From the NCBI RefSeq assembly GCF_003711105.1, contig NZ_CP023865.1:4551001-4615000 (forward strand): DNA of 64,000 nucleotides, written 5' to 3'. Below are positions 1-64,000 of this stretch, one piece after another (position 1 is the stretch's first letter; each line of letters starts with the position of its first letter). A program made the translations under genes and the position numbers. This DNA is from Actinoplanes teichomyceticus ATCC 31121. GTDB taxonomy: Bacteria > Actinomycetota > Actinomycetes > Mycobacteriales > Micromonosporaceae. The notes below the pieces were generated by a model. It was not told where the DNA came from and did no database searches. It saw only the letters and a program-made list of their open reading frames with translations.

Positions 1-1
1 C

Positions 2-124
2 CTGCCGTGGCGGTTCGCGGTGGTGGACGTGGTGCTGCTGGTGGCGTACGCCGCGGCGGTGTGGTGGCTGGCGCAGCGGCGGCACCTGGCGTTCGCCGAG
101 CCGGCCCTGGTCCCGGCCCGCTGA
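2..124 (+). CDS. C-terminal end of a membrane protein (partial)
   Basis: The open frame entering from the left edge ends at TGA 122-124. The 40 visible residues are a hydrophobic stretch (VVDVVLLVAYAAAVWWL) followed by a basic turn (AQRRH) and a short polar tail. This looks like the last transmembrane helix of an integral membrane protein, for example a transporter permease subunit. The rest of the gene lies outside the window, so the family cannot be assigned. Confidence 0.5.
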   Translation: MPWRFAVVDVVLLVAYAAAVWWLAQRRHLAFAEPALVPAR

Positions 125-339
125 GCGGACGGCGAGGCGCCGAGATGCCGCCTCGCGTGCCGCGCCCGGGGAATGCGCGCCGAATGTTGCGAAATGTTGA
201 ACGCCGGATCGACGTGCCGGCATCCGGCCGGTTAACGGCAAGAATCATTCCGCAAAAATGGATCATGGACGGTGTCCCGGCATTTCCGCCCGGCCCGGCG
301 TGTGCCACCCTGGGTGCCGGATCACGGCCAGGGAGAAAC

Positions 340-1410
340 ATGACCAGACGCGTTTTCCTGCACGTCGGAGCGCCGAAAGCGGGCAGCACCTTCGTACAGA
401 ATGTGTTGTGGGACAACCATGCGGCGCTCCGACGTGCCGGGATCCTCCTACCGGCCACCCGCACCGCCCAGGACCAGGCGATGACCGATCTGCGCGAGGT
501 GTCGTGGCGGGACCCGAACGCCACCTGGACCTGGGACCAGCTGATCGCCAAGGCGGCCCGCTGGCCCGGCGACGTGATCATCACGAACGAGGGGCTGGGC
601 GGCGCGACCGCCGCGCAGGCCGCCCGCGCGGTCGCCAGCCTGTACCCGGCCGAGGTGCACATCGTCGTGATCGGCCGGGACCTGTGGCGGACCCTGCCGT
701 CGATGTGGCAGGAAAACGTCAAGTCGCGCAGCATCGGCAGTTTCGAATCGTTTCTCAGCGCGATCGAGCGCGGCAAGAACGACGCTTTCTGGAACCACAC
801 CGCGAACCGGATGCTGCGTCGCTGGGGCGACCTGGTCCCGGCCGAACGCCGGCACCTGATCACGGTCCCGCCGCCCGGGTCGCCGCACAAGCTGCTCTGG
901 GAGCGGTTCGCCGGTGTCGTCGGGATCCCGGACGGCCTGTGCGCGGTCACCGAGCAGTCCGCGAACGCGTCGCTCGGCGCGGCCGAGATCGAGCTGCTGC
1001 GCCGGCTCAACCGCAAACTCGGCGACCGGTACCCGCACCGCTCGCCCTACCGGCGCGGCGTGCTGCGGCACCTGGTCAACCCGGTGCTCAAGAAAAGCCG
1101 CAACGACCTGCGGTTCGGCATCGGCATGGACCGTGCCGGGTGGGTGCTCGCGCTGACCGAGGAACGCATCGAGGAGCTGCGGGCGTACCCGTGCGACGTC
1201 GTCGGCGACCTCGACGAGCTGCGCCCGGCCGATCTGCGGCCGGCGGTCTCCCCGGACGAGGTGACCGAGTCGCAGCTGCTGGACGTCGCGATCGAGGCGC
1301 TGATCGGCATGATCGGCTACGCCGACGGGCTGAGCGAGCGTGCCGAGCGGGACATCATGACCCGGATCAGGGGGCGGGTGTCCCGGCAGTTCGCCATCAA
1401 GCGCGGCTGA
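340..1410 (+). CDS. Sulfotransferase-family protein
   Basis: A 356-aa protein. The N-terminus reads RRVFLHVGAPKAGSTFVQ, the 5'-phosphosulfate-binding loop expected for PAPS-dependent sulfotransferases. About 100 residues on, VVIGRDLWRTLPSMW resembles the 3'-phosphate-binding strand-loop (R-D...S). Family role: transfer of sulfate from PAPS to a hydroxyl or amine; the acceptor is unknown. The ATG at 340 is chosen because GGGAGA precedes it and the family motif begins four residues later; the open frame runs further upstream without conserved sequence. It is convergent with the PKS-NRPS gene (58 bp between stops), so it could tailor that product, but this is positional inference only. Confidence 0.75.
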   Translation: MTRRVFLHVGAPKAGSTFVQNVLWDNHAALRRAGILLPATRTAQDQAMTDLREVSWRDPNATWTWDQLIAKAARWPGDVIITNEGLGGATAAQAARAVASLYPAEVHIVVIGRDLWRTLPSMWQENVKSRSIGSFESFLSAIERGKNDAFWNHTANRMLRRWGDLVPAERRHLITVPPPGSPHKLLWERFAGVVGIPDGLCAVTEQSANASLGAAEIELLRRLNRKLGDRYPHRSPYRRGVLRHLVNPVLKKSRNDLRFGIGMDRAGWVLALTEERIEELRAYPCDVVGDLDELRPADLRPAVSPDEVTESQLLDVAIEALIGMIGYADGLSERAERDIMTRIRGRVSRQFAIKRG

Positions 1411-1468
1411 TCCCGCCCGCGCCCGCCGCGGGACACGGCCGGCCGCGCCGCCCGCCTCGACGAGGAGG

Positions 1469-4400
1469 TCAGACCCGGCCGACGACCTCCCCGAGCAGGT
1501 GCAGCGGCGCGGCGCCGACACCCGCGGCGTCCAGGGCCTCCCAGTACGACGCGGCCTGCGCCGCCGACACCGGACCGCACACCAGCGGCAGCCCCGGGGT
1601 CACCGCGTGCAGCAGCGACTCCAGCTGGCACGACGCGACCGTCCCGGGCAGGCGGCCGGGATGCGCGGCGACCGGCAGGCCGGCGGCCGCGGTGCGGGTC
1701 GCCGGGCCGCAGTCGAGCAGTCCGCCCCCGACGATCAGCACGTCGGCGTGCGCCCGCATCCGGGCCAGCGCCCGCGTGGTGTCGAAACAGTGCGGGAACG
1801 AGTCGTCGACCAGGATCGTGCCCGGGCGCAGCCGGCCGACGTCCAGGGTGCCCGGACCGCCGCTGGTGGCCGCGACGATCACCTCGGCCCGGTAGACCGC
1901 GCCCGGGCCGTCCGTGACGATCTCGATCGGGCCCGGGTAGCCGCGCTCGCGCAGATCGGCGGCCAGCGCGGACAGCCGCTCGGTGGCCGACGGCAGGTCG
2001 CACAGCAGCAGCCCGGCCGGCGCGGTCTCGGCCCGGGCCAGCAGCAGCGCCAGCGACGAGGAGCCGATCGAGCCGACCCCCAGGACGGCCAGCACCCGGC
2101 CGGCCAGACAGCGCCCGGCCGCGGCGAACGTGGTCCGCGCCACCGAGGCGGCGGTCACCGCGTGTCCCGTGGTGACCCGGACCGGCGAGCGGACCAGCTC
2201 GGCCACGGCGGCGCCGTAACCGGTGTGCGCCGGGATCATCCCGGCCAGCGACACGGTGCGGGCGCCGGATCCGGCGGCCAGGTCGGCGGCGGCCGCGGCG
2301 TCGGCGGCCAGGCCCGGCGCGGTCAGCTCGTCGGCGAAGCGGGGCAGGCAGAGGAAGCCGGAGCGGCCCAGCCGGGTGTCGACCGTCTCCAGCAGGCGGG
2401 GTGCGCCGTCCGGGAAGACGGCGGTCCGGATCGCTTCGCGCGACAGGGTGGGGAGCATCCGCCGTACGGACTCCGGCAGGTCCCCGGCGAGGGCCGCGAG
2501 GTGCGCGGGCGCCGGAAGGTAACCGATCAGCGCGGCGTCCAGCGGCGCGTCGGCCGATCGCCGTTTCGCAGCCCCGGCGCTTCCCCGCCGCGCACCCGGC
2601 GCCGCCGCGTTCCCGGGCGCCGCGTCCGATGGTGCGGCGCGGCCCGCGGCGAACGCCTCCAGGTCGGCGCGGGCCTGGGCGGCCAGGGCGGTCAACACCG
2701 GCTCGGAAAGCCGGCCGCGGAAGGTCAGGCGCAGTCCGCTGCCGGCCGGCCGGGCCGCGAGCAGCACGTCGGTGCCCGGCGGGACGGCCATCTCGGCGTC
2801 CGTCCCGTCCCAGGCCAGGCGCAGGGTCCGGCCCTCCTGCGGGCCGAGCGCGGCGAAGTCCAGATAGGTGAAGAAGAACTGCCAGCCGTGCGGCGCCACG
2901 AAACTGCGGCCGCGCGCCGCGATCACCGCGTCCGCCATCCGCTCCAGGTCCGCGCCGAAACCGTCGTCCGGCCCGGGGCGCACGGCAGGCGCCGCCGGTC
3001 CCGGCTCGACGGGACCGGCGACGGTCCGGCCGGGGGGCACGGCATGAACGGCCGGTCCCGGCTCGGCGGGGGTTCGGCCGGCGCTCGGGCCGGGGCGCAC
3101 GGCCACCGCGGTGGCGCACGGCCCGAAGAGCCGGGCCAGGTCCGGAAGGGAATGATCCCGGCCGGTCACCGCGACGCCGATCGTTGGGTCGGCACGGTGC
3201 AGCACCCGGCCCAGCGCCCGGTGGAAGGCGGTCAGCACCGGTGTCATCGGGGTCGTGCCGGCCGCCGCGGCCAGCGACCGCAGCGCCGCGACCACGGCGG
3301 GCCCGAGCGTCACACCGGCCGTCGCGGTCCGGGCGCCGCGCCCGAGCGGCGCCCCGTCATAGGGCGCGATCTCCGGCTCGGCACGCTCCAGCAGCGCGAC
3401 GTAGTCCCGGAAGGACGATCGCAGCGGCGGCAGCGTCTCGTGGTCATAGACGGCCAGCAGCTCGCGGGCGAGGAGCGCCACGCTGTACCCGTCGCCGACC
3501 AGGTGGTGCGCGTGCAGCAGCAGCACGTGCTCCCGCGGCCCGACCCGTAGCAGCCGCAACCGGACCAGCGGCCACCGCGCGGGGTCGAAGCGGTGCGCCC
3601 GCTCGGCGGCCAGCTCGGCCGCGATCGGTCCGGGCTCGGTGACGTACTCGACGGTCAGCGCGGCGCCCGGCGCCAGCTCCCGCTGCACCGGCGGCCGGGC
3701 GTGCCTGCGGAACACCGTGCGCAGCATCGGATGCCGCTCCACCAGCACGTTCACCGCCTGCTGGAAGCGCTGCGCATCGAGCGGCCCGTGCACCCGCGGC
3801 GCGGCCAGCCAGGCCGACCCGGCGCCGACCGCGTCGGCCAGCAGGAACCCGCGCTGGCTCGGGGTGAGCGGGAACTCGGCCGCGTCGGCGCGCACGACCG
3901 GCCGCGTCGGCGCGGGCGCGGCGTCGATCTCGGCGGCGAGGGCCGCGAGCGTACGCCGCCGGTAGATCACCGTGGGCCGCGGCAGCACCGGGCGATCCGC
4001 CTCCAGCGCGGCGAACATCTCCAGCACGCCGATCGAGTCCCCGCCCAGCGCGAAGAAGTCGTCGTCGCGTCCCACCGCGGGCACGCCGAGCTGCCGCTCC
4101 CAGACCCCGGCCAGCAACCGCTCGGTCGGGGTGCGCGGGGGATCGACCGGCGCGCGGCGGGGGGACGACGTCAGCCGGGCCCGGTCGATCTTGCCGGTCG
4201 CGGTCAGCGCCAGCTCGGCGACCATCTCGATCCGGGCCGGTACGAGATAGAACGGCAGAATCCCGTCCAGGTACGCCCGCAGCCCGGCGGCGTCCACCGC
4301 CGCGCCCGCCTCCGGCTGCACCCAGGCGACCAGGCGGCTCCCGTCCACCCGCACGGCGACCCGGGCCACCTGCGGATGCCCGCGCAGCACCGCCTCCACC

Positions 4401-7400
4401 TCGCCCGGCTCCACCCGGTACCCGTGCAGTTTGACCTGGTCGTCGAGGCGCCCGCGGAACCACAGCACGCCGTCGGCGTCGCACACCGCCCGGTCGCCGC
4501 TGCGATACCAGCGCCGGCCGTCGCGCTCCACGAACGCCGCCGCGGTCAGTTCCGGATCGTCGAGATATCCGGCCGCCACCCCGGTGCCGCCGATCCACAG
4601 CTCGCCGTCCTCACCGGGCCCGCACCGCCGCCCGTCCGGGCCGATCACCTCGGTGATCGCGCCGCCGACCGGCCGTCCGATCGGCAGGTGCCGCACGTCG
4701 TCGGCGGGCCGCTCGCTGATCACGTGGAACGTCGCGTTGATCGTGGTCTCGGTCGGCCCGTACAGGTTGGCGATCCGCTGCCCCGGCCCGAGCAGGTCGA
4801 ACCATCGCCGCACGTGCGCCGGTGACAGCTCCTCACCCCCGACGTGCACCCAGCGCAGCGCGGACAGATCGGGCCGGTCCCGTTCCGCCGCGGCCAGCAG
4901 CCGCTCCCACAGTGTCGGCACCGAGCTCCAGACGGTGACGCGGTCGGCGGCCAGGCGCTGCGCCAGCCGCTGCGGGTCCCGGACGGTGTCCCGGTCCCAC
5001 GTCACCACGGTCGCGCCGACCAGCAACGGCGCGAGCAGCTGCCGGACCGAGGCGTCGAAGCAGATCGACGCGGTCTGCGCGAGCCGGTCCCCGGCGTGGT
5101 AGCCGAAGGTCGCCAGCGCCCAGTCCAGGTAGGTGGTCATCGAGCGGTGACTGACCGGTACGCCCTTGGGCCGCCCGGTGGACCCGGACGTGAAGATCAC
5201 GTACGCGTCGTCGCCGGGCCGGGTGGTCACCGCGGGCGGCTCCCCGCCGGTCCCGTCCCACACGTCGACCAGGGTGAACCCGTCGAGCAGCGCCTCGGTG
5301 GCCGGCTCGCCGACGACCACGTCCACTTGAGCGCGGCTGAGCTGACCGGCGAGCCGGGCCGGCGGGTGCGCCGCGTCCAGCGGAACCCACGCCGCGTTCG
5401 CCTTGAGGATGCCCACCACGCCGACGACGGTGGCCGTGCCCGGCGCGGTGAGCAGCCCGATGCGCCGCGCCCGGTGCCCGGCCAGGCGGGCCGCCAGCCG
5501 GTCCGACGCCTCGTCGAGCTGCCGGTAGGTGAACGGTTCGCCGTCGGCGAGCACGGCGATGCGGTCCGGCGTACGGCGGCACTGTCGCCGGATCCGCTCG
5601 GCCACCGGCGGCACCCGCCCGGCCGGCGCCGCGGTCCGGTCCGCGGCGGCCACGGCGGTGATCTCGGCGAGATGGTCGGCGGCGAAGCGCCGCACCGTCC
5701 CGGCCTCGAACAGCGCGGCCGGATAGTTCCACGAGAAGTGCAGGGCGTCGTGGAAGTCGAAGCACACCAGTCCCAGCCGGGTGGCCGCCGAGGCGGTACC
5801 CGCCGTGGTGGCCAGCACGTGCGCCGCGGTCCCGCGGTGGCGGGGAAACCGCGCGAAGCTGAAGCTCGCCGGGCTGGCGGTGCGCGGCCCGGCGAGATCG
5901 ACGGCCAGCATCCGGGCGAGGTCGGCGGTGCTGACGGAGCCGTGCCGTTCGCTCTCCAGCCACGCCTCGCGCAGCCGCTCGGCCAGGGCCACGATCGACT
6001 CGCCGGGCACGGCCCGGGCGAGCACCGGCAGCGTGTCCGCGAACGGCCCGACCATCCGGTCGATCCCGGCCAGCCGCGCGGTCCGCCCGGCGCGGGCCAC
6101 CTGCACCGGTACGTCGTCCTGCCCGCTCCACCGGGCCAGGCACCGCACGTACCCGGCCAGCAGCAGGTGGAACAGCGACACCCCGGCGTCCCGGGCGTGC
6201 TCGGCCAGCCGCCGGCTCAGCCGCGCGTCGAGCGCCACCTGGTGCACCGCGTACGGCGGCTCCGGGTCCTGCCGCGGGTCCCCGTCGAACGGCAGCGCCA
6301 GCCCGGGGTAGCCCGCCAGCGTGGCCCGCCACCAGGCCAGGTCCTCCGCGTGCGGCCCCCCGCGCAGCGCCTGGTGATCGGCGAGGGTGCGCTCCGGTGC
6401 CGGTGGCAGGCCGGCCCCGGCGTAGCGGGCCCACAGCTCGTCGCCGAGGATCGCCAGGCTGTACCCGTCCACCGCGGCATGGTGCGCGACCAGGATCAGG
6501 TGCGCCGGGCCGGCGTCCTCGACCGCGAGCACCGCCCGGATCGGGGCCTCCCGTTCCAGGTCGAACGTGCGGTTCCGCAGTTCGGCGTCCACCTCGGCGA
6601 CCGGCCGCGTCAACCGGGTCACGGTGAGCCAGGCCGGCCGGTCGCCGCCCGGCCGCTGGATCCGTTGGCCACCCCCGCCGAACCGGGCCCGCAGCATCGG
6701 ATGCCGCCGCTCCACCTCGGCGAACGCCGCCGCCAGCCGGTCGGTGTCGATCGACCCGGCCAGGGTCTGCCGCACGTAGGCGTAGGACGGCACGCGCGGG
6801 TGGAGCCGCCCGTTGGTGTGGAACGCCCGCTGCACCGGGCTGAGCGGGAACTCCCCGGCCGGGTCCGCCGGCTGCGGTGGCTGCGGCGGCGGCTGCGGGC
6901 CACCGGCCGGGTCCGCGCCACGCGCGGCGCGCCCGGCCGGCTCGATGTCACGCGCGGCGCGCCCGGCCGGCTCGATGTCGCGCGCGGCCTGCTCGGCCCG
7001 GCCGCCGGTCGGCGCGATGTCGTGTGCCGCGGGTCCGGCCGGGTCGGCCGCACCGCTGAGGTGCGCGGCCAGTTCGCCGATGGTCCGGTGCTCGAAGAAC
7101 AGTGTCGTCGACAGGGTCCGCCCGAGCCGCGTCTCCAGCTCCTTCACCAGATCGATCGCGGTCAGCGAGTCCAGACCCAGGGTCAGGAACGGCTCGTCCG
7201 GGCGGATCGTCGCCGGTTCCCGTTCGAGGGCCCTGGCCAGCAGTTCCCGGACCACCGCGATCAACTCGGCGACATCCCGCGGCGCGGCGGGTCCCGGCTC
7301 GACCGGCGGCCCGGCACCCTCCGGCGACGCGGCACCCTCCGGCGACGCGGCACCCTCCGGCGACGCGGCACCCTCCGGCGACGCGGCACCCTCCGGCGAC

Positions 7401-10400
7401 GGCTCGGCCGCCGGCCGGGCAACGCCGGCACGCCCGCCGCCCACCGGGGCGCCGCGGCCCGGCCCGGGCGGGGTGACCAGCACCTGCGCGGCGCCCAGCC
7501 CGGCCGCTGCCCACAGCACCTGCGGCAGCCGCTCCAGGGGCAGCGCGTCGCCGCCGATCCGGTGGCCGGCGGCGAGGCCGCCACCGGCCAGGACCGGCAG
7601 GTTCACCGCGACGAACGCACGGCCGGCGGCACACTCGGCGGCGGCGAAGGCATCGACGTACGCGTTCCCGGCCACGTAGTCCCCGACCGCCCCGGCCAGC
7701 CCCGGCAGCACCGCCGACACCGACGAGAGCGCGATGAACAGCGGCCGGCTGTCGCCACCCGCGCCGGCCGGCGTCCCGCGGTCGGCGGCCGGTGAGTCCG
7801 GGCCGGGCGGCTGGCCGGTTCCGGGCCGGGGACCGAGCAGCGCGCGGGCCAGCAGTTCGGTGCCGCGCACCTTCGCCGCCAGCCCGGCCGCGAGCTCGTC
7901 GGCGGTCTTCGCCCGTAGGCTGCCCGGCCGCACCACACCGGCCGCGTGCACCACGACGTCGAAGGCGCGCCCGGCCACCAGCGCGGTCACGTCCCGCTCG
8001 ACCGCGACGTCGGCCCTGCGGTACTCCACCCGCGCCCCCAGCCGGCGCAGTTGCGCCAGCAGCTCCCCCGGTTCCGCGGAACGCCCGGTCAGCAGAAGGG
8101 CGGGCCGCCCCCGCCGGGCGAGATGCCGGGCGATCTCCGCACCGGCCGCACCGGCGCCGCCGGTGATCAGATACCGCCCGTCCGGTGGCAGGACCAGCGG
8201 TTCCGGCGTGGCGGCCGGAACGAAGGCACGCGTCAGCCGCCGCACCCCCCGCCACGCCACGATCTCCGCGGAGCCCGGTGCCGGTGGCGCCTGCGACTCC
8301 CGCTCGACGACGGCCCGCCGCTGCTCCTCGGCGCTGTCCGAGGTGACATCGACGATACGTACGCCGAGGTCGGGGTTCTCGTCGGCCAGCGCCATCAGCA
8401 GCCCGGACCAGACCGCACACGCCGGGTCCGGGGTCTCCTGCCCGACCCCGGTGGCATACAGATCCGTGGTGACGACCAGCAGACGCCCGGATCGCGCCAG
8501 CGTGGGCACCACCGTGAGGGCATCCGCCGGCATCCGATCCGCCCGCACGACATGCACCACGTCGCCGGACGGCGTTCCGGCCGACACGCCGGCGGCCCCA
8601 TCGACCGGCGCTTCCGCCCGGGCCGAGGCTTCCCCGATCGGCGTCTCCACCCACCGGGCGGTGGACAGCACCGGCGGCAGCGGATCGGTGACCCAGTACC
8701 GGCGGCGCTGGAACGGATAGGTCGGCAGCTCGACCCGCCGGGTCCCGGCACCCATCCACGTCCGGTCCAGCGCACCCCCGCGCCGCCACACCTCCGCGGC
8801 GGTGGCCAGCAGTTCCCGATCGTCGCCGCCCGCCGGAAGCACCGCGGTCCGCGGGCCGGACCCGATGTCCTGGGCCACGGCGGACCGCCCGGCCGGACCG
8901 CCGTTCGCCGCCTCGGGGCGCCCGGGCGCGATGTCTGCCCCGGGCGCAGCATCTGCCCTCGGTGCGGTGTGTGCGTGGTCCGTGCCGTGCCGCGATTCCG
9001 CGGCGTTCTCCGCGCCGACGACGACCACCGTGTCGTAACCGGCCGCGGCCAGCCGGTCGATCGTCGCGTCCAGCGCGGCGCCCCACGACCCGGTGCCGTC
9101 GCCGGACGGCTCCCGCATCGGGACGCGGGGGCCCGCGACGGCCACGGCTTCCCGTTCCCTCCCGGGAGAGCGCAACCGGTCCGCCTCGACGGCCGTGATG
9201 CGGTCGCCGGTCGACGGGTCGAGCAACGCGATCCGCGCCGTCCACGGCTCCCCCGGGAAGTCCCCGGGCGAGTCCGCCGGACGGACGACATCCTCGGGAC
9301 GGCTCCTGAACGCGGCTGCCGGACCGACGACATCCTCGGGACGGCTCCCGAGCGCGGCTGCCGGACCGACGACATCCTCGGGCGAGGCCGCCAGGCGGAC
9401 CGCGTCCGCTTCGCTGAGCAGGCCGGCGAACGCGGCGGCGGCCAGGGCGGCGGCGCCGACGCCGGTGACGGCATCCGGGCGTACGCCGAAAGCGCGCAAC
9501 CGGGCCGCCACCGCGATGCCCGAGGCGACCGCAACCGCGTCGCGGAGCCCCGGGTCCGCCGCCGCGGCGGCCGGGTCCGCGAAGCAGGACGCGAGCGTCC
9601 GGCCGGCCAGCGGACCGGCCGCGGCCGACAGGCGGTGGACGGCCTCGCGGAAGCCGGGCGCCGTCGCGTACCGGTGGGCGCTGTGGCCGGGCTCCGGCGG
9701 GGCGAACAGCAGCGCGGTCCGGGCCGGTCGCGTCACCGGCGGCCCGGCGACCGCCGACGCGAGGCGGTCGGCGAGGTCTCCCTCGGCGACCAGCGCGATC
9801 CGGTACGGACCGTCGTCGCGTGCGGTGGCGGCGGTCGCGCAGACGTCGGCCTCCCGCAACTCCGGGTGGGTGTGCAGATGCGCCATGAGGTCGCCGAGCG
9901 CCGCCCGCAGCGCCACCGCCGACCGCGCCGAGAGGGTGAGCAGGTGCGGACCCGCGTCGTCCCCGGCCACAGAAGTCGCACCGGTGACGGACCCGGACCA
10001 CGCCGCCGGCGGGCGCCCGGCGTCCGGGCCCGGGGCCGGTGCGGGCATCGGGGCGCGAGCGGGCACCCGGGCCGGAGCGGACGTCGCCGCGGGCACGGGG
10101 CTCGGGTCGGGCACGGATGCCGGGTCGGGGGCGGCCAGGATCGCGTGGGCGTTGGTGCCGCCGAAGCCGAAGCTGTTGATGCCGGCCACCCGGGGACCCG
10201 GCCACGGGCGGCGTTCGGTGAGCACCTCGAACCCGGCCCCGGCCAGGTCGAACCGCGGGGACGGGCGGGTGTGGTGCAGGGACGGCGGGAGCTCCCCGTG
10301 CTGCACGGCGAGCACCACCTTCACCAGCGCGGGCAGCCCGGCGACGTTGAGCAGGTGGCCGATGTTCGTCTTGACCGAGCCGAGCAGGCGGGGGCGGCCG

Positions 10401-13400
10401 TCCGGCAGCGGCGCGAAAACCCGGGCGAGCGAACGCGCCTCGACCGGGTCGCCGACGGCGGTGCCGGTGCCGTGCGCCTCCAGGTAGGTGACCTCGGCCG
10501 GGTCCACCCCGGACTCCCGGTACGCCGCGCTGATCACCTGATGCTGCCGCAGCGGGTTCGGGGACATCAGGCTCAGCGACCGGCCGTCGTTGTTGACCGC
10601 GGTGCCGCGGACCACGGCCAGGACCCGGTCACCGGCGGTGTCCGCGAGCCGGGTCAGGACCAGGGCCGCGCCGCCCTCGCCGGGGACGAAACCGTCGGCG
10701 TCCGCGTCGAACGCCCGGCAGCGGCCGGTGGGTGAGAGCGCCTGGGCGCCGGCGAGCAGGCGGTGACCGGTACCGGTCAGGTTCAGGTTGACGCCGCCGA
10801 CCACGGCGACATCGCAGTCCCCGGCGGCCAGGCTGCGGCGGGCCAGGTGCAGGGCGACCAGCGCGGAGGAGCACGCGGTGTCCACGGCCACGGCCGGGCC
10901 CCGCAGGTCGAGCAGGTGGGCCACCCGGGCGGCGGTGAGGTTGCGCAGCGTGCCGGTCAGAGCGTGGGCCCGGTCCAGGTCGGTGTCGTCGAACAACTCG
11001 GGGTAAGCGCTCTCACCGACCGCGGCGAACACCCCGACGCGGCGGTCGTGGCGGCGCGGACCGGCGTACCCGGCGCGTTCCAGGGCTTCGTGGGCCAGTT
11101 CGAGCAGGATTCGGGCGTGCGGGTCGAGGTAGCGGGCCTCGGTCTCGCCGATCCCGAAACAGTCGGCGTCGAACTGTGCCGGGTCGGCCAGGAACGCCCC
11201 GTAGCCGTCCCACCCGGCGGCGCGCGTGACGCTGTCGCGCCCGGCGAGGAGGTTGGCCCAGAACTGCTCCGGCGTGTCCGCGTCCGGGAAGCGGCAGGCC
11301 ATCCCGATGATCGCCAGCTCCCCGCCCCCCGGGGCCGGAGCCGGGGCCGCCTGGACCGGGGCCGGGACCGGGGCCGTCGGGCCCGAGGTTGTCGCGGCTG
11401 GGCCTTCGGCTTCCAGGAGGAGGAGCCGGGCGGCGAGGGCCGGCACGGTGGGGCAGTCGCGCAGGTCGGCGGGATCGAGCGTACGGCCGAAGGCGTCCTC
11501 CAGGTCGGCGAGCACCTCCATGGCCGCGAGCGAGGACCCGCCGATCGCGAGGAACCGGTCGTCGGGGCCGATCCGCTCCTCGGGCAGGCGCAGCACCCGG
11601 GCCCAGACGGCGCGGACCAGGTGCTCGGTCTCGGCCCGGGTGCGCGGTGGGCGTACCGGGGCAGTCCGGTGCCGCTCGTCCCCGTCGGCCGCGACCACCG
11701 GCGGCCTCCCGCCCCGCCGCACGTGCGTGTCCGCCGTCGGGCGGGCCAGGTCCGCACCGGGCCGCGGCGCGGAAAGGGCGGGCTGCGCCGCGGAAAGGGC
11801 GGGCCGCCTCGCGGAAGGAGCGGACTGCGCCGCGGAAGGAGCGGACTGTGCCCCGGGAGGAGCGGACTGTGCCCCGGGAGGAGCGGACTGTGCCCCGGGA
11901 GGGGTGGGGCGCGGCTGCGGCGGCTGGTCGAGGATGCGGTCGCGCAGCAGGTGCCGGCGCAGCTTCCCGCTGGTGGTCCGGGCGAACGCGCCGCGTGGGA
12001 CGACGCGTACCTCGACGCCGTCGTAGCCGAGCGCCTCGGCGACCCGGGCCCGGGCCCGCTCGGCGGCCTCCGGCCGGTCGCGCACGGCCGGGGCGGCGAG
12101 GAAGAGGGCTACGCGTTCGCGGCCGGTGGCCGGATCGGTGGCGCCGACCACGGCGACCGGCCCCGCGCCCAGCCCCGGGGTCGCGGCGGCGGTCTCCTCG
12201 AGATCGGCGGCGTGGAAGTTGCGGCCGTGCACGAACAGGACGTCCTTGGCCCGGCCGGAGACGCACAGCCGCCCGGCGCGCAGGAAGCCGATGTCGCCGG
12301 TCCGGAGCCAGCCGTCCACCAGCGCTTCCGCGGTCGCGGCGGGGTCGCGGTGGTATCCGCGCATGACGTTCGGGCCGCGCACCTGGATGTGTCCGACCAG
12401 GCCCTCCTCGACCGGCTGCCCGGCGTCGTCGACGATCCGGATCTCGCAGCCCGGGACCGGGAAACCGACGTCCATCAGCTCGGCCACCCCGGGTGCGGGC
12501 ACCGGCCGGTCCGGGTCGGCCGCGGGCGGCGACGCCGGATCCGGCACGTCCGCCACGTCGAGGGCGACGCCCCGCGACAGCGCGGCCCGGCTCACGCGTA
12601 CCGGCCGCGCCGGCACCCCCAGCGGCGGAAACGCGACCGCGACGGTCGCCTCGGCGAGCCCGTACACCGGCTGCGGCGCCGCGGCGTCGAGACCGGCCCG
12701 CCGCAGCTTGGCGGCGAAGGCGCGCCACACCACCGGTGAGATCGGTTCCGCGCCCACCATGATCAGGCGGAGCCGGCTCAGGTCCAGCTGTTCCAGCACC
12801 TCGTCCCGGACCCGCCGCAGGACCAGGGCGAGTGCGAAGTTCGCCGCGGTCGTCACGGTGGCCCGGTGCTCGTCCGCGGCCCGCAGCCACACCTCCGGCC
12901 GTTTCGCGAAGGCGAGCGGGCTGATCCGCACCTGCCGGCACCGCACGAACAGCGGGCCCAGGTGGGTGCCGATCAGCCCCATGTCGTGGAAGTACGGCAT
13001 CCAGGTGAGGATCACGTCGTCCGGACCGGTGCCGGCGGCCCGGGCCGCCTGGTCCAGGTTGGCGACCAGGTTGCCGTGGGTCAGTTCGACGCCCTTGGGC
13101 GCTCCGGTGCTGCCCGAGGAGAACTGCAGGAACGCGAGGTCGTCCGGGCCGGCCGGGACCGGCTCGGCCAGCGCGGGACCGGCGCGCAGCTGATCGAGGG
13201 TGAGCCGCCGCCCACCGTCCACGGCGAGGTCGCCGGCCAGGGCCGGCCCGCCCAGGTGCCGCCGGACCGCGGCGACGCGGCCGGCCTCCGGCGGCAGTGG
13301 CACCGGTACGACCCCGGCCACCACCGCACCCCAGAACAGCGGCAGGAATTCCGCGCTGTCCTCGGCCACCAGCAGCAGGCAGTCACCTCGCGTCAGGCCG

Positions 13401-13549
13401 GCCGCGCGCAGGCCACCGCCGACCCGGAGGGCGTCCGCGTACAACGTGGCGTAATCGGTCCGCCGCTGCCGTCCGTCGCCGTCGACGTGCACCACCACCT
13501 GCTCGGGCGCGCGGGTGGCGGCCCGGACGAGCACGTCGATCAACGTCAT
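1469..13549 (-). CDS. FAAL-PKS-NRPS megasynthase with AAR-like terminal reductase
   Basis: A single protein of about 4,026 aa. Domains by motif, approximate residues: fatty acyl-AMP ligase 1-585 (FSSGSTGAPKG, YGLAEATVAV); carrier with GGSS serine near 670; ketosynthase 740-1135 (DTACSS, Cys893; HGTGT; NIGH); AT remnant 1200-1615 without the GHSxG nucleophile; ketoreductase 1780-2000 (GGAGAAG, YVAGN); ACP near 2125 (GLDSL); condensation 2230-2633 (HHAAVDG); adenylation 2640-3133 (FTSGSTGRPKG, YGPTETT); PCP near 3168 (GGDSI); second condensation 3225-3630 (HHLVGDG); and 3665-4026, an AAR-like reductase (TTGHAVTAA, Rossmann GVGSIGSS, GGGLLDCG with Cys3947). Inferred logic: a fatty acid is adenylated, extended once and ketoreduced, one amino acid is added, and the thioester is released by reduction, probably to an aldehyde. 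ATG 13549 fits the FAAL start. Adenylation specificity residues read by eye as D-A-R-S-H-G-L-I-N give no confident substrate. No TE, PPTase or transporter lies adjacent. Confidence 0.88.
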   Translation of the reverse strand: MTLIDVLVRAATRAPEQVVVHVDGDGRQRRTDYATLYADALRVGGGLRAAGLTRGDCLLLVAEDSAEFLPLFWGAVVAGVVPVPLPPEAGRVAAVRRHLGGPALAGDLAVDGGRRLTLDQLRAGPALAEPVPAGPDDLAFLQFSSGSTGAPKGVELTHGNLVANLDQAARAAGTGPDDVILTWMPYFHDMGLIGTHLGPLFVRCRQVRISPLAFAKRPEVWLRAADEHRATVTTAANFALALVLRRVRDEVLEQLDLSRLRLIMVGAEPISPVVWRAFAAKLRRAGLDAAAPQPVYGLAEATVAVAFPPLGVPARPVRVSRAALSRGVALDVADVPDPASPPAADPDRPVPAPGVAELMDVGFPVPGCEIRIVDDAGQPVEEGLVGHIQVRGPNVMRGYHRDPAATAEALVDGWLRTGDIGFLRAGRLCVSGRAKDVLFVHGRNFHAADLEETAAATPGLGAGPVAVVGATDPATGRERVALFLAAPAVRDRPEAAERARARVAEALGYDGVEVRVVPRGAFARTTSGKLRRHLLRDRILDQPPQPRPTPPGAQSAPPGAQSAPPGAQSAPSAAQSAPSARRPALSAAQPALSAPRPGADLARPTADTHVRRGGRPPVVAADGDERHRTAPVRPPRTRAETEHLVRAVWARVLRLPEERIGPDDRFLAIGGSSLAAMEVLADLEDAFGRTLDPADLRDCPTVPALAARLLLLEAEGPAATTSGPTAPVPAPVQAAPAPAPGGGELAIIGMACRFPDADTPEQFWANLLAGRDSVTRAAGWDGYGAFLADPAQFDADCFGIGETEARYLDPHARILLELAHEALERAGYAGPRRHDRRVGVFAAVGESAYPELFDDTDLDRAHALTGTLRNLTAARVAHLLDLRGPAVAVDTACSSALVALHLARRSLAAGDCDVAVVGGVNLNLTGTGHRLLAGAQALSPTGRCRAFDADADGFVPGEGGAALVLTRLADTAGDRVLAVVRGTAVNNDGRSLSLMSPNPLRQHQVISAAYRESGVDPAEVTYLEAHGTGTAVGDPVEARSLARVFAPLPDGRPRLLGSVKTNIGHLLNVAGLPALVKVVLAVQHGELPPSLHHTRPSPRFDLAGAGFEVLTERRPWPGPRVAGINSFGFGGTNAHAILAAPDPASVPDPSPVPAATSAPARVPARAPMPAPAPGPDAGRPPAAWSGSVTGATSVAGDDAGPHLLTLSARSAVALRAALGDLMAHLHTHPELREADVCATAATARDDGPYRIALVAEGDLADRLASAVAGPPVTRPARTALLFAPPEPGHSAHRYATAPGFREAVHRLSAAAGPLAGRTLASCFADPAAAAADPGLRDAVAVASGIAVAARLRAFGVRPDAVTGVGAAALAAAAFAGLLSEADAVRLAASPEDVVGPAAALGSRPEDVVGPAAAFRSRPEDVVRPADSPGDFPGEPWTARIALLDPSTGDRITAVEADRLRSPGREREAVAVAGPRVPMREPSGDGTGSWGAALDATIDRLAAAGYDTVVVVGAENAAESRHGTDHAHTAPRADAAPGADIAPGRPEAANGGPAGRSAVAQDIGSGPRTAVLPAGGDDRELLATAAEVWRRGGALDRTWMGAGTRRVELPTYPFQRRRYWVTDPLPPVLSTARWVETPIGEASARAEAPVDGAAGVSAGTPSGDVVHVVRADRMPADALTVVPTLARSGRLLVVTTDLYATGVGQETPDPACAVWSGLLMALADENPDLGVRIVDVTSDSAEEQRRAVVERESQAPPAPGSAEIVAWRGVRRLTRAFVPAATPEPLVLPPDGRYLITGGAGAAGAEIARHLARRGRPALLLTGRSAEPGELLAQLRRLGARVEYRRADVAVERDVTALVAGRAFDVVVHAAGVVRPGSLRAKTADELAAGLAAKVRGTELLARALLGPRPGTGQPPGPDSPAADRGTPAGAGGDSRPLFIALSSVSAVLPGLAGAVGDYVAGNAYVDAFAAAECAAGRAFVAVNLPVLAGGGLAAGHRIGGDALPLERLPQVLWAAAGLGAAQVLVTPPGPGRGAPVGGGRAGVARPAAEPSPEGAASPEGAASPEGAASPEGAASPEGAGPPVEPGPAAPRDVAELIAVVRELLARALEREPATIRPDEPFLTLGLDSLTAIDLVKELETRLGRTLSTTLFFEHRTIGELAAHLSGAADPAGPAAHDIAPTGGRAEQAARDIEPAGRAARDIEPAGRAARGADPAGGPQPPPQPPQPADPAGEFPLSPVQRAFHTNGRLHPRVPSYAYVRQTLAGSIDTDRLAAAFAEVERRHPMLRARFGGGGQRIQRPGGDRPAWLTVTRLTRPVAEVDAELRNRTFDLEREAPIRAVLAVEDAGPAHLILVAHHAAVDGYSLAILGDELWARYAGAGLPPAPERTLADHQALRGGPHAEDLAWWRATLAGYPGLALPFDGDPRQDPEPPYAVHQVALDARLSRRLAEHARDAGVSLFHLLLAGYVRCLARWSGQDDVPVQVARAGRTARLAGIDRMVGPFADTLPVLARAVPGESIVALAERLREAWLESERHGSVSTADLARMLAVDLAGPRTASPASFSFARFPRHRGTAAHVLATTAGTASAATRLGLVCFDFHDALHFSWNYPAALFEAGTVRRFAADHLAEITAVAAADRTAAPAGRVPPVAERIRRQCRRTPDRIAVLADGEPFTYRQLDEASDRLAARLAGHRARRIGLLTAPGTATVVGVVGILKANAAWVPLDAAHPPARLAGQLSRAQVDVVVGEPATEALLDGFTLVDVWDGTGGEPPAVTTRPGDDAYVIFTSGSTGRPKGVPVSHRSMTTYLDWALATFGYHAGDRLAQTASICFDASVRQLLAPLLVGATVVTWDRDTVRDPQRLAQRLAADRVTVWSSVPTLWERLLAAAERDRPDLSALRWVHVGGEELSPAHVRRWFDLLGPGQRIANLYGPTETTINATFHVISERPADDVRHLPIGRPVGGAITEVIGPDGRRCGPGEDGELWIGGTGVAAGYLDDPELTAAAFVERDGRRWYRSGDRAVCDADGVLWFRGRLDDQVKLHGYRVEPGEVEAVLRGHPQVARVAVRVDGSRLVAWVQPEAGAAVDAAGLRAYLDGILPFYLVPARIEMVAELALTATGKIDRARLTSSPRRAPVDPPRTPTERLLAGVWERQLGVPAVGRDDDFFALGGDSIGVLEMFAALEADRPVLPRPTVIYRRRTLAALAAEIDAAPAPTRPVVRADAAEFPLTPSQRGFLLADAVGAGSAWLAAPRVHGPLDAQRFQQAVNVLVERHPMLRTVFRRHARPPVQRELAPGAALTVEYVTEPGPIAAELAAERAHRFDPARWPLVRLRLLRVGPREHVLLLHAHHLVGDGYSVALLARELLAVYDHETLPPLRSSFRDYVALLERAEPEIAPYDGAPLGRGARTATAGVTLGPAVVAALRSLAAAAGTTPMTPVLTAFHRALGRVLHRADPTIGVAVTGRDHSLPDLARLFGPCATAVAVRPGPSAGRTPAEPGPAVHAVPPGRTVAGPVEPGPAAPAVRPGPDDGFGADLERMADAVIAARGRSFVAPHGWQFFFTYLDFAALGPQEGRTLRLAWDGTDAEMAVPPGTDVLLAARPAGSGLRLTFRGRLSEPVLTALAAQARADLEAFAAGRAAPSDAAPGNAAAPGARRGSAGAAKRRSADAPLDAALIGYLPAPAHLAALAGDLPESVRRMLPTLSREAIRTAVFPDGAPRLLETVDTRLGRSGFLCLPRFADELTAPGLAADAAAAADLAAGSGARTVSLAGMIPAHTGYGAAVAELVRSPVRVTTGHAVTAASVARTTFAAAGRCLAGRVLAVLGVGSIGSSSLALLLARAETAPAGLLLCDLPSATERLSALAADLRERGYPGPIEIVTDGPGAVYRAEVIVAATSGGPGTLDVGRLRPGTILVDDSFPHCFDTTRALARMRAHADVLIVGGGLLDCGPATRTAAAGLPVAAHPGRLPGTVASCQLESLLHAVTPGLPLVCGPVSAAQAASYWEALDAAGVGAAPLHLLGEVVGRV

Positions 13550-13750
13550 GATCGAGAGCCTATCGGCGGGGTTCAACCCGTCCGTGCCGCTACGTAGTCG
13601 CAGTTCAGTGACTGTGTGCGACAGAATCGGGGGCATAATGATGCGCTGGACTGCAAAAACGCGCTCAAGTTTCCCGCGCACAGGGGCAGAACGGACGTAC
13701 CGCGCATCACACTGCGCTAACCCTCGCCGCGCGCCGGGACGGCGGGCGGG

Positions 13751-13764
13751 TAACGTGCCGCACC
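13751..13764 (+). promoter_or_regulatory. -10 box, near-leaderless promoter of the 13765 lipoprotein
   Basis: TAACGT (TANNNT) at 13751-13756 is followed by 8 nt and then the ATG. No Shine-Dalgarno sequence precedes the start. The 215-bp gap to the divergent megasynthase start (13549) must carry both promoters; no other clear element was recognised in it. Confidence 0.4.
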
Positions 13765-14247
13765 ATGCGTGGATCCACCATCGCAGCTGTCGCCACGTGC
13801 ACCCTACTGGCGATCACCGGCTGCGCTAACAGTGAAGAGTCCGCCGCCACCAGCGCCGCCACCGCGGCCGCGGCGGCGAACGTGGCCGGTCTCGACAAGG
13901 GCACCGCCGGCGCGTGCACGGTGGCCGACCAGGCCACCCGCGGTGAGGACGGGCGCGACCTGGACCTGGCCACCGCCAAGGAGATCGTGAGCCTCGGCAA
14001 GACCTCGCGAAGCACGATCATCACCGCCGCCACCGAGGTGCTCGACCGGGCGCTGCAGAAGGCGCAGGCCGCCGCCGGCGAGCCGAACGAGGCGGTGCTG
14101 ACCGCGGAGGTGAGCTCGGCGATCCTCAAGGTCCAGACGGCCTGCCAGGACACCGATGCGGTGAAGGCGAGCATCACCTCGCCCAGCCAGACCAGCGGCT
14201 CCGAGGGCGCGGACGACTCCTCGGTCACCAACAGCAAGGTCAACTGA
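13765..14247 (+). CDS. Putative secreted lipoprotein, unknown function
   Basis: A 160-aa protein. Residues 1-20 form a signal peptide ending in a lipobox-like LAITGC, after which Cys20 would be lipidated and anchored outside the membrane. The mature part is Ala/Thr/Ser-rich, with a helical middle section and a polar acidic tail (GSEGADDSSVTNSKVN). No enzymatic motif was recognised. It is divergent from the megasynthase, and a strong hairpin follows its stop. Membership in the biosynthetic locus is not supported by anything beyond adjacency. Confidence 0.75.
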   Translation: MRGSTIAAVATCTLLAITGCANSEESAATSAATAAAAANVAGLDKGTAGACTVADQATRGEDGRDLDLATAKEIVSLGKTSRSTIITAATEVLDRALQKAQAAAGEPNEAVLTAEVSSAILKVQTACQDTDAVKASITSPSQTSGSEGADDSSVTNSKVN

Positions 14248-14264
14248 ACCCAGCCACCACCGCG

Positions 14265-14301
14265 GGCCGGGACGCTGATCACCAGCGGTCCCGGCCTGTT
14301 T
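14265..14301 (+). terminator. Rho-independent-like terminator after the lipoprotein gene
   Basis: The arm GGCCGGGAC (14265-14273) plus GCTG pairs with CAGC and GTCCCGGCC (14283-14296), with one bulged G and loop ATCAC. A short TGTTT tract follows. Confidence 0.7.
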
Positions 14302-14319
14302 CGTACCCTTCGCCAGGGG

Positions 14320-14610
14320 TCAGCCGACCGGCTCGGGACGCCACGGCCGGCGCGCGTCGGTCGGTCTGGCGTCCGCGGCGACCTCCACCGCGTACGTCGG
14401 CCGCTCCCGCCCCGGCACCGGCCCGAGGTAGCCGTGGCCGGTCAGATGGCACCAGGCCGGCAGGTCCAGCGGCGCCGCCGGATCGGTCGCGATCAGGTGG
14501 ACCAGCGCTCCGGGCGGCAGCGTGGCGATCAACCGCCGCAACTCGATCAGCAGCAGCACGCAGCGCCGATCCCCGCCGTCGAGCACGACCGGGCGCACCT
14601 GAGCGTTCAC
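14320..14610 (-). CDS. TusA-like sulfur-carrier family protein
   Basis: A 96-aa protein. The core resembles TusA/SirA proteins: a Cys near the first helix, then a helix, then PGALVHLIATDPAAPLDLPAWCHLTGHGYLG, matching in type the family's 'ATDPGA..DIPA.C...GH' signature. The family carries persulfide sulfur for tRNA thiolation, Moco or redox enzymes. The usual Cys-Pro pair is here Cys-Val (DRRCVLLL), so the carrier Cys is present but the proline is lost. GTG at 14610 is preferred because GGAGGGAG precedes it; an in-frame ATG lies upstream without a ribosome site. No cysteine desulfurase or rhodanese is adjacent. Confidence 0.65.
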   Translation of the reverse strand: MNAQVRPVVLDGGDRRCVLLLIELRRLIATLPPGALVHLIATDPAAPLDLPAWCHLTGHGYLGPVPGRERPTYAVEVAADARPTDARRPWRPEPVG

Positions 14611-14740
14611 CTCGCGGCTCCCTCCGCCTGCGGACCGCCTCAGATCATCCCCGATCGGCTGATCATGGCGCGCCACCGCCCCCGGACCACCGGCGCCGGG
14701 CGCCCGCGAACCCGCCACGGGCCACCGGAGGCCGCGCCGC

Positions 14741-15790
14741 TCAGGTCAGTTCCAGCACGACCTTGATGTCGTCGGGGCGTGCCTGCAGCGCGTCGGCGAA
14801 CCCTTCCAGCGGCACGCGGCGGGTGATCAGCCGGGACAGCCAGCCGAGCTCGGCGTCCGCCAGCGCGGTGGCCGCGGCGGCGTAGTGGCCCAGGTTGGCG
14901 TTGACCGAGCCGACCACCACGTCGTTCTCCAGCACCATCTCCCGGTTGGCGCCACCGATGTCGACCGAGATGTGGTGGCCCACCGGCGAGACGCCGGTGA
15001 GGCAGACCACGCCGTACGGCGCGTTGCCGGTCATCGCCTCGAAGACGACGCCCGGCACGCCGGTGGCCTCGATGACGATGTCCGGCCGGAGCGCGGCGAC
15101 GGCCTCGCGCATCCCCACCGAGTGGTACCGGGCGCCGAGCGCCTCGACGACCGCGGGTTTCGGCCCGTCCGTGGCCACGTCCAGCACGTGCACCTCGAGG
15201 CCGCGCTGCATGCCGAGCAGCGCGGCGAGCAGGCCGATCGGTCCGGCGCCGGCGATCAGCACCCGCTCCGGCTCGAACCACGACCGGCCGCCCACCTTCG
15301 CCACCTGGTCCCAGGCCTTGGCGACGACCGAGGTGGGTTCCATCAGCACACCGACGTCGGCCAGCCGGGCGTCCAGACCGACCGCGTAGTCGGCCGGCAC
15401 GGTCCACCGCTGACTGCCGTACCCGTCGATCTCCTTGATCCCGCACTCGGTGTACCGGCCGTTGCGGCACATGTCGAACTCGCCGTGCGCGCAGGCCCCG
15501 CAGGGCTCCGGGTCGGGCCGGCGCACCACACCCACCACCAGGTCGCCGGCGGCGAAGCCGCGGTCCGGCGGGGCGCTCAGCACCCGGCCCAACGACTCGT
15601 GCCCCAGCACCAGCCGGTCCCGGCCGGGCGGCGGCCAACCGTACTCCCCGGCGGCGATCTCCCGATCGGTCCCGCAGACGCCCAGCGCCAGGCCCTCGAC
15701 CAGCAGTTCCCCGGCCGCCGGCTCGGGATCGGCCACCTCGCGGACCTCAGCGCTGCCCGCCTTGAGCGGCTCGACCGTCAACGCGCGCAT
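14741..15790 (-). CDS. Zinc-dependent alcohol dehydrogenase, glucose 1-dehydrogenase-like
   Basis: A 349-aa MDR-superfamily enzyme. GVCGTDREI and GHESLGRV are the catalytic zinc elements; PCGACAHGEFDMC holds structural-zinc cysteines; VLIAGAGPIGLLAALL is the Rossmann nucleotide site. The C-terminal half (TGNAPYGVVCLTGVS, ISVDIGGANREMVLENDVVVGSVN) is typical of the glucose dehydrogenase C-domain group, which oxidises aldoses with NAD(P). ATG 15790 is preceded by GAGGAGA. It stands alone between convergent and unrelated neighbours, so the physiological sugar or alcohol is not indicated. Confidence 0.8.
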   Translation of the reverse strand: MRALTVEPLKAGSAEVREVADPEPAAGELLVEGLALGVCGTDREIAAGEYGWPPPGRDRLVLGHESLGRVLSAPPDRGFAAGDLVVGVVRRPDPEPCGACAHGEFDMCRNGRYTECGIKEIDGYGSQRWTVPADYAVGLDARLADVGVLMEPTSVVAKAWDQVAKVGGRSWFEPERVLIAGAGPIGLLAALLGMQRGLEVHVLDVATDGPKPAVVEALGARYHSVGMREAVAALRPDIVIEATGVPGVVFEAMTGNAPYGVVCLTGVSPVGHHISVDIGGANREMVLENDVVVGSVNANLGHYAAAATALADAELGWLSRLITRRVPLEGFADALQARPDDIKVVLELT

Positions 15791-15909
15791 CAGCTCTCCT
15801 CGGGCTGCCGGCGGAGTCACACCTGACCGGAACAGTTAACCGCGTAGCCGGGGGTGTTCGCCGGAAGTCCGCGCACCCACGGCCGGGGAGTACGGGCGCG
15901 CCCGCGCGC

Positions 15910-16728
15910 TCACCGGACCCGGGCGACGGCGCCGTAGCAGGAGACGTCCGCGTCGGACGGCCGGGTTTCCGGCGGGGCGTCCGGGCGCCAGCGCGCCACC
16001 GACACGATGCCGGGCTCCAGCAGTGCGAAGCCGTCCAGCAGTGCGGCGAACTCGCTGCGGCTGCGGGGGCGGAAGCGCTGGTCGGCGTTGTTGGGCTGCA
16101 GCCCGGCGATGACGTCGGCGCTCAGGTGGTCCCAGGTGGCGTGGGAGGCGACGAGGCAGCTGCCGGGCGCGAGCGCGTCGACGAGTTCCTCGATGATCCG
16201 CCGCGGGTCTTCGTCGTCGCGGATGAAGTGCAGGATCGCCACGAGCATCAGGGCGACCGGCTCGTCCAGGTCGAGGGTGTCGCGCAACACCGGGTCGGTC
16301 AGGATCCTGGCCGGCTGGCGCAGGTCGGCGTCCAGATAGGCGGTGGCGCCCTGGGGGCTGCTGGTCAGCAGCGCGCGGGCGTGCGCGAGCACCAGGGGGT
16401 CGTTGTCGGCGTAGACCACCCGGGCCGCCGGCTCGATGGCCTGGGCGACCTCGTGGGTGTTGTCCGCCGTCGGCAGGCCGGTGCCGATGTCGAGGAACTG
16501 GTGGATGCCGGCCCGGGTCAGGTGCCGCACGGCGCGTTGCAGGAAGCGCCGGTTCTCCAGGGTGGCGATGCGGATGGTGGGCATGGCGGCGGCGATGGCG
16601 TCGCCGGACTCGCGGTCGGCGGCGAAGTTGTCCTTGCCGCCGAGCCAGTAGTTGTAACGGCGGGCCGGATGCGGCCGGCTCGTGTCGATCCGCCCGATCC
16701 CGGGATGCTCGCCTCGCCGGTCCGACAT
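15910..16728 (-). CDS. SAM-dependent methyltransferase, DUF574 type
   Basis: A 272-aa protein with the hallmarks of the actinobacterial DUF574/Methyltransf_19 family: an N-terminal RIDTSRPHPARRYNYWLGGKDNF, then FLDIGTGLPT (SAM motif I), VVYADNDPLVLAHARALL (motif II acidic residue) and LMLVAILHFI. Families of this type are abundant in actinomycetes and mostly have no known substrate. ATG 16728 is chosen because GGTGGAGG lies 5 nt upstream; another in-frame ATG 15 nt earlier is possible. A broken glycosyltransferase lies head-to-head with it. Confidence 0.85.
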   Translation of the reverse strand: MSDRRGEHPGIGRIDTSRPHPARRYNYWLGGKDNFAADRESGDAIAAAMPTIRIATLENRRFLQRAVRHLTRAGIHQFLDIGTGLPTADNTHEVAQAIEPAARVVYADNDPLVLAHARALLTSSPQGATAYLDADLRQPARILTDPVLRDTLDLDEPVALMLVAILHFIRDDEDPRRIIEELVDALAPGSCLVASHATWDHLSADVIAGLQPNNADQRFRPRSRSEFAALLDGFALLEPGIVSVARWRPDAPPETRPSDADVSCYGAVARVR

Positions 16729-16828
16729 CGCCGCCTCCACCACGATCCACTGTGCACGTCCGGGCGTCGAAGCCTACCGCTCGGCCACCGCGCCCGGTCA
16801 CCGGCCGGTGCGGCGGCCACCCGGCAGG

Positions 16829-17158
16829 GTGAGCGCCGCCGGGCCGCTGAGCTCGGCGCGGTTCGCCCGGGCGCTGGCCGCCCACTGGCTCGACATCGGT
16901 CGCGCCGTCGCCGCCGCGACCCGGGACGCCGACCTGCTGCTGGCCCCGATGGGCCTGCTCGGCTACCACGTGGCGGAGGCGGCCGGGATCCCCAGCATGG
17001 GGGCCTTCCTGCAACCGCTGGAGGCGACCCGGGCGTTCCGGCCCGCCGTGCTCCTGCACCGCCTCACCGGTTTCACCCGCGGGCCGTCGCGTCCGGAGAT
17101 CAGCCGGCTGGTGGCCGGGCTGACCAGCGGTGCCGGGTCCCGTCCGCCGGCCGGGTGA
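16829..17158 (+). pseudogene. Glycosyltransferase family 1 fragment
   Basis: About 109 codons resembling the middle of the N-terminal half of UGT-like (GT1) antibiotic/sterol glycosyltransferases: a helix, then DADLLLAPMGLLGYHVAEAAG, then IPSMGAFLQPLEATRAFRP. The acceptor-side start and the whole nucleotide-sugar-binding half, about 300 residues, are missing, and the frame ends in a low-complexity tail. GTG 16829 is the first plausible start but has no ribosome site at proper spacing. I read it as a remnant; a short unrelated ORF is the alternative. Confidence 0.5.
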
Positions 17159-17260
17159 CCGGCAGCACCGGGGACAGGCCGATGGCCCCGTGCGACCCGC
17201 TGCGTACGTGGTATGGCCGGTCTGGAATCGCTTCCGGACCCGCGAGCGCCGCGGCCCGGG

Positions 17261-18817
17261 CTACCGCCCGGCGACCTGGAGACCTTCCGCGCGGGCCAGG
17301 TCGCCGACCACCACCCGGTTGCGACCCTGTTCCTTGGCGGCGTACAACGCCCGGTCGGCGTGCCGCAGCAGGTCCTCGGCGCTCGCGCCGGGCGCGGTCT
17401 GGACCACGCCGGCGCTGAAGGTGGCGCGCAGCGGGCCGCGCGGGGTGTCGACCACGACCAGCGAGCAGGCCTGCCGCCAGCGCTCGGCCAGGTCCGCGGC
17501 GGCCCGCGCGTCGATGCCGGGCAGCACGACCGCGAACTCCTCACCGCCGTAACGGGCCACCGTGCCGGCCGTGCCGACCGCGCCGTCGATCCCCTGGGCC
17601 AGCCGGATCAGCACCTCGTCGCCGGTGGCGTGCCCGTAGGTGTCGTTGACCGCCTTGAAGTGGTCCACGTCGATCAGCACCGCCGACAGCGGACGGTCCT
17701 CGGCGGCGGCGCGCCGCACCTGCTCGCGCAGCACCGTGTTCAGGTGGCGGCGGTTGTAGACGCCGGTCAGGCCGTCCCGTACCGCCTGGTCGGTCAGCTC
17801 GGCACGCAGCCGTTCCAGCTCGGTGATGTCGCGGACCACCACCACCGTGCCGGAGGACTCGCCCCGGTCCGGCCGCAGCGGGACCACGCGCACGTCGTAG
17901 ACGGTGCCGCCGGCCACCGTGATGGCCTGCTGGTCCGGCCCGGAGAGGATGGGCGCCAGCTGCGGCCCGGCGATCTCCTGCCAGGGCCGGCCCACCACGT
18001 GTCCGGCCGACGCCGGGTGCAGGGCGGCCAGCATCGCCGCGGCGGCCGGGTTGACGTCGAGGAACCGGCCCGCCCGGTCCAGCACCATCACCGCGTCGCT
18101 CAGCGCCGCGATCACCTGCTTGTACGCCACCGGCATGCGCCGGGCGGACAGGCCGGAGCGCTCCGCCCACCACCACATCGTCGCGGTGCCGACGAACAGC
18201 ACGGGCGTCAGGTCGACCTGCCGCTCCCCCATGTCCACGAAGATGCTCACCAGGTTGCCGACGGCCGGGGCGAAGGCGCCGGTCAGGAAGATGACGAAGA
18301 CCAGCCGGTGGCCGCGGACCGCCCGCCGCATCGCGACCACCCCGCGCGCGGTGCCCAGCCCGATCATGGCGTAGCAGTACACCGTGTGCAGCCAGTAGAG
18401 CGGGCCGGGCTCCGCGGTGACGCCGCCGCCCGGGGCGGCGCGGACCGCGTCGAAGAAGGCGTGATGCCAGGGGTCGGTCAGCACGAACAGCATCAGCAGC
18501 ACCGGATGCACCAGCAGCAGGGCCTGCCGGCGGCGCAGCCGGTCCAGCCGGTGCCCGGTGAACACGGTGGTGTGCCAGACGAAGCCGGCCACGATCATCG
18601 CGACGCCGGGGAACATGGCGTAGGTCGCCAGCAGCGCGACGCGCGGCGACGCGCCGGCGGCCACCGCCTGCGCCAGCGACCAGTGCGTGGCCCCGGCCGT
18701 GATCAGCGCCAGCGGCGCCGCCAGCGGGGACAACCGGCGGCGGCGCCAGGAGAGCACCGCGTACAGCGCCGAGAGCACGGCCGCGGCGGCGTACACCCAG
18801 ACCAGCGCGGCACCCAT
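17261..18817 (-). CDS. Membrane-bound diguanylate cyclase (7TM-PAS-GGDEF)
   Basis: A 518-aa protein. Residues 1-220 contain about seven hydrophobic helices in the pattern of the histidine-kinase N-terminal 7TM sensor. Residues 230-345 form a PAS domain (VIAALSDAVMVLDRAGRFLDVNPAA). Residues 350-505 form a GGDEF domain with DGLTGVYNRR, DVDHFKAVND and the active site RYGGEEF near residue 422, expected to make c-di-GMP from two GTP. The RxxD inhibitory site normally just before the active loop is replaced by GTAG, so classical product inhibition is not expected. There is no EAL domain. ATG 18817 follows a GGAGGGGG ribosome site. Confidence 0.88.
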   Translation of the reverse strand: MGAALVWVYAAAAVLSALYAVLSWRRRRLSPLAAPLALITAGATHWSLAQAVAAGASPRVALLATYAMFPGVAMIVAGFVWHTTVFTGHRLDRLRRRQALLLVHPVLLMLFVLTDPWHHAFFDAVRAAPGGGVTAEPGPLYWLHTVYCYAMIGLGTARGVVAMRRAVRGHRLVFVIFLTGAFAPAVGNLVSIFVDMGERQVDLTPVLFVGTATMWWWAERSGLSARRMPVAYKQVIAALSDAVMVLDRAGRFLDVNPAAAAMLAALHPASAGHVVGRPWQEIAGPQLAPILSGPDQQAITVAGGTVYDVRVVPLRPDRGESSGTVVVVRDITELERLRAELTDQAVRDGLTGVYNRRHLNTVLREQVRRAAAEDRPLSAVLIDVDHFKAVNDTYGHATGDEVLIRLAQGIDGAVGTAGTVARYGGEEFAVVLPGIDARAAADLAERWRQACSLVVVDTPRGPLRATFSAGVVQTAPGASAEDLLRHADRALYAAKEQGRNRVVVGDLARAEGLQVAGR

Positions 18818-18929
18818 CGGTCACCCCCTCCACTCCCGCCGACGCAGATCGGCCGGTGGCGCGGGGAACTGAGCCGATCGCGCCGGGGCGGACGATCGGG
18901 GCGGGCCGGCCGCTCCGATCGTCGCCGGG

Positions 18930-19667
18930 TCAGGGCAGCTGGACGCGGTCGATCAGGCCGGCCGCGGTGAACGCCCGGACCAGCGCGTCACGCCCTTCGG
19001 TGAAGTGCGCCCAGCTGTCGAAGTGCACCGGCACGATCTGCCGGGCGCCCAGGATGCCGGCGGCCGCGGCGGCCTGCTCGCTGTCGAGGGTGAGCAGCGC
19101 GCCGTCGAACAGGCCGGTCCGCACCGCGCCGGCGAACAGGACCGCCGTGCCGACCGGGCCGAACCGCTCGGCGACCTGCTCGACCAGCTCCAGCGCGGCA
19201 TTGTCGCCGCTGACGTAGACGGTGGGAAGTCCGGCGCCGGTCAGCACGAAACCGGTCACCTCGCCGGTGAGCGGCTCGCAGCCCACCGGGCCGTGCCGCG
19301 CGGGCACCCCGGTCACGGTGACCGCGCCGACGGTGACCGACTCCCACGGTGCCAGCCCGCGGGCCGTCCCGCCGAGCCGCTGCGCGCCGCTGACCGTGGT
19401 CAGGGTGAGCGGGACGTCGGCGAGCAGGGCCCGGCCGGCGTCGTCGAGGTTGTCGGCGTGCTGGTCGTGCGAGAGCAGGACCACGTCGATGCGGCCCAGG
19501 TCGGCGGGGGCGGCGGCGGGCGGGGCCAGCTTGGTCAGCGTGGTGCCGCTGGGTGAGGTGTAGCTGCCGGGCTGGTCGAACGTCGGGTCGGTGAGCAGGC
19601 GCAGGTCGCCGTACTCGAGCAGGGCGGTGGGGCCGCCGAGGGTGTGGACCGGGATCGCGTCGGACAT
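18930..19667 (-). CDS. MBL-fold metallohydrolase, UlaG-like
   Basis: A 245-aa protein of the beta-lactamase-like fold. The metal motif is SHDQHADNLD, followed later by PARHGP (third histidine), YVSGDNA (bridging Asp) and PVHFDSW (last histidine), the pattern of lactonase/UlaG-type members. The substrate cannot be deduced. GAGGAAG precedes ATG 19667. It is transcribed divergently from a CGNR-type regulator across 81 bp that carry an array of alternating 8-bp operator-like repeats, so it is probably the regulator's target. Confidence 0.8.
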   Translation of the reverse strand: MSDAIPVHTLGGPTALLEYGDLRLLTDPTFDQPGSYTSPSGTTLTKLAPPAAAPADLGRIDVVLLSHDQHADNLDDAGRALLADVPLTLTTVSGAQRLGGTARGLAPWESVTVGAVTVTGVPARHGPVGCEPLTGEVTGFVLTGAGLPTVYVSGDNAALELVEQVAERFGPVGTAVLFAGAVRTGLFDGALLTLDSEQAAAAAGILGARQIVPVHFDSWAHFTEGRDALVRAFTAAGLIDRVQLP

Positions 19668-19674
19668 GACTTCC

Positions 19675-19743
19675 TCACGGATAGCAGGGCTGTCATCCGT
19701 GAACCTAGCTGTTTGTCACGGATATCGGCAAGCTGTACCGTGA
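19675..19743. promoter_or_regulatory. Four-site operator array between hydrolase and CGNR regulator
   Basis: TCACGGAT occurs at 19675-19682, inverted as ATCCGTGA at 19695-19702, direct again at 19716-19723, and as a one-mismatch inverted copy TACCGTGA at 19736-19743. Centre-to-centre spacings are 20, 21 and 20 bp, about two helical turns, so all sites lie on one face of the DNA in alternating orientation. The third overlaps the -35 box and the fourth the -10 box of the regulator gene. Confidence 0.75.
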
Positions 19744-19748
19744 GAAGG
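19713..19748 (+). promoter_or_regulatory. Promoter of the CGNR regulator
   Basis: TTGTCA (19713-19718), a 17-bp spacer, TACCGT (19736-19741), then 7 nt to GTG 19749. This implies a leaderless or nearly leaderless transcript. Two copies of the operator repeat sit on the promoter hexamers, which predicts autoregulation. Confidence 0.65.
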
Positions 19749-20318
19749 GTGATCGAAGCTGCACCCGGCGCGGACCGGCACCCCGGCCTCGACCTGGCCA
19801 ACAGCCGCCTCGCCAGGCCCGGCGTCCCGCCCACCGACCTGCTCGACACCCCGCCGGCCGCGACCCGCTGGCTCGTCGAGCGCGGGCTGGCCCCGGCCGG
19901 CGCCGGCCTGCACGAGGCGTGCGCGGGCCGGCTGCGAGCGCTGCGCGAGCACATCCGGGACCTGTTCGCGGCGCATGTCGCGGGCGGCGAGCCGCCGGCC
20001 GGGGCGCTGGCCGCGATCAATGCCGCGCTCACCCGCGTGCCGACCGCCGCCGAGCTGCGCTGGGACCCGGACCGCGGGCTGCACCGCGCCGCCGGGCACC
20101 CGACCGATCAGGTGGTCGACCACGCGCTCGGGGTGCTCGCCGCCGACGCCGCCGACCTGCTCACCGGCCCCGACGCCGAGCGCCTGACCGCCTGCGATTC
20201 GCACCCCTGCCTGCGGTTCCTGCTGCGCAGCGGGCGGCGGCAGTGGTGCTCGGTGCGCTGCGGCGACCGGGCCCGGGCGGCCCGGGCGTACGCCCGGCGC
20301 TCGGCCGCCCCGCGCTGA
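19749..20318 (+). CDS. CGNR zinc-finger transcriptional regulator (ABATE domain)
   Basis: A 189-aa protein. The N-terminal part (LDLANSRLARPG..DLLDTPPAATRWL) matches the ABATE stress-response domain; the C-terminal 45 residues, with CDSHPCLRFLL and QWCSVRCGDRARAARAYARR, form the zinc finger. The name-giving CGNR motif is here CGDR, and the four zinc-ligand cysteines are retained. Such proteins bind DNA and often control adjacent genes. GTG 19749 is chosen from the promoter spacing; GTG 19740 is an alternative. It is divergent from the MBL hydrolase gene, with shared repeats in between. Confidence 0.8.
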   Translation: MIEAAPGADRHPGLDLANSRLARPGVPPTDLLDTPPAATRWLVERGLAPAGAGLHEACAGRLRALREHIRDLFAAHVAGGEPPAGALAAINAALTRVPTAAELRWDPDRGLHRAAGHPTDQVVDHALGVLAADAADLLTGPDAERLTACDSHPCLRFLLRSGRRQWCSVRCGDRARAARAYARRSAAPR

Positions 20319-20420
20319 CCGGCCGCCGGCCGCACGGCCACCACCGGTTTATCCGCGCCGGTACGCCGGTACATCCACCACGCGTCCCCTTCCGCGACAG
20401 CCCCGACCTCAGGAGAGCCG

Positions 20421-21230
20421 ATGAGCCGAGAGATCGCCCGCGAACTGCACGTCAGCCCGGACTTCGACGCCGGGGTGGAGATCGAGCGCCGGCTCGCCTT
20501 CCTCGCCGGCACGCTGGTCACCACCGGCGCGCGGACCCTGGTGCTGGGGATCAGCGGCGGTGTGGACTCGTCCACCGCCGGGCGCCTCTGCCAGCTCGCC
20601 GCGGAACGCGCCCGGCAGGACGGGCACCACGCCGAGTTCATCGCGATGCGGCTGCCGTACGGCGTCCAGCGTGACGAGCACGACGCGCAGGCGGCGCTGG
20701 CGTTCATCCGGCCGGACCGGGTGCTGACCGTCGACGTGCGACCGGCCGCCGACGCCGCCCTGCAGGCACTGGTGGCCGCCGGGCTGACCACCCGGGACGC
20801 CGCCGAGCGGGACTTCATCCTCGGCAACATCAAGGCCCGGGAACGGATGATCGCCCAGTACGCGGTCGCCTCCGCGACCGGCGGGCTGGTGGTCGGCACG
20901 GATCACGCCGCGGAAGCGGTCACCGGCTTCTTCACCAAGCACGGTGACGGGGCGGCCGACGTCGTACCCCTGGAGGGCCTGACCAAGCGGCGCGTGCGCG
21001 CCGTGGCCGGGGCGCTGGGCGCTGCGGCCGGGCTGGTCGACAAGGTGCCCACCGCCGACCTGGAGTCGCTGCGCCCCGGCGTCGCCGACGAGGACGTGCT
21101 GGGGTTCAGCTACGACGACATCGACGACTTCCTCGAGGGCAAGCCGGTGCGGCCGCAGGTGGCGGACGCCATCACCGCGCGCTTCCGGCAGACCGCCCAC
21201 AAGCGCCGCCTGCCGCTGGGCCCGTCCTGA
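20421..21230 (+). CDS. nadE: Ammonia-dependent NAD(+) synthetase
   Basis: A 269-aa single-domain enzyme that adenylates and amidates nicotinate adenine dinucleotide to NAD in the last step of NAD synthesis. VLGISGGVDSSTAG is the PP-loop ATP site; RLPYGVQRDEHDAQAAL, GNIKARERMIAQYAVA and VVGTDHAAEAVTGFFTKHGDGAADV are near-diagnostic NadE segments. There is no N-terminal nitrilase domain, so free ammonia or an external glutaminase supplies nitrogen; the length fits the short NadE class. CAGGAGAG precedes ATG 20421. Confidence 0.95.
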   Translation: MSREIARELHVSPDFDAGVEIERRLAFLAGTLVTTGARTLVLGISGGVDSSTAGRLCQLAAERARQDGHHAEFIAMRLPYGVQRDEHDAQAALAFIRPDRVLTVDVRPAADAALQALVAAGLTTRDAAERDFILGNIKARERMIAQYAVASATGGLVVGTDHAAEAVTGFFTKHGDGAADVVPLEGLTKRRVRAVAGALGAAAGLVDKVPTADLESLRPGVADEDVLGFSYDDIDDFLEGKPVRPQVADAITARFRQTAHKRRLPLGPS

Positions 21231-21313
21231 GCGGCCCGGCCCGCGGGCCCCGCAATCCCGGTGAGCCCGCGGTCCGCGCGACCCGGCCTGAGCGAGGCCG
21301 CGGCTCACGGCGA

Positions 21314-21344
21314 GCCCGCGCCGGCCGGTCCGGCCGGCGCGGGC
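21314..21344. terminator. Bidirectional terminator hairpin between nadE and peroxidase gene
   Basis: A perfect 13-bp stem (21314-21326 with 21332-21344; arm core CCCGCGCCGGCC) with a 5-nt loop lies between two convergent genes. There is no T-tract, as is common in high-G+C actinomycetes. Confidence 0.75.
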
Positions 21345-21349
21345 ACCGG

Positions 21350-23275
21350 TCAGTTCGGCAGCACCAGGATCTGGCCCGCGACGATCCGGTCCGGGTTGGC
21401 GATCACGTCCCGGTTCCGGGCGAAGATCTCCGGCCAGCGGTCACCGTCGCCGAGCTGCGCGCGGGCGATGCCGGTGAGCGTGTCCCCACGCCGGACCGTG
21501 TACAGGCGCGGGATCGGGCCGGTCGGCTGCGCCGGCGGCAACGCCAGGACCTGGCCGGCGAAGATCTGATTCGGGTTGCGGATCACCGAGCGGTTCAGCA
21601 GGTAGATCTCCGGCCAGCGGCTGGCGTTGCCGAGCTGGCTCCTGGCGATGCCGGTGAGCGTGTCGCCGCGCCGGACCGTGTACGTCCGGGGCGGCTGGCC
21701 ACCGGTCAGCACCCCGGCCAGCCGTAGCAGGTCGGCCAGCTCGAACGTGTCCCGCTTGGCGGCCGGCAGGAACGGCCGCCACGCCGGCAGCCGCAGGATC
21801 GAGTCCGCGCTGCGGCGTACCAGCCCGACCAGCACCTCGGCGACCAGGGTGCTGCCCACCGGGCCCAGGCGCGCGCCCCGGTGGAAGTGGTTCGCCTCGG
21901 CGAGGATGTAGAACCACAGCGGGGTACGCGACTCGAACCCGCCCGCCTGCAGCGCGGCGACCTGCTCCGGGCCGCCCGCCGCGGCGAGCAGTTCGTCCTT
22001 GCCGAGCACCGGCAGGTCGAGCAGCTGGGCGACGGCCTGTCCGGTGGGCACCCGCAGCCGGTAACCGCGCAGCAGGTTGCGTACCGGCAGCCGGGCGGCG
22101 TCCGCCGGCGTCTCGGTCACCCCGGTCACCGTGCGCAGGTTGAACAGCGCCCGGTTGCCGGTGGTGGCGACCCGGGTGTCGATCCGGCGCGCCTTGCCGA
22201 CCGCCGGATCGTCACCGATGATGTTCTCCCACTCGATGATCCAGTTCTCCGGCAGCGTCGCGAAGTCGCCGAGCTGCCCGCTGAGCGCGGTGAAGGTGAA
22301 CAGCAGCTCCAGCGTCGCGGGCACGCCGCCCGGACGGAGGTGGAAGTTGACGTTGAAGTTGTACGCCGCGCGCACCATCGTGTGGCCGAACCGGTAGCCG
22401 GCCGCCGCGAACTCCAGCGGCATCCGCAGCGGCGTGGCCAGCGGATCGAACCAGCGGTTGCCGCGGGTGACGACGTCGTCCACGATCTCCGGCTGGGCGA
22501 TCCGCTTGAGGAAGTCGTGCACGACGATGTGCTGATAGTGCTGGCGCAGGATGCGCTGCGCCTCGGTGCCCGAGAATCCCCGCGTGACCAGCGCGTTGTG
22601 CGCCTTGAGGAACGCGACGTGCAGCTGGGCGATGATGGTGTTCTCGTCGTTGCGCGGGTCGCCGGTCAGTGCCGCGCGATCGTGCTCGATGTCGCCGCCG
22701 GCCGGTTCCCGGGGCAGGTCGTTGTCGTCGCCCTTGCCGGGCGGGCGGGCCAACGGCGGCTCGGTGCTGCCGGTCGGGCTGACCCTGCCCACCAGCAGTT
22801 TCGCGGGGTCGGCCGGATCGCGCGGCGCGGGCGCGCCGTAGACGCTGTCCAGGTCCAGGCTGCCGGTGCGCAGATTGCGCAGCGTGCCACGGATCTGTTC
22901 CGGCGGCAACGGGGTCATCGCCGGGTCGAGCAGGTCGCCGATCGCCGCCGAACCGACCTCCAGCGTGATGTCGTGGTCGACGAACTGCCCGAAATAGGTG
23001 TAGGCGGCCGGGATCGGGCTGTCCTCACCCGGCCGGTCCGGGTCGACCATCGTCGCGCCGAGCCGTTTGAGCAGTTGCGGCATGTTCGCCGTCGCGGGCA
23101 GCAGATTCGCCTCGTCCTCCTGCAGCCCGGGGAACAGGAAGTCGAAGCTGTGCGCGTCCACCGGTGGAGTGAGCGCGAATCGTGCCGGCGAGCGCGCGCT
23201 GAATTCCGCGAGGTCACCGGCGGCCCGGTTGATTTCCTGATCGGTGATGACTCGTCCGTGCGGCAGACGTGGCAT
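21350..23275 (-). CDS. Animal-type haem peroxidase with two C-terminal LysM domains
   Basis: A 641-aa protein. Residues 60-510 match the animal haem peroxidase superfamily: distal histidine in GQFVDHDIT (near residue 98), catalytic Arg region GDPRNDENTIIAQLH, and proximal histidine in YRFGHTMV (near 296). Residues 530-580 and 590-641 are two LysM modules, each beginning YTVRRGDTLTGIA and containing RWPEI and a terminal GQ-L-LP. LysM usually binds peptidoglycan or chitin glycans, suggesting a cell-wall-located oxidant, yet no signal peptide is visible at ATG 23275 (ribosome site GGAAGGAAGG), so the export route is unclear. The in-frame upstream extension is not conserved-looking. Confidence 0.88.
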   Translation of the reverse strand: MPRLPHGRVITDQEINRAAGDLAEFSARSPARFALTPPVDAHSFDFLFPGLQEDEANLLPATANMPQLLKRLGATMVDPDRPGEDSPIPAAYTYFGQFVDHDITLEVGSAAIGDLLDPAMTPLPPEQIRGTLRNLRTGSLDLDSVYGAPAPRDPADPAKLLVGRVSPTGSTEPPLARPPGKGDDNDLPREPAGGDIEHDRAALTGDPRNDENTIIAQLHVAFLKAHNALVTRGFSGTEAQRILRQHYQHIVVHDFLKRIAQPEIVDDVVTRGNRWFDPLATPLRMPLEFAAAGYRFGHTMVRAAYNFNVNFHLRPGGVPATLELLFTFTALSGQLGDFATLPENWIIEWENIIGDDPAVGKARRIDTRVATTGNRALFNLRTVTGVTETPADAARLPVRNLLRGYRLRVPTGQAVAQLLDLPVLGKDELLAAAGGPEQVAALQAGGFESRTPLWFYILAEANHFHRGARLGPVGSTLVAEVLVGLVRRSADSILRLPAWRPFLPAAKRDTFELADLLRLAGVLTGGQPPRTYTVRRGDTLTGIARSQLGNASRWPEIYLLNRSVIRNPNQIFAGQVLALPPAQPTGPIPRLYTVRRGDTLTGIARAQLGDGDRWPEIFARNRDVIANPDRIVAGQILVLPN

Positions 23276-23759
23276 GGCCTTCCTTCCCCGTCGAAGTGTG
23301 CGGCCGAGAGAACGCCGGGCGGAGGCGGTCACCGGACCATCCGCATCGACCTGCGCCAATCGGGCCACCATAGGCCGATTCACCCGTCCGGGGGCGGTCG
23401 GATCATGGACAGCCGGCGACGATGGCCGATTCCGATCGCCGACCGGCAGATCGCGATCCCGCACCAGACCTGCAAATGGGGATTGCGGGCGCGGCTCTCC
23501 CGGCGGCGAGAGATGCGGTCACGCAATTGCTCCGTCCCCGGAAACCGCCGGCGCCGCATCCGCCGAGGACTTCGCCCACCGCGGACCGGAATCGCGTTCG
23601 CCGCGAATGCGGAAACGACCGGAAATGCCGGCGGCATCTTTTTCCGCGAGGGAGAAGAATCACATGGCGCCATCCGTACGTGCTCGCCGCACGCGCCGAT
23701 CGGCCGCTGCCGGCGCGCGCCCGCCACCATCGGGGCCCGGCACCGGCTATGTTGCTCGG
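23276..23759. other. 484-bp divergent intergenic region
   Basis: This region separates the peroxidase and SDR genes. It contains no convincing gene. An in-frame ATG at 23664 with GGGAGAAG upstream would extend the SDR by 32 poorly conserved, Arg/Ala-rich residues; the -10 box at 23748 argues for the shorter start. Confidence 0.5.
23748..23759 (+). promoter_or_regulatory. Leaderless -10 box of the SDR gene
   Basis: TATGTT at 23748-23753 followed by exactly 6 nt and ATG 23760, the geometry expected for transcription starting at the A of the start codon. There is no Shine-Dalgarno sequence at this start. Confidence 0.5.
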
Positions 23760-24557
23760 ATGCAGCGCACCGCCCTGGTCACCGGCGCCTCCTCCGGCAT
23801 CGGGCTCGCCACCGCCACCGCCCTGGTCGCACGCGGTTACCGGGTCATCGGCACCAGCCGGGACCCGTCCTCGATCGGCCACCGGGTGGACGGCGTCGAG
23901 TACACCGCTCTCGACCTCGGCTCCGACGAGTCCATCGCCGCTCTGGCCGAGCCGCTCCAGCACGTCGACGTGCTGGTCAACAACGCCGGCGAGAGCCAGT
24001 CCGGGCCGTTGGAGGAACTGCCGGCGGACGCGCTGCGGCGGCTGTTCGAGGTCAACGTGCTCGGGCCGGTACGGCTGGCCCAGCTGGCGCTGCCCGGGAT
24101 GCGCGAGCGCGGCTGGGGCCGGGTGGTGATGGTCGGCTCGATGCTGGCGTCGTTCCCGCTCGCGTACCGGTCGTCGTACGTCGCGTCCAAGGCGGCGCTC
24201 CGGGGGTTCGCCAGCGCGGCACGGCACGAGTACTCGCCGTACGGGGTGTGGCTGACCACGGTGGAACCCGGCTCGATCAACACCGGGCTCAGCGAGCGGC
24301 GCACCGTGTACCTCGCCGACGACTCCCCGCACCGCGCCGACTTCGGCCGGATGCTGGCCGCGCTCAATCGCAACGAGAAGGCCGGGGTGCCGCCGGAGCG
24401 GGTCGCGGCGACCATCGTCACCGCCATCGAGGCGGCGCGGCCCCGGCAGCGGTACGCCGTGGGCAGCAACGCGCCGCTGGTCTTCGCCCTGCGCCGGGTG
24501 GCTCCGGCCCGGCTGGTGGAGCGGCTCACCCACCGTAAGCACGATCTGGCCCGCTGA
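23760..24557 (+). CDS. Short-chain dehydrogenase/reductase
   Basis: A 265-aa classical SDR: TALVTGASSGIGLATA (NAD(P) site), DVLVNNAGES (NNAG), catalytic Ser in MVGSMLAS and YVASK (Tyr and Lys). After the active site, VEPGSINTGLSER matches the classical PG motif. Unknown oxidoreductase substrate. A leaderless-type promoter box precedes the ATG. The next gene starts 22 bp after this stop from its own leaderless-type box, so the two may be transcribed separately despite their proximity. Confidence 0.85.
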   Translation: MQRTALVTGASSGIGLATATALVARGYRVIGTSRDPSSIGHRVDGVEYTALDLGSDESIAALAEPLQHVDVLVNNAGESQSGPLEELPADALRRLFEVNVLGPVRLAQLALPGMRERGWGRVVMVGSMLASFPLAYRSSYVASKAALRGFASAARHEYSPYGVWLTTVEPGSINTGLSERRTVYLADDSPHRADFGRMLAALNRNEKAGVPPERVAATIVTAIEAARPRQRYAVGSNAPLVFALRRVAPARLVERLTHRKHDLAR

Positions 24558-24567
24558 GCCCGGCGGC

Positions 24568-24579
24568 TATGCTCGTCGG
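24568..24579 (+). promoter_or_regulatory. Leaderless -10 box of the exonuclease gene
   Basis: TATGCT at 24568-24573, 6 nt, then GTG 24580. Both the hexamer context (GGCTATG) and the spacing repeat those before the SDR gene. Confidence 0.5.
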
Positions 24580-25587
24580 GTGTCGCGTGCGGGTGGGTTG
24601 CTGCTGGTGCTGGACGGCAACAGCCTGCTGCACCGGGCGTACCACGCCAGCGACGGCTCGCCGGAGCCCGCCCCGGCGCTGCGCGGCCTGATCGGCTACC
24701 TCGCCCGGGCCGCCGCGCAGCTACGCCCGGACGCGGTGCTGGTCGGCTTCGACTGCCCGCGCGACTCGGCCCGGCGCGCCCAGCACCCGGGCTACAAGGC
24801 GCACCGGCCGGCGAAACCGGCCGAGCTGACCCGGCAGCTGGCGGCCGCCCCGGACCTGCTGCGCGCCGCCGGGGTGGGCACGGTCGTCCCGCCCGCCTGG
24901 GAGGCCGACGACGTGCTCGCCAGCTCGGCGGCGCTGGCCCGGCGGCTGGGCTGGCGGTCGGTGCTGATGACCAGCGACCGGGACGCGTTCGCGCTGATCG
25001 ACGACAGCACCTCGGTGCTGCGCGTCCGCAACGGCGGGTTCGACCGGTCGGTCCTGGTCGACTCCGGCTCGCTGCCCGCGATGTACGGCGTGCACCCCTG
25101 GCAGTACACCGATTTCGCGGCGCTGCGCGGCGACCCGTCGGACAACCTGCCCGGCGTGCGGCGTTTCGGGGCCCGCACGGCGGCGCGGCTGCTGGCGGCG
25201 TTCCGGTCGGTCGACGAGGCGTGGCGCGCCGGCCACGCCGCCGTGCGCGAGGTGGTCGGCGAGCCGGCCGCCGCCGCGCTGTGCGAGCCGGGGGCCCGGG
25301 AGATCGTCGACCGGAACCGCCGGCTCATGCGGATGCGCCACGACCTGCCCGTCCCCAGCCCCGAGTCGGCCCGGCTGCCGCTGGACTACCTGGTCATCCG
25401 CCAGGCTCTGCGCGCGCACGGGATCAATCTGGGGCCGTCGCTGTGGGCGCTGACCGGAGGCGACGCCACGGTCGACGGGCCACCGCAACCGGAGCCCGCC
25501 TGGGCCGCGACCCTGCGGCCGCGGGTGCTGCGCGCCGCGATGTCCGGCCGCCGCGACCCGATCCCCGGCCAGGCCGCGCTCTTCTGA
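24580..25587 (+). CDS. 5'-3' exonuclease (PIN/FEN-like, DNA polymerase I N-terminal domain type)
   Basis: A 335-aa stand-alone flap/5'-exonuclease. Metal-binding acidic clusters are visible: LLVLDGNSLLHRAYHA, GFDCPRDSAR, WEADDVLASSA and MTSDRDAFALI; ALRGDPSDNLPGVRRFG is the helix-hairpin-helix DNA-binding stretch (GDxSDNxPGVxGxG). The polymerase and 3'-5' domains of Pol I are absent. Expected role: removal of RNA primers or flaps in DNA repair and replication. GTG 24580 is chosen from the promoter spacing and because the conserved domain starts ten residues later. Confidence 0.88.
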   Translation: MSRAGGLLLVLDGNSLLHRAYHASDGSPEPAPALRGLIGYLARAAAQLRPDAVLVGFDCPRDSARRAQHPGYKAHRPAKPAELTRQLAAAPDLLRAAGVGTVVPPAWEADDVLASSAALARRLGWRSVLMTSDRDAFALIDDSTSVLRVRNGGFDRSVLVDSGSLPAMYGVHPWQYTDFAALRGDPSDNLPGVRRFGARTAARLLAAFRSVDEAWRAGHAAVREVVGEPAAAALCEPGAREIVDRNRRLMRMRHDLPVPSPESARLPLDYLVIRQALRAHGINLGPSLWALTGGDATVDGPPQPEPAWAATLRPRVLRAAMSGRRDPIPGQAALF

Positions 25588-25770
25588 CAACCCTTTCCGG
25601 GTACGAAACCCGCCGTCCCGCCCGCAGGCCACCGGCCGAGCCCCGGGGGCCGGGCCGCGCGACGCCCGCCGCGCGCCGGCCGGCGACGCGGCTTCCGGTG
25701 GGCCCCGCGGTGTCGGGTGGCCGTCCGGCGCCGGCGCGGGTTACCCTGCGGGACACATCGATCCCCCGGA

Positions 25771-26630
25771 ATGGTTGATCACGTGCCCGCACTGTTCACC
25801 GCCGCCCGGAGGCGACGCTGGTCGGCACCGCCCCTGATCATGGGGCTCGCCGTGCTGGGCGGGGCGGCCGGCTGCGACGACGCCGCGCCCGCACCGCGCG
25901 CGGTGTCGAGCGAGATTCGCGGTTTCGATTTCGGCGCCGCGGAATGGGTCGACGCGATGAGCGCGTCCACCGTCCAGCTGACCGGCGGCCGGGCCCGGCG
26001 CGCCCCCGCGGCGGCCTGGGGCGGGATGTCCTGGCAGATGCTGGGCCCGAGCGCCTACCTGGATCTGGACGCCGACGGTGACGAGGACGCCGCGGTCGGA
26101 CTGCACAGCCACGGCGGCCAGATGTTCTCGTTCGCCTGGTACATCTGGCTGTGGCAGGACGGCCGGGCGGTGCAGGTGCGCCGGCCGATCGCCGAGACGT
26201 CGCGGTGCGCGGGCCCGATCGACTCGGTGACCGCCACACCGGCGGGTTTCCAGGTTCGCATGCTGATCACCGAGATGGGCCGGGACGACTGCGCGGGCGG
26301 CGGGTCGGTGCCGGTCACCTACGTGGTGGGCATCCGCGACGGCTGGCCGGTGCGGGTCGCGCCGGACTTCGGCCCGATCGAGACCTGCAATCCGCACGAG
26401 CTGACCGTGCCGCTGTCGCCCCCGTCGGCGGTGCAGCTGCGCACCGCGCCCGACGACGCGGCGCCGCCGATCGGGTCGCCCGCGCGGTACGCCACCGTGC
26501 TCACCACCGAACTGGCGGTCAGCCCCTACCTGAGCGCGCAGGAACGCGGCGACTGGCTGCTGGTGACCGCGGTGGCCGCCGGCGGCCACCGCCGGTGCGG
26601 GTGGGCCCGGGCGGATCAGGTACTGCCGGG

Positions 26631-26634
<4 letters not shown>
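25771..26634 (+). CDS. Putative lipoprotein with Ca-binding-like repeat
   Basis: A 287-aa protein. A basic N-terminus is followed by a hydrophobic helix (LIMGLAVLGGAAGC), giving a lipoprotein signal with Cys near residue 35. YLDLDADGDEDAAV resembles an FG-GAP/calcium-loop motif (DxDxDGxxD). The rest has paired cysteines but no known catalytic motif. A start at ATG 25771 or GTG 25783 is possible. The stop (TAG) overlaps the stop of the convergent kinase gene by 4 bp (CTAG), so the two mRNAs are complementary at their ends. Kinase and lipoprotein both place a domain outside the membrane; a functional pair is speculative. Confidence 0.7.
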
Positions 26635-28760
<2,126 letters not shown>

Positions 28761-28973
28761 GCTGGATGATCCTTCCGGAAGGGGGGCGCCGAGCCAACCG
28801 CTGATTCTGCCAGCCGGGCATCGATCTCGGTTTCCGGCCGGTCCGGCCGCGACGCCGCGCCGTCCGCCCGGTACGGGTCAGCCGGCACGCAGCCGCAACC
28901 GGCTCGCACTCAACCGGCGGGCACGGCGACCGATGGGTCCCTCGCCAACGCCCTCGACCGCGAAGGAAACCCC

Positions 28974-29516
28974 ATGCGCCTCGTGCCCTCGTCCCTGCGC
29001 CGCCGGGGCGGCCTGATCGTGGCCGGCGCCGTCGCGCTGGTCGTGGCGGCCGTCGCCGCGCTGACCCTGAACACCGGCACCGCGGCGGCCACCTGGAAGA
29101 CGCTGGCCGGCACCCCGACCTGCGACTGCGTGCTGCGCGACAGCGCGAGCAACACCTACCGGGCGGTGTTCGGCTATGTCAGCACCGCCTCCTCGGCGGG
29201 CACCATCGCGGCCGGCGACAACAACCGGATCGAACTGATCGGGGGCAGTACCCGGCGGACCACGCACACGGTGACCACCCGTTTCGAGCCGGGCGTCCAC
29301 AAGGGTACGTTCGCCACCGGCTGGATCAGCCGGGACACCACGGTGACCTGGCGGGTCGGCGGCAAGACGGTCGTCGCCGCCTGGACCAAGCCGACCTGCG
29401 GCAAGGATGTCAGCCTGCCGGCCGGCGGCAACGGCACCGGCCCGCTGGCCGCGCTGGTCGTGGCCGGCGCGGTGGCCGCGTTCGTGCTGTGGCGCAAGCG
29501 TCGCAGGGCCGCCTGA
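28974..29516 (+). CDS. Secreted protein with sorting-signal-like C-terminus
   Basis: A 180-aa protein. Residues 1-38 form a signal peptide (RRRGG, long hydrophobic core, AAA). The ectodomain (40-145) is Thr/Gly-rich, beta-predicted, with three cysteines. Its end is tripartite: LPAGGNGTG, a hydrophobic helix (PLAALVVAGAVAAFVLW) and RKRRRAA, the layout of sortase or exosortase substrates, although the motif is not canonical LPXTG or PEP. The next gene begins 3 bp after the stop, so it heads the operon that contains an exosortase-like fusion protein. The inference is that this is the dedicated substrate. No catalytic motif was seen. Confidence 0.8.
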   Translation: MRLVPSSLRRRGGLIVAGAVALVVAAVAALTLNTGTAAATWKTLAGTPTCDCVLRDSASNTYRAVFGYVSTASSAGTIAAGDNNRIELIGGSTRRTTHTVTTRFEPGVHKGTFATGWISRDTTVTWRVGGKTVVAAWTKPTCGKDVSLPAGGNGTGPLAALVVAGAVAAFVLWRKRRRAA

Positions 29517-29519
29517 GCC

Positions 29520-30212
29520 ATGATGATGCGCAGCGTACTCGCGATCGGGGCGCACCCGGACGACATCGAGCTCGGCTGCGGCGGCACCCTGGCCGCGCAC
29601 CGGGCGGCCGGCGACGCGGTGACCATGCTGGTGGTGACCGGCGGGCAGAACGGTCCCGGGCCGGTCGGTGAGCGGCGCGCCGAGGCGGAGACGGCCGCCC
29701 GCAGCCTGGACTGCCTGCTGCTGTGGGGCCGCCTGCAGGACTGCGCGGTGCAGGCCGACGCGGCGACCATCGCGGTGATCGAGGACGCGATCCGGCAGAC
29801 CGAGGCCGATGTGGTGTACGTGCACGCGCCGGACGACTCGCACCAGGACCACCGGGCGGTGGCCGCGGCGACCGTCTCCGCGGCCCGGCACAACCGGCGG
29901 GTGCTGCACTACCGCAGCCCGTCGACCACCCGGTTCGAGCCGTCGGTGTACGTCGACATCTCCGCCCACCTGGACCGCAAGCTGGCCGCGCTGGCCTGTC
30001 ACCGCAGCCAGGTGGCGAGCTCGGCGATGGTCGACCCCGAGGTGGTGGCCGCCTCGGCACGGCACTTCGGCGCGCAGGCGCGGGTCCGGTTCGCCGAGGC
30101 GTTCGTGCCGTCCCGCTTCGTGTGGGATCTGTCGCCGCCGCCTCAGCTGCCGCCGGCTCTGGCCGACATGCCGGTGTACCAGGCCGCGTACCGAAGCCGG
30201 GGGGTGACATGA
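29520..30212 (+). CDS. PIG-L family N-acetylglucosamine-type deacetylase
   Basis: A 230-aa zinc-dependent de-N-acetylase. AIGAHPDDIELGCGGTLAAH carries the AHPDDxE metal and catalytic motif; HAPDDSHQDHRAVAAAT carries the HxxDH zinc histidine. Known members deacetylate GlcNAc in GPI anchors, mycothiol or glycolipids. Here it sits directly before a GT2 enzyme and an exosortase-like fusion and shares an operon with a UDP-GlcNAc 2-epimerase, suggesting deacetylation of an amino-sugar intermediate. Its stop overlaps the next start (ATGA). Confidence 0.9.
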   Translation: MMMRSVLAIGAHPDDIELGCGGTLAAHRAAGDAVTMLVVTGGQNGPGPVGERRAEAETAARSLDCLLLWGRLQDCAVQADAATIAVIEDAIRQTEADVVYVHAPDDSHQDHRAVAAATVSAARHNRRVLHYRSPSTTRFEPSVYVDISAHLDRKLAALACHRSQVASSAMVDPEVVAASARHFGAQARVRFAEAFVPSRFVWDLSPPPQLPPALADMPVYQAAYRSRGVT

Positions 30213-31591
30213 ACGCCGGTGGCCGCCACCGCCCGCGCCGCGGTCCGCGGTCGCGGGAGAGCTACCGGCTCGCCCTGGCCGCGCACGGCGCGGTGTTCGT
30301 CGCGGCGCTGCTGCTGTTCGGCCTCGACCGGACGCTGGGCTGGCTGGCCACCGCCCTGAACCTGGTCTTTCTGATCTTCTTCTTCCGGCACCTCGGTTTC
30401 GCCGTGGCCGCCGCCCGGTGGGCCGAACGGGACCTGAACGCGCCGCTGGTCGGGGTGGAGGACTTCACCCCGACGGTGGCCGTGCTCGTCGCCTGCAAGG
30501 ACGAGGAGCTGGTGGTGGACGGCATGGTGGCGGCGCTGCTGTCGCTCGACTACCCGGCGCACGCGCTGACCGTGGTGGTGGTCGACGACGCCTCCACCGA
30601 CGGCACCGGCGCCCGGCTGGACGCCTGGGCCGCCGCCGACCCGCGCCTGCGGGTGCTGCACCGCGAGCCGGGCGCCGGCGGCGGCAAGTCCGGGGCGCTC
30701 AACGACGCGCTGGCGCTGACCGACTCGGAACTCGCGGTGGTCTTCGACGCCGACCACCAGCCGGAGCCGGACGTGCTGCGCCGCCTGGCCCGGCACTTCC
30801 GGGACCCGCGGGTCGGCGCGGTGATGGGCCGCTGCGTGGTACGCAACGGCGTCGAGTCGTCGCTGGCCTCCACGATCTTCGTCGACTACCTCTCCGGCTA
30901 CCTGGTCAACGAGTACGGCCGGCAGGCGCTGTTCGAGCTGCCCGCGTACGGCGGGGCGAACTGCGCGGTGCGCACCTCGCTGATCCGGGCGCTGGGCGGC
31001 TGGAACCCGGACACCGTCACCGAGGACACCGACCTGACGCTGCGGCTGCTGCTGGACGGTCACCGGGTGCGCTACGACCCGTCGGCGGTCGACTTCGAGG
31101 AGGCGGTGCTGTCCTCGCGGCGCTTCTGGAAGCAGCGCTACCGGTGGGCGCGCGGACACCAGAAGTGCCTGCGCGACTACTGGCGGCCGATCCTGCGGAC
31201 GCCGCACCTGAGCGTGACCGAGAAGGTCGAGACGATCCTGTTCCTGTGGGTGTACCACGTCCCGGTGCTGTGCGGGCTGGGCCTGCTGCTGATCGTGCTG
31301 CACGCGTTCGGCGTCGGGAACTCGTCGGCGATCCAGATGGTGTCGCTGTCCGCGCTGCTGTTCGCCGGGCCGTTCTGCGAGCTGGCGGTGGGTCTGGTGC
31401 TGGGCCGGGTGGAACGGCGCGCGGTGTGGACGCTGGTCGGCTTCATCCCGGCGTTCGGCATGTCGATCATGACGGCCACCAAGGCGTACTTCGAGGGCAT
31501 GGCCGGCACCACGTACACCTGGTCGAAGACGGCCCGCTCCGGCGCGACGTCGGTGGTCGCGGCGCCCCGGCAGCTCGAGCCGGCCGGATGA
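30209..31591 (+). CDS. Membrane GT2 glycosyltransferase, processive-synthase type
   Basis: A 460-aa protein with two N-terminal helices, a GT-A catalytic domain and about three C-terminal helices. Motifs: VVVVDDASTDGTG (nucleotide Asp), VVFDADHQPEPD (DxD), VTEDTDLTLRLLLDGHRV (TED) and KQRYRWARGHQK (QxxRW), as in cellulose, chitin and poly-GlcNAc synthases. It would build or transfer a sugar, possibly GlcNAc or ManNAc given the operon's epimerase, and translocate it through the membrane. ATG 30209 overlaps the upstream stop (ATGA), and its own stop overlaps the next start in the same manner. Confidence 0.9.
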   Translation: MNAGGRHRPRRGPRSRESYRLALAAHGAVFVAALLLFGLDRTLGWLATALNLVFLIFFFRHLGFAVAAARWAERDLNAPLVGVEDFTPTVAVLVACKDEELVVDGMVAALLSLDYPAHALTVVVVDDASTDGTGARLDAWAAADPRLRVLHREPGAGGGKSGALNDALALTDSELAVVFDADHQPEPDVLRRLARHFRDPRVGAVMGRCVVRNGVESSLASTIFVDYLSGYLVNEYGRQALFELPAYGGANCAVRTSLIRALGGWNPDTVTEDTDLTLRLLLDGHRVRYDPSAVDFEEAVLSSRRFWKQRYRWARGHQKCLRDYWRPILRTPHLSVTEKVETILFLWVYHVPVLCGLGLLLIVLHAFGVGNSSAIQMVSLSALLFAGPFCELAVGLVLGRVERRAVWTLVGFIPAFGMSIMTATKAYFEGMAGTTYTWSKTARSGATSVVAAPRQLEPAG

Positions 31592-33594
31592 GCACGCTGA
31601 TCGCCGCGCGGCTGGACCGGACGCTGCACCGGGCGGCCGGTCGCCGGCCCGCCGGCGCGACCGTCCGCCGCCTGCGGCTGGTGATGATCGAGCTGGCCGG
31701 GGCGGTGGCCGGCTGCGTCGCCGGCTACCTGCTGCTGGTCGACCACGCCCGCCGGTTCGAGGTGGCGCTCGCCGCCGAGCTCGTCGACCTGCTCGGGGTG
31801 GACCGGATCTCCGGTGTGCTCGGCGACTCGTTCGTGGTCTTCGGCCCGCGGATGGAGCCGGTCGTCGCCGAGATGACCGGCTCCTGCACCATCCTCAGCA
31901 GCGTCCTGGCGCTGGCCGCGCTCGCCTGCGTGGCGTTGCGGCAGCGGCCCCAGGCGTTGCCCGGCCTGCTCGCCGCCAGCACCTTCGTGCTCGCCGCCAA
32001 CCAGGTCCGCCTGGTGCTGTCCCTGCTGGCCGGCCGCTACCTCGCGGTGGACGCGCTGGTGTTCTTCCACGACTGGATCGGCGCGGCCATCAACTTCGCG
32101 TACACCCTCTTCGGATTGCTCATCATGATCGGACTGACCATGTACGACGCACAGCGCGCCGAGCAGGACCGCTCCGGGCGGCACACCGCCGACCGCCCCG
32201 CCGCCTGGGCCCAGCCCGGCCTGGGCCACCGGGTGCCCGTCGAGGCCGAAACGCGGGCGCCCCGGGTGCGGGTCGCCGCGTTCGTGCACCGCCGGGTGCT
32301 GCCCGAGGCGCTGTCGCGGCGCCTGGCCCGCCGCCGTGAGCAGCGGCGCGTCGACTACCGGGTGGGGCACGAGAACCCGCAGCGGCGCGCCGAGATCGTC
32401 CGCCGGCTGGCCGCCAAGGGCCTGGCCGTGCACACCGCCACGCTGCTCGCGGTCGCCTCCTACGAGACCGACCCGATGGTGCTGGACGCGCTCGCCGACG
32501 CGATCGCCGAACGCCAGTGGGAGCCGCTGCACTCCGCCGACGTGGTCGCCCTGCGCCTGTGGGCCCGCGCCTGGCTGATGCGCGCGCCGCACCGGCCGCG
32601 GCCCACCGGCCGGCTGATCGCCGTGACCGGCGCCGGCGGCCCGGCCGGCGTCGCCGTCATCCACGCCCTGCAGGCGGCCGGCGAGCAGGTGCTCGCGCTG
32701 GACGCCAACCCGGACGCCGTCGGCCTGCGCCTGGCCGCCCGCGCCGCCGTGCTGCCCCGCGCCGACCGGCCCGGATACGCCGACGCCCTGCTCGCCGTGA
32801 TCGCCGAGCACCGCCCGGCGGCCCTGGTCTGCACGGTCGCCGAGGAGTACGCCGCGCTGACGCCGCTCACCGGCGCGCTCGCCGGGCTCGGCGTCCGGAC
32901 CTGGCTGCCCGAGCACGCCGACCTCTGCCTGGACAAGGTCGCGTTCGCCACCACGCTGCACGCCGCCGGGGTGCCGCACCCGGTGACCGCCTGGACCGCC
33001 GAGGGCGCCCGCCGGGTGCCCGGCCCGTGGGTGGTCAAGCCGGCCCGTGGCCGCGGCAGCCGCGACGTCGTGCTCGTCGACGACCCGGGCGAGCTGGCGC
33101 ACGCGCTCGCCACCGTGCCCGGCGCGATCGTGCAGACCCGGCTGAGCGGGCGGGAGTTCACCGCCGACGCGCTGGTCGACCGGGACGGCACGATGGTGGC
33201 CTGCGTGCCGCGGTGGCGCGAGGAGACCCGGGGCGGCATCTCGGTGCGGGGCACCACGTTCGCCTCGCCGGCGGTGACCGAGGTGGTGGCGGCGACCCTG
33301 CGCGCGGTGCGGCACACCGGCCCGGCCAACGTGCAGGGCTTCGTGGCCGACACCGGCGAGGTGACGATCGTCGAGGTGAACCCGCGGTTCTCCGGCGGGC
33401 TGCCGCTGACGCTCGCGGCCGGGGCGGACGTGGTGAACACGTACGTCCGGGGCATCCTGGAGCCGGAGGCGAAGCTGCCTTCCCTCGGCTTCCGCGACGG
33501 CCTGCGGATGACCCGGCACTTCGCCGAGGTGTTCTACCCGGCCACCGAGACCGCGGCCCCGGCCGGGGCGCCCGAGCTGGAGCCGGCCCGGTGA
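31588..33594 (+). CDS. Exosortase-like membrane domain fused to ATP-grasp ligase
   Basis: A 668-aa protein. Residues 30-190 are multi-spanning and carry an exosortase/archaeosortase-type triad: Cys100 in TGSCTILS, Arg141 in AANQVRL, His161 in VFFHDW. The Arg-His distance (20) fits the exosortase pattern N-x-x-R...H. Residues 225-345 are a helical linker. Residues 345-650 are a carbamoyl-phosphate-synthase/PylC-like ATP-grasp: LIAVTGAGGPAGVAV, WVVKPARGRGSRDVV (ATP lysine), SGREFTADALV and EVNPRFSGGLPL (metal-binding Glu/Asn). Exosortases cleave C-terminal sorting signals and transfer the protein to an acceptor; ATP-grasp enzymes form amide-like bonds. I know of no described fusion of the two. 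It is coupled to both neighbours by ATGA and GTGA overlaps. Confidence 0.82.
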   Translation: MSTLIAARLDRTLHRAAGRRPAGATVRRLRLVMIELAGAVAGCVAGYLLLVDHARRFEVALAAELVDLLGVDRISGVLGDSFVVFGPRMEPVVAEMTGSCTILSSVLALAALACVALRQRPQALPGLLAASTFVLAANQVRLVLSLLAGRYLAVDALVFFHDWIGAAINFAYTLFGLLIMIGLTMYDAQRAEQDRSGRHTADRPAAWAQPGLGHRVPVEAETRAPRVRVAAFVHRRVLPEALSRRLARRREQRRVDYRVGHENPQRRAEIVRRLAAKGLAVHTATLLAVASYETDPMVLDALADAIAERQWEPLHSADVVALRLWARAWLMRAPHRPRPTGRLIAVTGAGGPAGVAVIHALQAAGEQVLALDANPDAVGLRLAARAAVLPRADRPGYADALLAVIAEHRPAALVCTVAEEYAALTPLTGALAGLGVRTWLPEHADLCLDKVAFATTLHAAGVPHPVTAWTAEGARRVPGPWVVKPARGRGSRDVVLVDDPGELAHALATVPGAIVQTRLSGREFTADALVDRDGTMVACVPRWREETRGGISVRGTTFASPAVTEVVAATLRAVRHTGPANVQGFVADTGEVTIVEVNPRFSGGLPLTLAAGADVVNTYVRGILEPEAKLPSLGFRDGLRMTRHFAEVFYPATETAAPAGAPELEPAR

Positions 33595-34736
33595 ACCGCC
33601 GGATCCTCGTGCCGTTCGGCACCCGCCCCGAAGTGATCAAGCTGGCCCCGGTCGTGCACGCCCTGCGCGCCACCGGCCACCACGTCACCACCGTGGACAC
33701 CGGCCAGCACCGGGACGCGGCGATGAGCACCGACGTGCAGCGCGCGCTGGGGCTGACCGCCGACGTGCGGCTCACCCCGCCCGCCGGCCCCAGCCTTCTG
33801 GCCGCGCTGCTCAGCGGCGCCACCGAGGTTCTCGCGGCGCACCCGGCCGACGTCGTGCTCGCGCTCGGCGACACCCACACGGTTCCGGCGTACGCGCTCG
33901 CCGCGCGCGGCGCCGGCGTGCCGTTCGCGCACCTGGAGGCCGGGCTGCGCAGCTTCAACCCGCGCAGCCTGGAGGAGGTCAACCGCCGGGTGGCCGCCGC
34001 CACCGCCCAGGTCCACTTCGCGCCGACCGCGCGCGCCGCGGCGTTCCTGGCCGGCGAGGGCGTCCCGGACGAGCGGATCTTCGTGGTCGGCAACCCGGTC
34101 GTCGACGCGCTGCGCGAGCGCGGGATCCGCCCGGCGCCGCCCGCCGGCCGGCACGGTGTGCTGGTCACCGCGCACCGCGCCGCCAACGTCGACGACCCGG
34201 CCCGGCTCGCGCGCCTGGTCCGGGTGGTCGGCCGGCTCGCCGCGATCGGCCCGGTCCGCTTCCCGGTCCACCCGCGCACCCGTGCCCGCCTGACCGAGCA
34301 CGGCCTGCTGGACCGGCTGGCCGCACTGCCCGGCGTGCTCTGCCAGGACCCCCTGGGGTACGACGATCTGCTGCACGTCCTGGCGCACAGCCGCGTCGTG
34401 GTCACCGACTCCGGCGGGCTGCAGGAGGAGGCGGCGTACCTGGGCGTGCCCGTGGTGGTGCTGCGCCGCTCCACGCCGCGCTGGGAGGGCGTCGAGGCGG
34501 GCGCCGCCGTGCTCACCGGCATCGGCTCCGACGACGAGGCCGGCCGGGCGGTCGAGGCCGCGCACCGGCTCAGCGCTCCGCAGTCCCTGGCCCGGACCGC
34601 CCGGCTGCCCTGCCCGTACGGCGACGGCCACACCGGCGCCCGGATCGCCGGGCTGCTCGCCGACCCGGCGATGGACGCGCTGCTGGCCCTGGACGAGCCG
34701 GACTACACCGGCGGGCGGCTGCCGTGGGCGCGGTGA
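33591..34736 (+). CDS. wecB: UDP-N-acetylglucosamine 2-epimerase (non-hydrolysing)
   Basis: A 381-aa protein that interconverts UDP-GlcNAc and UDP-ManNAc. Diagnostic segments: PFGTRPEVIKLAPVV, TGQHRD, ALGDTHTVPAYALAA, HLEAGLRSFNP, VTAHRAANVDDP, TDSGGLQEEAAYLGVPVVVLR and TPRWEGVEAG. Length and motifs fit the bacterial WecB/MnaA group. It probably supplies the donor sugar for the operon's GT2. GTG 33591 overlaps the previous stop (GTGA). Confidence 0.93.
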   Translation: MNRRILVPFGTRPEVIKLAPVVHALRATGHHVTTVDTGQHRDAAMSTDVQRALGLTADVRLTPPAGPSLLAALLSGATEVLAAHPADVVLALGDTHTVPAYALAARGAGVPFAHLEAGLRSFNPRSLEEVNRRVAAATAQVHFAPTARAAAFLAGEGVPDERIFVVGNPVVDALRERGIRPAPPAGRHGVLVTAHRAANVDDPARLARLVRVVGRLAAIGPVRFPVHPRTRARLTEHGLLDRLAALPGVLCQDPLGYDDLLHVLAHSRVVVTDSGGLQEEAAYLGVPVVVLRRSTPRWEGVEAGAAVLTGIGSDDEAGRAVEAAHRLSAPQSLARTARLPCPYGDGHTGARIAGLLADPAMDALLALDEPDYTGGRLPWAR

Positions 34737-35578
34737 CCGCGCTGCGCCGCCCACCGGCCGCCGTCGTCGTCGATCTCGACGACACGCTCTACCCGCAGGC
34801 GGCGTACCTGTACGGCGCGGCCCGGGCGGTGGGCCGCGCCGGCGCCGCCGCCGGCCTGGATCCGTTCCGGCTCGGCCGCGCGGTCCGCCGCCAGCTGATC
34901 GCCGGCTCGGACCGCGGCGGCACCATCGACCGGGCGCTGGCCGCCTACGGCCTGCCACCGGACCGCGCCGGCCGGCTGGTGCCCGCGCTGGTCGCGGCGT
35001 TCACCGCCTACCGGCCGCGGCGCCTGCCGCACTACCCCGGCGTGCCCGAGGCGCTCACCCGGCTGCGCGAACGCTACCGGCTGGTCTGCCTGACCGACGG
35101 CAACCCGGTGATCCAGCGCGCCAAGCTGGCCGCCACCGGGCTGTCCGGCTGGTTCGACGCCGTGGTCATCACCGACGAGCTGGGCGGCCGAGCCGCACGC
35201 AAGCCGGACCCGGGCGGCCTGCGGCACGCCGCCGGGCTGCTCGGCGTCGCGCCGCGGGAGCTCGTCGTGATCGGCGACCGGCCCGGCAAGGACGTGGCGG
35301 TCGCGGTGGCGCTGGGCGCGCGGTCGATCCGGGTCCGCACCGGCGAGTACGCGGCGGCCCCGGACGAGCCCGCGGCCACCGCCGTGGTCGCCGACCTGAC
35401 CGCCGCGGCCGCCCTGCTCCTCTGCGGCCGGGGCGGCCCGGCGCGCTCGCGCTGGGGCGCGGACCGCGGCCGGGGTGCGGATCCGGCGACGCTGGGACCC
35501 GCGCCCCGGGGTGCCGGTCACCACCGAGACCGGCAGCACCGCGGCGATCGGCGTCAGCTGCCGAGGTCCTCCCCGTAG
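34733..35578 (+). CDS. HAD-superfamily hydrolase (phosphatase)
   Basis: A 281-aa protein. VVVDLDDTLYP is the nucleophile motif I, VCLTDGNP motif II, RKPDPGG motif III lysine, and VVIGDRPGKDVAVA motif IV acids. It is expected to be a small-molecule phosphatase, in this operon perhaps for a sugar phosphate. GTG 34733 is chosen because it overlaps the epimerase stop (GTGA), as in the rest of the operon; GTG 34724 is an alternative. The last 50 residues are Arg/Gly-rich without structure and run 25 bp into the convergent PPOX gene, so the true C-terminus may be a read-through tail. Confidence 0.85.
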   Translation: MTALRRPPAAVVVDLDDTLYPQAAYLYGAARAVGRAGAAAGLDPFRLGRAVRRQLIAGSDRGGTIDRALAAYGLPPDRAGRLVPALVAAFTAYRPRRLPHYPGVPEALTRLRERYRLVCLTDGNPVIQRAKLAATGLSGWFDAVVITDELGGRAARKPDPGGLRHAAGLLGVAPRELVVIGDRPGKDVAVAVALGARSIRVRTGEYAAAPDEPAATAVVADLTAAAALLLCGRGGPARSRWGADRGRGADPATLGPAPRGAGHHRDRQHRGDRRQLPRSSP

Positions 35579-35985
35579 ACCCGGGTCACCTTGAGGGCCA
35601 GCAGGACCCGGCGGTCGGCGACCATCGCGGAGCGGTACTCGTCCCAGTCCGGGTGCTCCCCCGCCGCCCGGCGGTAGTAGTCGACCAGGGCCTGCACCTC
35701 GGGGCCGTACGGGTCGTCGCCCGGGCCGATCAGGGTGGCGTCGCCGTCGGCGGTCGCCCAGGCCCGCCCGTCCGGCCGGGTCACCTCGATCGCGGCGCGC
35801 GGGTCGCGGCGCAGATTGGCGGTCTTGGCCCGGCCGTCGGTGACCGAGACGTAGATCGTCTCGGCGTCCCGGTCGTAGTAGGGCAGGATGGGAGACAGCT
35901 GCGGGCGTCCGTCCTTGCGCAGGGTGGCCAGGACACCGAGGCGGCTCTCCGCGAGCAGCGCCCGCGGATCGAATGCGGTCGTCAT
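35554..35985 (-). CDS. PPOX-class F420-dependent oxidoreductase
   Basis: A 143-aa split-barrel flavin/F420-binding protein. RLGVLATLRKDGRPQLSPILPYYD is the characteristic first strand pair, followed by IYVSVTDGRAKTANLRRDPRAAIEV; the length and TIGR03618-like layout match actinobacterial F420-dependent enzymes. The substrate is unknown. ATG 35985 is preferred over the in-frame TTG 12 nt upstream. Its 3' end overlaps the convergent HAD gene by 25 bp. Confidence 0.82.
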   Translation of the reverse strand: MTTAFDPRALLAESRLGVLATLRKDGRPQLSPILPYYDRDAETIYVSVTDGRAKTANLRRDPRAAIEVTRPDGRAWATADGDATLIGPGDDPYGPEVQALVDYYRRAAGEHPDWDEYRSAMVADRRVLLALKVTRVYGEDLGS

Positions 35986-36068
35986 ATCTGTCGCCAAGTT
36001 CCCGCCCGCGCCGGGTATTCCGGATCACCCGATCCGCCGGGCGGACGCACCGAGTGGAGGGAGCCGCC

Positions 36069-36476
36069 GTGGCCTGGTGGTGGCAGACGCTGCTGAGCAT
36101 CGGCGCCGCGGTCCTGCTGATCTGGCTGGCGCTGCTGATCGCCCTGCTGGCCGCCAAGCCGGACCGGGAGCGGCTGAGCGAGGCGCTGCGACTGCTGCCG
36201 GACCTGTTGCGGCTGCTGCGCCGGCTCGCCGGCGACCGGACCCTGCCGGCGGGCGTACGGATCCGCCTGGGCCTGTTGCTGGCCTACCTGGCGCTCCCGT
36301 TCGACCTCATCCCCGATTTCGTCCCGGTCCTGGGCTACGCCGACGACGCGATCATCGTCACCGCGGTGCTGCGCTCCACCGTCCGGCGCGCCGGGCTCGA
36401 CGCCGTCCGCCGGCACTGGCCCGGCACTGAGGCCGGCTTCGCCGCCCTCAGCCGGCTCACCGGCCTGGACCGCTGA
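36069..36476 (+). CDS. DUF1232 (YkvA-like) membrane protein
   Basis: A 135-aa protein. An N-terminal transmembrane helix (LLSIGAAVLLIWLALLIALLA) is followed by an amphipathic region and YLALPFDLIPDFVPVLGYADD, the DUF1232 signature (hydrophobic-P-hydrophobic-DLIPDF-P-GYxDD). The function of this family is unknown. GTG 36069 follows a GGAGGG ribosome site. It is isolated between a convergent region and the large sensor gene. Confidence 0.85.
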   Translation: MAWWWQTLLSIGAAVLLIWLALLIALLAAKPDRERLSEALRLLPDLLRLLRRLAGDRTLPAGVRIRLGLLLAYLALPFDLIPDFVPVLGYADDAIIVTAVLRSTVRRAGLDAVRRHWPGTEAGFAALSRLTGLDR

Positions 36477-36717
36477 CCCCGGCGCCCGCTCCGCCGGTGT
36501 GCCGCGCGCCGCGGGGTTCGTCCCGGCCACGACGCGGGTAGAAGAAGCCGGAGCAGCGCAACCGGGGACACCGGTGGTCACCGGGCGTGGTGGCCCTCTG
36601 CGCTCCGGCCGGTGGTGGGGCGGCGCCGCCGTACCGGTAGCACGACCCGCTGCCGGCGGGGCGCGCCGAGCGGATATTTTGTGAGCGGGCTGTGCCGGTG
36701 AGGAGAAGATTCGTACG

Positions 36718-39700
36718 GTGAGCGACGTCTTCGCTGCGGACGCCGAGGTGGGCCGGGATCTGGCCGCGGTCGACTGGGGGCGCACCCCGGTCGGGTCGCC
36801 GGACGGATGGCCGCAGAGCCTGCGGACCGCGGTCAGCATCCTGCTGTCGTCCCGGTTCCCGATGTGGATGGCCTGGGGTCCGGATCTGACGTTCTTCTGC
36901 AACGACGCGTACCGCCGGGACACGCTGGGCCGTAAGTACCCGTGGGCGCTGGGCCGCTCGGCGCGCGAGGTGTGGGCGGAGATCTGGACCGACATCGGCC
37001 CGCGCATCCGCAACGTGCTCGACACCGGCCACGCCACCTGGGACGAGGGCCTGCTGCTGTTTCTGGAGCGCTCCGGTTACCCGGAGGAGAGCTACCACAC
37101 GTTCTCCTACAGCCCGCTGCGCGACGACGACGGCGCCCTGGTCGGGATGCTCTGCGTGGTCAGCGAGGACACCCACCGGGTGATCGCCGAGCGGCGGATG
37201 GCGACGCTGCGCGACCTGGGATCCGACCCGAGCGTGATCCGCACCGAGCAGCAGACCCTGGCGTTCGCCAACGAGCAGCTGGGACGCAACCGGCGCGACC
37301 TGCCGTTCACGCTGACGTACCTGTTCGACGAGGACGGCGGGGCCCGGCTGCGTGCGGCGTCCGGCATCCCGGCCGGGCACCCGGCCGCTCCCGGGGTGCT
37401 CGGCGGCGACACGGTGTGGCCGGCGGCCGGCCCGGACGGTCCGGAGTCGCAGCTGGTCGACCTGGACGCCACCGGCCTGCCCACCGGGGACTGGCCGGAG
37501 CCGCCCCGGCAGGCGCTGCTGGTGCCGCTGCGGCGGCGAGGCGACGCCCCGTACGGCTTCCTGGTCGCCGCCCTCAACCGCTACCGGCCGGCCGACGAGG
37601 CGTACCGGGGCTTCATCGAGCTGGTTGCCGGTCACGTGGCGGCCGGGATCGCCAGCGCCCGCAGCTATCAGGCGCAGCAGCGGCGCGCCGAGGAGCTGGC
37701 CGAGCTGGACCGGGCCAAGACCACGTTCTTCTCCAACATCAGCCACGAGTTCCGTACCCCGCTCACGCTCATCCTGGGGCCACTGGACGAGCTGCGGTCC
37801 CGCCTCGACGGCGCCGACCCGCAGGTCCGCGACGAGCTGGACGTGATCCACCGCAACGGGCTGCGGCTGGGCAAGCTGGTCAACGCGCTGCTGGACTTCT
37901 CCCGCCTGGAGGCCGGCCGGATGCAGGCCCGCTTCGAGCCGGTCGACCTCTCCGCCGCCACCACCGAGCTGGCCAGCGTGTTCCGGTCCGCCGTGGAACG
38001 CGCCGGGCTGGCGTTCGCGGTGGACTGCCCGCCGCTGCCCGAGCCGGTGCTGGTGGACCGCGGCATGTGGGAGAAGGTGGTGCTCAACCTGCTGAGCAAC
38101 GCGCTGAAGTTCACCTTCGACGGCTCCATCCGGGTGGCGGTGCACGCCGAGGACGGGCACGCGGTCGTCACCGTGGCCGACACCGGGATCGGGGTGGCCG
38201 CCGAGGAGATGCCCCGGCTGTTCGAGCGCTTCCACCGCATCGACAACGCCCGCTCCCGTTCGCACGAGGGCAGTGGCATCGGCCTGGCGATGGTCAAGGA
38301 GCTGGTCGGCCTGCACCACGGCACGGTGGAGGCGGACAGCAGCCCGGGCAAGGGCACCACGTTCACCGTCCGGCTGCCGTTCGGCGCCGCGCACCTGCCG
38401 CCCGGCGCGGTGGCCACGACCGGGTCGCGGGAGGCGCCCGCGGTCTCGGCCACCGCCGAGCCGTTCGTCGAGGAGGCCAACCGCTGGCTGCCCAGCGCCG
38501 CCGACGGCGGGACGCCGCTGGAGCCGAACCCGGCGATCGGCCGGCTCGCCGGGGCCACCGCCGACATCGTGGTGGCCGACGACAACGCCGACATGCGCGA
38601 CTACCTGAGCCGGCTGCTGCGTTCGGCCGGGCACCGGGTCACCGCGGTCGGCGACGGCCGGCAGGCGCTCGACGCGGTCCGGGCCGCCGCCCCGGATCTG
38701 CTGGTCAGCGACGTGATGATGCCGCGCCTGAACGGGCTGGAGCTGCTCGCCGCGCTGCGCGGGGACACCCGCACGGCGGGGATCCCGGTGCTGATGCTGT
38801 CCGCCCGGGCCGGCGAGGAAGCCTCCATCGAAGGGCTGGAGGCGGGCGCCGACGACTACCTGTTCAAGCCGTTCTCGGCGGCCGAACTGCTGGCCCGGGT
38901 CCGCGCCAACGTGGAGCTCGCCCGGCTGCGCAACCACCACGCCCGCTGGCGTACGGCCCTGGTCGACTCGTTGCAGGAGGCGTTCTTCGTCTGCGACGAG
39001 GACGGCGCGGTCGTCGAGATCAACGCCGCGTTCACCGACATGATCGGCTACGGGCCGGAGGGTCTGCCGTACGCGCCGGTGCACCCGTGGTGGCCGGACA
39101 AGCAGGTCGAACCGGAGGCGTTCGCGCAGGTGGCGGCCGCCTTCGACATGCTGATGCAGGACCGGCGGGGCGGCTACACGGTCCCGGTCACCCACCGCGA
39201 CGGGCACCGGCTGTGGGTGGCTGCCGCGTTCAACCGGGTGCGGGACCCGGAGACCGGGCGGCGCGTGGTGGTCGGCACGTTCCGCGACGTCACCGACGAG
39301 CACTACGCGATCCAGCGGGAGACCGCGCTGGCCGCGCTGAGCATGCGCCTGTCCGGGGCGGACCGCCTGGCCGACGCGCTCGCCGGGGCCCTGGACGAGC
39401 TGCGCGGGCTGTGGCAGGCGGGGTACGTGCTGGCCGCGGTCTTCGACGGCGCCGGGCCGCCCGCGCTCAGCGCCACCGAGGCCGGCCCGGGCTGGGACGA
39501 GCTGCCCGGGCAGCGCCGCGAGACGCTGCTCGCCCTGCGCGACACGCCGCTGCTCACCCCGGTCACCGAGCACACCGCCGGGGCCGGCATCGCGCTGGAG
39601 CACCCGGCCGGCACCATGGTGCTCTGGGTCGACCTGGGCAACCGGCGCCCGTTCACCGAGCAGGACCAGACGCTGCTGGCGCTGCTGGCCGGGCATCTCG

Positions 39701-40818
39701 GGCAGGGCCTGCGCCGGGTGCACCAGATCGACCAGCAACGCGAGACCGCCCTGGCCCTGCAGCGGGCGATTCTCGGCCCGGCGCGGCTGCCGGCCGGGTT
39801 CGCGGTGCGCTACGAACCGGCCACCCGGCCGTTGCGGGTCGGTGGCGACTGGTACGACACCGTCCCGCTGCCGGACGGCCGGATCGGGATCGTGGTCGGC
39901 GACTGCGTCGGTCACGGCCTGTCGGCGGCCACCGTGATGGGCCAGCTGCGCTCGGCGTGCCGCGCCCTGCTGCTGCGCGACAGCAGCCCGGCCCGGACGC
40001 TGGCGGCGCTCGACCGGTTCGCCGCGCTGCTGCCCGGCGCCAGTTGCGCGACCGTGTTCTGCGGGGTCCTCGACCCGGCGAACGGTCACCTGCGCTACTC
40101 GGCCGCCGGTCACCCGCCGCCCATCGTCGCGCTCGCCGACGGCGCCACCGCGCTGCTCGACCGGGGCCGGTCCCGGCCGATCGGGATCCGCCCCGACGAG
40201 CCGCGGCACGAGGCCGAGTACGACCTGCCGCCCCGTACCACCCTGATGCTCTACACCGACGGGCTGGTCGAGCGCCGCCGCCGGCCGCTGACCGCCGGGA
40301 TCGAGCAGGCCGCCGCCGCGGTCCGCGCGGGCCGGCGGACACCGATCGACGAGCTGGCCACCGAGGTGATGGAGCGGCTCGCCCCGGCCGGCGGGTACGA
40401 CGACGACGTGGCCCTGCTGCTGTACCGCCAGCCCGGCCCGCTGGAGATCGAGTTCCCGGCGGACGCCGCCCGGCTCTCCGGGATCCGCAGCGCCCTGCGC
40501 GGCTGGCTGGAGCGCTGCGGGGTGGACCCGGGCACCACCCAGAACGTGCTGGTCGCCGCCGGCGAGGCGTGCGCCAACGCCATCGAGCACGGCCACCGCG
40601 ACCTGCGCGGCGGGCTGATCCGGTTGCGTGCCGCCGCGACCGCGGACAACGTGCGCCTGGTGATCGTCGACAGCGGGCGCTGGAAGGTTCCCCGGCCGGC
40701 GGACAATCCGCACCGCGGGCGCGGCATCATGCTGATGCGGGCCTTCATGGGCGAGGTCTCCATCACCACCGGCCAGACCGGGACCATCATCGACATGCAG
40801 ACGAGGATCGCGTCATGA
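36718..40818 (+). CDS. Hybrid sensor kinase with SpoIIE phosphatase and RsbW-like kinase domains
   Basis: A 1,366-aa soluble signalling protein. Approximate order: PAS-like 20-150; GAF-like 170-320; HisKA with FFSNISHEFRTPL (His near 343); HATPase 440-560 (VLNLLSNALKFT, DTGIGV, GSGIGLAMVKEL); receiver 620-735 (VVADDNADMRDYL, Asp in LLVSDVMMP near 664, K in FKPFSAAEL); PAS 745-860; GAF 870-1010; PP2C/SpoIIE phosphatase 1020-1235 (VGGDWYDTVPL, VVGDCVGHGLSAA); HATPase_c2 1245-1366 (ACANAIEHGH, GRGIMLMRAFMGEV). It joins two-component phosphorelay with partner-switching control of a sigma factor. GTG 36718 follows AGGAGA. The STAS gene follows with an ATGA overlap. Confidence 0.92.
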   Translation: MSDVFAADAEVGRDLAAVDWGRTPVGSPDGWPQSLRTAVSILLSSRFPMWMAWGPDLTFFCNDAYRRDTLGRKYPWALGRSAREVWAEIWTDIGPRIRNVLDTGHATWDEGLLLFLERSGYPEESYHTFSYSPLRDDDGALVGMLCVVSEDTHRVIAERRMATLRDLGSDPSVIRTEQQTLAFANEQLGRNRRDLPFTLTYLFDEDGGARLRAASGIPAGHPAAPGVLGGDTVWPAAGPDGPESQLVDLDATGLPTGDWPEPPRQALLVPLRRRGDAPYGFLVAALNRYRPADEAYRGFIELVAGHVAAGIASARSYQAQQRRAEELAELDRAKTTFFSNISHEFRTPLTLILGPLDELRSRLDGADPQVRDELDVIHRNGLRLGKLVNALLDFSRLEAGRMQARFEPVDLSAATTELASVFRSAVERAGLAFAVDCPPLPEPVLVDRGMWEKVVLNLLSNALKFTFDGSIRVAVHAEDGHAVVTVADTGIGVAAEEMPRLFERFHRIDNARSRSHEGSGIGLAMVKELVGLHHGTVEADSSPGKGTTFTVRLPFGAAHLPPGAVATTGSREAPAVSATAEPFVEEANRWLPSAADGGTPLEPNPAIGRLAGATADIVVADDNADMRDYLSRLLRSAGHRVTAVGDGRQALDAVRAAAPDLLVSDVMMPRLNGLELLAALRGDTRTAGIPVLMLSARAGEEASIEGLEAGADDYLFKPFSAAELLARVRANVELARLRNHHARWRTALVDSLQEAFFVCDEDGAVVEINAAFTDMIGYGPEGLPYAPVHPWWPDKQVEPEAFAQVAAAFDMLMQDRRGGYTVPVTHRDGHRLWVAAAFNRVRDPETGRRVVVGTFRDVTDEHYAIQRETALAALSMRLSGADRLADALAGALDELRGLWQAGYVLAAVFDGAGPPALSATEAGPGWDELPGQRRETLLALRDTPLLTPVTEHTAGAGIALEHPAGTMVLWVDLGNRRPFTEQDQTLLALLAGHLGQGLRRVHQIDQQRETALALQRAILGPARLPAGFAVRYEPATRPLRVGGDWYDTVPLPDGRIGIVVGDCVGHGLSAATVMGQLRSACRALLLRDSSPARTLAALDRFAALLPGASCATVFCGVLDPANGHLRYSAAGHPPPIVALADGATALLDRGRSRPIGIRPDEPRHEAEYDLPPRTTLMLYTDGLVERRRRPLTAGIEQAAAAVRAGRRTPIDELATEVMERLAPAGGYDDDVALLLYRQPGPLEIEFPADAARLSGIRSALRGWLERCGVDPGTTQNVLVAAGEACANAIEHGHRDLRGGLIRLRAAATADNVRLVIVDSGRWKVPRPADNPHRGRGIMLMRAFMGEVSITTGQTGTIIDMQTRIAS

Positions 40819-41114
40819 CCACCGCGCTCACGCTGACCGCCGGCAACGGGCCCGGCGGTGTTCCGGTTCTCACCGCGGCCGGCGAGATCGACATGAGCAA
40901 TGCGGAGTCCTTCGCGGCGGCGCTGAGCGCGGCCGTTCCGCCGGAGGGCGGCACGCTGGTCGTGGACCTCACCGGGGTGGAATATCTGGACAGCGCCGGG
41001 CTGGCCGCGCTGTTCCGCCACGCCGACCGGATCGAGGTGGTGGCCGGGCCGCTGCTGACCCCGCTGCTGTCCATCTCCGGTCTGGCGGACCTGACCACGG
41101 TGCGCGCCGGCTGA
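40815..41114 (+). CDS. STAS-domain anti-sigma factor antagonist
   Basis: A 99-aa RsbV/SpoIIAA-like protein. LTAAGEIDMSNAESF and LVVDLTGVEYLDSAGLAALF contain the phosphorylatable serine of the DSAG loop. It should be phosphorylated by an RsbW-like kinase and dephosphorylated by a SpoIIE-type phosphatase, both of which are domains of the protein encoded immediately upstream with a 4-bp (ATGA) overlap. No sigma factor gene lies nearby. Confidence 0.92.
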   Translation: MTTALTLTAGNGPGGVPVLTAAGEIDMSNAESFAAALSAAVPPEGGTLVVDLTGVEYLDSAGLAALFRHADRIEVVAGPLLTPLLSISGLADLTTVRAG

Positions 41115-41347
41115 CCGGGCCGCCGCCGCTGTTCGTTCCTGTCCGGGCCGATGAGGCGCCGCGCCACCCGCCAGCACTACGCAGGGTATCGAAATAACCA
41201 CTCTGGGTGGGCAAGCTGTTATTCAGCCGTTAGCCCGGCGACCCTTGACGCCCACTCCGGGCCGGGGGTTGACTCTGGGGGATCGTGATTGATCTCGTCG
41301 GAATTTGTGCGCTCCACACCGAGTCGGAACCTGCTAGGAGGAGACGC
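41115..41347. other. Intergenic region without gene
   Basis: A 233-bp gap. It contains an A+T-richer inverted repeat AATAAC/GTTATT (41193-41198 and 41218-41223, 19 nt apart) and TTGACT near 41268, which may be a -35 box of the downstream gene. No clear -10 was found. Confidence 0.3.
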
Positions 41348-41407
41348 ATGCGACCCCCTGCCTCCCGATGGCGCGCGGCCGGAGCCGGCGCGGGAGCACC
41401 GGCATGA
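41348..41407 (+). CDS. 19-residue upstream mini-ORF
   Basis: ATG 41348 lies 5-6 nt after a perfect AGGAGGA ribosome site and encodes 19 codons (MRPPASRWRAAGAGAGAPA), ending in TGA 41405-41407 that overlaps the ATG of the next gene (ATGA). The strong ribosome site and coupling suggest it is translated, as a leader that re-initiates the downstream gene; the peptide matches no leader I know. Confidence 0.4.
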   Translation: MRPPASRWRAAGAGAGAPA

Positions 41408-42165
41408 GCCGGATGCGAGCGGACCTCACGGCCGGCCGATCGGTCACGGTCGCCGCCGGAGACCTCACCCTCTTCATGTACGCCTACGGCGCCCCGCGCC
41501 CACACCTGGCCGGCGGTCGGCTCCCCACCCCGGTGACCTGGGCCCCGCCCCACGCCGATCCGGGGGCCGCCCGGCACGTCACGTTCACCGAGCTGTCGGC
41601 CACCCCGCAGGCCGCCACGATCGCGCACCACCTGCGCTGGCCCGCGGTGGCCGAATGGCGCTCGCTCACCACCGCGCCGGCCGGCGGCGACACCTGGGTG
41701 CTGCTGCTGGAGCACACCGTCACGAACACCTCCGGCGCGCCGCTCCCGCTGGACGGCCCGCCGCTGGCACTGCCGGCGGTCACCGCCCCGGCGGCCGGCC
41801 GCGCCGAGTGGCGCGCCGCCCGGGCCGCCGGGTGCACCGTGGTGGTCGTCGACGACAGCGCCAACCTCCAGCACCCCCCGCGCTGGTCGGCCGGGCTCAG
41901 CCCGGCGCCGTTCGAGGCCGGGCCGGTGGTGCTGGGCGCCGACCGTACCGTCGCGTTCCGCTACGCCGTGGTCGTCGCCCCGGCCGCGCGGCCCGCCCCG
42001 GCGCTCGCCGCCCTGGGCCGCGACGCGCTCACCGGCCCGCCGCCCCCGCGGCGCGGCGAGATCTGCCCGGGCGCGCACCCGCGGCACCGGCCGGTCCGGC
42101 CCCGGACGCCCGTGCTCGCCCGCCGCTGCGAGACCCGCGCGGGCGGCGCACCCCCGGGCGTGTGA
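41404..42165 (+). CDS. Unknown protein, weakly PmoA/DUF6807-like
   Basis: A 253-aa protein. VTVAAGDLTLFMYAYGAPRPHL and a later beta-rich part (HHLRWPAVAEWRSLT..DTWVLLLEHTVTNTSGAPLPL) resemble by eye the DUF6807/PmoA family. The central histidine-rich region of that family (PHDH-like) is missing, so this may be a shortened copy. The C-terminal 50 residues are Pro/Arg-rich. ATG 41404 has GGGAG upstream and overlaps the mini-ORF stop. No operon partner follows. Confidence 0.45.
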   Translation: MSRMRADLTAGRSVTVAAGDLTLFMYAYGAPRPHLAGGRLPTPVTWAPPHADPGAARHVTFTELSATPQAATIAHHLRWPAVAEWRSLTTAPAGGDTWVLLLEHTVTNTSGAPLPLDGPPLALPAVTAPAAGRAEWRAARAAGCTVVVVDDSANLQHPPRWSAGLSPAPFEAGPVVLGADRTVAFRYAVVVAPAARPAPALAALGRDALTGPPPPRRGEICPGAHPRHRPVRPRTPVLARRCETRAGGAPPGV

Positions 42166-42368
42166 CGCGCACGCGACCGTGTCCCCGCACCGCACAGGGT
42201 CACGGTCCGCACGGGGAACCGGGACCCGGACACACCGGAATCCGCACGCCGCGTGGCGGCTCCGGGACGTACGGCTCATGCCGTACGAAATAGGAAGGGT
42301 GACGGGAACGTGTGCCTCGCCGCCCTCTAGCATTTGCGGCGGTTGGGCACGCGGTGGAAAGAGGCGAC

Positions 42369-43061
42369 ATGCGCTGGCTCCGAGGACTCGGCAGGCGACG
42401 GGTGCAAATGGACCCCGTCCGGCAGCAGGAACTCCTGCGGGAGCTGCGGCAACGGTTCGGGCCGCACGCGCCGGGCCGATTCGCCGACCAGGTCCCGGCG
42501 GCCGCGACGCTGCTGGAGGGCCTCGATGGGCTGGCGGTGGCGGCCACCGTGCTGCACGAATTCGCCGACGGGGCGTATGCGAACGTTGCCGCGCAGAGCG
42601 CCGCGCTGGGCCTGACCGCCGACCGGCGCAACTACCGGCCACTGTGGGAGGCCGCCGGGAAGCGGCTGAAGTCGCCGCTGTTCGCCGCGCCGGCCGGGCT
42701 GCATCCGTACGTCCAGGTGGCCGCGGCGGTCACCGTCGTGGGTGGACGGCCCGCCGAGACGGTTCGGGTCCTCGACCCGCTGCCGCTGCTCGCGCACATG
42801 TTCGAGGTGCTCGACCTGACCATCGCCGGCTGGGAGTTCGGCCGGGTGCTGGTGGACGTCGACGGCGCCACCCTGGCGGTCAACCTGATCACCGCGGCCA
42901 CCGCGATCCGCGGCGAGATGTCCGACCCGCCGCCGCTGCCCGCACCCACCCGCGCCCAGATGCGCCGCAACAACAGCGTCAACGTGCTGGACCCCGCGGT
43001 CAGCCGGATCGTCGGGCAGTGGAACCCGGGCAAGCAGATGCGCGAGTGCCTGCTGGCCTGA
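42369..43061 (+). CDS. Hypothetical protein
   Basis: A 230-aa soluble protein not recognised as any family. The N-terminal third is helical and charged (PVRQQELLRELRQRFG), the middle has mixed strands (LHPYVQVAAAVTVVGGRPAETVRVLDPLP), and the C-terminus reads RRNNSVNVLDPAVSRIVGQWNPGKQM. No signal peptide, membrane helix or metal motif was seen. ATG 42369 is preferred with AAGAGG upstream; GTG 42312 in frame is an alternative. The following gene starts 125 bp later. Confidence 0.65.
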   Translation: MRWLRGLGRRRVQMDPVRQQELLRELRQRFGPHAPGRFADQVPAAATLLEGLDGLAVAATVLHEFADGAYANVAAQSAALGLTADRRNYRPLWEAAGKRLKSPLFAAPAGLHPYVQVAAAVTVVGGRPAETVRVLDPLPLLAHMFEVLDLTIAGWEFGRVLVDVDGATLAVNLITAATAIRGEMSDPPPLPAPTRAQMRRNNSVNVLDPAVSRIVGQWNPGKQMRECLLA

Positions 43062-43186
43062 CCGGCGCCGGAGTCGCTCCCCGCCGGCTCGCGCACGGGG
43101 GGCGCTCCCGCACGGGAGCCGGCCGCCTTTCCTCAAGCCCGGCCGCCGGACGCCGATGTTCGCGGCGTTCGACGGGAGGGAAGGCA

Positions 43187-43792
43187 ATGGCGCAGAACTC
43201 AGCGCGGGGTGTTCCGGCGCGCGCCGACGGCTGGCGGCCACAGGACTCCGTGCTCAACGGACTGATCCACAAGTGCGTCGAGGAGGCGTACCGACGCAAC
43301 TCGGAGGCCGGCAGCATGACCGCGGTCTTCGGCGGCGGCATCGTGCTGCTGGTCCTCGGCGTGATCCTCGCCGCCGGGACCGGCAACCCGCTGCTGGCGG
43401 TGCTCGTGGTGGTGGTCCTGGCCGCCGGCGGCCTGTTCTACGCGGGCGTCAACGCCCCGGCGCCCCAGGTGGACCCGCTGCGGATCCTGGACGTGATGGG
43501 CGGACCGGGCAACCTGCCCGCCGGCTACCTGGTGTACCCGCCGGCGTGGCGGGCCGGCCTGCCGGAGTACCTGGCGAGGGTGAGCGACCGCCAGCTGGCG
43601 GTCGCCGTCCGGCTGTGCCGGGAGCACCCGGGCTCGATCGCCGACCTGCTGCGCCTGGTGATCACCGCCGAACAGCACGCGCACGAGCACGTCTACGGCC
43701 GGGCGCTCACCGAGTCGGACGTCTTCCGGGTCGCGCACCGGGCCACCGCCGAGTGGGCCCGCATCGCGCCCGCCACCATGCTCGCGGCCTGA
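43187..43792 (+). CDS. Hypothetical two-helix membrane protein
   Basis: A 201-aa protein. A cytoplasmic-looking N-terminus of about 40 residues is followed by two adjacent transmembrane helices (VLLVLGVILAAGTG and LLAVLVVVVLAAGGLFYAG) and a 115-residue soluble C-terminal domain rich in charged helices. No family was recognised. GGGAGGGAAGG precedes ATG 43187. Tandem repeats begin right after its stop. Confidence 0.7.
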   Translation: MAQNSARGVPARADGWRPQDSVLNGLIHKCVEEAYRRNSEAGSMTAVFGGGIVLLVLGVILAAGTGNPLLAVLVVVVLAAGGLFYAGVNAPAPQVDPLRILDVMGGPGNLPAGYLVYPPAWRAGLPEYLARVSDRQLAVAVRLCREHPGSIADLLRLVITAEQHAHEHVYGRALTESDVFRVAHRATAEWARIAPATMLAA

Positions 43793-43805
43793 CCGCAGTC
43801 GCCGG

Positions 43806-43930
43806 GCCCGGCCCAGCGGGACCCGGCCCAGCGGGACCCGGCCCAGCGGGACCCGGCCCAGCGGGACCCGGCCCAGCGGGACCCGGCCCAGCGGGACCCG
43901 GCCCAGCGGGACCCGGCCCAGCGGGACCCG
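43806..43930. repeat. Tandem repeat, 8 x 15 bp
   Basis: The unit CAGCGGGACCCGGCC starts at 43814, 43829, 43844, 43859, 43874, 43889, 43904 and 43919, with identical copies and partial units at both ends. It begins 15-20 bp after the stop of the upstream gene and lies outside any supported gene. Confidence 0.95.
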
Positions 43931-44109
43931 GCGCCCCATGCCCCGTCGATCGCGGCCCGCAGCTGTTTGACGACACCTGCGCGGCGGCCTGCGGGCTCCC
44001 TCGGGCGGACCGGGACGAGACCGACCAGGACATCGACGATCGAAAATATGCGCCGGGTGCGGCGACCAGCGACCTATCGACGGGTCCGGTGAGCGTGCCA
44101 GGAAATCGA
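43931..44109. other. Non-coding stretch between two repeat arrays
   Basis: About 180 bp with no supported gene. Together with the flanking repeats it makes a roughly 700-bp gene-free segment between the 43187 gene and the beta-helix lipoprotein. Confidence 0.5.
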
Positions 44110-44133
44110 TGGGCCGCGACGAGTTCGTCCGTG

Positions 44134-44345
44134 CACCTCGCCACGGCCACCCGGGCCGGAACCGCGACGAGCCCGTCGCACGGCACCTCGCCACGGCCAC
44201 CCGAGCCGGAACCGCGACGAGCCCGTCGCACGGCACCTCGCCACGGCCACCCGAGCCGGAACCGCGGCCAGCTCGTCGCACGGCACCTCGCCACGGCCAC
44301 CCGAGCCGGAACCGCGGCCAGCTCGTCGCACGGCACCCCTGCGCG
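44134..44345. repeat. Tandem repeat, 4 x 50 bp plus partial copy
   Basis: Units begin CACCTCGCCACGGCCACCCG at 44134, 44184, 44234 and 44284, with a fifth partial copy at 44334 (CACCCCT). Copies differ at a few positions, notably GACGAGCCC versus GCCAGCTCG in the second half. A 50-bp period is not a multiple of three, so it is unlikely to be coding. Confidence 0.93.
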
Positions 44346-44494
44346 GTCACCCGAGCCGGGGTCTCCCCGGGCGATCGCCAGCGGGCCGCCGGCCCGCCCG
44401 GAGACATCGCACCGGGCGCGGCAGGACGGCCGGTGGGACCGGAACCGGGGCACACCGGCTCGGCCACGGGCAGACCGGGCAGCGGGCGCGACGC

Positions 44495-45697
44495 TCAGGA
44501 GAGCCGGGAGCCGCTGATCCGGGGAGCGCCGGCCCCGAGGTAGAAGATGCCGGGCAGGCCGGGGGTCCCGAAACCGGCGCTCGGGTTCCGCCGCAGCCTG
44601 CAGTCGCGCAGGGTCAGCCTGCCGGTGCGGTCGTTGCTGACGAAGAACACCGCGCCGCCGCCCTCGGCCGCCCGGTTGTTCTCGATGATCGTCTGGTCCA
44701 GGGTCAGGGTGAACCGGTCGCCGTCGAGGTAGAGGGCGCCGCCGCTGCCCCCGCCGGGTGTGCCGGCGCGCGCCGGGTTCGCACCCCTGCCCACCGCCGA
44801 GTTGTCGGCGAAGTAGCTGTTCAGCACGGTCCAGGAGACGCCGATGCTGCTCAGCGCGGCGCCGTTGGAGCACGAGCCGCCGGTGAACGTGCTGCCCACG
44901 ACATACACCGGGGTGTCGCCGCCCTGGTCGAGCACGCGTAGCGCCGCCCCGCCGAGATCGGGCCCGGTCCGGTCGCACCGGTTGCCGGTGAACCGGGAGT
45001 CGATCACCCTGACGTGTCCGCCACGGACGAAAATCGCGCCCCCGCCGCCACCCTCGGTCCGGTCACCGGTGCTGTCGCCGCCGGTGAACGCCATGTTCTG
45101 GATGGTCAGGCGGGGCGTGTCCTGATCCTGGCAGTGCGAGGTGGTCCAGCCCTGGGCCCGGTCGCAGGTGTTCATGTAGAGGATCCGGCGCTTGCCGCCG
45201 CCGCTGAGCGTGACCCGGTGCCCGCCGTCGAGGACGGTGTCCGCGCTGGCGTTGCGGACCTTCGCGGTCGCCGTCATCGTGATCGTGACCGGCGCGGGTC
45301 CGCAGTCGAAGGTGATGACGCCACCGGCCGCGACGGCCCGCACGACCGCCGCGGAGGTGCAGCTCGCCGGGGTGCCGTCGCCGACGGTCCGGTCCGGCCG
45401 GCTGGTGTCGGCCGGGCGCGCCGCGGCCGGGACGTCCGCCCGGCCGGCCGGGTTGCCGGGCGCGGGCAGGGTCGTGGGCCGCGCCGGTCGGCCGGGCGAC
45501 GACGCGGCGGCCCGCGCGGGGGCGGACGTCGCCGCCGGGGAGGGCGCGGCGGAGGTCGTGGCCGGCGCCGCGGACGGCACGGCGCGGGCCGTCGGGGCGA
45601 CGGCGCCCACCGGTGCGGGGTCGTCGCCACACGCGCCCAGCGAACCCACGATGAGCAGGCTCGTCACCCCGGCAAGCAGTCCCCGTCGAATACGCAC
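44495..45697 (-). CDS. Secreted lipoprotein with right-handed beta-helix domain
   Basis: A 400-aa protein. Residues 1-23 form a lipoprotein signal (LLIVGSLGAC); residues 24-110 a long Ala/Pro/Ser/Thr linker; residues 110-400 a parallel beta-helix of pectin-lyase/polymorphic-repeat type with repeated turns (IQNMAFTGGDS, VIDSRFTGNRC, VVGSTFTGGSC, LNSYFADNSA, IIENNRAAEGGG). Such domains bind or cleave polysaccharide, or act in adhesion; no clear catalytic residues were identified. GTG 45697 is read as a leaderless start. Confidence 0.85.
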   Translation of the reverse strand: MRIRRGLLAGVTSLLIVGSLGACGDDPAPVGAVAPTARAVPSAAPATTSAAPSPAATSAPARAAASSPGRPARPTTLPAPGNPAGRADVPAAARPADTSRPDRTVGDGTPASCTSAAVVRAVAAGGVITFDCGPAPVTITMTATAKVRNASADTVLDGGHRVTLSGGGKRRILYMNTCDRAQGWTTSHCQDQDTPRLTIQNMAFTGGDSTGDRTEGGGGGAIFVRGGHVRVIDSRFTGNRCDRTGPDLGGAALRVLDQGGDTPVYVVGSTFTGGSCSNGAALSSIGVSWTVLNSYFADNSAVGRGANPARAGTPGGGSGGALYLDGDRFTLTLDQTIIENNRAAEGGGAVFFVSNDRTGRLTLRDCRLRRNPSAGFGTPGLPGIFYLGAGAPRISGSRLS

Positions 45698-45709
45698 CGG
45701 GCGATGCTA
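45698..45709 (-). promoter_or_regulatory. Leaderless -10 box of the beta-helix lipoprotein gene
   Basis: On the minus strand, TAGCAT (plus positions 45704-45709) is followed by 6 nt and GTG 45697. No ribosome site is present. Confidence 0.5.
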
Positions 45710-45971
45710 CGGCGCGCCGGGCCCGGTCCGCATGCCCGTCGCGCCCGGCTGTGGACAACCGGCCTGCCGGGGGCATCGCCGGCCACGGCGGCGGGGACCG
45801 GGCCGGGACGCCGGGCCGGTGGCGACTCCCGGACCCGCCCGGACACCCGGCACCGGCACCCGGCGACAGGACCCCGAGCCACCCGGACACCCGGCACCGC
45901 GCCCCCCGGTGAGCCTGATCCAGGCAGCTCGGCACGCCGATGCCGGACAGGTCACGATCTCACCCGCCGCC

Positions 45972-46005
45972 TTGCCGACGCTGCCGCCGCACCTATATTT
46001 GCGGG
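45972..46005 (+). promoter_or_regulatory. Leaderless promoter of the response regulator
   Basis: TTGCCG (45972-45977), a 16-bp spacer, TATATT (45994-45999), 6 nt, then ATG 46006. The hexamer is the most A+T-rich spot in the 308-bp gap, which otherwise holds nothing recognisable. Confidence 0.6.
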
Positions 46006-46452
46006 ATGGCAAACATGGCGACCTCGGATCGCGTACTGAACGTGCTGATCGTCGACGACGACGACGCGGACACGCTGATGATCGAGGAAGCGCTGCTGGC
46101 CGCCGCGCCGGCTCCGGCGGTGCACCGGGTGGCCGACGGCAGTGAGGCGATGGACTACCTGCGCCGCCGCGGCGACTACACCGAGGCGGGCCGGCCGGAC
46201 CTGATCCTGCTGGACCTGAACATGCCGCGGATGAGCGGGCACGAGGTACTCGCCGAGGTGAAGAGCGACGACGCGCTCAAGAGCATCCCGGTGGTGGTGC
46301 TCACCACGTCGACCGCCCTGCCGGACATCACCGCGAGCTACACCCGGCACGCCAACGCGTTCGTCACCAAGCCGATGGACCTGGACGGTTTCGAGACCGC
46401 GGTCCGGAAGATCAAGTCGTTCTACAACGACGTCGCCATCCTCCCGGACTGA
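46006..46452 (+). CDS. Rcp1-type single-domain response regulator
   Basis: A 148-aa receiver-only protein. VLIVDDDDADTLMIEEAL supplies the acidic pocket, LILLDLNMPRMSG the phosphoacceptor Asp, VVVLTTSTA the conserved Thr, and FVTKPMDLDGFE the Lys. The extended loop and TSTALPDI..YTRHANAF pattern are typical of the Rcp1/phytochrome-associated group. It has no output domain and so probably works as a phosphorelay shuttle. No kinase is adjacent; the large hybrid sensor 5 kb upstream is a candidate partner by inference only. Confidence 0.9.
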   Translation: MANMATSDRVLNVLIVDDDDADTLMIEEALLAAAPAPAVHRVADGSEAMDYLRRRGDYTEAGRPDLILLDLNMPRMSGHEVLAEVKSDDALKSIPVVVLTTSTALPDITASYTRHANAFVTKPMDLDGFETAVRKIKSFYNDVAILPD

Positions 46453-46468
46453 CCTCCGGGGCCGGAAA

Positions 46469-46486
46469 GCGTGAGACGCCTCACGC
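46469..46486 (+). terminator. Short hairpin after the response regulator
   Basis: GCGTGAG (46469-46475), loop ACGC, CTCACGC (46480-46486). A perfect 7-bp stem located 17 bp after the stop codon. Confidence 0.5.
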
Positions 46487-46494
46487 ACCGTAGC

Positions 46495-46512
46495 GGTAAG
46501 GCGAGCCTTACC
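46495..46512 (+). promoter_or_regulatory. Palindrome resembling an IdeR/DmdR iron box
   Basis: GGTAAGGC-GA-GCCTTACC is a perfect 8+2+8 palindrome. Half-sites of the type GGTAAGGC/GCCTTACC occur in actinobacterial iron boxes. It lies about 190 bp upstream of a ferredoxin-NADP reductase gene, which is a plausible iron-regulon member. Confidence 0.45.
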
Positions 46513-46701
46513 AAACCCACGACGGCCCGTCTACCAGCGCAAACATGCGCCGAAGGACTCTGGTGGGCTCGGTTGCGCCGCACCCGTCCCGCGAGACGAA
46601 ACTTGATCTGAACCTAGGTTGAAGTTTTACAGTTCGTGTTCGCCCGGAGGTCGATCTTGGCTGGGCTCAAGTTGTACGCACACGAGCGAGGGAACGCGAC
46701 C

Positions 46702-48048
46702 ATGGACCGCCCCCTGAGGGTTGCCGTCATCGGAGCCGGGCCGGCCGGCATCTACGCCGCCGACCACCTCATCAAAGCCGACCCGGACGTCACCGTCGAC
46801 ATCCTCGACAAGCTGCCCACCCCCTACGGCCTGATCCGCTACGGCGTGGCGCCCGACCACCCCCGGATCAAGGAGATCGTCACCGCGCTCTTCCGCATCC
46901 TGGACAACCCGCGGATCCGGTTCATCGGCAACGTCGCGTACGGCGTCGACGTCAAGCCGGAGGAGCTGAGCCGCTTCTACGACGCGACGATCATCGCCAC
47001 CGGCGCGGAGAAGGACCGGGCGCTCGACATCCCCGGCATCGACCTGCAGGGCAGCTTCGGCGCCGCGGACTTCGCCTCCTGGTACAACGGCCACCCGGAC
47101 GTGCCGCGCGACTGGCCGCTGGAGGCCCGCGAGGTCGCCGTCATCGGCGCCGGCAACGTGGCCATCGACGTCGCCCGGATCCTCGCCAAGACCGCCGACG
47201 AGCTGCTGGTCACCGAGATCCCGGACAACGTCTACCAGGCGCTCAAGGCCAGCCCGGTCACCGACGTGCACCTGTTCTCCCGGCGCGGCCCGGCACAGGT
47301 CAAGTTCACCCCGCAGGAGCTGCGCGAACTGGACCACTCGCCGAACGTCGAGGTGATCGTCCACCCCGAGGGCATCGAGTTCGACGAGGGCAGCCTGCAG
47401 GCCATGCGGGAGACCCGGCACGTCAAGATGTGCGTCGACATCCTGCAGAACTGGGCGGTCCGCGACCCGCGCGACCGGCCGCGCCGGCTGCACCTGTACT
47501 TCCTGCAGGCGCCGGTGGAGGTGCTCGGCGAGGACGGCCGGGTGGTGGGCCTGCGCACCGAGACGCAGGAGCTGACCGGCGACGGCTGGGTCCGCGGCAC
47601 CGGCGAGTTCACCGACTGGCCCGTGCAGGCCGTCTACCGCGCCGTCGGCTACCTCAGCACCGCGCTGCCCGACCTGCCGTTCGACACCCGCACCGGCACC
47701 ATCCCGCACGACGCCGGCCGCATCCTGGACCTCGACGGCGAGCACATCCCGGGCATGTACGTGACCGGCTGGATCAAGCGCGGCCCGGTCGGCCTGATCG
47801 GCCACACCAAGGGCGACGCCGGCGAGACGGTGGCCAGCCTGCTCGCGGACGCCGACAAGCTCCAGCAGGCCCCGGCCCACGACCCGGCCGAGGTGCTCGC
47901 CTACCTGGAGCAGCGCGGGCTGCCGTACACCACGTGGGCCGGCTGGCAGAAGCTCGACGCCCACGAGATCGCGCTGGGTGAGCCGCACGGCCGCAAGCGG
48001 GTCAAGGTCGTTCCCCGCGACGAGATGACCAGCATCTGCAACGGCTGA
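46702..48048 (+). CDS. fprA: Ferredoxin/adrenodoxin-type NADP(+) reductase
   Basis: A 448-aa FAD- and NADP-binding protein of the FprA/adrenodoxin reductase family. VAVIGAGPAGIYAADHL is the FAD site, LPTPYGLIRYGVAPDHP a family hallmark, VAVIGAGNVAIDVARILA the NADP site, RRGPAQVKFTPQELREL another hallmark, and GWIKRGPVGLIGHTKGDAGETV the C-terminal signature. It passes electrons from NADPH to ferredoxins, serving P450s and Fe-S enzymes. GAGGGAAC precedes ATG 46702. An iron-box-like palindrome lies upstream; the cytochrome P450 at 55.2 kb is a possible but unproven client. Confidence 0.95.
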   Translation: MDRPLRVAVIGAGPAGIYAADHLIKADPDVTVDILDKLPTPYGLIRYGVAPDHPRIKEIVTALFRILDNPRIRFIGNVAYGVDVKPEELSRFYDATIIATGAEKDRALDIPGIDLQGSFGAADFASWYNGHPDVPRDWPLEAREVAVIGAGNVAIDVARILAKTADELLVTEIPDNVYQALKASPVTDVHLFSRRGPAQVKFTPQELRELDHSPNVEVIVHPEGIEFDEGSLQAMRETRHVKMCVDILQNWAVRDPRDRPRRLHLYFLQAPVEVLGEDGRVVGLRTETQELTGDGWVRGTGEFTDWPVQAVYRAVGYLSTALPDLPFDTRTGTIPHDAGRILDLDGEHIPGMYVTGWIKRGPVGLIGHTKGDAGETVASLLADADKLQQAPAHDPAEVLAYLEQRGLPYTTWAGWQKLDAHEIALGEPHGRKRVKVVPRDEMTSICNG

Positions 48049-48062
48049 CCGACGCACGCGCG

Positions 48063-48092
48063 AAGGGCTCTCCGGCACGCCCGGGGGCCTTT
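48063..48092. terminator. Terminator hairpin between convergent genes
   Basis: GGCTCTCCGG pairs (with G-U wobbles and one mismatch) with CCCGGGGGCC across loop CACG. The flanking AAG and CTTT extend it. It sits between fprA and the saccharopine-dehydrogenase-like gene. Confidence 0.6.
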
Positions 48093-48096
48093 CACG

Positions 48097-49341
48097 TCAG
48101 GCGGAGGGAACCGCCTCACGCGCGGCCGACTGCTCGCGGATGCCCCACGGCGATCCGTACGCGGTGAGCAGGTCGAGGAACGGCCGCGCCGGGAACGCCT
48201 CTGGCCCGAGCACCCCGGCGCCCGTCCACGCGCCGCCGGCCAGCAGTTCGAGCGCGACGACCGGGTTGATCGCGGTCTGCCAGACCACGGCCTGGCAACC
48301 GTACTCGGCCATCGACCACTCGTTGTCGACCACGTGGTAGAGGTAGACCTCGCGTGGCGTGCCGCCCTTCGTCCCGCGGACCCAGGTGCCGGCGCACGTC
48401 CTGCCCCGCATCCGCGCCCCCAGCGAGGCCGGGTCGGGCAGGCTGGCCGCGACCACGTCGCGCGGCGAGACCGTCACCGGCCCGTTCGGCCCGGGGACGA
48501 TCACCCCGTCCGTACGATCGAGGCCGATCTGGTGCAGGGTCCGCAGCGTCCGGATGAACTCCTCGCCCAGGCCGTACTTGAAGGTGACCCGCCGCGCGTC
48601 CACCCACCTGGGGATCAGCAGGACCTCCTCGTGCTCCACGTTGACGCACTGGACCGGCCCGATCCCCTCGGGGAAGTCGAACACCTCCGGCTCGCTGAAC
48701 GGCGCCGTGGTGAACCAGCCGCGACCGGCCTCCCACACCACCGGCGGATTCAGGCACTCCTCGATGGTCGTCCAGATGTTGAACGACGGGGCGAACTCGT
48801 AGCCGTCGACGGTCAGGTTCGCGCCGTCGCGCACCCCGATCTCGTCGATCTCGTCGAACAGCTCGTCGGCGGCGTGCCGGGCGAACACATCGGACAGGCC
48901 GGGCTCGACTCCCATGCCGACCAGCGCCAGCGCCCCGGCCCGCGCCCAGGCGTCGTGCTGCTCGAACTGGGCGTCGCCGAGCTTGACGCCGGTCTTCTGG
49001 TAGGGCAGCTCGGGGTGCGGGCGCGACAGTGACATCGCCATGTCCAGATAGGTCGCGCCGGCCGTCCGCGCCGCCTCGAACAGCGGCATCACGAAACGCG
49101 GGTCGGTGGCGTTGAGCAGCACGTCGCAGCCGGTCCGGCGCAGCAGCGCGGTGACGGCGACCGGGTCGGAGGCGTCGACCCGCTCGGCCCGGAACCGGCT
49201 GTCACCGACCGTGGAGACCGCCGACCGCGCGCGAGCCGGGTCGTGGTCGGCCACCACCATCTGGTCGAAGAAGGATCGCCGGGCGGCGATCCGGGTGATC
49301 GCCGTGCCGACACCGCCTGCGCCGATCAGCAGGACACGCAT
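48097..49341 (-). CDS. Saccharopine dehydrogenase family protein
   Basis: A 414-aa protein. VLLIGAGGVGTAITRIAA is the N-terminal Rossmann site; LLNATDPRFVMPLFEAARTAGATYLDMA and VGMGVEPGLSDVFARHA are characteristic of the saccharopine reductase/carboxynorspermidine synthase group. The C-terminal TWVRGTKGGTPREVYLYHVVDNEWSM also fits. Members act in lysine or polyamine metabolism; the substrate is not resolved. ATG 49341 with AAGGAA upstream begins just before the nucleotide site. It is divergent from a TetR gene with a 113-bp gap, a typical regulator-target layout. Confidence 0.85.
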   Translation of the reverse strand: MRVLLIGAGGVGTAITRIAARRSFFDQMVVADHDPARARSAVSTVGDSRFRAERVDASDPVAVTALLRRTGCDVLLNATDPRFVMPLFEAARTAGATYLDMAMSLSRPHPELPYQKTGVKLGDAQFEQHDAWARAGALALVGMGVEPGLSDVFARHAADELFDEIDEIGVRDGANLTVDGYEFAPSFNIWTTIEECLNPPVVWEAGRGWFTTAPFSEPEVFDFPEGIGPVQCVNVEHEEVLLIPRWVDARRVTFKYGLGEEFIRTLRTLHQIGLDRTDGVIVPGPNGPVTVSPRDVVAASLPDPASLGARMRGRTCAGTWVRGTKGGTPREVYLYHVVDNEWSMAEYGCQAVVWQTAINPVVALELLAGGAWTGAGVLGPEAFPARPFLDLLTAYGSPWGIREQSAAREAVPSA

Positions 49342-49454
49342 GGGGAGAGATTCCTTTCCGTCTCGCAACAGGTCTCTTGGGGCCCCGCACTGATCAAACG
49401 TGGCGGCCTGGCGTAAGGTCAACTGTGTTGGCATAAGAGAGGCGGAGGGTCCCG

Positions 49455-50183
49455 ATGCCGAAGGCCGTGGTCAGCGAGGAGAAACGTCGCCGCCGGCGCC
49501 CCACCCGCAGCGGCACGGTGCTGTCCGAACATCTGATCATCGAGACCGCGCTACGTCTGCTCCGTGAGCACGGCAGCGCCGGGCTCAGCGCCCGCCGGCT
49601 GGGCCTCGCGCTCGACTGCGACCCCAGCGCGCTGTACCGGTACTTCCGCGGCATGGACGACCTGACCCTGGCGATCGGCGACACCCTGATCGGCCAGGCG
49701 CTGCAGGGCTGGGCGCCGACCGGGGCGTGGCGCGCCGACCTGCGCTCGCTGGGCATGCGCATCCACGGGGCGTACGTGTCGCACCCGCAAGCCGCGGTGC
49801 TGACCACCAGCCGGGTCACCGGTCGCGCCAACGAACTGGCCGCCGACGAGGCGGTGCTCGGGGTGCTGCGTACCGCCGGACTGCCGGTCGCCGAGGCGGT
49901 CCGGGCGTACCACGCCTTCATCGACCAGACGCTGGCCTTCGCGGCCCTGGACGCCGCCTCACTGGCCCTGCCGAACGCGGCCCTGCGCGCCGAGGACGAG
50001 GTGTGGCGCTCCACCTACGCCCACCTGCCCGCGGCCACCCACCCGCACCTCGCCGAAGCCGCTCCCCTGCTGGCCACCGAGATGGTCGACAGCGCCTACC
50101 CGGCCGCCCTGGACCTGCTGCTGGACGCCGTCGCCGCCCGCCTCGCCGGGGCCCGGGCGGCCGGGCCGGGCGGCGACAGGTGA
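49455..50183 (+). CDS. TetR-family transcriptional regulator
   Basis: A 242-aa protein. The basic N-terminal tail (EEKRRRRRPTRSG) precedes a TetR helix-turn-helix: IIETALRLLREHGSAGLSARRLGLAL and DPSALYRYFRGMDDL. The C-terminal part (residues 90-220) is the ligand-binding helical bundle. It may repress the divergent saccharopine-dehydrogenase-like gene; no obvious symmetrical operator was seen in the gap. GGAGGG precedes ATG 49455. Confidence 0.88.
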   Translation: MPKAVVSEEKRRRRRPTRSGTVLSEHLIIETALRLLREHGSAGLSARRLGLALDCDPSALYRYFRGMDDLTLAIGDTLIGQALQGWAPTGAWRADLRSLGMRIHGAYVSHPQAAVLTTSRVTGRANELAADEAVLGVLRTAGLPVAEAVRAYHAFIDQTLAFAALDAASLALPNAALRAEDEVWRSTYAHLPAATHPHLAEAAPLLATEMVDSAYPAALDLLLDAVAARLAGARAAGPGGDR

Positions 50184-50226
50184 CCGCCACGGCCGGGCCG
50201 GTCGCGGCCTGCAGCAGAATGGCGTC

Positions 50227-50877
50227 ATGCCGCACACCCTCCGGAGTCTTCAGCGCGTCGACCTGGGGCAGGTGGAGTACCACACGGCGATCGAGCGGAT
50301 GGCCGGCTGGGCCGCCGAGCGCGCCGCCGGCACCGCGCCGGACCGGCTCTTCCTGCTCAGCCACCCACCGGTGATCACCTACGGCCGGCGGACCCCGCCC
50401 ACGGACCTGCCCCGGGACCTGTCGGCGATCCCCACCGTCCCGGCCGACCGGGGCGGCAACGCCACCTATCACGGCCCCGGCCAGGTCGTCGGTTACCTGG
50501 TGATGGACCTGCGCCGGTGGGGGCCGGTCGACGTGGTCCGCTGGCTGGAGCGCGGCCTGGTCGACGCCCTGGACGCGCTCGGCTTCCCCGCACAGCGGCG
50601 CGACACCCCGCCCGGCTCGCCGAGTCTGGTCGGGGTGTGGACCCCGGACGGCCGCAAGATCGCCTCGATCGGGATGCGGATCCGCGGCGGCATCACCACG
50701 CACGGGTTCGCCCTCAACGTCGATCCGGATCTGGCGGTCTTCGACCGGTTCGTGGCGTGCAGCCTGGACGATGTGGCGATGACCTCGCTCGCCCGGCTGG
50801 CCGACGAGCGCGGCGTCCCCGCGCCGGCCGACGCCGAGGTCCGCGACGCGGTCGCCGCACACCTGGGCGCGCGCTGA
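50227..50877 (+). CDS. lipB: Octanoyl-[ACP]:protein N-octanoyltransferase LipB
   Basis: A 216-aa enzyme transferring octanoyl from ACP to lipoyl domains. Signature RGGNATYHGPGQVVGYLVMDL, catalytic Lys in GRKIASIGMRIRGGITTHG, and catalytic Cys in FVACSLDD are all present. lipA is not adjacent in this window. ATG 50227 lies 6 nt after CAGAAT, a weak leaderless -10; no ribosome site is visible. Confidence 0.94.
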   Translation: MPHTLRSLQRVDLGQVEYHTAIERMAGWAAERAAGTAPDRLFLLSHPPVITYGRRTPPTDLPRDLSAIPTVPADRGGNATYHGPGQVVGYLVMDLRRWGPVDVVRWLERGLVDALDALGFPAQRRDTPPGSPSLVGVWTPDGRKIASIGMRIRGGITTHGFALNVDPDLAVFDRFVACSLDDVAMTSLARLADERGVPAPADAEVRDAVAAHLGAR

Positions 50878-50986
50878 CCGGTGCGGGACGATCCATTGTT
50901 GTCGATCATTGCGGAGGGCTACCCCTGGCGTGACGGCCCGGCGTAGCGTGGCGGCGAGGCACGTCCGTCGTCAAAGGGGATGACCG

Positions 50987-52891
50987 ATGACCACGACGCA
51001 TGGCAAACCGGCAGACGTCTCGGAGAAGCAGGCCCGCCAGGTCGCCGAGGATGCCCGCGAGTCGCAGTGGCGCAAGCCCAGCTTCGGCAAGGAGCTGTTC
51101 CTCGGCAGGTTCCAGCTGGAGCTGATCGATCCCTGGCCACAGGCGCCGGAGCGCCCGGACGCCGACGAGTTCCTCGGCCGGCTGCGCGCGTACGCCCGCG
51201 ACGGTCTGGACGGCGCGCGGATCGAGCGGGAGGCCCGCATCCCCGACGAGGTCTTTCACGAGCTGACCCGGCTCGGCGCGTTCGGCATGAAGATCGACAA
51301 GGAGTACGGCGGGCTGGGCCTGTCGAACCTGCACTACTGCAAGGCGCTGACCCTGCTCGGGTCGGTCAGCGCGAGCACCGCCGCGCTGCTGTCGGCGCAC
51401 CAGTCGATCGGCGTGCCGCAGCCGCTGAAGTTGTTCGGATCCGCCGTACAGAAGCAGACCTTCCTGCCCCGGCTCGCCGCCGGCGAGGTGTCGGCCTTCC
51501 TGCTGACCGAGCCGGACGTCGGCTCGGACCCGGCCCGGCTGGGCACCACGGCCGAGCCGGTCGACGGCGGTTTCCGCCTCAACGGGGTGAAGCTGTGGGC
51601 GACCAACGGTACGGTCGCCACGCTGCTGGTGGTGATGGCGCGGGTCCCGGAGAAGGGCATCACCGCGTTCGTCGTCGAGGGCGACTCGCCGGGCATCACG
51701 ATCGAGCGCCGCAACGCGTTCCTCGGGCTGCGCGGCCTGGAGAACAGCGTGACCCGCTTCCACGACGTGTTCGTGCCCGCGGAGAACGTGATCGGCGGGC
51801 TCGGCAAGGGCCTGCGGATCGCGCTGACCACGCTGAACACCGGTCGGCTGTCGCTGCCGGCGATGTGTGTCGGCGCGGGCAAGCGGGCCCTCGCGATCGC
51901 CCGCGAGTGGTCCGCGGAGCGGGTCCAGTGGGGCCGGCCGGTCGGCACGCACGAGGCGGTGGCCAAGAAGATCGCCTTCATCGCCGCGACGACGTACGCG
52001 ATGGAGTCGATGCTCGACCTCTGCTGCCTGATCGCCGACGACGCGCGCAACGACATCCGGATCGAGGCCGCCCTGGTCAAGCTGTTCGCCAGCGAGATGG
52101 CCTGGCAGATCGCCGACGAGCTGATCCAGATCCGCGGCGGGCGCGGCTACGAGACCGCGGAGTCGCTGCGGGCGCGTGGCGAGCGCGCCACGGAGGCCGA
52201 GCAGATCCTGCGCGACCTGCGGATCAACCGGATCTTCGAGGGCTCGACCGAGATCATGCACCTGCTGATCGCCCGGGAGGCGGTCGACGCGCACCTGTCG
52301 GTGGCCGGCGACATCATCGACCCGGACGCCGATCTGGCCCGCAAGGCCCGCGCCGGGGCACGGGCCGGGAAGTTCTACGCGCGGTGGCTGCCGGCGCTCG
52401 CGGTCGGCCGCGGGCAGAACCCCACCGAGTACGGCCGGTTCGGCCCGCTGGCCGCCCATCTGCGGTACGTCGAACGTGCGTCGCGCAAACTGGCCCGCTC
52501 CACCTTCTACGCGATGTCGCGCTGGCAGGGCGGACTGGAACGCAAGCAGGGCTTCCTGGGCCGGATCGTGGACATCGGCGCGGAACTGTTCGCGATGTCG
52601 GCGACGTGCGTGCGCGCGCACGCCGAGCGGGAGCACCGGCCGGCCGGGCTGGAGCTGGCCGACCTGTTCTGCCGGCAGGCCCGGTTGCGGACCGAGGCGC
52701 TGTTCGCAACGCTGTGGGACAACACCGACGCCCTGGACGTGAAGGCGGCGCGGCGGGTGCTCGACGGGCGGTACGCGTTCCTGGAGGACGGCGTCGTGCA
52801 CCCGGACACCGACGCGGCGTGGGTGGCGCCCTGGCAGCCGGGCGCGGCGACGGTGGCGGACGTGCGCCGGCGCATCCCTGAGGTGCCATGA
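50987..52891 (+). CDS. Acyl-CoA dehydrogenase
   Basis: A 634-aa FAD-dependent beta-oxidation enzyme of the longer VLCAD-like type with an extra C-terminal helical domain. FLLTEPDVGSDPARLGT is the FAD/substrate loop, IQIRGGRGYETAESL a conserved turn, and the catalytic base is Glu418 in IFEGSTEIMH. It introduces a trans-2 double bond into acyl-CoA and passes electrons to ETF. AAAGGGGATG upstream supports ATG 50987. It begins 109 bp after lipB. Confidence 0.92.
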   Translation: MTTTHGKPADVSEKQARQVAEDARESQWRKPSFGKELFLGRFQLELIDPWPQAPERPDADEFLGRLRAYARDGLDGARIEREARIPDEVFHELTRLGAFGMKIDKEYGGLGLSNLHYCKALTLLGSVSASTAALLSAHQSIGVPQPLKLFGSAVQKQTFLPRLAAGEVSAFLLTEPDVGSDPARLGTTAEPVDGGFRLNGVKLWATNGTVATLLVVMARVPEKGITAFVVEGDSPGITIERRNAFLGLRGLENSVTRFHDVFVPAENVIGGLGKGLRIALTTLNTGRLSLPAMCVGAGKRALAIAREWSAERVQWGRPVGTHEAVAKKIAFIAATTYAMESMLDLCCLIADDARNDIRIEAALVKLFASEMAWQIADELIQIRGGRGYETAESLRARGERATEAEQILRDLRINRIFEGSTEIMHLLIAREAVDAHLSVAGDIIDPDADLARKARAGARAGKFYARWLPALAVGRGQNPTEYGRFGPLAAHLRYVERASRKLARSTFYAMSRWQGGLERKQGFLGRIVDIGAELFAMSATCVRAHAEREHRPAGLELADLFCRQARLRTEALFATLWDNTDALDVKAARRVLDGRYAFLEDGVVHPDTDAAWVAPWQPGAATVADVRRRIPEVP

Positions 52892-52952
52892 CGCACCGGG
52901 GCACGTCGCCGTCCCCGTCCGGGCCGCCCAGGTCGGGTACGGTTTCGCAAGC

Positions 52953-53882
52953 ATGTTCGAGATTGCGGCGGGTGAAACGGGGGATCCGGCGGGGGTGGGC
53001 AAGACGGATCAGGTGGCAGCGGAAGAAGTCTCGTGGCAGGCGGTGTCGCGCAGCCGGCGCCATCGCCGCACCCCCGACGGGGAGCACGACCTGCTGCGCC
53101 CGCCCGGCCGGCAGCGTGTCCGCACCACCACGAAGTGGGGGTTCTGGTCCCCGCCGGTGGATCACTCCGGTCGTACCCTGAAGATCACCGAGGAGGCGGA
53201 CCGGGTCGAGCTGAAGGTCGTCTCGTCCGAGCGGCAGTGCCGCTCGCTGGGCATCGAGTACGACGCGGCCCGCATCCGCCGGGTGTACTTCCTCGACACA
53301 CCGGACCGGGCGCTGGCCCGGCACGGCCTGATCGTGCGCATCCGGGACATGGACGGCCGCCCCGACGACGCCGTGGTGAAGCTGCGCCCGATGGCGTCGC
53401 ACCGGGTGCCGAAATGGCTGCGCCGCAAGAACCGGCTGGAGGTGGAGATCGACGCGATGCCCGGGCATCGGGTCTGTTCCGGCTCGTTGAAGGTGCGGCT
53501 GGGGCGCGGCACGGTCGCCCGCACGCTCCGCAAGGGTCGCGCACCGGCCAAGCTGCTCGTGCCGGCGCAGCGCCGGCTGCTGGCCGCGTGCGGGCCGGAC
53601 GGCGTGTCCCTGGACGACCTGATCGTTTTCGGCCCGGTCGAGGTGCGCAAGTACAAGTTCCAGCCGGCCGGGTTCGACCGGCAGCTGTGCGCGGAGCGGT
53701 GGGCGTACCCGGACGGCTCGACGATCCTGGAGCTGTCCACCCGCTGCCCGGTCGGCAAGGCGCCGGAGGTGGCCGCCCGCCTGACCGAGGTGCTCGCCGC
53801 ACACGGCGTCGAACCGGTCGAGCCGCAGCGGACCAAGACCGACATGACGCTGCGCTTCTTCGCCTCCGGGGAGCCGGCCTGA
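52953..53882 (+). CDS. CYTH/triphosphate-tunnel-like protein
   Basis: A 309-aa protein. After about 65 divergent residues the sequence follows the CYTH/triphosphate-tunnel fold: DRVELKVVSSERQ (acid-x-acid-Lys strand, reduced), VYFLDTPDRALARHGLIVRIR and DDAVVKLRP, with alternating basic strands, then ELSTRCPV and a terminal KTDMTLRFF. Family members hydrolyse or use triphosphates. The ExExK motif is only partly present, so activity is uncertain. There is no ribosome site; TACGGT lies 9 nt upstream of ATG 52953. The stop is followed by 109 bp with no gene. Confidence 0.65.
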   Translation: MFEIAAGETGDPAGVGKTDQVAAEEVSWQAVSRSRRHRRTPDGEHDLLRPPGRQRVRTTTKWGFWSPPVDHSGRTLKITEEADRVELKVVSSERQCRSLGIEYDAARIRRVYFLDTPDRALARHGLIVRIRDMDGRPDDAVVKLRPMASHRVPKWLRRKNRLEVEIDAMPGHRVCSGSLKVRLGRGTVARTLRKGRAPAKLLVPAQRRLLAACGPDGVSLDDLIVFGPVEVRKYKFQPAGFDRQLCAERWAYPDGSTILELSTRCPVGKAPEVAARLTEVLAAHGVEPVEPQRTKTDMTLRFFASGEPA

Positions 53883-53991
53883 CCGCCGGTCGGGCGAGTT
53901 CACCCACGCTCAGGACGCGCGGCCCGTTCGCCGCACGCCCTTGACAAGGCCGGGCCGTGCCGCCGCACTGGCGATGGCGGGACATCGGGCG

Positions 53992-54372
53992 TCAGGTTCG
54001 CACCCTCCGCATGCGCTCCTGTGTTTCGACAAGCTCGTCGCCGAATCGGGTCACCCATGCAGCGAGTGCTCGCATCGGGCCGTCGACGAAGGCCCGGCCC
54101 AAGGGGGTCAGCGCGTAGTCGACTCGTGGCGGCGCCTCAGCGAACGGCCTTCGCGCGATCAGCCCGTTGGCGATCAACCGGTGGAGGGCCTCGGTGAGGG
54201 CCTTGTCGCTGATGCCGCCGATACTCGTCCGCAGCGATCGGCGGCGTCGCGGACCGGAAACGAGAGCACTCAGCACCACCGGATCCCACACGTGCGAGAA
54301 CAGGTCGGTCGCCATTCGTACTCGGCAGTCCGCCACAAAACCCACGCAGTCATCGACGCTCTCACGAGACAT
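53992..54372 (-). CDS. HxlR-family winged-helix regulator
   Basis: A 126-aa protein. The Cys of DDCVGF, WDPVVLSALVSGPRRRRSLRTSIGGISDKALTEALHRLIANGLIARR and VDYALTPLGRAFVDGPM match HxlR/MarR-like regulators, often responsive to thiol or electrophile stress. ATG 54372 is chosen because upstream sequence lacks family features; there is no strong ribosome site. It is divergent from an NADP-binding oxidoreductase gene, with an inverted repeat between the two. Confidence 0.88.
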   Translation of the reverse strand: MSRESVDDCVGFVADCRVRMATDLFSHVWDPVVLSALVSGPRRRRSLRTSIGGISDKALTEALHRLIANGLIARRPFAEAPPRVDYALTPLGRAFVDGPMRALAAWVTRFGDELVETQERMRRVRT

Positions 54373-54416
54373 CCAGCCATCGTGACAGGCCCGACGCGTA
54401 CCGCGTGGTGCGTAAC

Positions 54417-54449
54417 AGCCCGATCGGTTCGTATCGGGCTTCCTAGGGT
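54417..54449 (+). promoter_or_regulatory. HxlR operator candidate and -10 box
   Basis: Perfect inverted repeat AGCCCGAT (54417-54424) and ATCGGGCT (54433-54440) with an 8-bp spacer, directly followed by TAGGGT (54444-54449) and 7 nt to ATG 54457. The repeat would block RNA polymerase at the oxidoreductase promoter. Confidence 0.6.
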
Positions 54450-54456
54450 CTTGGTC

Positions 54457-55110
54457 ATGCGTATCGGAATTCTCGGCACCGGGACCCTCGCCGTCGCTCT
54501 CGCCACCGGCTGGGCCCGGACCGGACATGACATCGTCATCGGCGGCCGCTCATTCGAACGGGCGGAGGCGGCGGCGAAAGCATCCGGGGTGCGGGCCCGG
54601 CCGCTGTGCGAGGTCGCCGAACACGCCGCCGCCGTGTTGCTGAGCGTGCGATGGGAGGGCGTCGCCGACATCCTCCAGGCGGTCGGCGCACCCGCCGGAG
54701 CGCTTGCCGGCAAACCCCTCATCGATCCCACCAACGCGGTCGACCACGGCATCGGCGTGCTGCGGACCGAATCCGGACGCGCGGCCGCACATCGGGTTGC
54801 CGAACTCGCACCGGGGGCTCATGTGGTCAAGGCATTCCATCTGTTCCCGTCGACGCATTGGAGCAGCCTGTCGTCTCCAGCGGCGGTGGTGGCGATGTGT
54901 GGGGACGACCGGCGGGCGCTCGAGGTCGTCGGCGCTCTGGTCCGCGACATCGGCGGTGTCCCGGCCGTGATCGGTGGGTTGGACCGGGCACGCCAGTTGG
55001 AAGAGGTCGCCGGGTTCGTCATCGCGCTCGCATTCGCCGGCATCGACCCCCGGTCGGCCGTTCCTGCGGTGCCTTCTCCGGAGTCGAACGGCGGTGCTCC
55101 GCAGTCCTGA
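54457..55110 (+). CDS. NADPH-dependent F420 reductase-like oxidoreductase
   Basis: A 217-aa protein. MRIGILGTGTLAVALATGWARTGHDIVIGGRS is the Rossmann site of the F420:NADP oxidoreductase/ProC-like group; LIDPTNAVDHGIGV and VVKAFHLFPSTHWSSL are family segments, and GGLDRARQLEEVAGF lies near the end. It may reduce a cofactor or small substrate. It is the likely target of the divergent HxlR regulator. The start is supported by a leaderless-type box. Confidence 0.82.
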   Translation: MRIGILGTGTLAVALATGWARTGHDIVIGGRSFERAEAAAKASGVRARPLCEVAEHAAAVLLSVRWEGVADILQAVGAPAGALAGKPLIDPTNAVDHGIGVLRTESGRAAAHRVAELAPGAHVVKAFHLFPSTHWSSLSSPAAVVAMCGDDRRALEVVGALVRDIGGVPAVIGGLDRARQLEEVAGFVIALAFAGIDPRSAVPAVPSPESNGGAPQS

Positions 55111-55195
55111 ACATTCCGGTCCCGCCTCCAGGATGGATTTCCGGCTCCGGTACGGTCCTCGCCCGTCGGAGCTTGGCTGACTACGGTTGCGGGTC

Positions 55196-56356
55196 ATGAC
55201 TCTGTTCAGCGATGAATATCAGGCCGATCCGCACCCGGCGCTGGCCGAACTACGGCACGCCGGGCCGGTGCACCGGGTGGTGTCGGCGGCCGACGTCTCG
55301 TTCTGGCTGGTGACCCGTTGGGCCGAGGCGCGCCAGATCCTGGCCGATCCTTCGCTGTCCAAACGACAGCCGCTCGGCGGGCTGCCGCAAGAGTTGCAGG
55401 CTGTACTGTCGAAGCAGCTGCTCCTGCAGGACCCACCGGACCATACCCGCCTGCGTCGACTGGTCTCGGGGGCGTTCACGCCGCGCCGCATCGCGGATCT
55501 GCGGCCCCGGATCGAGCAGATCACCGATCGCCTGCTGGACGGGCTCACCGGCGCGCTCGAAGTCGATCTCATCGACGCGCTGGCGTTTCCGCTGCCCTTC
55601 GAGGTGATCTGCGAGCTGCTCGGGATCCCGGTCGAGGAGCGCAGATCGTTCCGGGGATGGTCCAACACGATCATCCTCGGTGATCTCGGCAGTACGGACC
55701 TGGCCGAGGCCGTACGCGAGCTGAGTGCGTACCTGCGCGGGTTGTTCGCCCGTAAGCGGGCTCGGCCGACCGACGACCTGCTCGGCGCGCTGCTGGCGGT
55801 TGACGGTGACCGGCTCGACATGGACGAGTTGATCTCCATGTCGGTCCTGCTGCTGGTCGCCGGTCACGAGACGACGGTCAACCTGATCGGTAACGCGGTG
55901 TACCTGCTGGACCGGTGGCCGGAGCAGAAGCGCCGGCTGCTGGATGACCCGGGCCTGGTGCCAGCCGCGATCGAAGAGGTGCTGCGGATGGCCGGCCCGG
56001 CCGCCATGAGCACCTACCGGGTGACGACCCAGCCGATCACGGTAGGAGACACGACGATTCCGGCAGGCGAACAGGTGCTGGTCTCTCTGCTGTCGGTCAA
56101 CCGTGACGGCGATCGGTTCACCGACCCTGACACATTCGAGCCGCTGCGGGCCGACAGTGGTCATCTCTCCTTCGGCCACGGCATCCACTTCTGCCTGGGC
56201 GCCCCACTGGCTCGACTGGAGGGGCAGATCGCGATCGGCCGACTGCTGGCGCGCTATCCGGACATCCGGCTCGCCCGGCCGTGGCAGGAACTGCGCTGGC
56301 GACCCGGCCTGCTGATGCACGGCCTGGCCACCCTGCCGGTGCGCATGCAGCCGTAG
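55196..56356 (+). CDS. Cytochrome P450
   Basis: A 386-aa bacterial class I P450. Visible motifs: AGHETTV (oxygen-activating I-helix), EEVLRM (ExxR), and the haem loop FGHGIHFCLGAPLARLE with Cys333. It lacks a fused reductase and would need external ferredoxin and reductase. ATG 55196 follows TACGGT by 8 nt; an in-frame TTG 9 nt upstream is less likely. It is followed immediately by a decayed LysR gene, so its former regulator may be lost. The substrate is unknown. Confidence 0.95.
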   Translation: MTLFSDEYQADPHPALAELRHAGPVHRVVSAADVSFWLVTRWAEARQILADPSLSKRQPLGGLPQELQAVLSKQLLLQDPPDHTRLRRLVSGAFTPRRIADLRPRIEQITDRLLDGLTGALEVDLIDALAFPLPFEVICELLGIPVEERRSFRGWSNTIILGDLGSTDLAEAVRELSAYLRGLFARKRARPTDDLLGALLAVDGDRLDMDELISMSVLLLVAGHETTVNLIGNAVYLLDRWPEQKRRLLDDPGLVPAAIEEVLRMAGPAAMSTYRVTTQPITVGDTTIPAGEQVLVSLLSVNRDGDRFTDPDTFEPLRADSGHLSFGHGIHFCLGAPLARLEGQIAIGRLLARYPDIRLARPWQELRWRPGLLMHGLATLPVRMQP

Positions 56357-56399
56357 TGCCGGGGGCGGAGACACAGCGGCCCGGCGACCCGGCCGCGCT

Positions 56400-56930
56400 C
56401 CAGCGAGTGTTCACCGTGCTCGCCGACGACGTGGCCATCACGCTCGGGCCCGAGCTGCTGGCTCGGGTGCGCGCCGAGGCGCCCGGGGTGAGCCTGTGTT
56501 TCCTCGGCCAGGACGCCACGTCCGAGGGCGTGGCGCAGCCGCGTGACCGCCGGGCCGACCTGGACATCGGAGTCATCGAGGACGCCCACCGGAGATCGTC
56601 GTCGAGCCCCTGTTCACCGACCGGATGGCCGCGGCAGGAGAGGGGCACCGCTCGGCGCCGACAGCGCCACCCCGGCCGACCGCAAGGCGAATACGACTTT
56701 CCGCCGGATCAAGCAGCGCGCGCCGCCCACAGCCACGGCCTGCCGAGGAGCATCGGATCTGCCGGAGAACGGATGCTCCGGCTCGTCGTTGCTGCCGAGA
56801 TTCGAGGGGGGATGACGACGACGTCCTACGTGAGGCCCAGGCCGACGGCAGGCACGTGACCGAGGCCCTCGACGCGTTGAGGGCGTGGCTGCCCACGGAG
56901 GGACGCCTACGAGCACGGCGGCGTATCCGA
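56400..56930 (+). pseudogene. LysR-type regulator effector-domain remnant
   Basis: The frame starting near 56400 reads RVFTVLADDVAITLGPELLARVRAEAPGVSLCFLG and ADLDIGVIED, the start of a LysR effector-binding domain. Near 56585 the reading continues in another frame as PEIVVEPLFTDRMAAAGEGH, the expected next LysR segment, so a frameshift separates them. There is no helix-turn-helix N-terminus. Downstream sequence decays with no clear end. A broken gene is the best reading. Confidence 0.6.
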
Positions 56931-56936
56931 TGAGGT

Positions 56937-57160
56937 CCGTAGTCCCCGCGATCGCCGCGGACGGTGCGGGCGGCTGGACCGGTCCGTTGTCGCGGCCGGT
57001 CCGTCGCTCGGTACCGGTGGCCCAACGCTTCGCCGTGGTCGCGCTGACCTGGAAGCGCTCGGCGGCCCGGCGCATCGGCCACTTGTCGGGCACGACGCAG
57101 CGGGCCACGCGCAGCCTGCCGAGCTCGGACAGCGGGGCGTGCAGTGCCCGCGCGGCGTGA
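56937..57160 (-). pseudogene. IS481-type transposase N-terminal remnant
   Basis: On the minus strand one frame reads PLSELGRLRVARCVV, PDKWPMRRAAERFQVSATTAKRWATG, the typical helix-turn-helix start of IS481/integrase-core transposases. The expected continuation (TTDRSSRPHRPRRS) is in a different frame, so a frameshift is present. The DDE catalytic core is absent and no terminal inverted repeats were found. It marks past transposition between the LysR remnant and the threonine-synthase-like gene. Confidence 0.65.
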
Positions 57161-57274
57161 GCAGTCCGGGGCTGTCGCGCAGGTCGATGCCGTCGGCTGC
57201 GGCGGCGGCGCTCGTGCCCGGCCGGTCTTGCGTCATGCTGGCGCTCTCCTCGGTGTGCGGTCGTCGGCGTGCGG

Positions 57275-58417
57275 TCAGGACGGCGAGCCGGCGAACAAGG
57301 CCGCCATCTTGTCGGCGGACTTCAGCCCCGAGCCGGTCAGTACGACGACGGTCGTCTGGCCACCGGTGATGGTGCCGTCGGCGATGAAGCGGTCGAGCGC
57401 GGCGACCGCCACCGCGCAGGTCGGCTCGGCATACAGGCCCCGGGCCGCGATGGCACGGACCGCGTCGTGGATCTGCTGCTCCGGCACAGCGACGGCCGCA
57501 CCGCCGCAGCGACGCAGCGCCTCGACGGCCTCCGGCAACCGCACCGGGGTGGCGATGGAGGCCCCCTCAGCGATGGTCGCGACGCGCGGGCCGCGGCTGG
57601 CGGGGTCGATGCCGTTGAAAACGTCCGCGATTGTCGCCCAGTGTTCCGGCTGACCGACGAGCAGCCGCGGGAGGCGGTCGATCTGCCCGGCCCTGAGCAG
57701 CTCGGAGAAGGCGATGTCGCAGCCGATGATCTGACTGCCGGCACCGGCGACGAGGACCACGTTGTCCGGCGCGGTGAAGCCCAGTCCTTCCCAGATCTCG
57801 TAGGCGATCGTCTTGGTGCCCTGGACGAACATCGGGTGCCAGTTGTGGCTGGCGTACGGGATCTGCTCGGACTGCCGGACGGCCTCGGCTCCGACCTCGT
57901 CCCGGGTGCCTTCGACGAGCTCGATCTCGGCCCCGAAGGCCCGTGCCTGCAGGATCTTCGGAGCGCTCGTGGCCGCCGGGACGATGATCTTAGCGCGGAT
58001 CCCGGCCGCCGCGGCGTAGGCGGCCACCGCGGCGCCGCCGTTGCCCGAGCTGTCCTCGAGCACGCGGTCCGCGCCCTGCGAGCGCAGGTGCGACACCATG
58101 ATCGAGACGCCGCGGTCCTTGAAGCTGGATGTCGGGTTGAGCCACTCGAGCTTGACGTGGACCCGGTGCTCGCCCCAGCTGAGCGGGACCATCGGCGTGA
58201 GTCCCTCTCCGAGCGACACCCGGTGCCCAGGATCGACGGGGAGCACCGCCTGGTACCGCCACAGCGAGCGCTCCGTCTGCACGATCCGGTCCGGGGTGAG
58301 GCCGGGCAGCGGGGACAGGGCCAGAGGACCCTCGTCGTCACCCCGCCAGCGACGGTCGCTGAGCGGGTAGCTGCGCCCACTCCTGTCCACCAGCACGGGT
58401 GCAACCTCTGCCTGCAT
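57275..58417 (-). CDS. Threonine synthase-like PLP-dependent enzyme
   Basis: A 380-aa fold-type II PLP enzyme. LGEGLTPMVPL, WLNPTSSFKDRGVSIM (PLP-binding Lys), EDSSGNGGAAVAAYAA (phosphate-binding Asn loop) and VVLTGSGLKSADK match threonine synthases. It lacks the CxxC element some members have at the N-terminus. It might be a dedicated biosynthetic paralogue instead of the housekeeping ThrC, as no hom or thrB gene is nearby. GGGGAAGGG precedes ATG 58417. The location among remnants suggests acquisition. Confidence 0.82.
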   Translation of the reverse strand: MQAEVAPVLVDRSGRSYPLSDRRWRGDDEGPLALSPLPGLTPDRIVQTERSLWRYQAVLPVDPGHRVSLGEGLTPMVPLSWGEHRVHVKLEWLNPTSSFKDRGVSIMVSHLRSQGADRVLEDSSGNGGAAVAAYAAAAGIRAKIIVPAATSAPKILQARAFGAEIELVEGTRDEVGAEAVRQSEQIPYASHNWHPMFVQGTKTIAYEIWEGLGFTAPDNVVLVAGAGSQIIGCDIAFSELLRAGQIDRLPRLLVGQPEHWATIADVFNGIDPASRGPRVATIAEGASIATPVRLPEAVEALRRCGGAAVAVPEQQIHDAVRAIAARGLYAEPTCAVAVAALDRFIADGTITGGQTTVVVLTGSGLKSADKMAALFAGSPS

Positions 58418-58708
58418 GACCCTTCCCCTTTCTCGAACACGGCGCGCCGGCTCGCGTCAGCGCAGGTCCGCACGCCACTTCCCATCGGTCTGCAGACCGG
58501 CCGGAGCCGGCGGCGTCATGGCGCTCAGGCCACCAGCTGTCGGCGTACGGGTTCCAGTACAGAGGCGGGTACACCAGCTGTGCAGAGGTTCGGGGACGCC
58601 GGGCGGTCGGGACGCCGCACGCCGGTGAGCCCGGCACCCTACGTCCACCGCTCACGATGAGTAATCGGTGGTCCAGGACGCCGCCCGATTCGCGGCAGAA
58701 GAGGATGC
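58418..58708. other. Intergenic, nothing recognised
   Basis: A 291-bp gap upstream of the threonine-synthase-like gene. No gene, repeat or clear promoter was identified; base composition starts to fall here toward the lower-G+C segment that follows. Confidence 0.4.
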
Positions 58709-59152
58709 TTACCTGTTGAGTCGTCCCCCACCCTCCTGTTCCATCAGCCGCCGTTCGAACCAATAGTCCGAGGTGCTGTGGGGGTCGGGCAGAGTCCGAG
58801 CGGCATACCAGCGGTCGATCCGGGCGAGGGGCGTTCGCAACAATGCCCTCTCGCGGCGGGGAAGGTCTGCCATGAGTTCCGCTAGTAGCCACCGCGCGCC
58901 GATGGGATCGCAGTACGGACAGGAACAGACTGGCACCGGAAGACACAAGGGGTACCCAGGCTCGCGAGTGACGCGACTCCACGCCTCAAGGAGTTCGGCG
59001 CTACGACCAGGACACCAGCCCTGAGACTGTTCAGCGGTAGCAAGCCGACGTGTTGCCGCCTCCGACAGGCCCGGAATCCTCGCGGGCGGACGAGAGGTGG
59101 CGAGCGGGGGATCCACCAGCTTCCTGAGCTGGTTGGGACGCTTACGCGGCAC
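58709..59152 (-). CDS. Orphan hypothetical protein with CxCPYCDPIG motif
   Basis: A 147-aa soluble, Arg-rich protein. A cysteine cluster (VCSCPYCDPIGARWLLAELMADL) lies near residue 75, followed by PRRERALLRTPLARIDRWYAARTLPDP. The cysteines could bind metal, but a standard zinc finger is not evident. GTG 59152 with AAAGG upstream is the likely start. Codon use is less extreme in third-position G/C than in the core genes, suggesting transfer. Function not recognised. Confidence 0.55.
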   Translation of the reverse strand: MPRKRPNQLRKLVDPPLATSRPPARIPGLSEAATRRLATAEQSQGWCPGRSAELLEAWSRVTREPGYPLCLPVPVCSCPYCDPIGARWLLAELMADLPRRERALLRTPLARIDRWYAARTLPDPHSTSDYWFERRLMEQEGGGRLNR

Positions 59153-59308
59153 GAGCCTTTCGGATCATGTTCATGTGGCCATCGTTCCGGCGTACGGGTT
59201 CCCGCGCAAGACATAGAAACCACTGTCACAGCAAGACTGCGGAACGTCGGCCACATCACCGACGGCTTGAGCATGCTGATCTCCACGCCATCCACTCATC
59301 GGCTCAGT

Positions 59309-60040
59309 TCAAGGCAACAACTTGCGCAGTAAACGGCCCAAGTACGTCGTCCGGGTTGGCGATATATGGCGATTCGGAACACGCTCGGCGGTATCCGGGA
59401 ACATCTCCAAAGCGGTTATCGCTGCCATCGTCGGGTCTCGGTGCGGGACTCCGATATACCACCAACGACCCCAGCGCTCGAAGACGAACTCCCATCGATG
59501 TTCCGTGATGGAGCTGCGAAGTTCGACGACTGGTTCGGACAACTTCGCGCCGCAGGCATGCAGCGTCGAGTTCAGATGGGCCGCATAGTATGCGACGACG
59601 CGCGCCTCGTCGAGGCTCAGCGGCTCAGGCGGCGCGCCGGCGATTTGGCGTCTCCTGTAGGAGATCGCAGCGGCCTTGATCGCGTCCCAGGCCGCGTTTC
59701 CCAACACGCCTGACGCAAGAATGTTCGCAAGCCATTGGCCATAGGTAATAAGATCGACCGCAGATCCTCGAGCCTTGACACGCACCATGTCTTGCGGGCG
59801 ATCCGGTGATGTTCTGGCTACAGATATCTCGGCAGCGATCTCGTCGTTGTACACAATAGGCGGGTCCGAGTGCAGCGTCTCGGACGCGTCGTGCCGCCTA
59901 TCCCCGGCCGACGGTGCGCCAAGCAGATCCTGCACGAATCCTGCCATGAATGCTTCATAGGTTCGCGCATGTTCCATGCACCTATCGAGCTGAGCCTCGG
60001 TCGATTCGTTCAGCGGAGACAGCGGGCCAGCATGATCCAT
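59309..60040 (-). CDS. Orphan hypothetical protein, lower G+C
   Basis: A 243-aa soluble protein. The N-terminal half is polar; WLANILASGVLGNAAWDAIKAAAISYRRRQ suggests a membrane-active or helical segment near residues 103-130; the C-terminal half contains VFERWGRWWYIGVPHRD. The layout (short helical pore-like stretch, then a small domain) is reminiscent of bacterial effector-associated proteins, but no family is assigned. Its codons contain many A/T third positions, unlike neighbours, consistent with horizontal transfer. Confidence 0.6.
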   Translation of the reverse strand: MDHAGPLSPLNESTEAQLDRCMEHARTYEAFMAGFVQDLLGAPSAGDRRHDASETLHSDPPIVYNDEIAAEISVARTSPDRPQDMVRVKARGSAVDLITYGQWLANILASGVLGNAAWDAIKAAAISYRRRQIAGAPPEPLSLDEARVVAYYAAHLNSTLHACGAKLSEPVVELRSSITEHRWEFVFERWGRWWYIGVPHRDPTMAAITALEMFPDTAERVPNRHISPTRTTYLGRLLRKLLP

Positions 60041-60407
60041 GGAAACAAATGCTATAGCTTGGTGGCAACCGCGAAACCTGGCGTCACCCGCTCAGTCCCG
60101 ATTCCGCGCCTCGCGACTCCGCCTAATTGGGGGGAGTCATGCGAATCGCAGATTAGAGTGATATGTCGGCTTGCGTGGAATATCCTCTTCCGCCGCAGAG
60201 AACGCGCGCTGGTCCCGTCGCTGCCAGCGCCCAGGCCGGCACACACCGCAGTCATCCTTGATGACGCGGCGCCCTCGTCTACGGCAACGTCGGGGTGGAG
60301 CGGGAGGTTGGACGGCAAGGTCAGTGGCTGTCTCGCAACCTGTTTCCGCAGCCGGCCGGTAACGGTTCGGCCTGGTCGGCGGGCTGGAATTACGGTGGCT
60401 GACCAGA
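60041..60407. other. Intergenic, 367 bp, inverted repeat only
   Basis: No gene supported. GACTCC (60116-60121) and GGAGTC (60134-60139) form a 6-bp inverted repeat upstream of the 60040 start and could be a regulatory site or chance. Confidence 0.35.
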
Positions 60408-61133
60408 TCACTGCGTCACGGGCAGGCACTCGGCGAGAAGGCCGACGACGTCGCGCCAGGCCCGCTGCGCGTGCCGTGGGTGGTAGCCGACGCCCGGGAG
60501 CACGGGCTGGTCGACCGGCGGGTGATGGAAGGCGTGCAAGGCGCCGCCGTAGACAACGAGGCGCCAGTCGACGCCCGCGGCCTGCATCTCGGCGGTGAAC
60601 GCCTCCCGTTGCGCGGGCGGCATGATCGGGTCTTCCGACCCGACCCCGGCCCACACCGGGCAGCGGATGCGCGCCGCCTCGCCCGGTCGGCCCGTGGTCA
60701 GTGCGTTGACTGTCCCGATCGCGCGCAGGTCGACGCCGTCGCGCCCGAGTTCCAGCCCGATGGCGCCTCCGGTGCCGTAGCCGACGGCGGCGATCCGGTC
60801 GGGGTCGGTCCGCGGTTCGGCACGCAACACGTCGAGCGCCGCGTGGCCGATGCCCCGCATCCGGTCGGGGTCGGCGAGCAGCGGCAGGCAACGGGCCAGC
60901 ATCTCGTCGGGGTCGCCCAGATAGCGCCCGCCGTGGATGTCGAAGGCCAGCGCTACGTATCCCAGTTCGGCGAGAGCATCGGCCCGGCGGCGCTCGACGC
61001 TGCCAAGCCCCGGGCCCTCCGGTCCGAGCAGCACCGCGGGCCGGCGGTCGACGCCGGCCGGGATCGCGAGGTGCCCGATCATCGTCAGGCCGTCGGCCGG
61101 GTACTCGACCGTGCGCCTGCTAATCGCCGTCAT
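60408..61133 (-). CDS. Dienelactone-hydrolase-fold protein lacking the nucleophile
   Basis: A 241-aa alpha/beta-hydrolase. PAVLLGPEGPGLGSVERRRADALAELGYVALAFDIHGG and the C-terminal ALHAFHHP (catalytic His) match the DLH family, with an acid in GVGSEDPIMPP. The nucleophile elbow, normally GxCxGG, reads GYGTGG near residue 118, so the catalytic Cys is replaced by Gly. It may be inactive or use other chemistry. ATG 61133 is chosen; an in-frame extension of 17 residues is less conserved. Confidence 0.8.
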   Translation of the reverse strand: MTAISRRTVEYPADGLTMIGHLAIPAGVDRRPAVLLGPEGPGLGSVERRRADALAELGYVALAFDIHGGRYLGDPDEMLARCLPLLADPDRMRGIGHAALDVLRAEPRTDPDRIAAVGYGTGGAIGLELGRDGVDLRAIGTVNALTTGRPGEAARIRCPVWAGVGSEDPIMPPAQREAFTAEMQAAGVDWRLVVYGGALHAFHHPPVDQPVLPGVGYHPRHAQRAWRDVVGLLAECLPVTQ

Positions 61134-61815
61134 GAGACCGGACTGTAGTGATCGTCGAGCCCGGCCGGGCCGGTGTTCTCCCACCGGCAGAACAGCGCGG
61201 GTGTGCCTTGCAGATGCGGCGATGGCTCACCAGACCCGTCACCAACCCCGTTCCCGTCAGCGTGGTCCTTCCTCCTTCAGCGATGACGGGCCGGCTGTCA
61301 GGGGCCGTGCCCCGTTCGACGTGCCGGAAGAGGAGGTCGCCGTTTCCCGGCGGCACCGGGCATGGTCGGGCCCGTCGAAGCCCGGCAGCCCGGCGGCGAG
61401 GGCCGCTTTGCGGCAAGCGCGCTCCGGTACCGGACGCAGGTCGCGCCCCGGCCGTGATGGACGTCGTGGTCGGCGCGGGTGAGCAGCCGCTCGACGGCCG
61501 GGTCGTTGATCGCGCCGGTGTTCGCTTCGCCGGCGTACGGCGGGGTCACTTCGGTGGCCAGAGGGCCGTACTGCAGCGCTGCGGCGACCAGGCCGCGGGC
61601 GGCGCCCGATGAAGTACGCCAGCGTGCGACGGAACCGGCGGGCGTGCAGCCGCCCGGCCGGGTCGGCGGGGATCGGTGCCGTGCCGTCCCGCGGGGCGAA
61701 GGTTGATCGACCCGGGTGACAAGGGCGGTGACGTCTCGGCGATGTGGTGCCCGGTGCGCGCGTACGCCGCGGCGGTGCGCGCCGGTTGTGCTCGCCGTAC
61801 CGCGGACCCGGCGAT
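61134..61815. other. Gene-poor stretch with possible coding remnants
   Basis: About 680 bp without a convincing gene. On the minus strand one frame contains PPYAGEANTGAINDPAVERLLTRADHD, vaguely like the end of an ABC-transporter substrate-binding protein, but the sequence decays on both sides. Treated as degraded DNA. Confidence 0.4.
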
Positions 61816-62328
61816 TCACACCTGATACCACGTCCAGTAATCCGGTTCGGACACGCAGGTGTCCATGAACAATCCGACGCCGTTGGTGCCGCCGCTCGGG
61901 GTGAAGCAGTTGGTGAACGCGGGCAGATAACGTGGTTGGATCGTGTAGTAGTCGCGGCCGCCGCTGCTCGTCATCAGATGCATGGCCCAATGGGTGGCCC
62001 AGTTGCCGTCACACGGCAGGTTGTAGATCGGCGAAAATCCCGCGGTGCCGTTGCTTCCCAGGCAGAGCCCCGTCTTCACGTTCCGCATCCGCCAGTAGCC
62101 CTCGATGGGCTCGAAGTAGAAGTACTGGTTGGTGGCCCGCACGCAACTCCAGATGTAGGCCTGTCCACCCGCCCCGCTGTTGCCGTCGGCACACCTACCC
62201 GCGTAGTAGTAGTTCTCGATCCGCCAACGCACGGCCGCCTGTGCCGCCTGCGGAGGCTGCACAAGAACAGCGATCGTCGCGATGACCGTCATTGCCGCCC
62301 ACTTGCGCAGCTTCGACCATGAATTCAT
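61816..62328 (-). CDS. Secreted small lectin-like (ricin-type) protein
   Basis: A 170-aa protein. Residues 1-32 are a Sec signal peptide (RKWAAMTVIATIAVLV..AAQA). The mature part is aromatic- and Cys-rich with beta-trefoil-like repeats: YYYAGRCADGNSGAGGQAYIWSC, NVKTGLCLGSNGTAGFSPIYNLPC and TNCFTPSGGTNGVGLFMDTC, each like a ricin-B QxW-type lobe with a Cys pair. It probably binds sugar outside the cell. ATG 62328 is chosen over GTG 62337. Confidence 0.7.
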   Translation of the reverse strand: MNSWSKLRKWAAMTVIATIAVLVQPPQAAQAAVRWRIENYYYAGRCADGNSGAGGQAYIWSCVRATNQYFYFEPIEGYWRMRNVKTGLCLGSNGTAGFSPIYNLPCDGNWATHWAMHLMTSSGGRDYYTIQPRYLPAFTNCFTPSGGTNGVGLFMDTCVSEPDYWTWYQV

Positions 62329-62532
62329 TCTTGTCACCCCGCTCAGCGGTCATCATCACTTCGCAAGGGAAAGTATCAGGGCACGATATCGGCCATCATG
62401 GATCTGTCGTTGATTCGCCTGTTGCGAGGTCGATTTTCTCGCCGGGCACCTGGCGCGGGAGAGGTCCGGTAGCGGCATCGGCGCGTCGTGAGCCGGGGTT
62501 CAGGCCCCCGCGATCCCGGGTCCGGCGCCGGC
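62329..62532. other. Intergenic, nothing recognised
   Basis: About 200 bp between two minus-strand genes, containing the upstream region of the lectin-like gene. No gene or strong regulatory motif was found. Confidence 0.4.
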
Positions 62533-63474
62533 TCAGGCGGACGCCAGGGCGCGGCGGGCGTCCTCGTACTCGGCCCGGAGCCGGGCGATCAGCTCGGCGG
62601 CCGGGCGGACCGCGTCGATCACGCCGATGCCCTGCCCGGCGCCCCAGATGTCGCGCCACGCCTTGGTGTCCGTGGCGGCGCCGAAGTTCATCGCGGACGG
62701 GTCGGAGACCGGCAGATCGTCCGGGTCGAGCCCGGCGGCCTCGATGCTGCCGCGCAGGTAATTGCCGTGCACGCCGGTGAACAGGTTGCTGTAGACGATG
62801 TCCTTCGCGCTGCTCTCCACGATCATCCGCTGGTAGGCGGGGGCGACGGTGGCTTCGGCCGCGGCGAGGAAGGCGCTTCCCACGTACGCCAGATCGGCGC
62901 CCGCCGCCTGCGCCGCGAGGACGGCGCGGCCGTGCGCGATGGCCCCGGAGAGCACGAGCGGCCCGTCGAACCACGCGCGGATCTCCTGCAGCAGCGCGAA
63001 CGGCGACTGCGTCCCGGCGTGCCCACCGGCCCCGGCGGCGACCGCGATGATCCCGTCGGCGCCCTTCTCGATCGCCTTGCGGGCGAACTCGTTGCTGATC
63101 ACGTCGTGCAGGACGATCCCGCCGTACGAGTGCACGGCGTCGTTGATCTCCGGCCGCGCGCCGAGCGAGGTGATCACGATCGGCACCCGGTGCTCCATGA
63201 TCACGGCCATGTCCTGCTCGAGGCGCTTGTTGGAGCGGTGCACGATCTGGTTGACCGCGAACGGGGCCGCGCCGGGGCAGGCCGCGGTCTCCGCCTCGAT
63301 GCGCTCCAACCACTCGCCGAGCAGCCCGGCCGGGCGGGCGTTGAGCGCGGGGAACGAGCCGACGACGCCGGCCCGGCACTGGGCGATGACCAGGTCGGGT
63401 CCCGAGCACAGGAACATCGGGGACGCGATCACCGGGATCGACAGCGTGCCGTCGAGCAGAGCGGGCAGGGCCAT
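62533..63474 (-). CDS. Nitronate monooxygenase (2-nitropropane dioxygenase family)
   Basis: A 313-aa FMN-dependent TIM-barrel enzyme. IPVIASPMFLCSGPDLVIAQCRAGVVGSFPALNARP is the N-terminal FMN region; VAAGAGGHAGTQSPFALLQEI contains the catalytic histidine segment (GGHxG), and GADLAYVGSAFLAAAEA the phosphate-binding turn. Members oxidise alkyl nitronates; some act on other substrates. GAGGAAGG supports ATG 63474. A perfect palindrome overlaps its promoter. Confidence 0.9.
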   Translation of the reverse strand: MALPALLDGTLSIPVIASPMFLCSGPDLVIAQCRAGVVGSFPALNARPAGLLGEWLERIEAETAACPGAAPFAVNQIVHRSNKRLEQDMAVIMEHRVPIVITSLGARPEINDAVHSYGGIVLHDVISNEFARKAIEKGADGIIAVAAGAGGHAGTQSPFALLQEIRAWFDGPLVLSGAIAHGRAVLAAQAAGADLAYVGSAFLAAAEATVAPAYQRMIVESSAKDIVYSNLFTGVHGNYLRGSIEAAGLDPDDLPVSDPSAMNFGAATDTKAWRDIWGAGQGIGVIDAVRPAAELIARLRAEYEDARRALASA

Positions 63475-63503
63475 GGCGGGTCCTTCCTCGTCGAAGTGCG
63501 CCG

Positions 63504-63533
63504 ATGCTATGCCGACGCCGCTCCGATATGCAA
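63504..63533 (-). promoter_or_regulatory. Promoter of the nitronate monooxygenase gene
   Basis: On the minus strand TTGCAT (plus 63528-63533), an 18-bp spacer and TAGCAT (plus 63504-63509) lie upstream of the ribosome site. Confidence 0.45.
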
Positions 63534-63542
63534 CTAGTTGCA
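63529..63542. promoter_or_regulatory. 14-bp perfect palindrome, MarR-type operator candidate
   Basis: TGCAACTAGTTGCA overlaps the -35 box of the nitronate monooxygenase promoter. Such short uninterrupted palindromes are typical of MarR-family operators; no MarR gene is in the window. Confidence 0.6.
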
Positions 63543-63596
63543 GGGTCGGGCGTTTGCAAGTCGGCATCAGCTTCCTGAAGAGCCCCTAATGAATCG

Positions 63597-63607
63597 TTGA
63601 CTGTCAA
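63597..63607. promoter_or_regulatory. Palindrome TTGACTGTCAA upstream of the subtilase gene
   Basis: A perfect 11-bp palindrome (TTGAC-T-GTCAA) 66 bp before the subtilase start; its left half also reads as a -35 hexamer (TTGACT). No well-spaced -10 was confirmed, so the promoter reading is tentative. Confidence 0.4.
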
Positions 63608-63672
63608 TCAAACATTGGTTCCTAGCCTCATCTGCAGGCGCCCATCGGGACGCCGCAGACCAGGAGGAACCC

Positions 63673-64000
63673 ATGAGCCCCGTACGTCATCACCGAGCCG
63701 CCGCCGTGCTCGCCGGCACCGCCCTCGCCGTCGTCACGACGGCGCCCGCCTTCGCCGCCGAGGCGACCGGAACCGTCCTGCACGCCGGCAGCCCGACCGC
63801 GGTCGCCGGCACGTACCTGGTCACCTTCAAGGACGGCGTGCAGGCCGACCAGGCCCGGGCCGGCCGGCTCGCCGCCCCCTACGGCGGCTCGGTCGCCAAG
63901 GTCTTCGGCCACGCGATCGAGGGCTACACCGCGCACCTGACCGCCCGGCAGGCCGCCCGGCTGGCCGCCGACCCCTCGGTGGCCAGCGTCGAGGCCGACC
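63673..64000 (+). CDS. Subtilisin-like serine protease, N-terminal part (partial)
   Basis: 109 residues are visible before the window ends. Residues 1-28 are a Sec signal peptide (AAAVLAGTALAVVTTAPAFA). Residues 45-109 match the inhibitor I9 propeptide of subtilases: GTYLVTFKDGV, FGHAIEGYTAHLTARQAARLAADPSVASVEAD. The catalytic domain lies beyond the window. CAGGAGGAA precedes ATG 63673. The product is expected to be exported and self-processed. Confidence 0.88.
   Translation, partial: MSPVRHHRAAAVLAGTALAVVTTAPAFAAEATGTVLHAGSPTAVAGTYLVTFKDGVQADQARAGRLAAPYGGSVAKVFGHAIEGYTAHLTARQAARLAADPSVASVEAD

Follow-up and report, generated by a model that had tools for sequence, protein, structure and literature searches.

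Exosortases and archaeosortases (TIGR04178), among them EpsH of the PEP-CTERM systems and the XrtS, XrtR and XrtP types, share a signature of Cys, NxxR and HxxxG and are paired with proteins carrying a tripartite C-terminal tail. A 2006 survey describes EpsH-type enzymes with eight or more transmembrane helices and the motif Cys-x-Gly, and found no PEP-CTERM example in high-GC Gram-positive bacteria (PMC1569441). What exosortases attach proteins to has been described as an unidentified compound, and the same authors suggest that exosortase loci make a compound similar to the amide-linked aminoacyl amino-sugars which a deacetylase and an amino-acid transferase provide for type IX cargo (PMC7468200). 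Archaeosortase A, in turn, depends on enzymes that make amine lipids, and in Methanosarcina the genes for these lie next to artA (PMC7157517).

The system described here shares the exosortase signature and the paired tail, and differs from known exosortases in its LPAxGNG motif, its fused ATP-grasp domain and its one dedicated substrate rather than many. It was found in a window of 64,000 nucleotides (the whole stretch of DNA analysed) from Actinoplanes teichomyceticus ATCC 31121, a soil bacterium. The first-pass annotation of this DNA knew of no described fusion of an exosortase with an ATP-grasp protein, and we likewise found none among CC-licensed PMC papers (PMC11631085 has both words in its reference list only), nor anything on the present system among the papers listed for XrtP, XrtG, XrtR and XrtS.

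Results

A six-gene operon

The operon runs in the order substrate, PIG-L, GT2, fusion, WecB 2-epimerase and HAD hydrolase, with the following features in the window:

28974..29516, + strand: candidate exosortase substrate, 180 aa; first operon gene, conserved across fusion-bearing family loci
29415..29513, + strand: sorting-type tail of the substrate (LPAGGNG at residues 148-154, followed by a hydrophobic helix and an end rich in arginine, up to residue 180)
29520..30212, + strand: PIG-L family deacetylase (PF02585, 85.6 bits, cut-off 28.2)
30209..31591, + strand: membrane GT2 glycosyltransferase (PF13632, 87.9 bits, cut-off 27)
31588..33594, + strand: exosortase::ATP-grasp fusion, 668 aa (profile matches, predicted helices)
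31657..32148, + strand: exosortase domain, residues 24-187 (TIGR04178 over residues 97-180, conservation, predicted helices)
31885-31887, 32008-32010 and 32068-32070, + strand: Cys100, Arg141 and His161 of the exosortase domain
32149..32607, + strand: linker and helical segment, residues 188-340 (conserved AEQDRSGRHTA...RQWEP...LRLWA pattern)
32608..33540, + strand: ATP-grasp domain, residues 341-651 (PF15632, PF02655; fold of 2pn1)
33591..34736, + strand: WecB-type UDP-GlcNAc 2-epimerase (TIGR00236, 252.4 bits, cut-off 210.15)
34724..35578, + strand: HAD-superfamily hydrolase (PF00702, 72.7 bits, cut-off 26.4)

The gene set is conserved: all six genes are present in 17 of the 19 fusion-bearing family loci, and an eighteenth is truncated by the end of its contig; among 55 named loci the GT2 is present in 55 and PIG-L, WecB and HAD in 53 each, every miss falling on a contig that ends within the operon. 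The substrate was detected in 50 of 57 distinct loci (L050 and L083, being the same place, were counted once). Three observations count against the anchoring system proposed below: the substrate scan was negative at L026, L051 and L097, with no contig end near; in L022 (G029) only the substrate and the fusion are present and the remaining four genes are missing; and a FemAB/VimA-like transferase is absent from the operon. The best NCBIfam match of the PIG-L protein is BshB1 (103.2 bits, under its cut-off of 182.5), and the GT2 scores below the cut-offs of PgaC (131.6 bits), the XrtP-associated GT (106.3 bits) and the XrtG-associated GT (46.3 bits).

Both halves of the fusion protein

An exosortase-like domain and an ATP-grasp domain do share one polypeptide, as first annotated. 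The fusion scores 24.9 bits against TIGR04178 (cut-off 23), a profile matched by 27 of 28 relatives at E<=0.01, and the residues first annotated as placed like those of exosortases are conserved (Cys in 53/56, Arg in 57/57, His in 56/57); by score cut-off and conserved residues, the protein belongs to the exosortase/archaeosortase superfamily. The exceptions, P0040, P0043 and P0051, all missing Cys100 and the last also without His161, count against the anchoring proposal. At the level of subfamilies, P0001 fell below every named exosortase cut-off in the profile search; for XrtS (NF033767) the score was 13.9 bits against a cut-off of 145, and 17 of 28 relatives matched this model at E<=0.01. 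A PDB sequence search with the exosortase part gave no match up to E 10. The domain departs from the EpsH type, for which PMC1569441 gives at least eight transmembrane helices and Cys-x-Gly: four long helices are predicted here, and in the alignment of relatives the Cys is followed by Thr or Ser, with no Gly at position +2. Predicted helix order and flanking charges are compatible with Cys100, Arg141 and His161 at the outer membrane face, and the ATP-grasp domain is predicted to be cytosolic.

The C-terminal half matched both ATP-grasp families and fold, and its motifs are intact as initially reported, with K450, K484, E596, N598 and R600 each conserved in at least 90% of 53 aligned proteins. 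It shares fold and conserved residues with 2pn1-like/PRK12767 proteins and, unlike them, is tethered to a membrane exosortase; five PRK12767 models are among the matches listed, and it reaches the cut-off of none of them. Close folds include the L-amino acid ligase 3vot and PylC, yet carboxylases as well, which counts against assigning a substrate to this domain. The linker pattern is present even in three homologues without the ATP-grasp domain (P0055-P0057).

Fused and split arrangements

The survey for further fusions proposed at the outset found that the arrangement recurs. Both domains are held by 53 loci, 22 of them fused and 31, chiefly in Geodermatophilaceae, as two adjacent genes. In this count L081 was entered as fused but is ambiguous, one linker piece matching in another frame, and L107 and L108 were left out because their sequence stops ahead of the ATP-grasp domain. 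A tree of GT2 and WecB, in which 29 of 32 Geodermatophilaceae loci are split, requires four changes between fused and split states. Presence in many named species rules out a sequencing error or chance open reading frame. Equally, since two-gene loci are so common, the fusion itself can be ruled out as the essential novelty.

A dedicated candidate substrate with its own sorting signal

The co-occurring C-terminal sorting signal that the first-pass annotation had suggested looking for is carried by a secreted protein of the same operon, which combines a signal-peptide-like N terminus, a two-cysteine beta-strand ectodomain and a tail of LPAGGNG, hydrophobic helix and arginines. This substrate has 35 relatives at E<=0.01, including P0067, a record named Actinoplanes missouriensis; its structure model contains beta strands (mean pLDDT 73.8) and gave no Foldseek match at E<=0.001. 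The tail motif is much better conserved than the ectodomain or the helix, with 78% identity between two bacterial families as against 30% for the ectodomain. One relative has a predicted galactose-binding F5/8C domain.

In the class, family, genus and named-loci scans, some of the first-look candidates of each genome were scored. Of 67 genus genomes, 16 have the exosortase and these same 16 have the substrate, and the tail profile (110 candidates scored per genome) gave 17 matches at E<=1.4e-11, all within those 16, with one strong match each and two in G574. Because the two genes adjoin, this co-occurrence is partly linkage. The exosortase domain was matched in 14 of 150 family genomes, three of them weakly and without a substrate match (G006, G010, G084), and in 4 of 394 class genomes, our own included. 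The operon was not seen at the exosortase-match loci of G006, G084 and G206, and at the G010 locus (L026) the gene set is rearranged. Of 33 genomes of named loci, 30 matched the tail profile at E<=1.1e-13 or better; the weak matches of G622 (1.5e-5), G599 (0.0068) and G610 (0.013) have an ANG variant of the tail.

A DNA pattern for the motif occurs at two places in our genome, the substrate and one inside a coding sequence, the latter presumably recG with a DAK-type gene. G613, G618, G606, G601, G598 and G625 have further substrate copies outside the operon; no LPAxGNG-type tail was found on an unrelated ectodomain, the extra copies sharing, by eye, the same ectodomain type. On these motif and tail-profile matches, from the candidates scored, we reject the idea of many substrates per genome. 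A new pair of exosortase and sorting signal with one dedicated substrate is well supported.

Discussion

An exosortase match with its conserved residues, a dedicated substrate with a conserved tail, a conserved gene set and a recurrent joining of the two domains are what the computation shows for this system. The first-pass annotation proposed protein anchoring by the fusion. Anchoring fits, since one gene of the same operon codes for a secreted protein whose C terminus is a tail of the sorting type, whereas the reliance on fusion does not hold, as 31 of 53 loci do without it. We give about even chances to a self-contained anchoring system, in which the exosortase would join the cleaved substrate to an aminoacyl amino-sugar acceptor built by the operon enzymes. 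The substrate would be exported, then held in the membrane through its C-terminal helix and cut by the exosortase domain at or near LPAxGNG on the outer face; Cys100, with Arg141 and His161, may carry it as a thioester before transfer to the amine of a glycolipid or glycan from the other enzymes. In the presumed order of acceptor synthesis, WecB would yield a manno-configured amino-sugar nucleotide, the PIG-L enzyme would take off the N-acetyl group, the ATP-grasp domain, working in the cytosol, would couple the amine thus exposed to an amino acid or another carboxylate, and the GT2 would assemble and export the acceptor, with the HAD enzyme perhaps trimming or supplying a phosphorylated intermediate. 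This sequence resembles bacillithiol and mycothiol synthesis, where sugar transfer is followed by PIG-L deacetylation and a ligase then links an amino acid to the amine, and the BshB1 match of our PIG-L protein is a further likeness; there, however, the ligases are unrelated, and what is made is a soluble thiol rather than an anchor for proteins.

More tentatively, and with the balance tipping slightly against it, the fusion may be a two-faced anchoring enzyme, in which the ATP-grasp half produces the aminoacyl amino-sugar in the cytosol and the exosortase half of the same protein, at the outer face, joins the exported product to the substrate C terminus. Direct hand-over between the halves is unlikely given their predicted placement on opposite sides of the membrane; with ATP needed in the cytosol and the exosortase residues predicted outside, the ligase more likely makes an exported acceptor.

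Instead, the exosortase might attach the substrate to an ordinary acceptor such as a phospholipid amine or cell-wall precursor, with the ATP-grasp domain and the neighbouring enzymes producing an independent surface polysaccharide to which the substrate does no more than bind. We regard this as unlikely, if deserving of real weight: the GT2 resembles poly-GlcNAc synthases (through its below-cut-off PgaC score), the F5/8C domain of one substrate relative is predicted to bind galactose, and L022 retains substrate and fusion without the GT2, but it is to the exosortase itself that the ATP-grasp domain has repeatedly been joined, and the sugar genes stand beside it in every named locus uncut by a contig end. 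That the exosortase is a protease which releases the substrate without attachment, the neighbouring enzymes modifying glycans elsewhere, seems to us improbable. Transpeptidation by the present protein is indeed something we infer, and the two activities can sit on separate polypeptides; yet the split genes remain adjacent within the operon, and archaeosortase A substrates carry a lipid modification (PMC7157517).

Alternatively, a classical sortase could process LPAGGNG as an LPXTG variant, leaving the exosortase to another substrate. Our genome has three sortase-family matches, the substrate relatives P0060, P0070 and P0080 are recorded as LPXTG proteins, and 18 of the 35 relatives match TIGR01167 weakly at E<=1 (best E 0.0058), so that some may pass its cut-off. 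However, all 67 genus genomes have sortases, whereas the substrate is confined to the 16 that carry the exosortase; at 12.1 bits the window substrate falls short of the 15.9 bits set as cut-off for TIGR01167; and the LPXTG threonine is replaced in the motif, which leaves this reading very improbable.

For the self-contained anchoring system, the acceptor would most likely be a Gram-positive counterpart of the linking sugar that the Wbp/Vim pathway makes for type IX cargo. That pathway likewise places a deacetylase and an amino-acid-attaching enzyme beside a protein-anchoring enzyme, and the 2-epimerase of our operon would suit the manno-configured sugar reported for Tannerella (PMC7468200). 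The likeness is one of analogy only: here a PIG-L enzyme stands for the CE4 deacetylase and an ATP-grasp domain for the VimA-like transferase, genes for oxidised sugars are absent, and within the operon all genes belong to families other than WbpA/B/D/E, VimA and VimE. Archaeosortase A offers a second parallel, since its acceptor-making enzymes (PssA/PssD) also work with the sorting enzyme and Methanosarcina encodes them beside it, although the acceptor there is an amine lipid (PMC7157517) and ours would be sugar-based.

With this system, high-GC Gram-positive bacteria gain an exosortase with its own signal. Only a handful of genes are candidates for acceptor synthesis; they share one operon with a single small substrate, one of them is fused to the exosortase, and the acceptor of exosortases could therefore be tested here. 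The two-faced enzyme, if true, would be part of the first genetically complete exosortase acceptor pathway and would represent a second, independently built linking-sugar system.

The fusion protein and its domains

An exosortase-like domain had been read by the first-pass annotation in the N-terminal membrane part of the 668-residue fusion protein (P0001), with a profile match asked for, and this part indeed scores 24.9 bits against the exosortase/archaeosortase signature TIGR04178, whose cut-off is 23. The signature is likewise found at E<=0.01 in 27 of 28 aligned relatives and matches once in the strain's own genome. Among the 25 matches listed for P0001, none to a named exosortase subfamily reaches its cut-off. 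The proposed Cys100, Arg141 and His161 are well conserved across 57 homologues (53/56, 57/57 and 56/57, respectively), and of the motifs quoted for EpsH, namely CxG, NxxR and HxxxG (PMC1569441), the latter two fit, whereas the glycine of CxG is absent. The cysteine is replaced by Ala or Ser in the fusions P0040, P0043 and P0051, the last of which has lost the histidine as well. The C-terminal ATP-grasp assignment also holds: PF15632 and PF02655 both score above cut-off, and structure comparison of the model places 2pn1 as the closest fold. As that annotation supposed, our search of CC-licensed PMC papers found none joining exosortase and ATP-grasp.

The predicted structure (mean pLDDT 85.2, pTM 0.59) runs from four long helices through a low-confidence stretch within residues 188-225 and a helical segment to the ATP-grasp domain. 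Its helix boundaries and the charges next to them would allow an outer position for Cys/Arg/His and an inner one for ATP-grasp; two places give a clear charge signal, and the remaining three are neutral. The cytoplasmic linker (residues 188-340, window 32149-32607) contains two near-invariant stretches, AEQDRSGRHTA and RQWEP..LRLWA, which are kept even in three homologues (P0055-P0057) that consist of exosortase and linker without ATP-grasp.

The operon and its variants

Six co-directional genes, whose ends overlap or almost touch, form an operon.

Operon and other genes of the window (window positions, strand)
21350-23464, -, animal-type haem peroxidase, then two LysM domains
26631-28760, -, protein kinase adjoining the substrate gene, transcribed away from the operon
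28974-29516, +, substrate, operon gene 1
29520-30212, +, PIG-L deacetylase, operon gene 2
30209-31591, +, GT2, operon gene 3
31588-33594, +, exosortase::ATP-grasp fusion, operon gene 4
33591-34736, +, WecB, operon gene 5
34724-35578, +, HAD, operon gene 6
36718-40818, +, 1366-aa hybrid of histidine kinase, receiver, PAS, GAF, SpoIIE phosphatase and a second ATPase domain

Among 55 named loci, all have GT2, and PIG-L, WecB and HAD are each present in 53; where one is missing (PIG-L at L073 and L092, WecB and HAD at L107 and L108), the contig stops within the operon. The full set is found in 17 of 19 fusion-bearing Micromonosporaceae loci; L041 is cut by a contig end, and L022 (genome G029, matching P0032 of Actinoplanes philippinensis) has substrate and fusion only, with PIG-L, GT2, WecB and HAD absent. 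Since the nearest GT2 elsewhere in G029 is only 36% identical and alignment shows the linker of P0032 to be mostly lost, this copy is probably decaying. At L026 (G010) the gene set is rearranged, comprising WecB, PIG-L, HAD, GT2, a weak exosortase match and a separate ATP-grasp, with no substrate found.

Both domains occur in 53 of the 55 named loci, fused in 22 (L081 uncertainly so) and split into adjacent genes in 31. A GT2+WecB tree of 54 rows, L081 among them, built by a quick method and with some long branches, requires four changes of the fused or split state, three of these being forced by starred branches. In Actinoplanes sp. KI2 (P0013, L056) exosortase, ATP-grasp and WecB share a single 1075-aa protein. 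This recurrent joining suggests that exosortase and ligase serve one process.

A probable dedicated substrate

The substrate has a signal-peptide-like start, and its C terminus consists of LPAGGNG followed by a hydrophobic helix and arginines, arranged as in LPXTG and PEP-CTERM signals. The protein encoded in this window reaches no sorting-domain cut-off; some relatives may pass that for LPXTG (TIGR01167), and some carry LPXTG names in database records. An iterated profile detects it in 51 of 58 loci, or 50 of 57 distinct ones, as L050 and L083 are one place; four of the seven others (L073, L092, L107, L108) have contigs ending inside the operon, and at L026, L051 and L097 the scan simply came up empty. 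In Geodermatophilaceae loci with a substrate, its gene lies downstream of HAD, with two copies in several.

Between Micromonosporaceae-type and Geodermatophilaceae sets, mean identity is 78% in the seven-residue motif, 34% in the helix and 30% in the ectodomain (40 of 53 sequences entered the comparison, the trimming pattern having missed 13; a fragment and seven sequences from other groups were set aside). A variant ending in ANG occurs in Klenkia and Blastococcus litoris, SSLPVDPLGLS stands in place of the usual motif at the MAG loci L071, L072 and L100, and the tails at L083 and L109 differ again; the tail therefore changes in more distant systems. One Klenkia marina relative (L180:1987-3150, G599; same gene as in L076), with the tail LPALANG, carries an extra F5/8 type C (galactose-binding) domain ahead of the usual ectodomain.

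The sorting-signal survey proposed at first pass found the substrate in the same 16 of 67 Actinoplanes genomes as the exosortase domain. With 110 candidates scored per genome, a tail-only profile gave 17 matches at E<=1.4e-11, all within these 16 genomes, the 17th being a second copy on a different contig of G574. The best match among the other 51 genomes (2.4e-4; G575, L178) lies in a frame that, by eye, does not look like a secreted protein. Handling by a classical sortase, for all the LPXTG-like layout of the tail, is unlikely given this distribution, as sortases occur in 67/67 genomes and the substrate in 16/67. Because substrate and exosortase genes are neighbours, part of their co-occurrence can be put down to joint gain and loss, but this accounts neither for the tail being conserved better than any other stretch nor for the absence of the substrate from sortase-bearing, exosortase-less genomes. 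We consider it very likely that the exosortase pairs with this substrate.

A proposed acceptor

Bacillithiol and mycothiol synthesis employ a PIG-L deacetylase and then a ligase to make aminoacyl amino-sugars. In type IX secretion, cargo proteins carry a 2-N-seryl or 2-N-glycyl amino-sugar joined to their C terminus by an amide bond; VimE (a putative deacetylase) and VimA (an amino-acid transferase) complete this sugar, and the study's authors propose a similar product for exosortase loci that encode VimA-like proteins (PMC7468200). Archaeosortase A modification depends on PssA and probably also on PssD, and in Methanosarcina these enzymes are encoded next to artA (PMC7157517). By analogy with these systems, the product of the operon would be a lipid or glycan bearing an aminoacylated amino-sugar, and the exosortase would transfer the substrate to the amine of this sugar; for this acceptor chemistry we see about an even chance.

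It is also possible that the operon makes a separate polysaccharide and the exosortase uses an ordinary acceptor, or that the exosortase is a release protease only. Fold matches of the ATP-grasp domain do not single out one substrate for it. The predicted topology makes it unlikely that the ligase hands its product straight to the exosortase; the role of the fusion may instead be to set assembly or stoichiometry. Overall, we regard the system as a variation on a known theme, its new features being the sorting signal, the dedicated substrate and the ligase fused to the exosortase.
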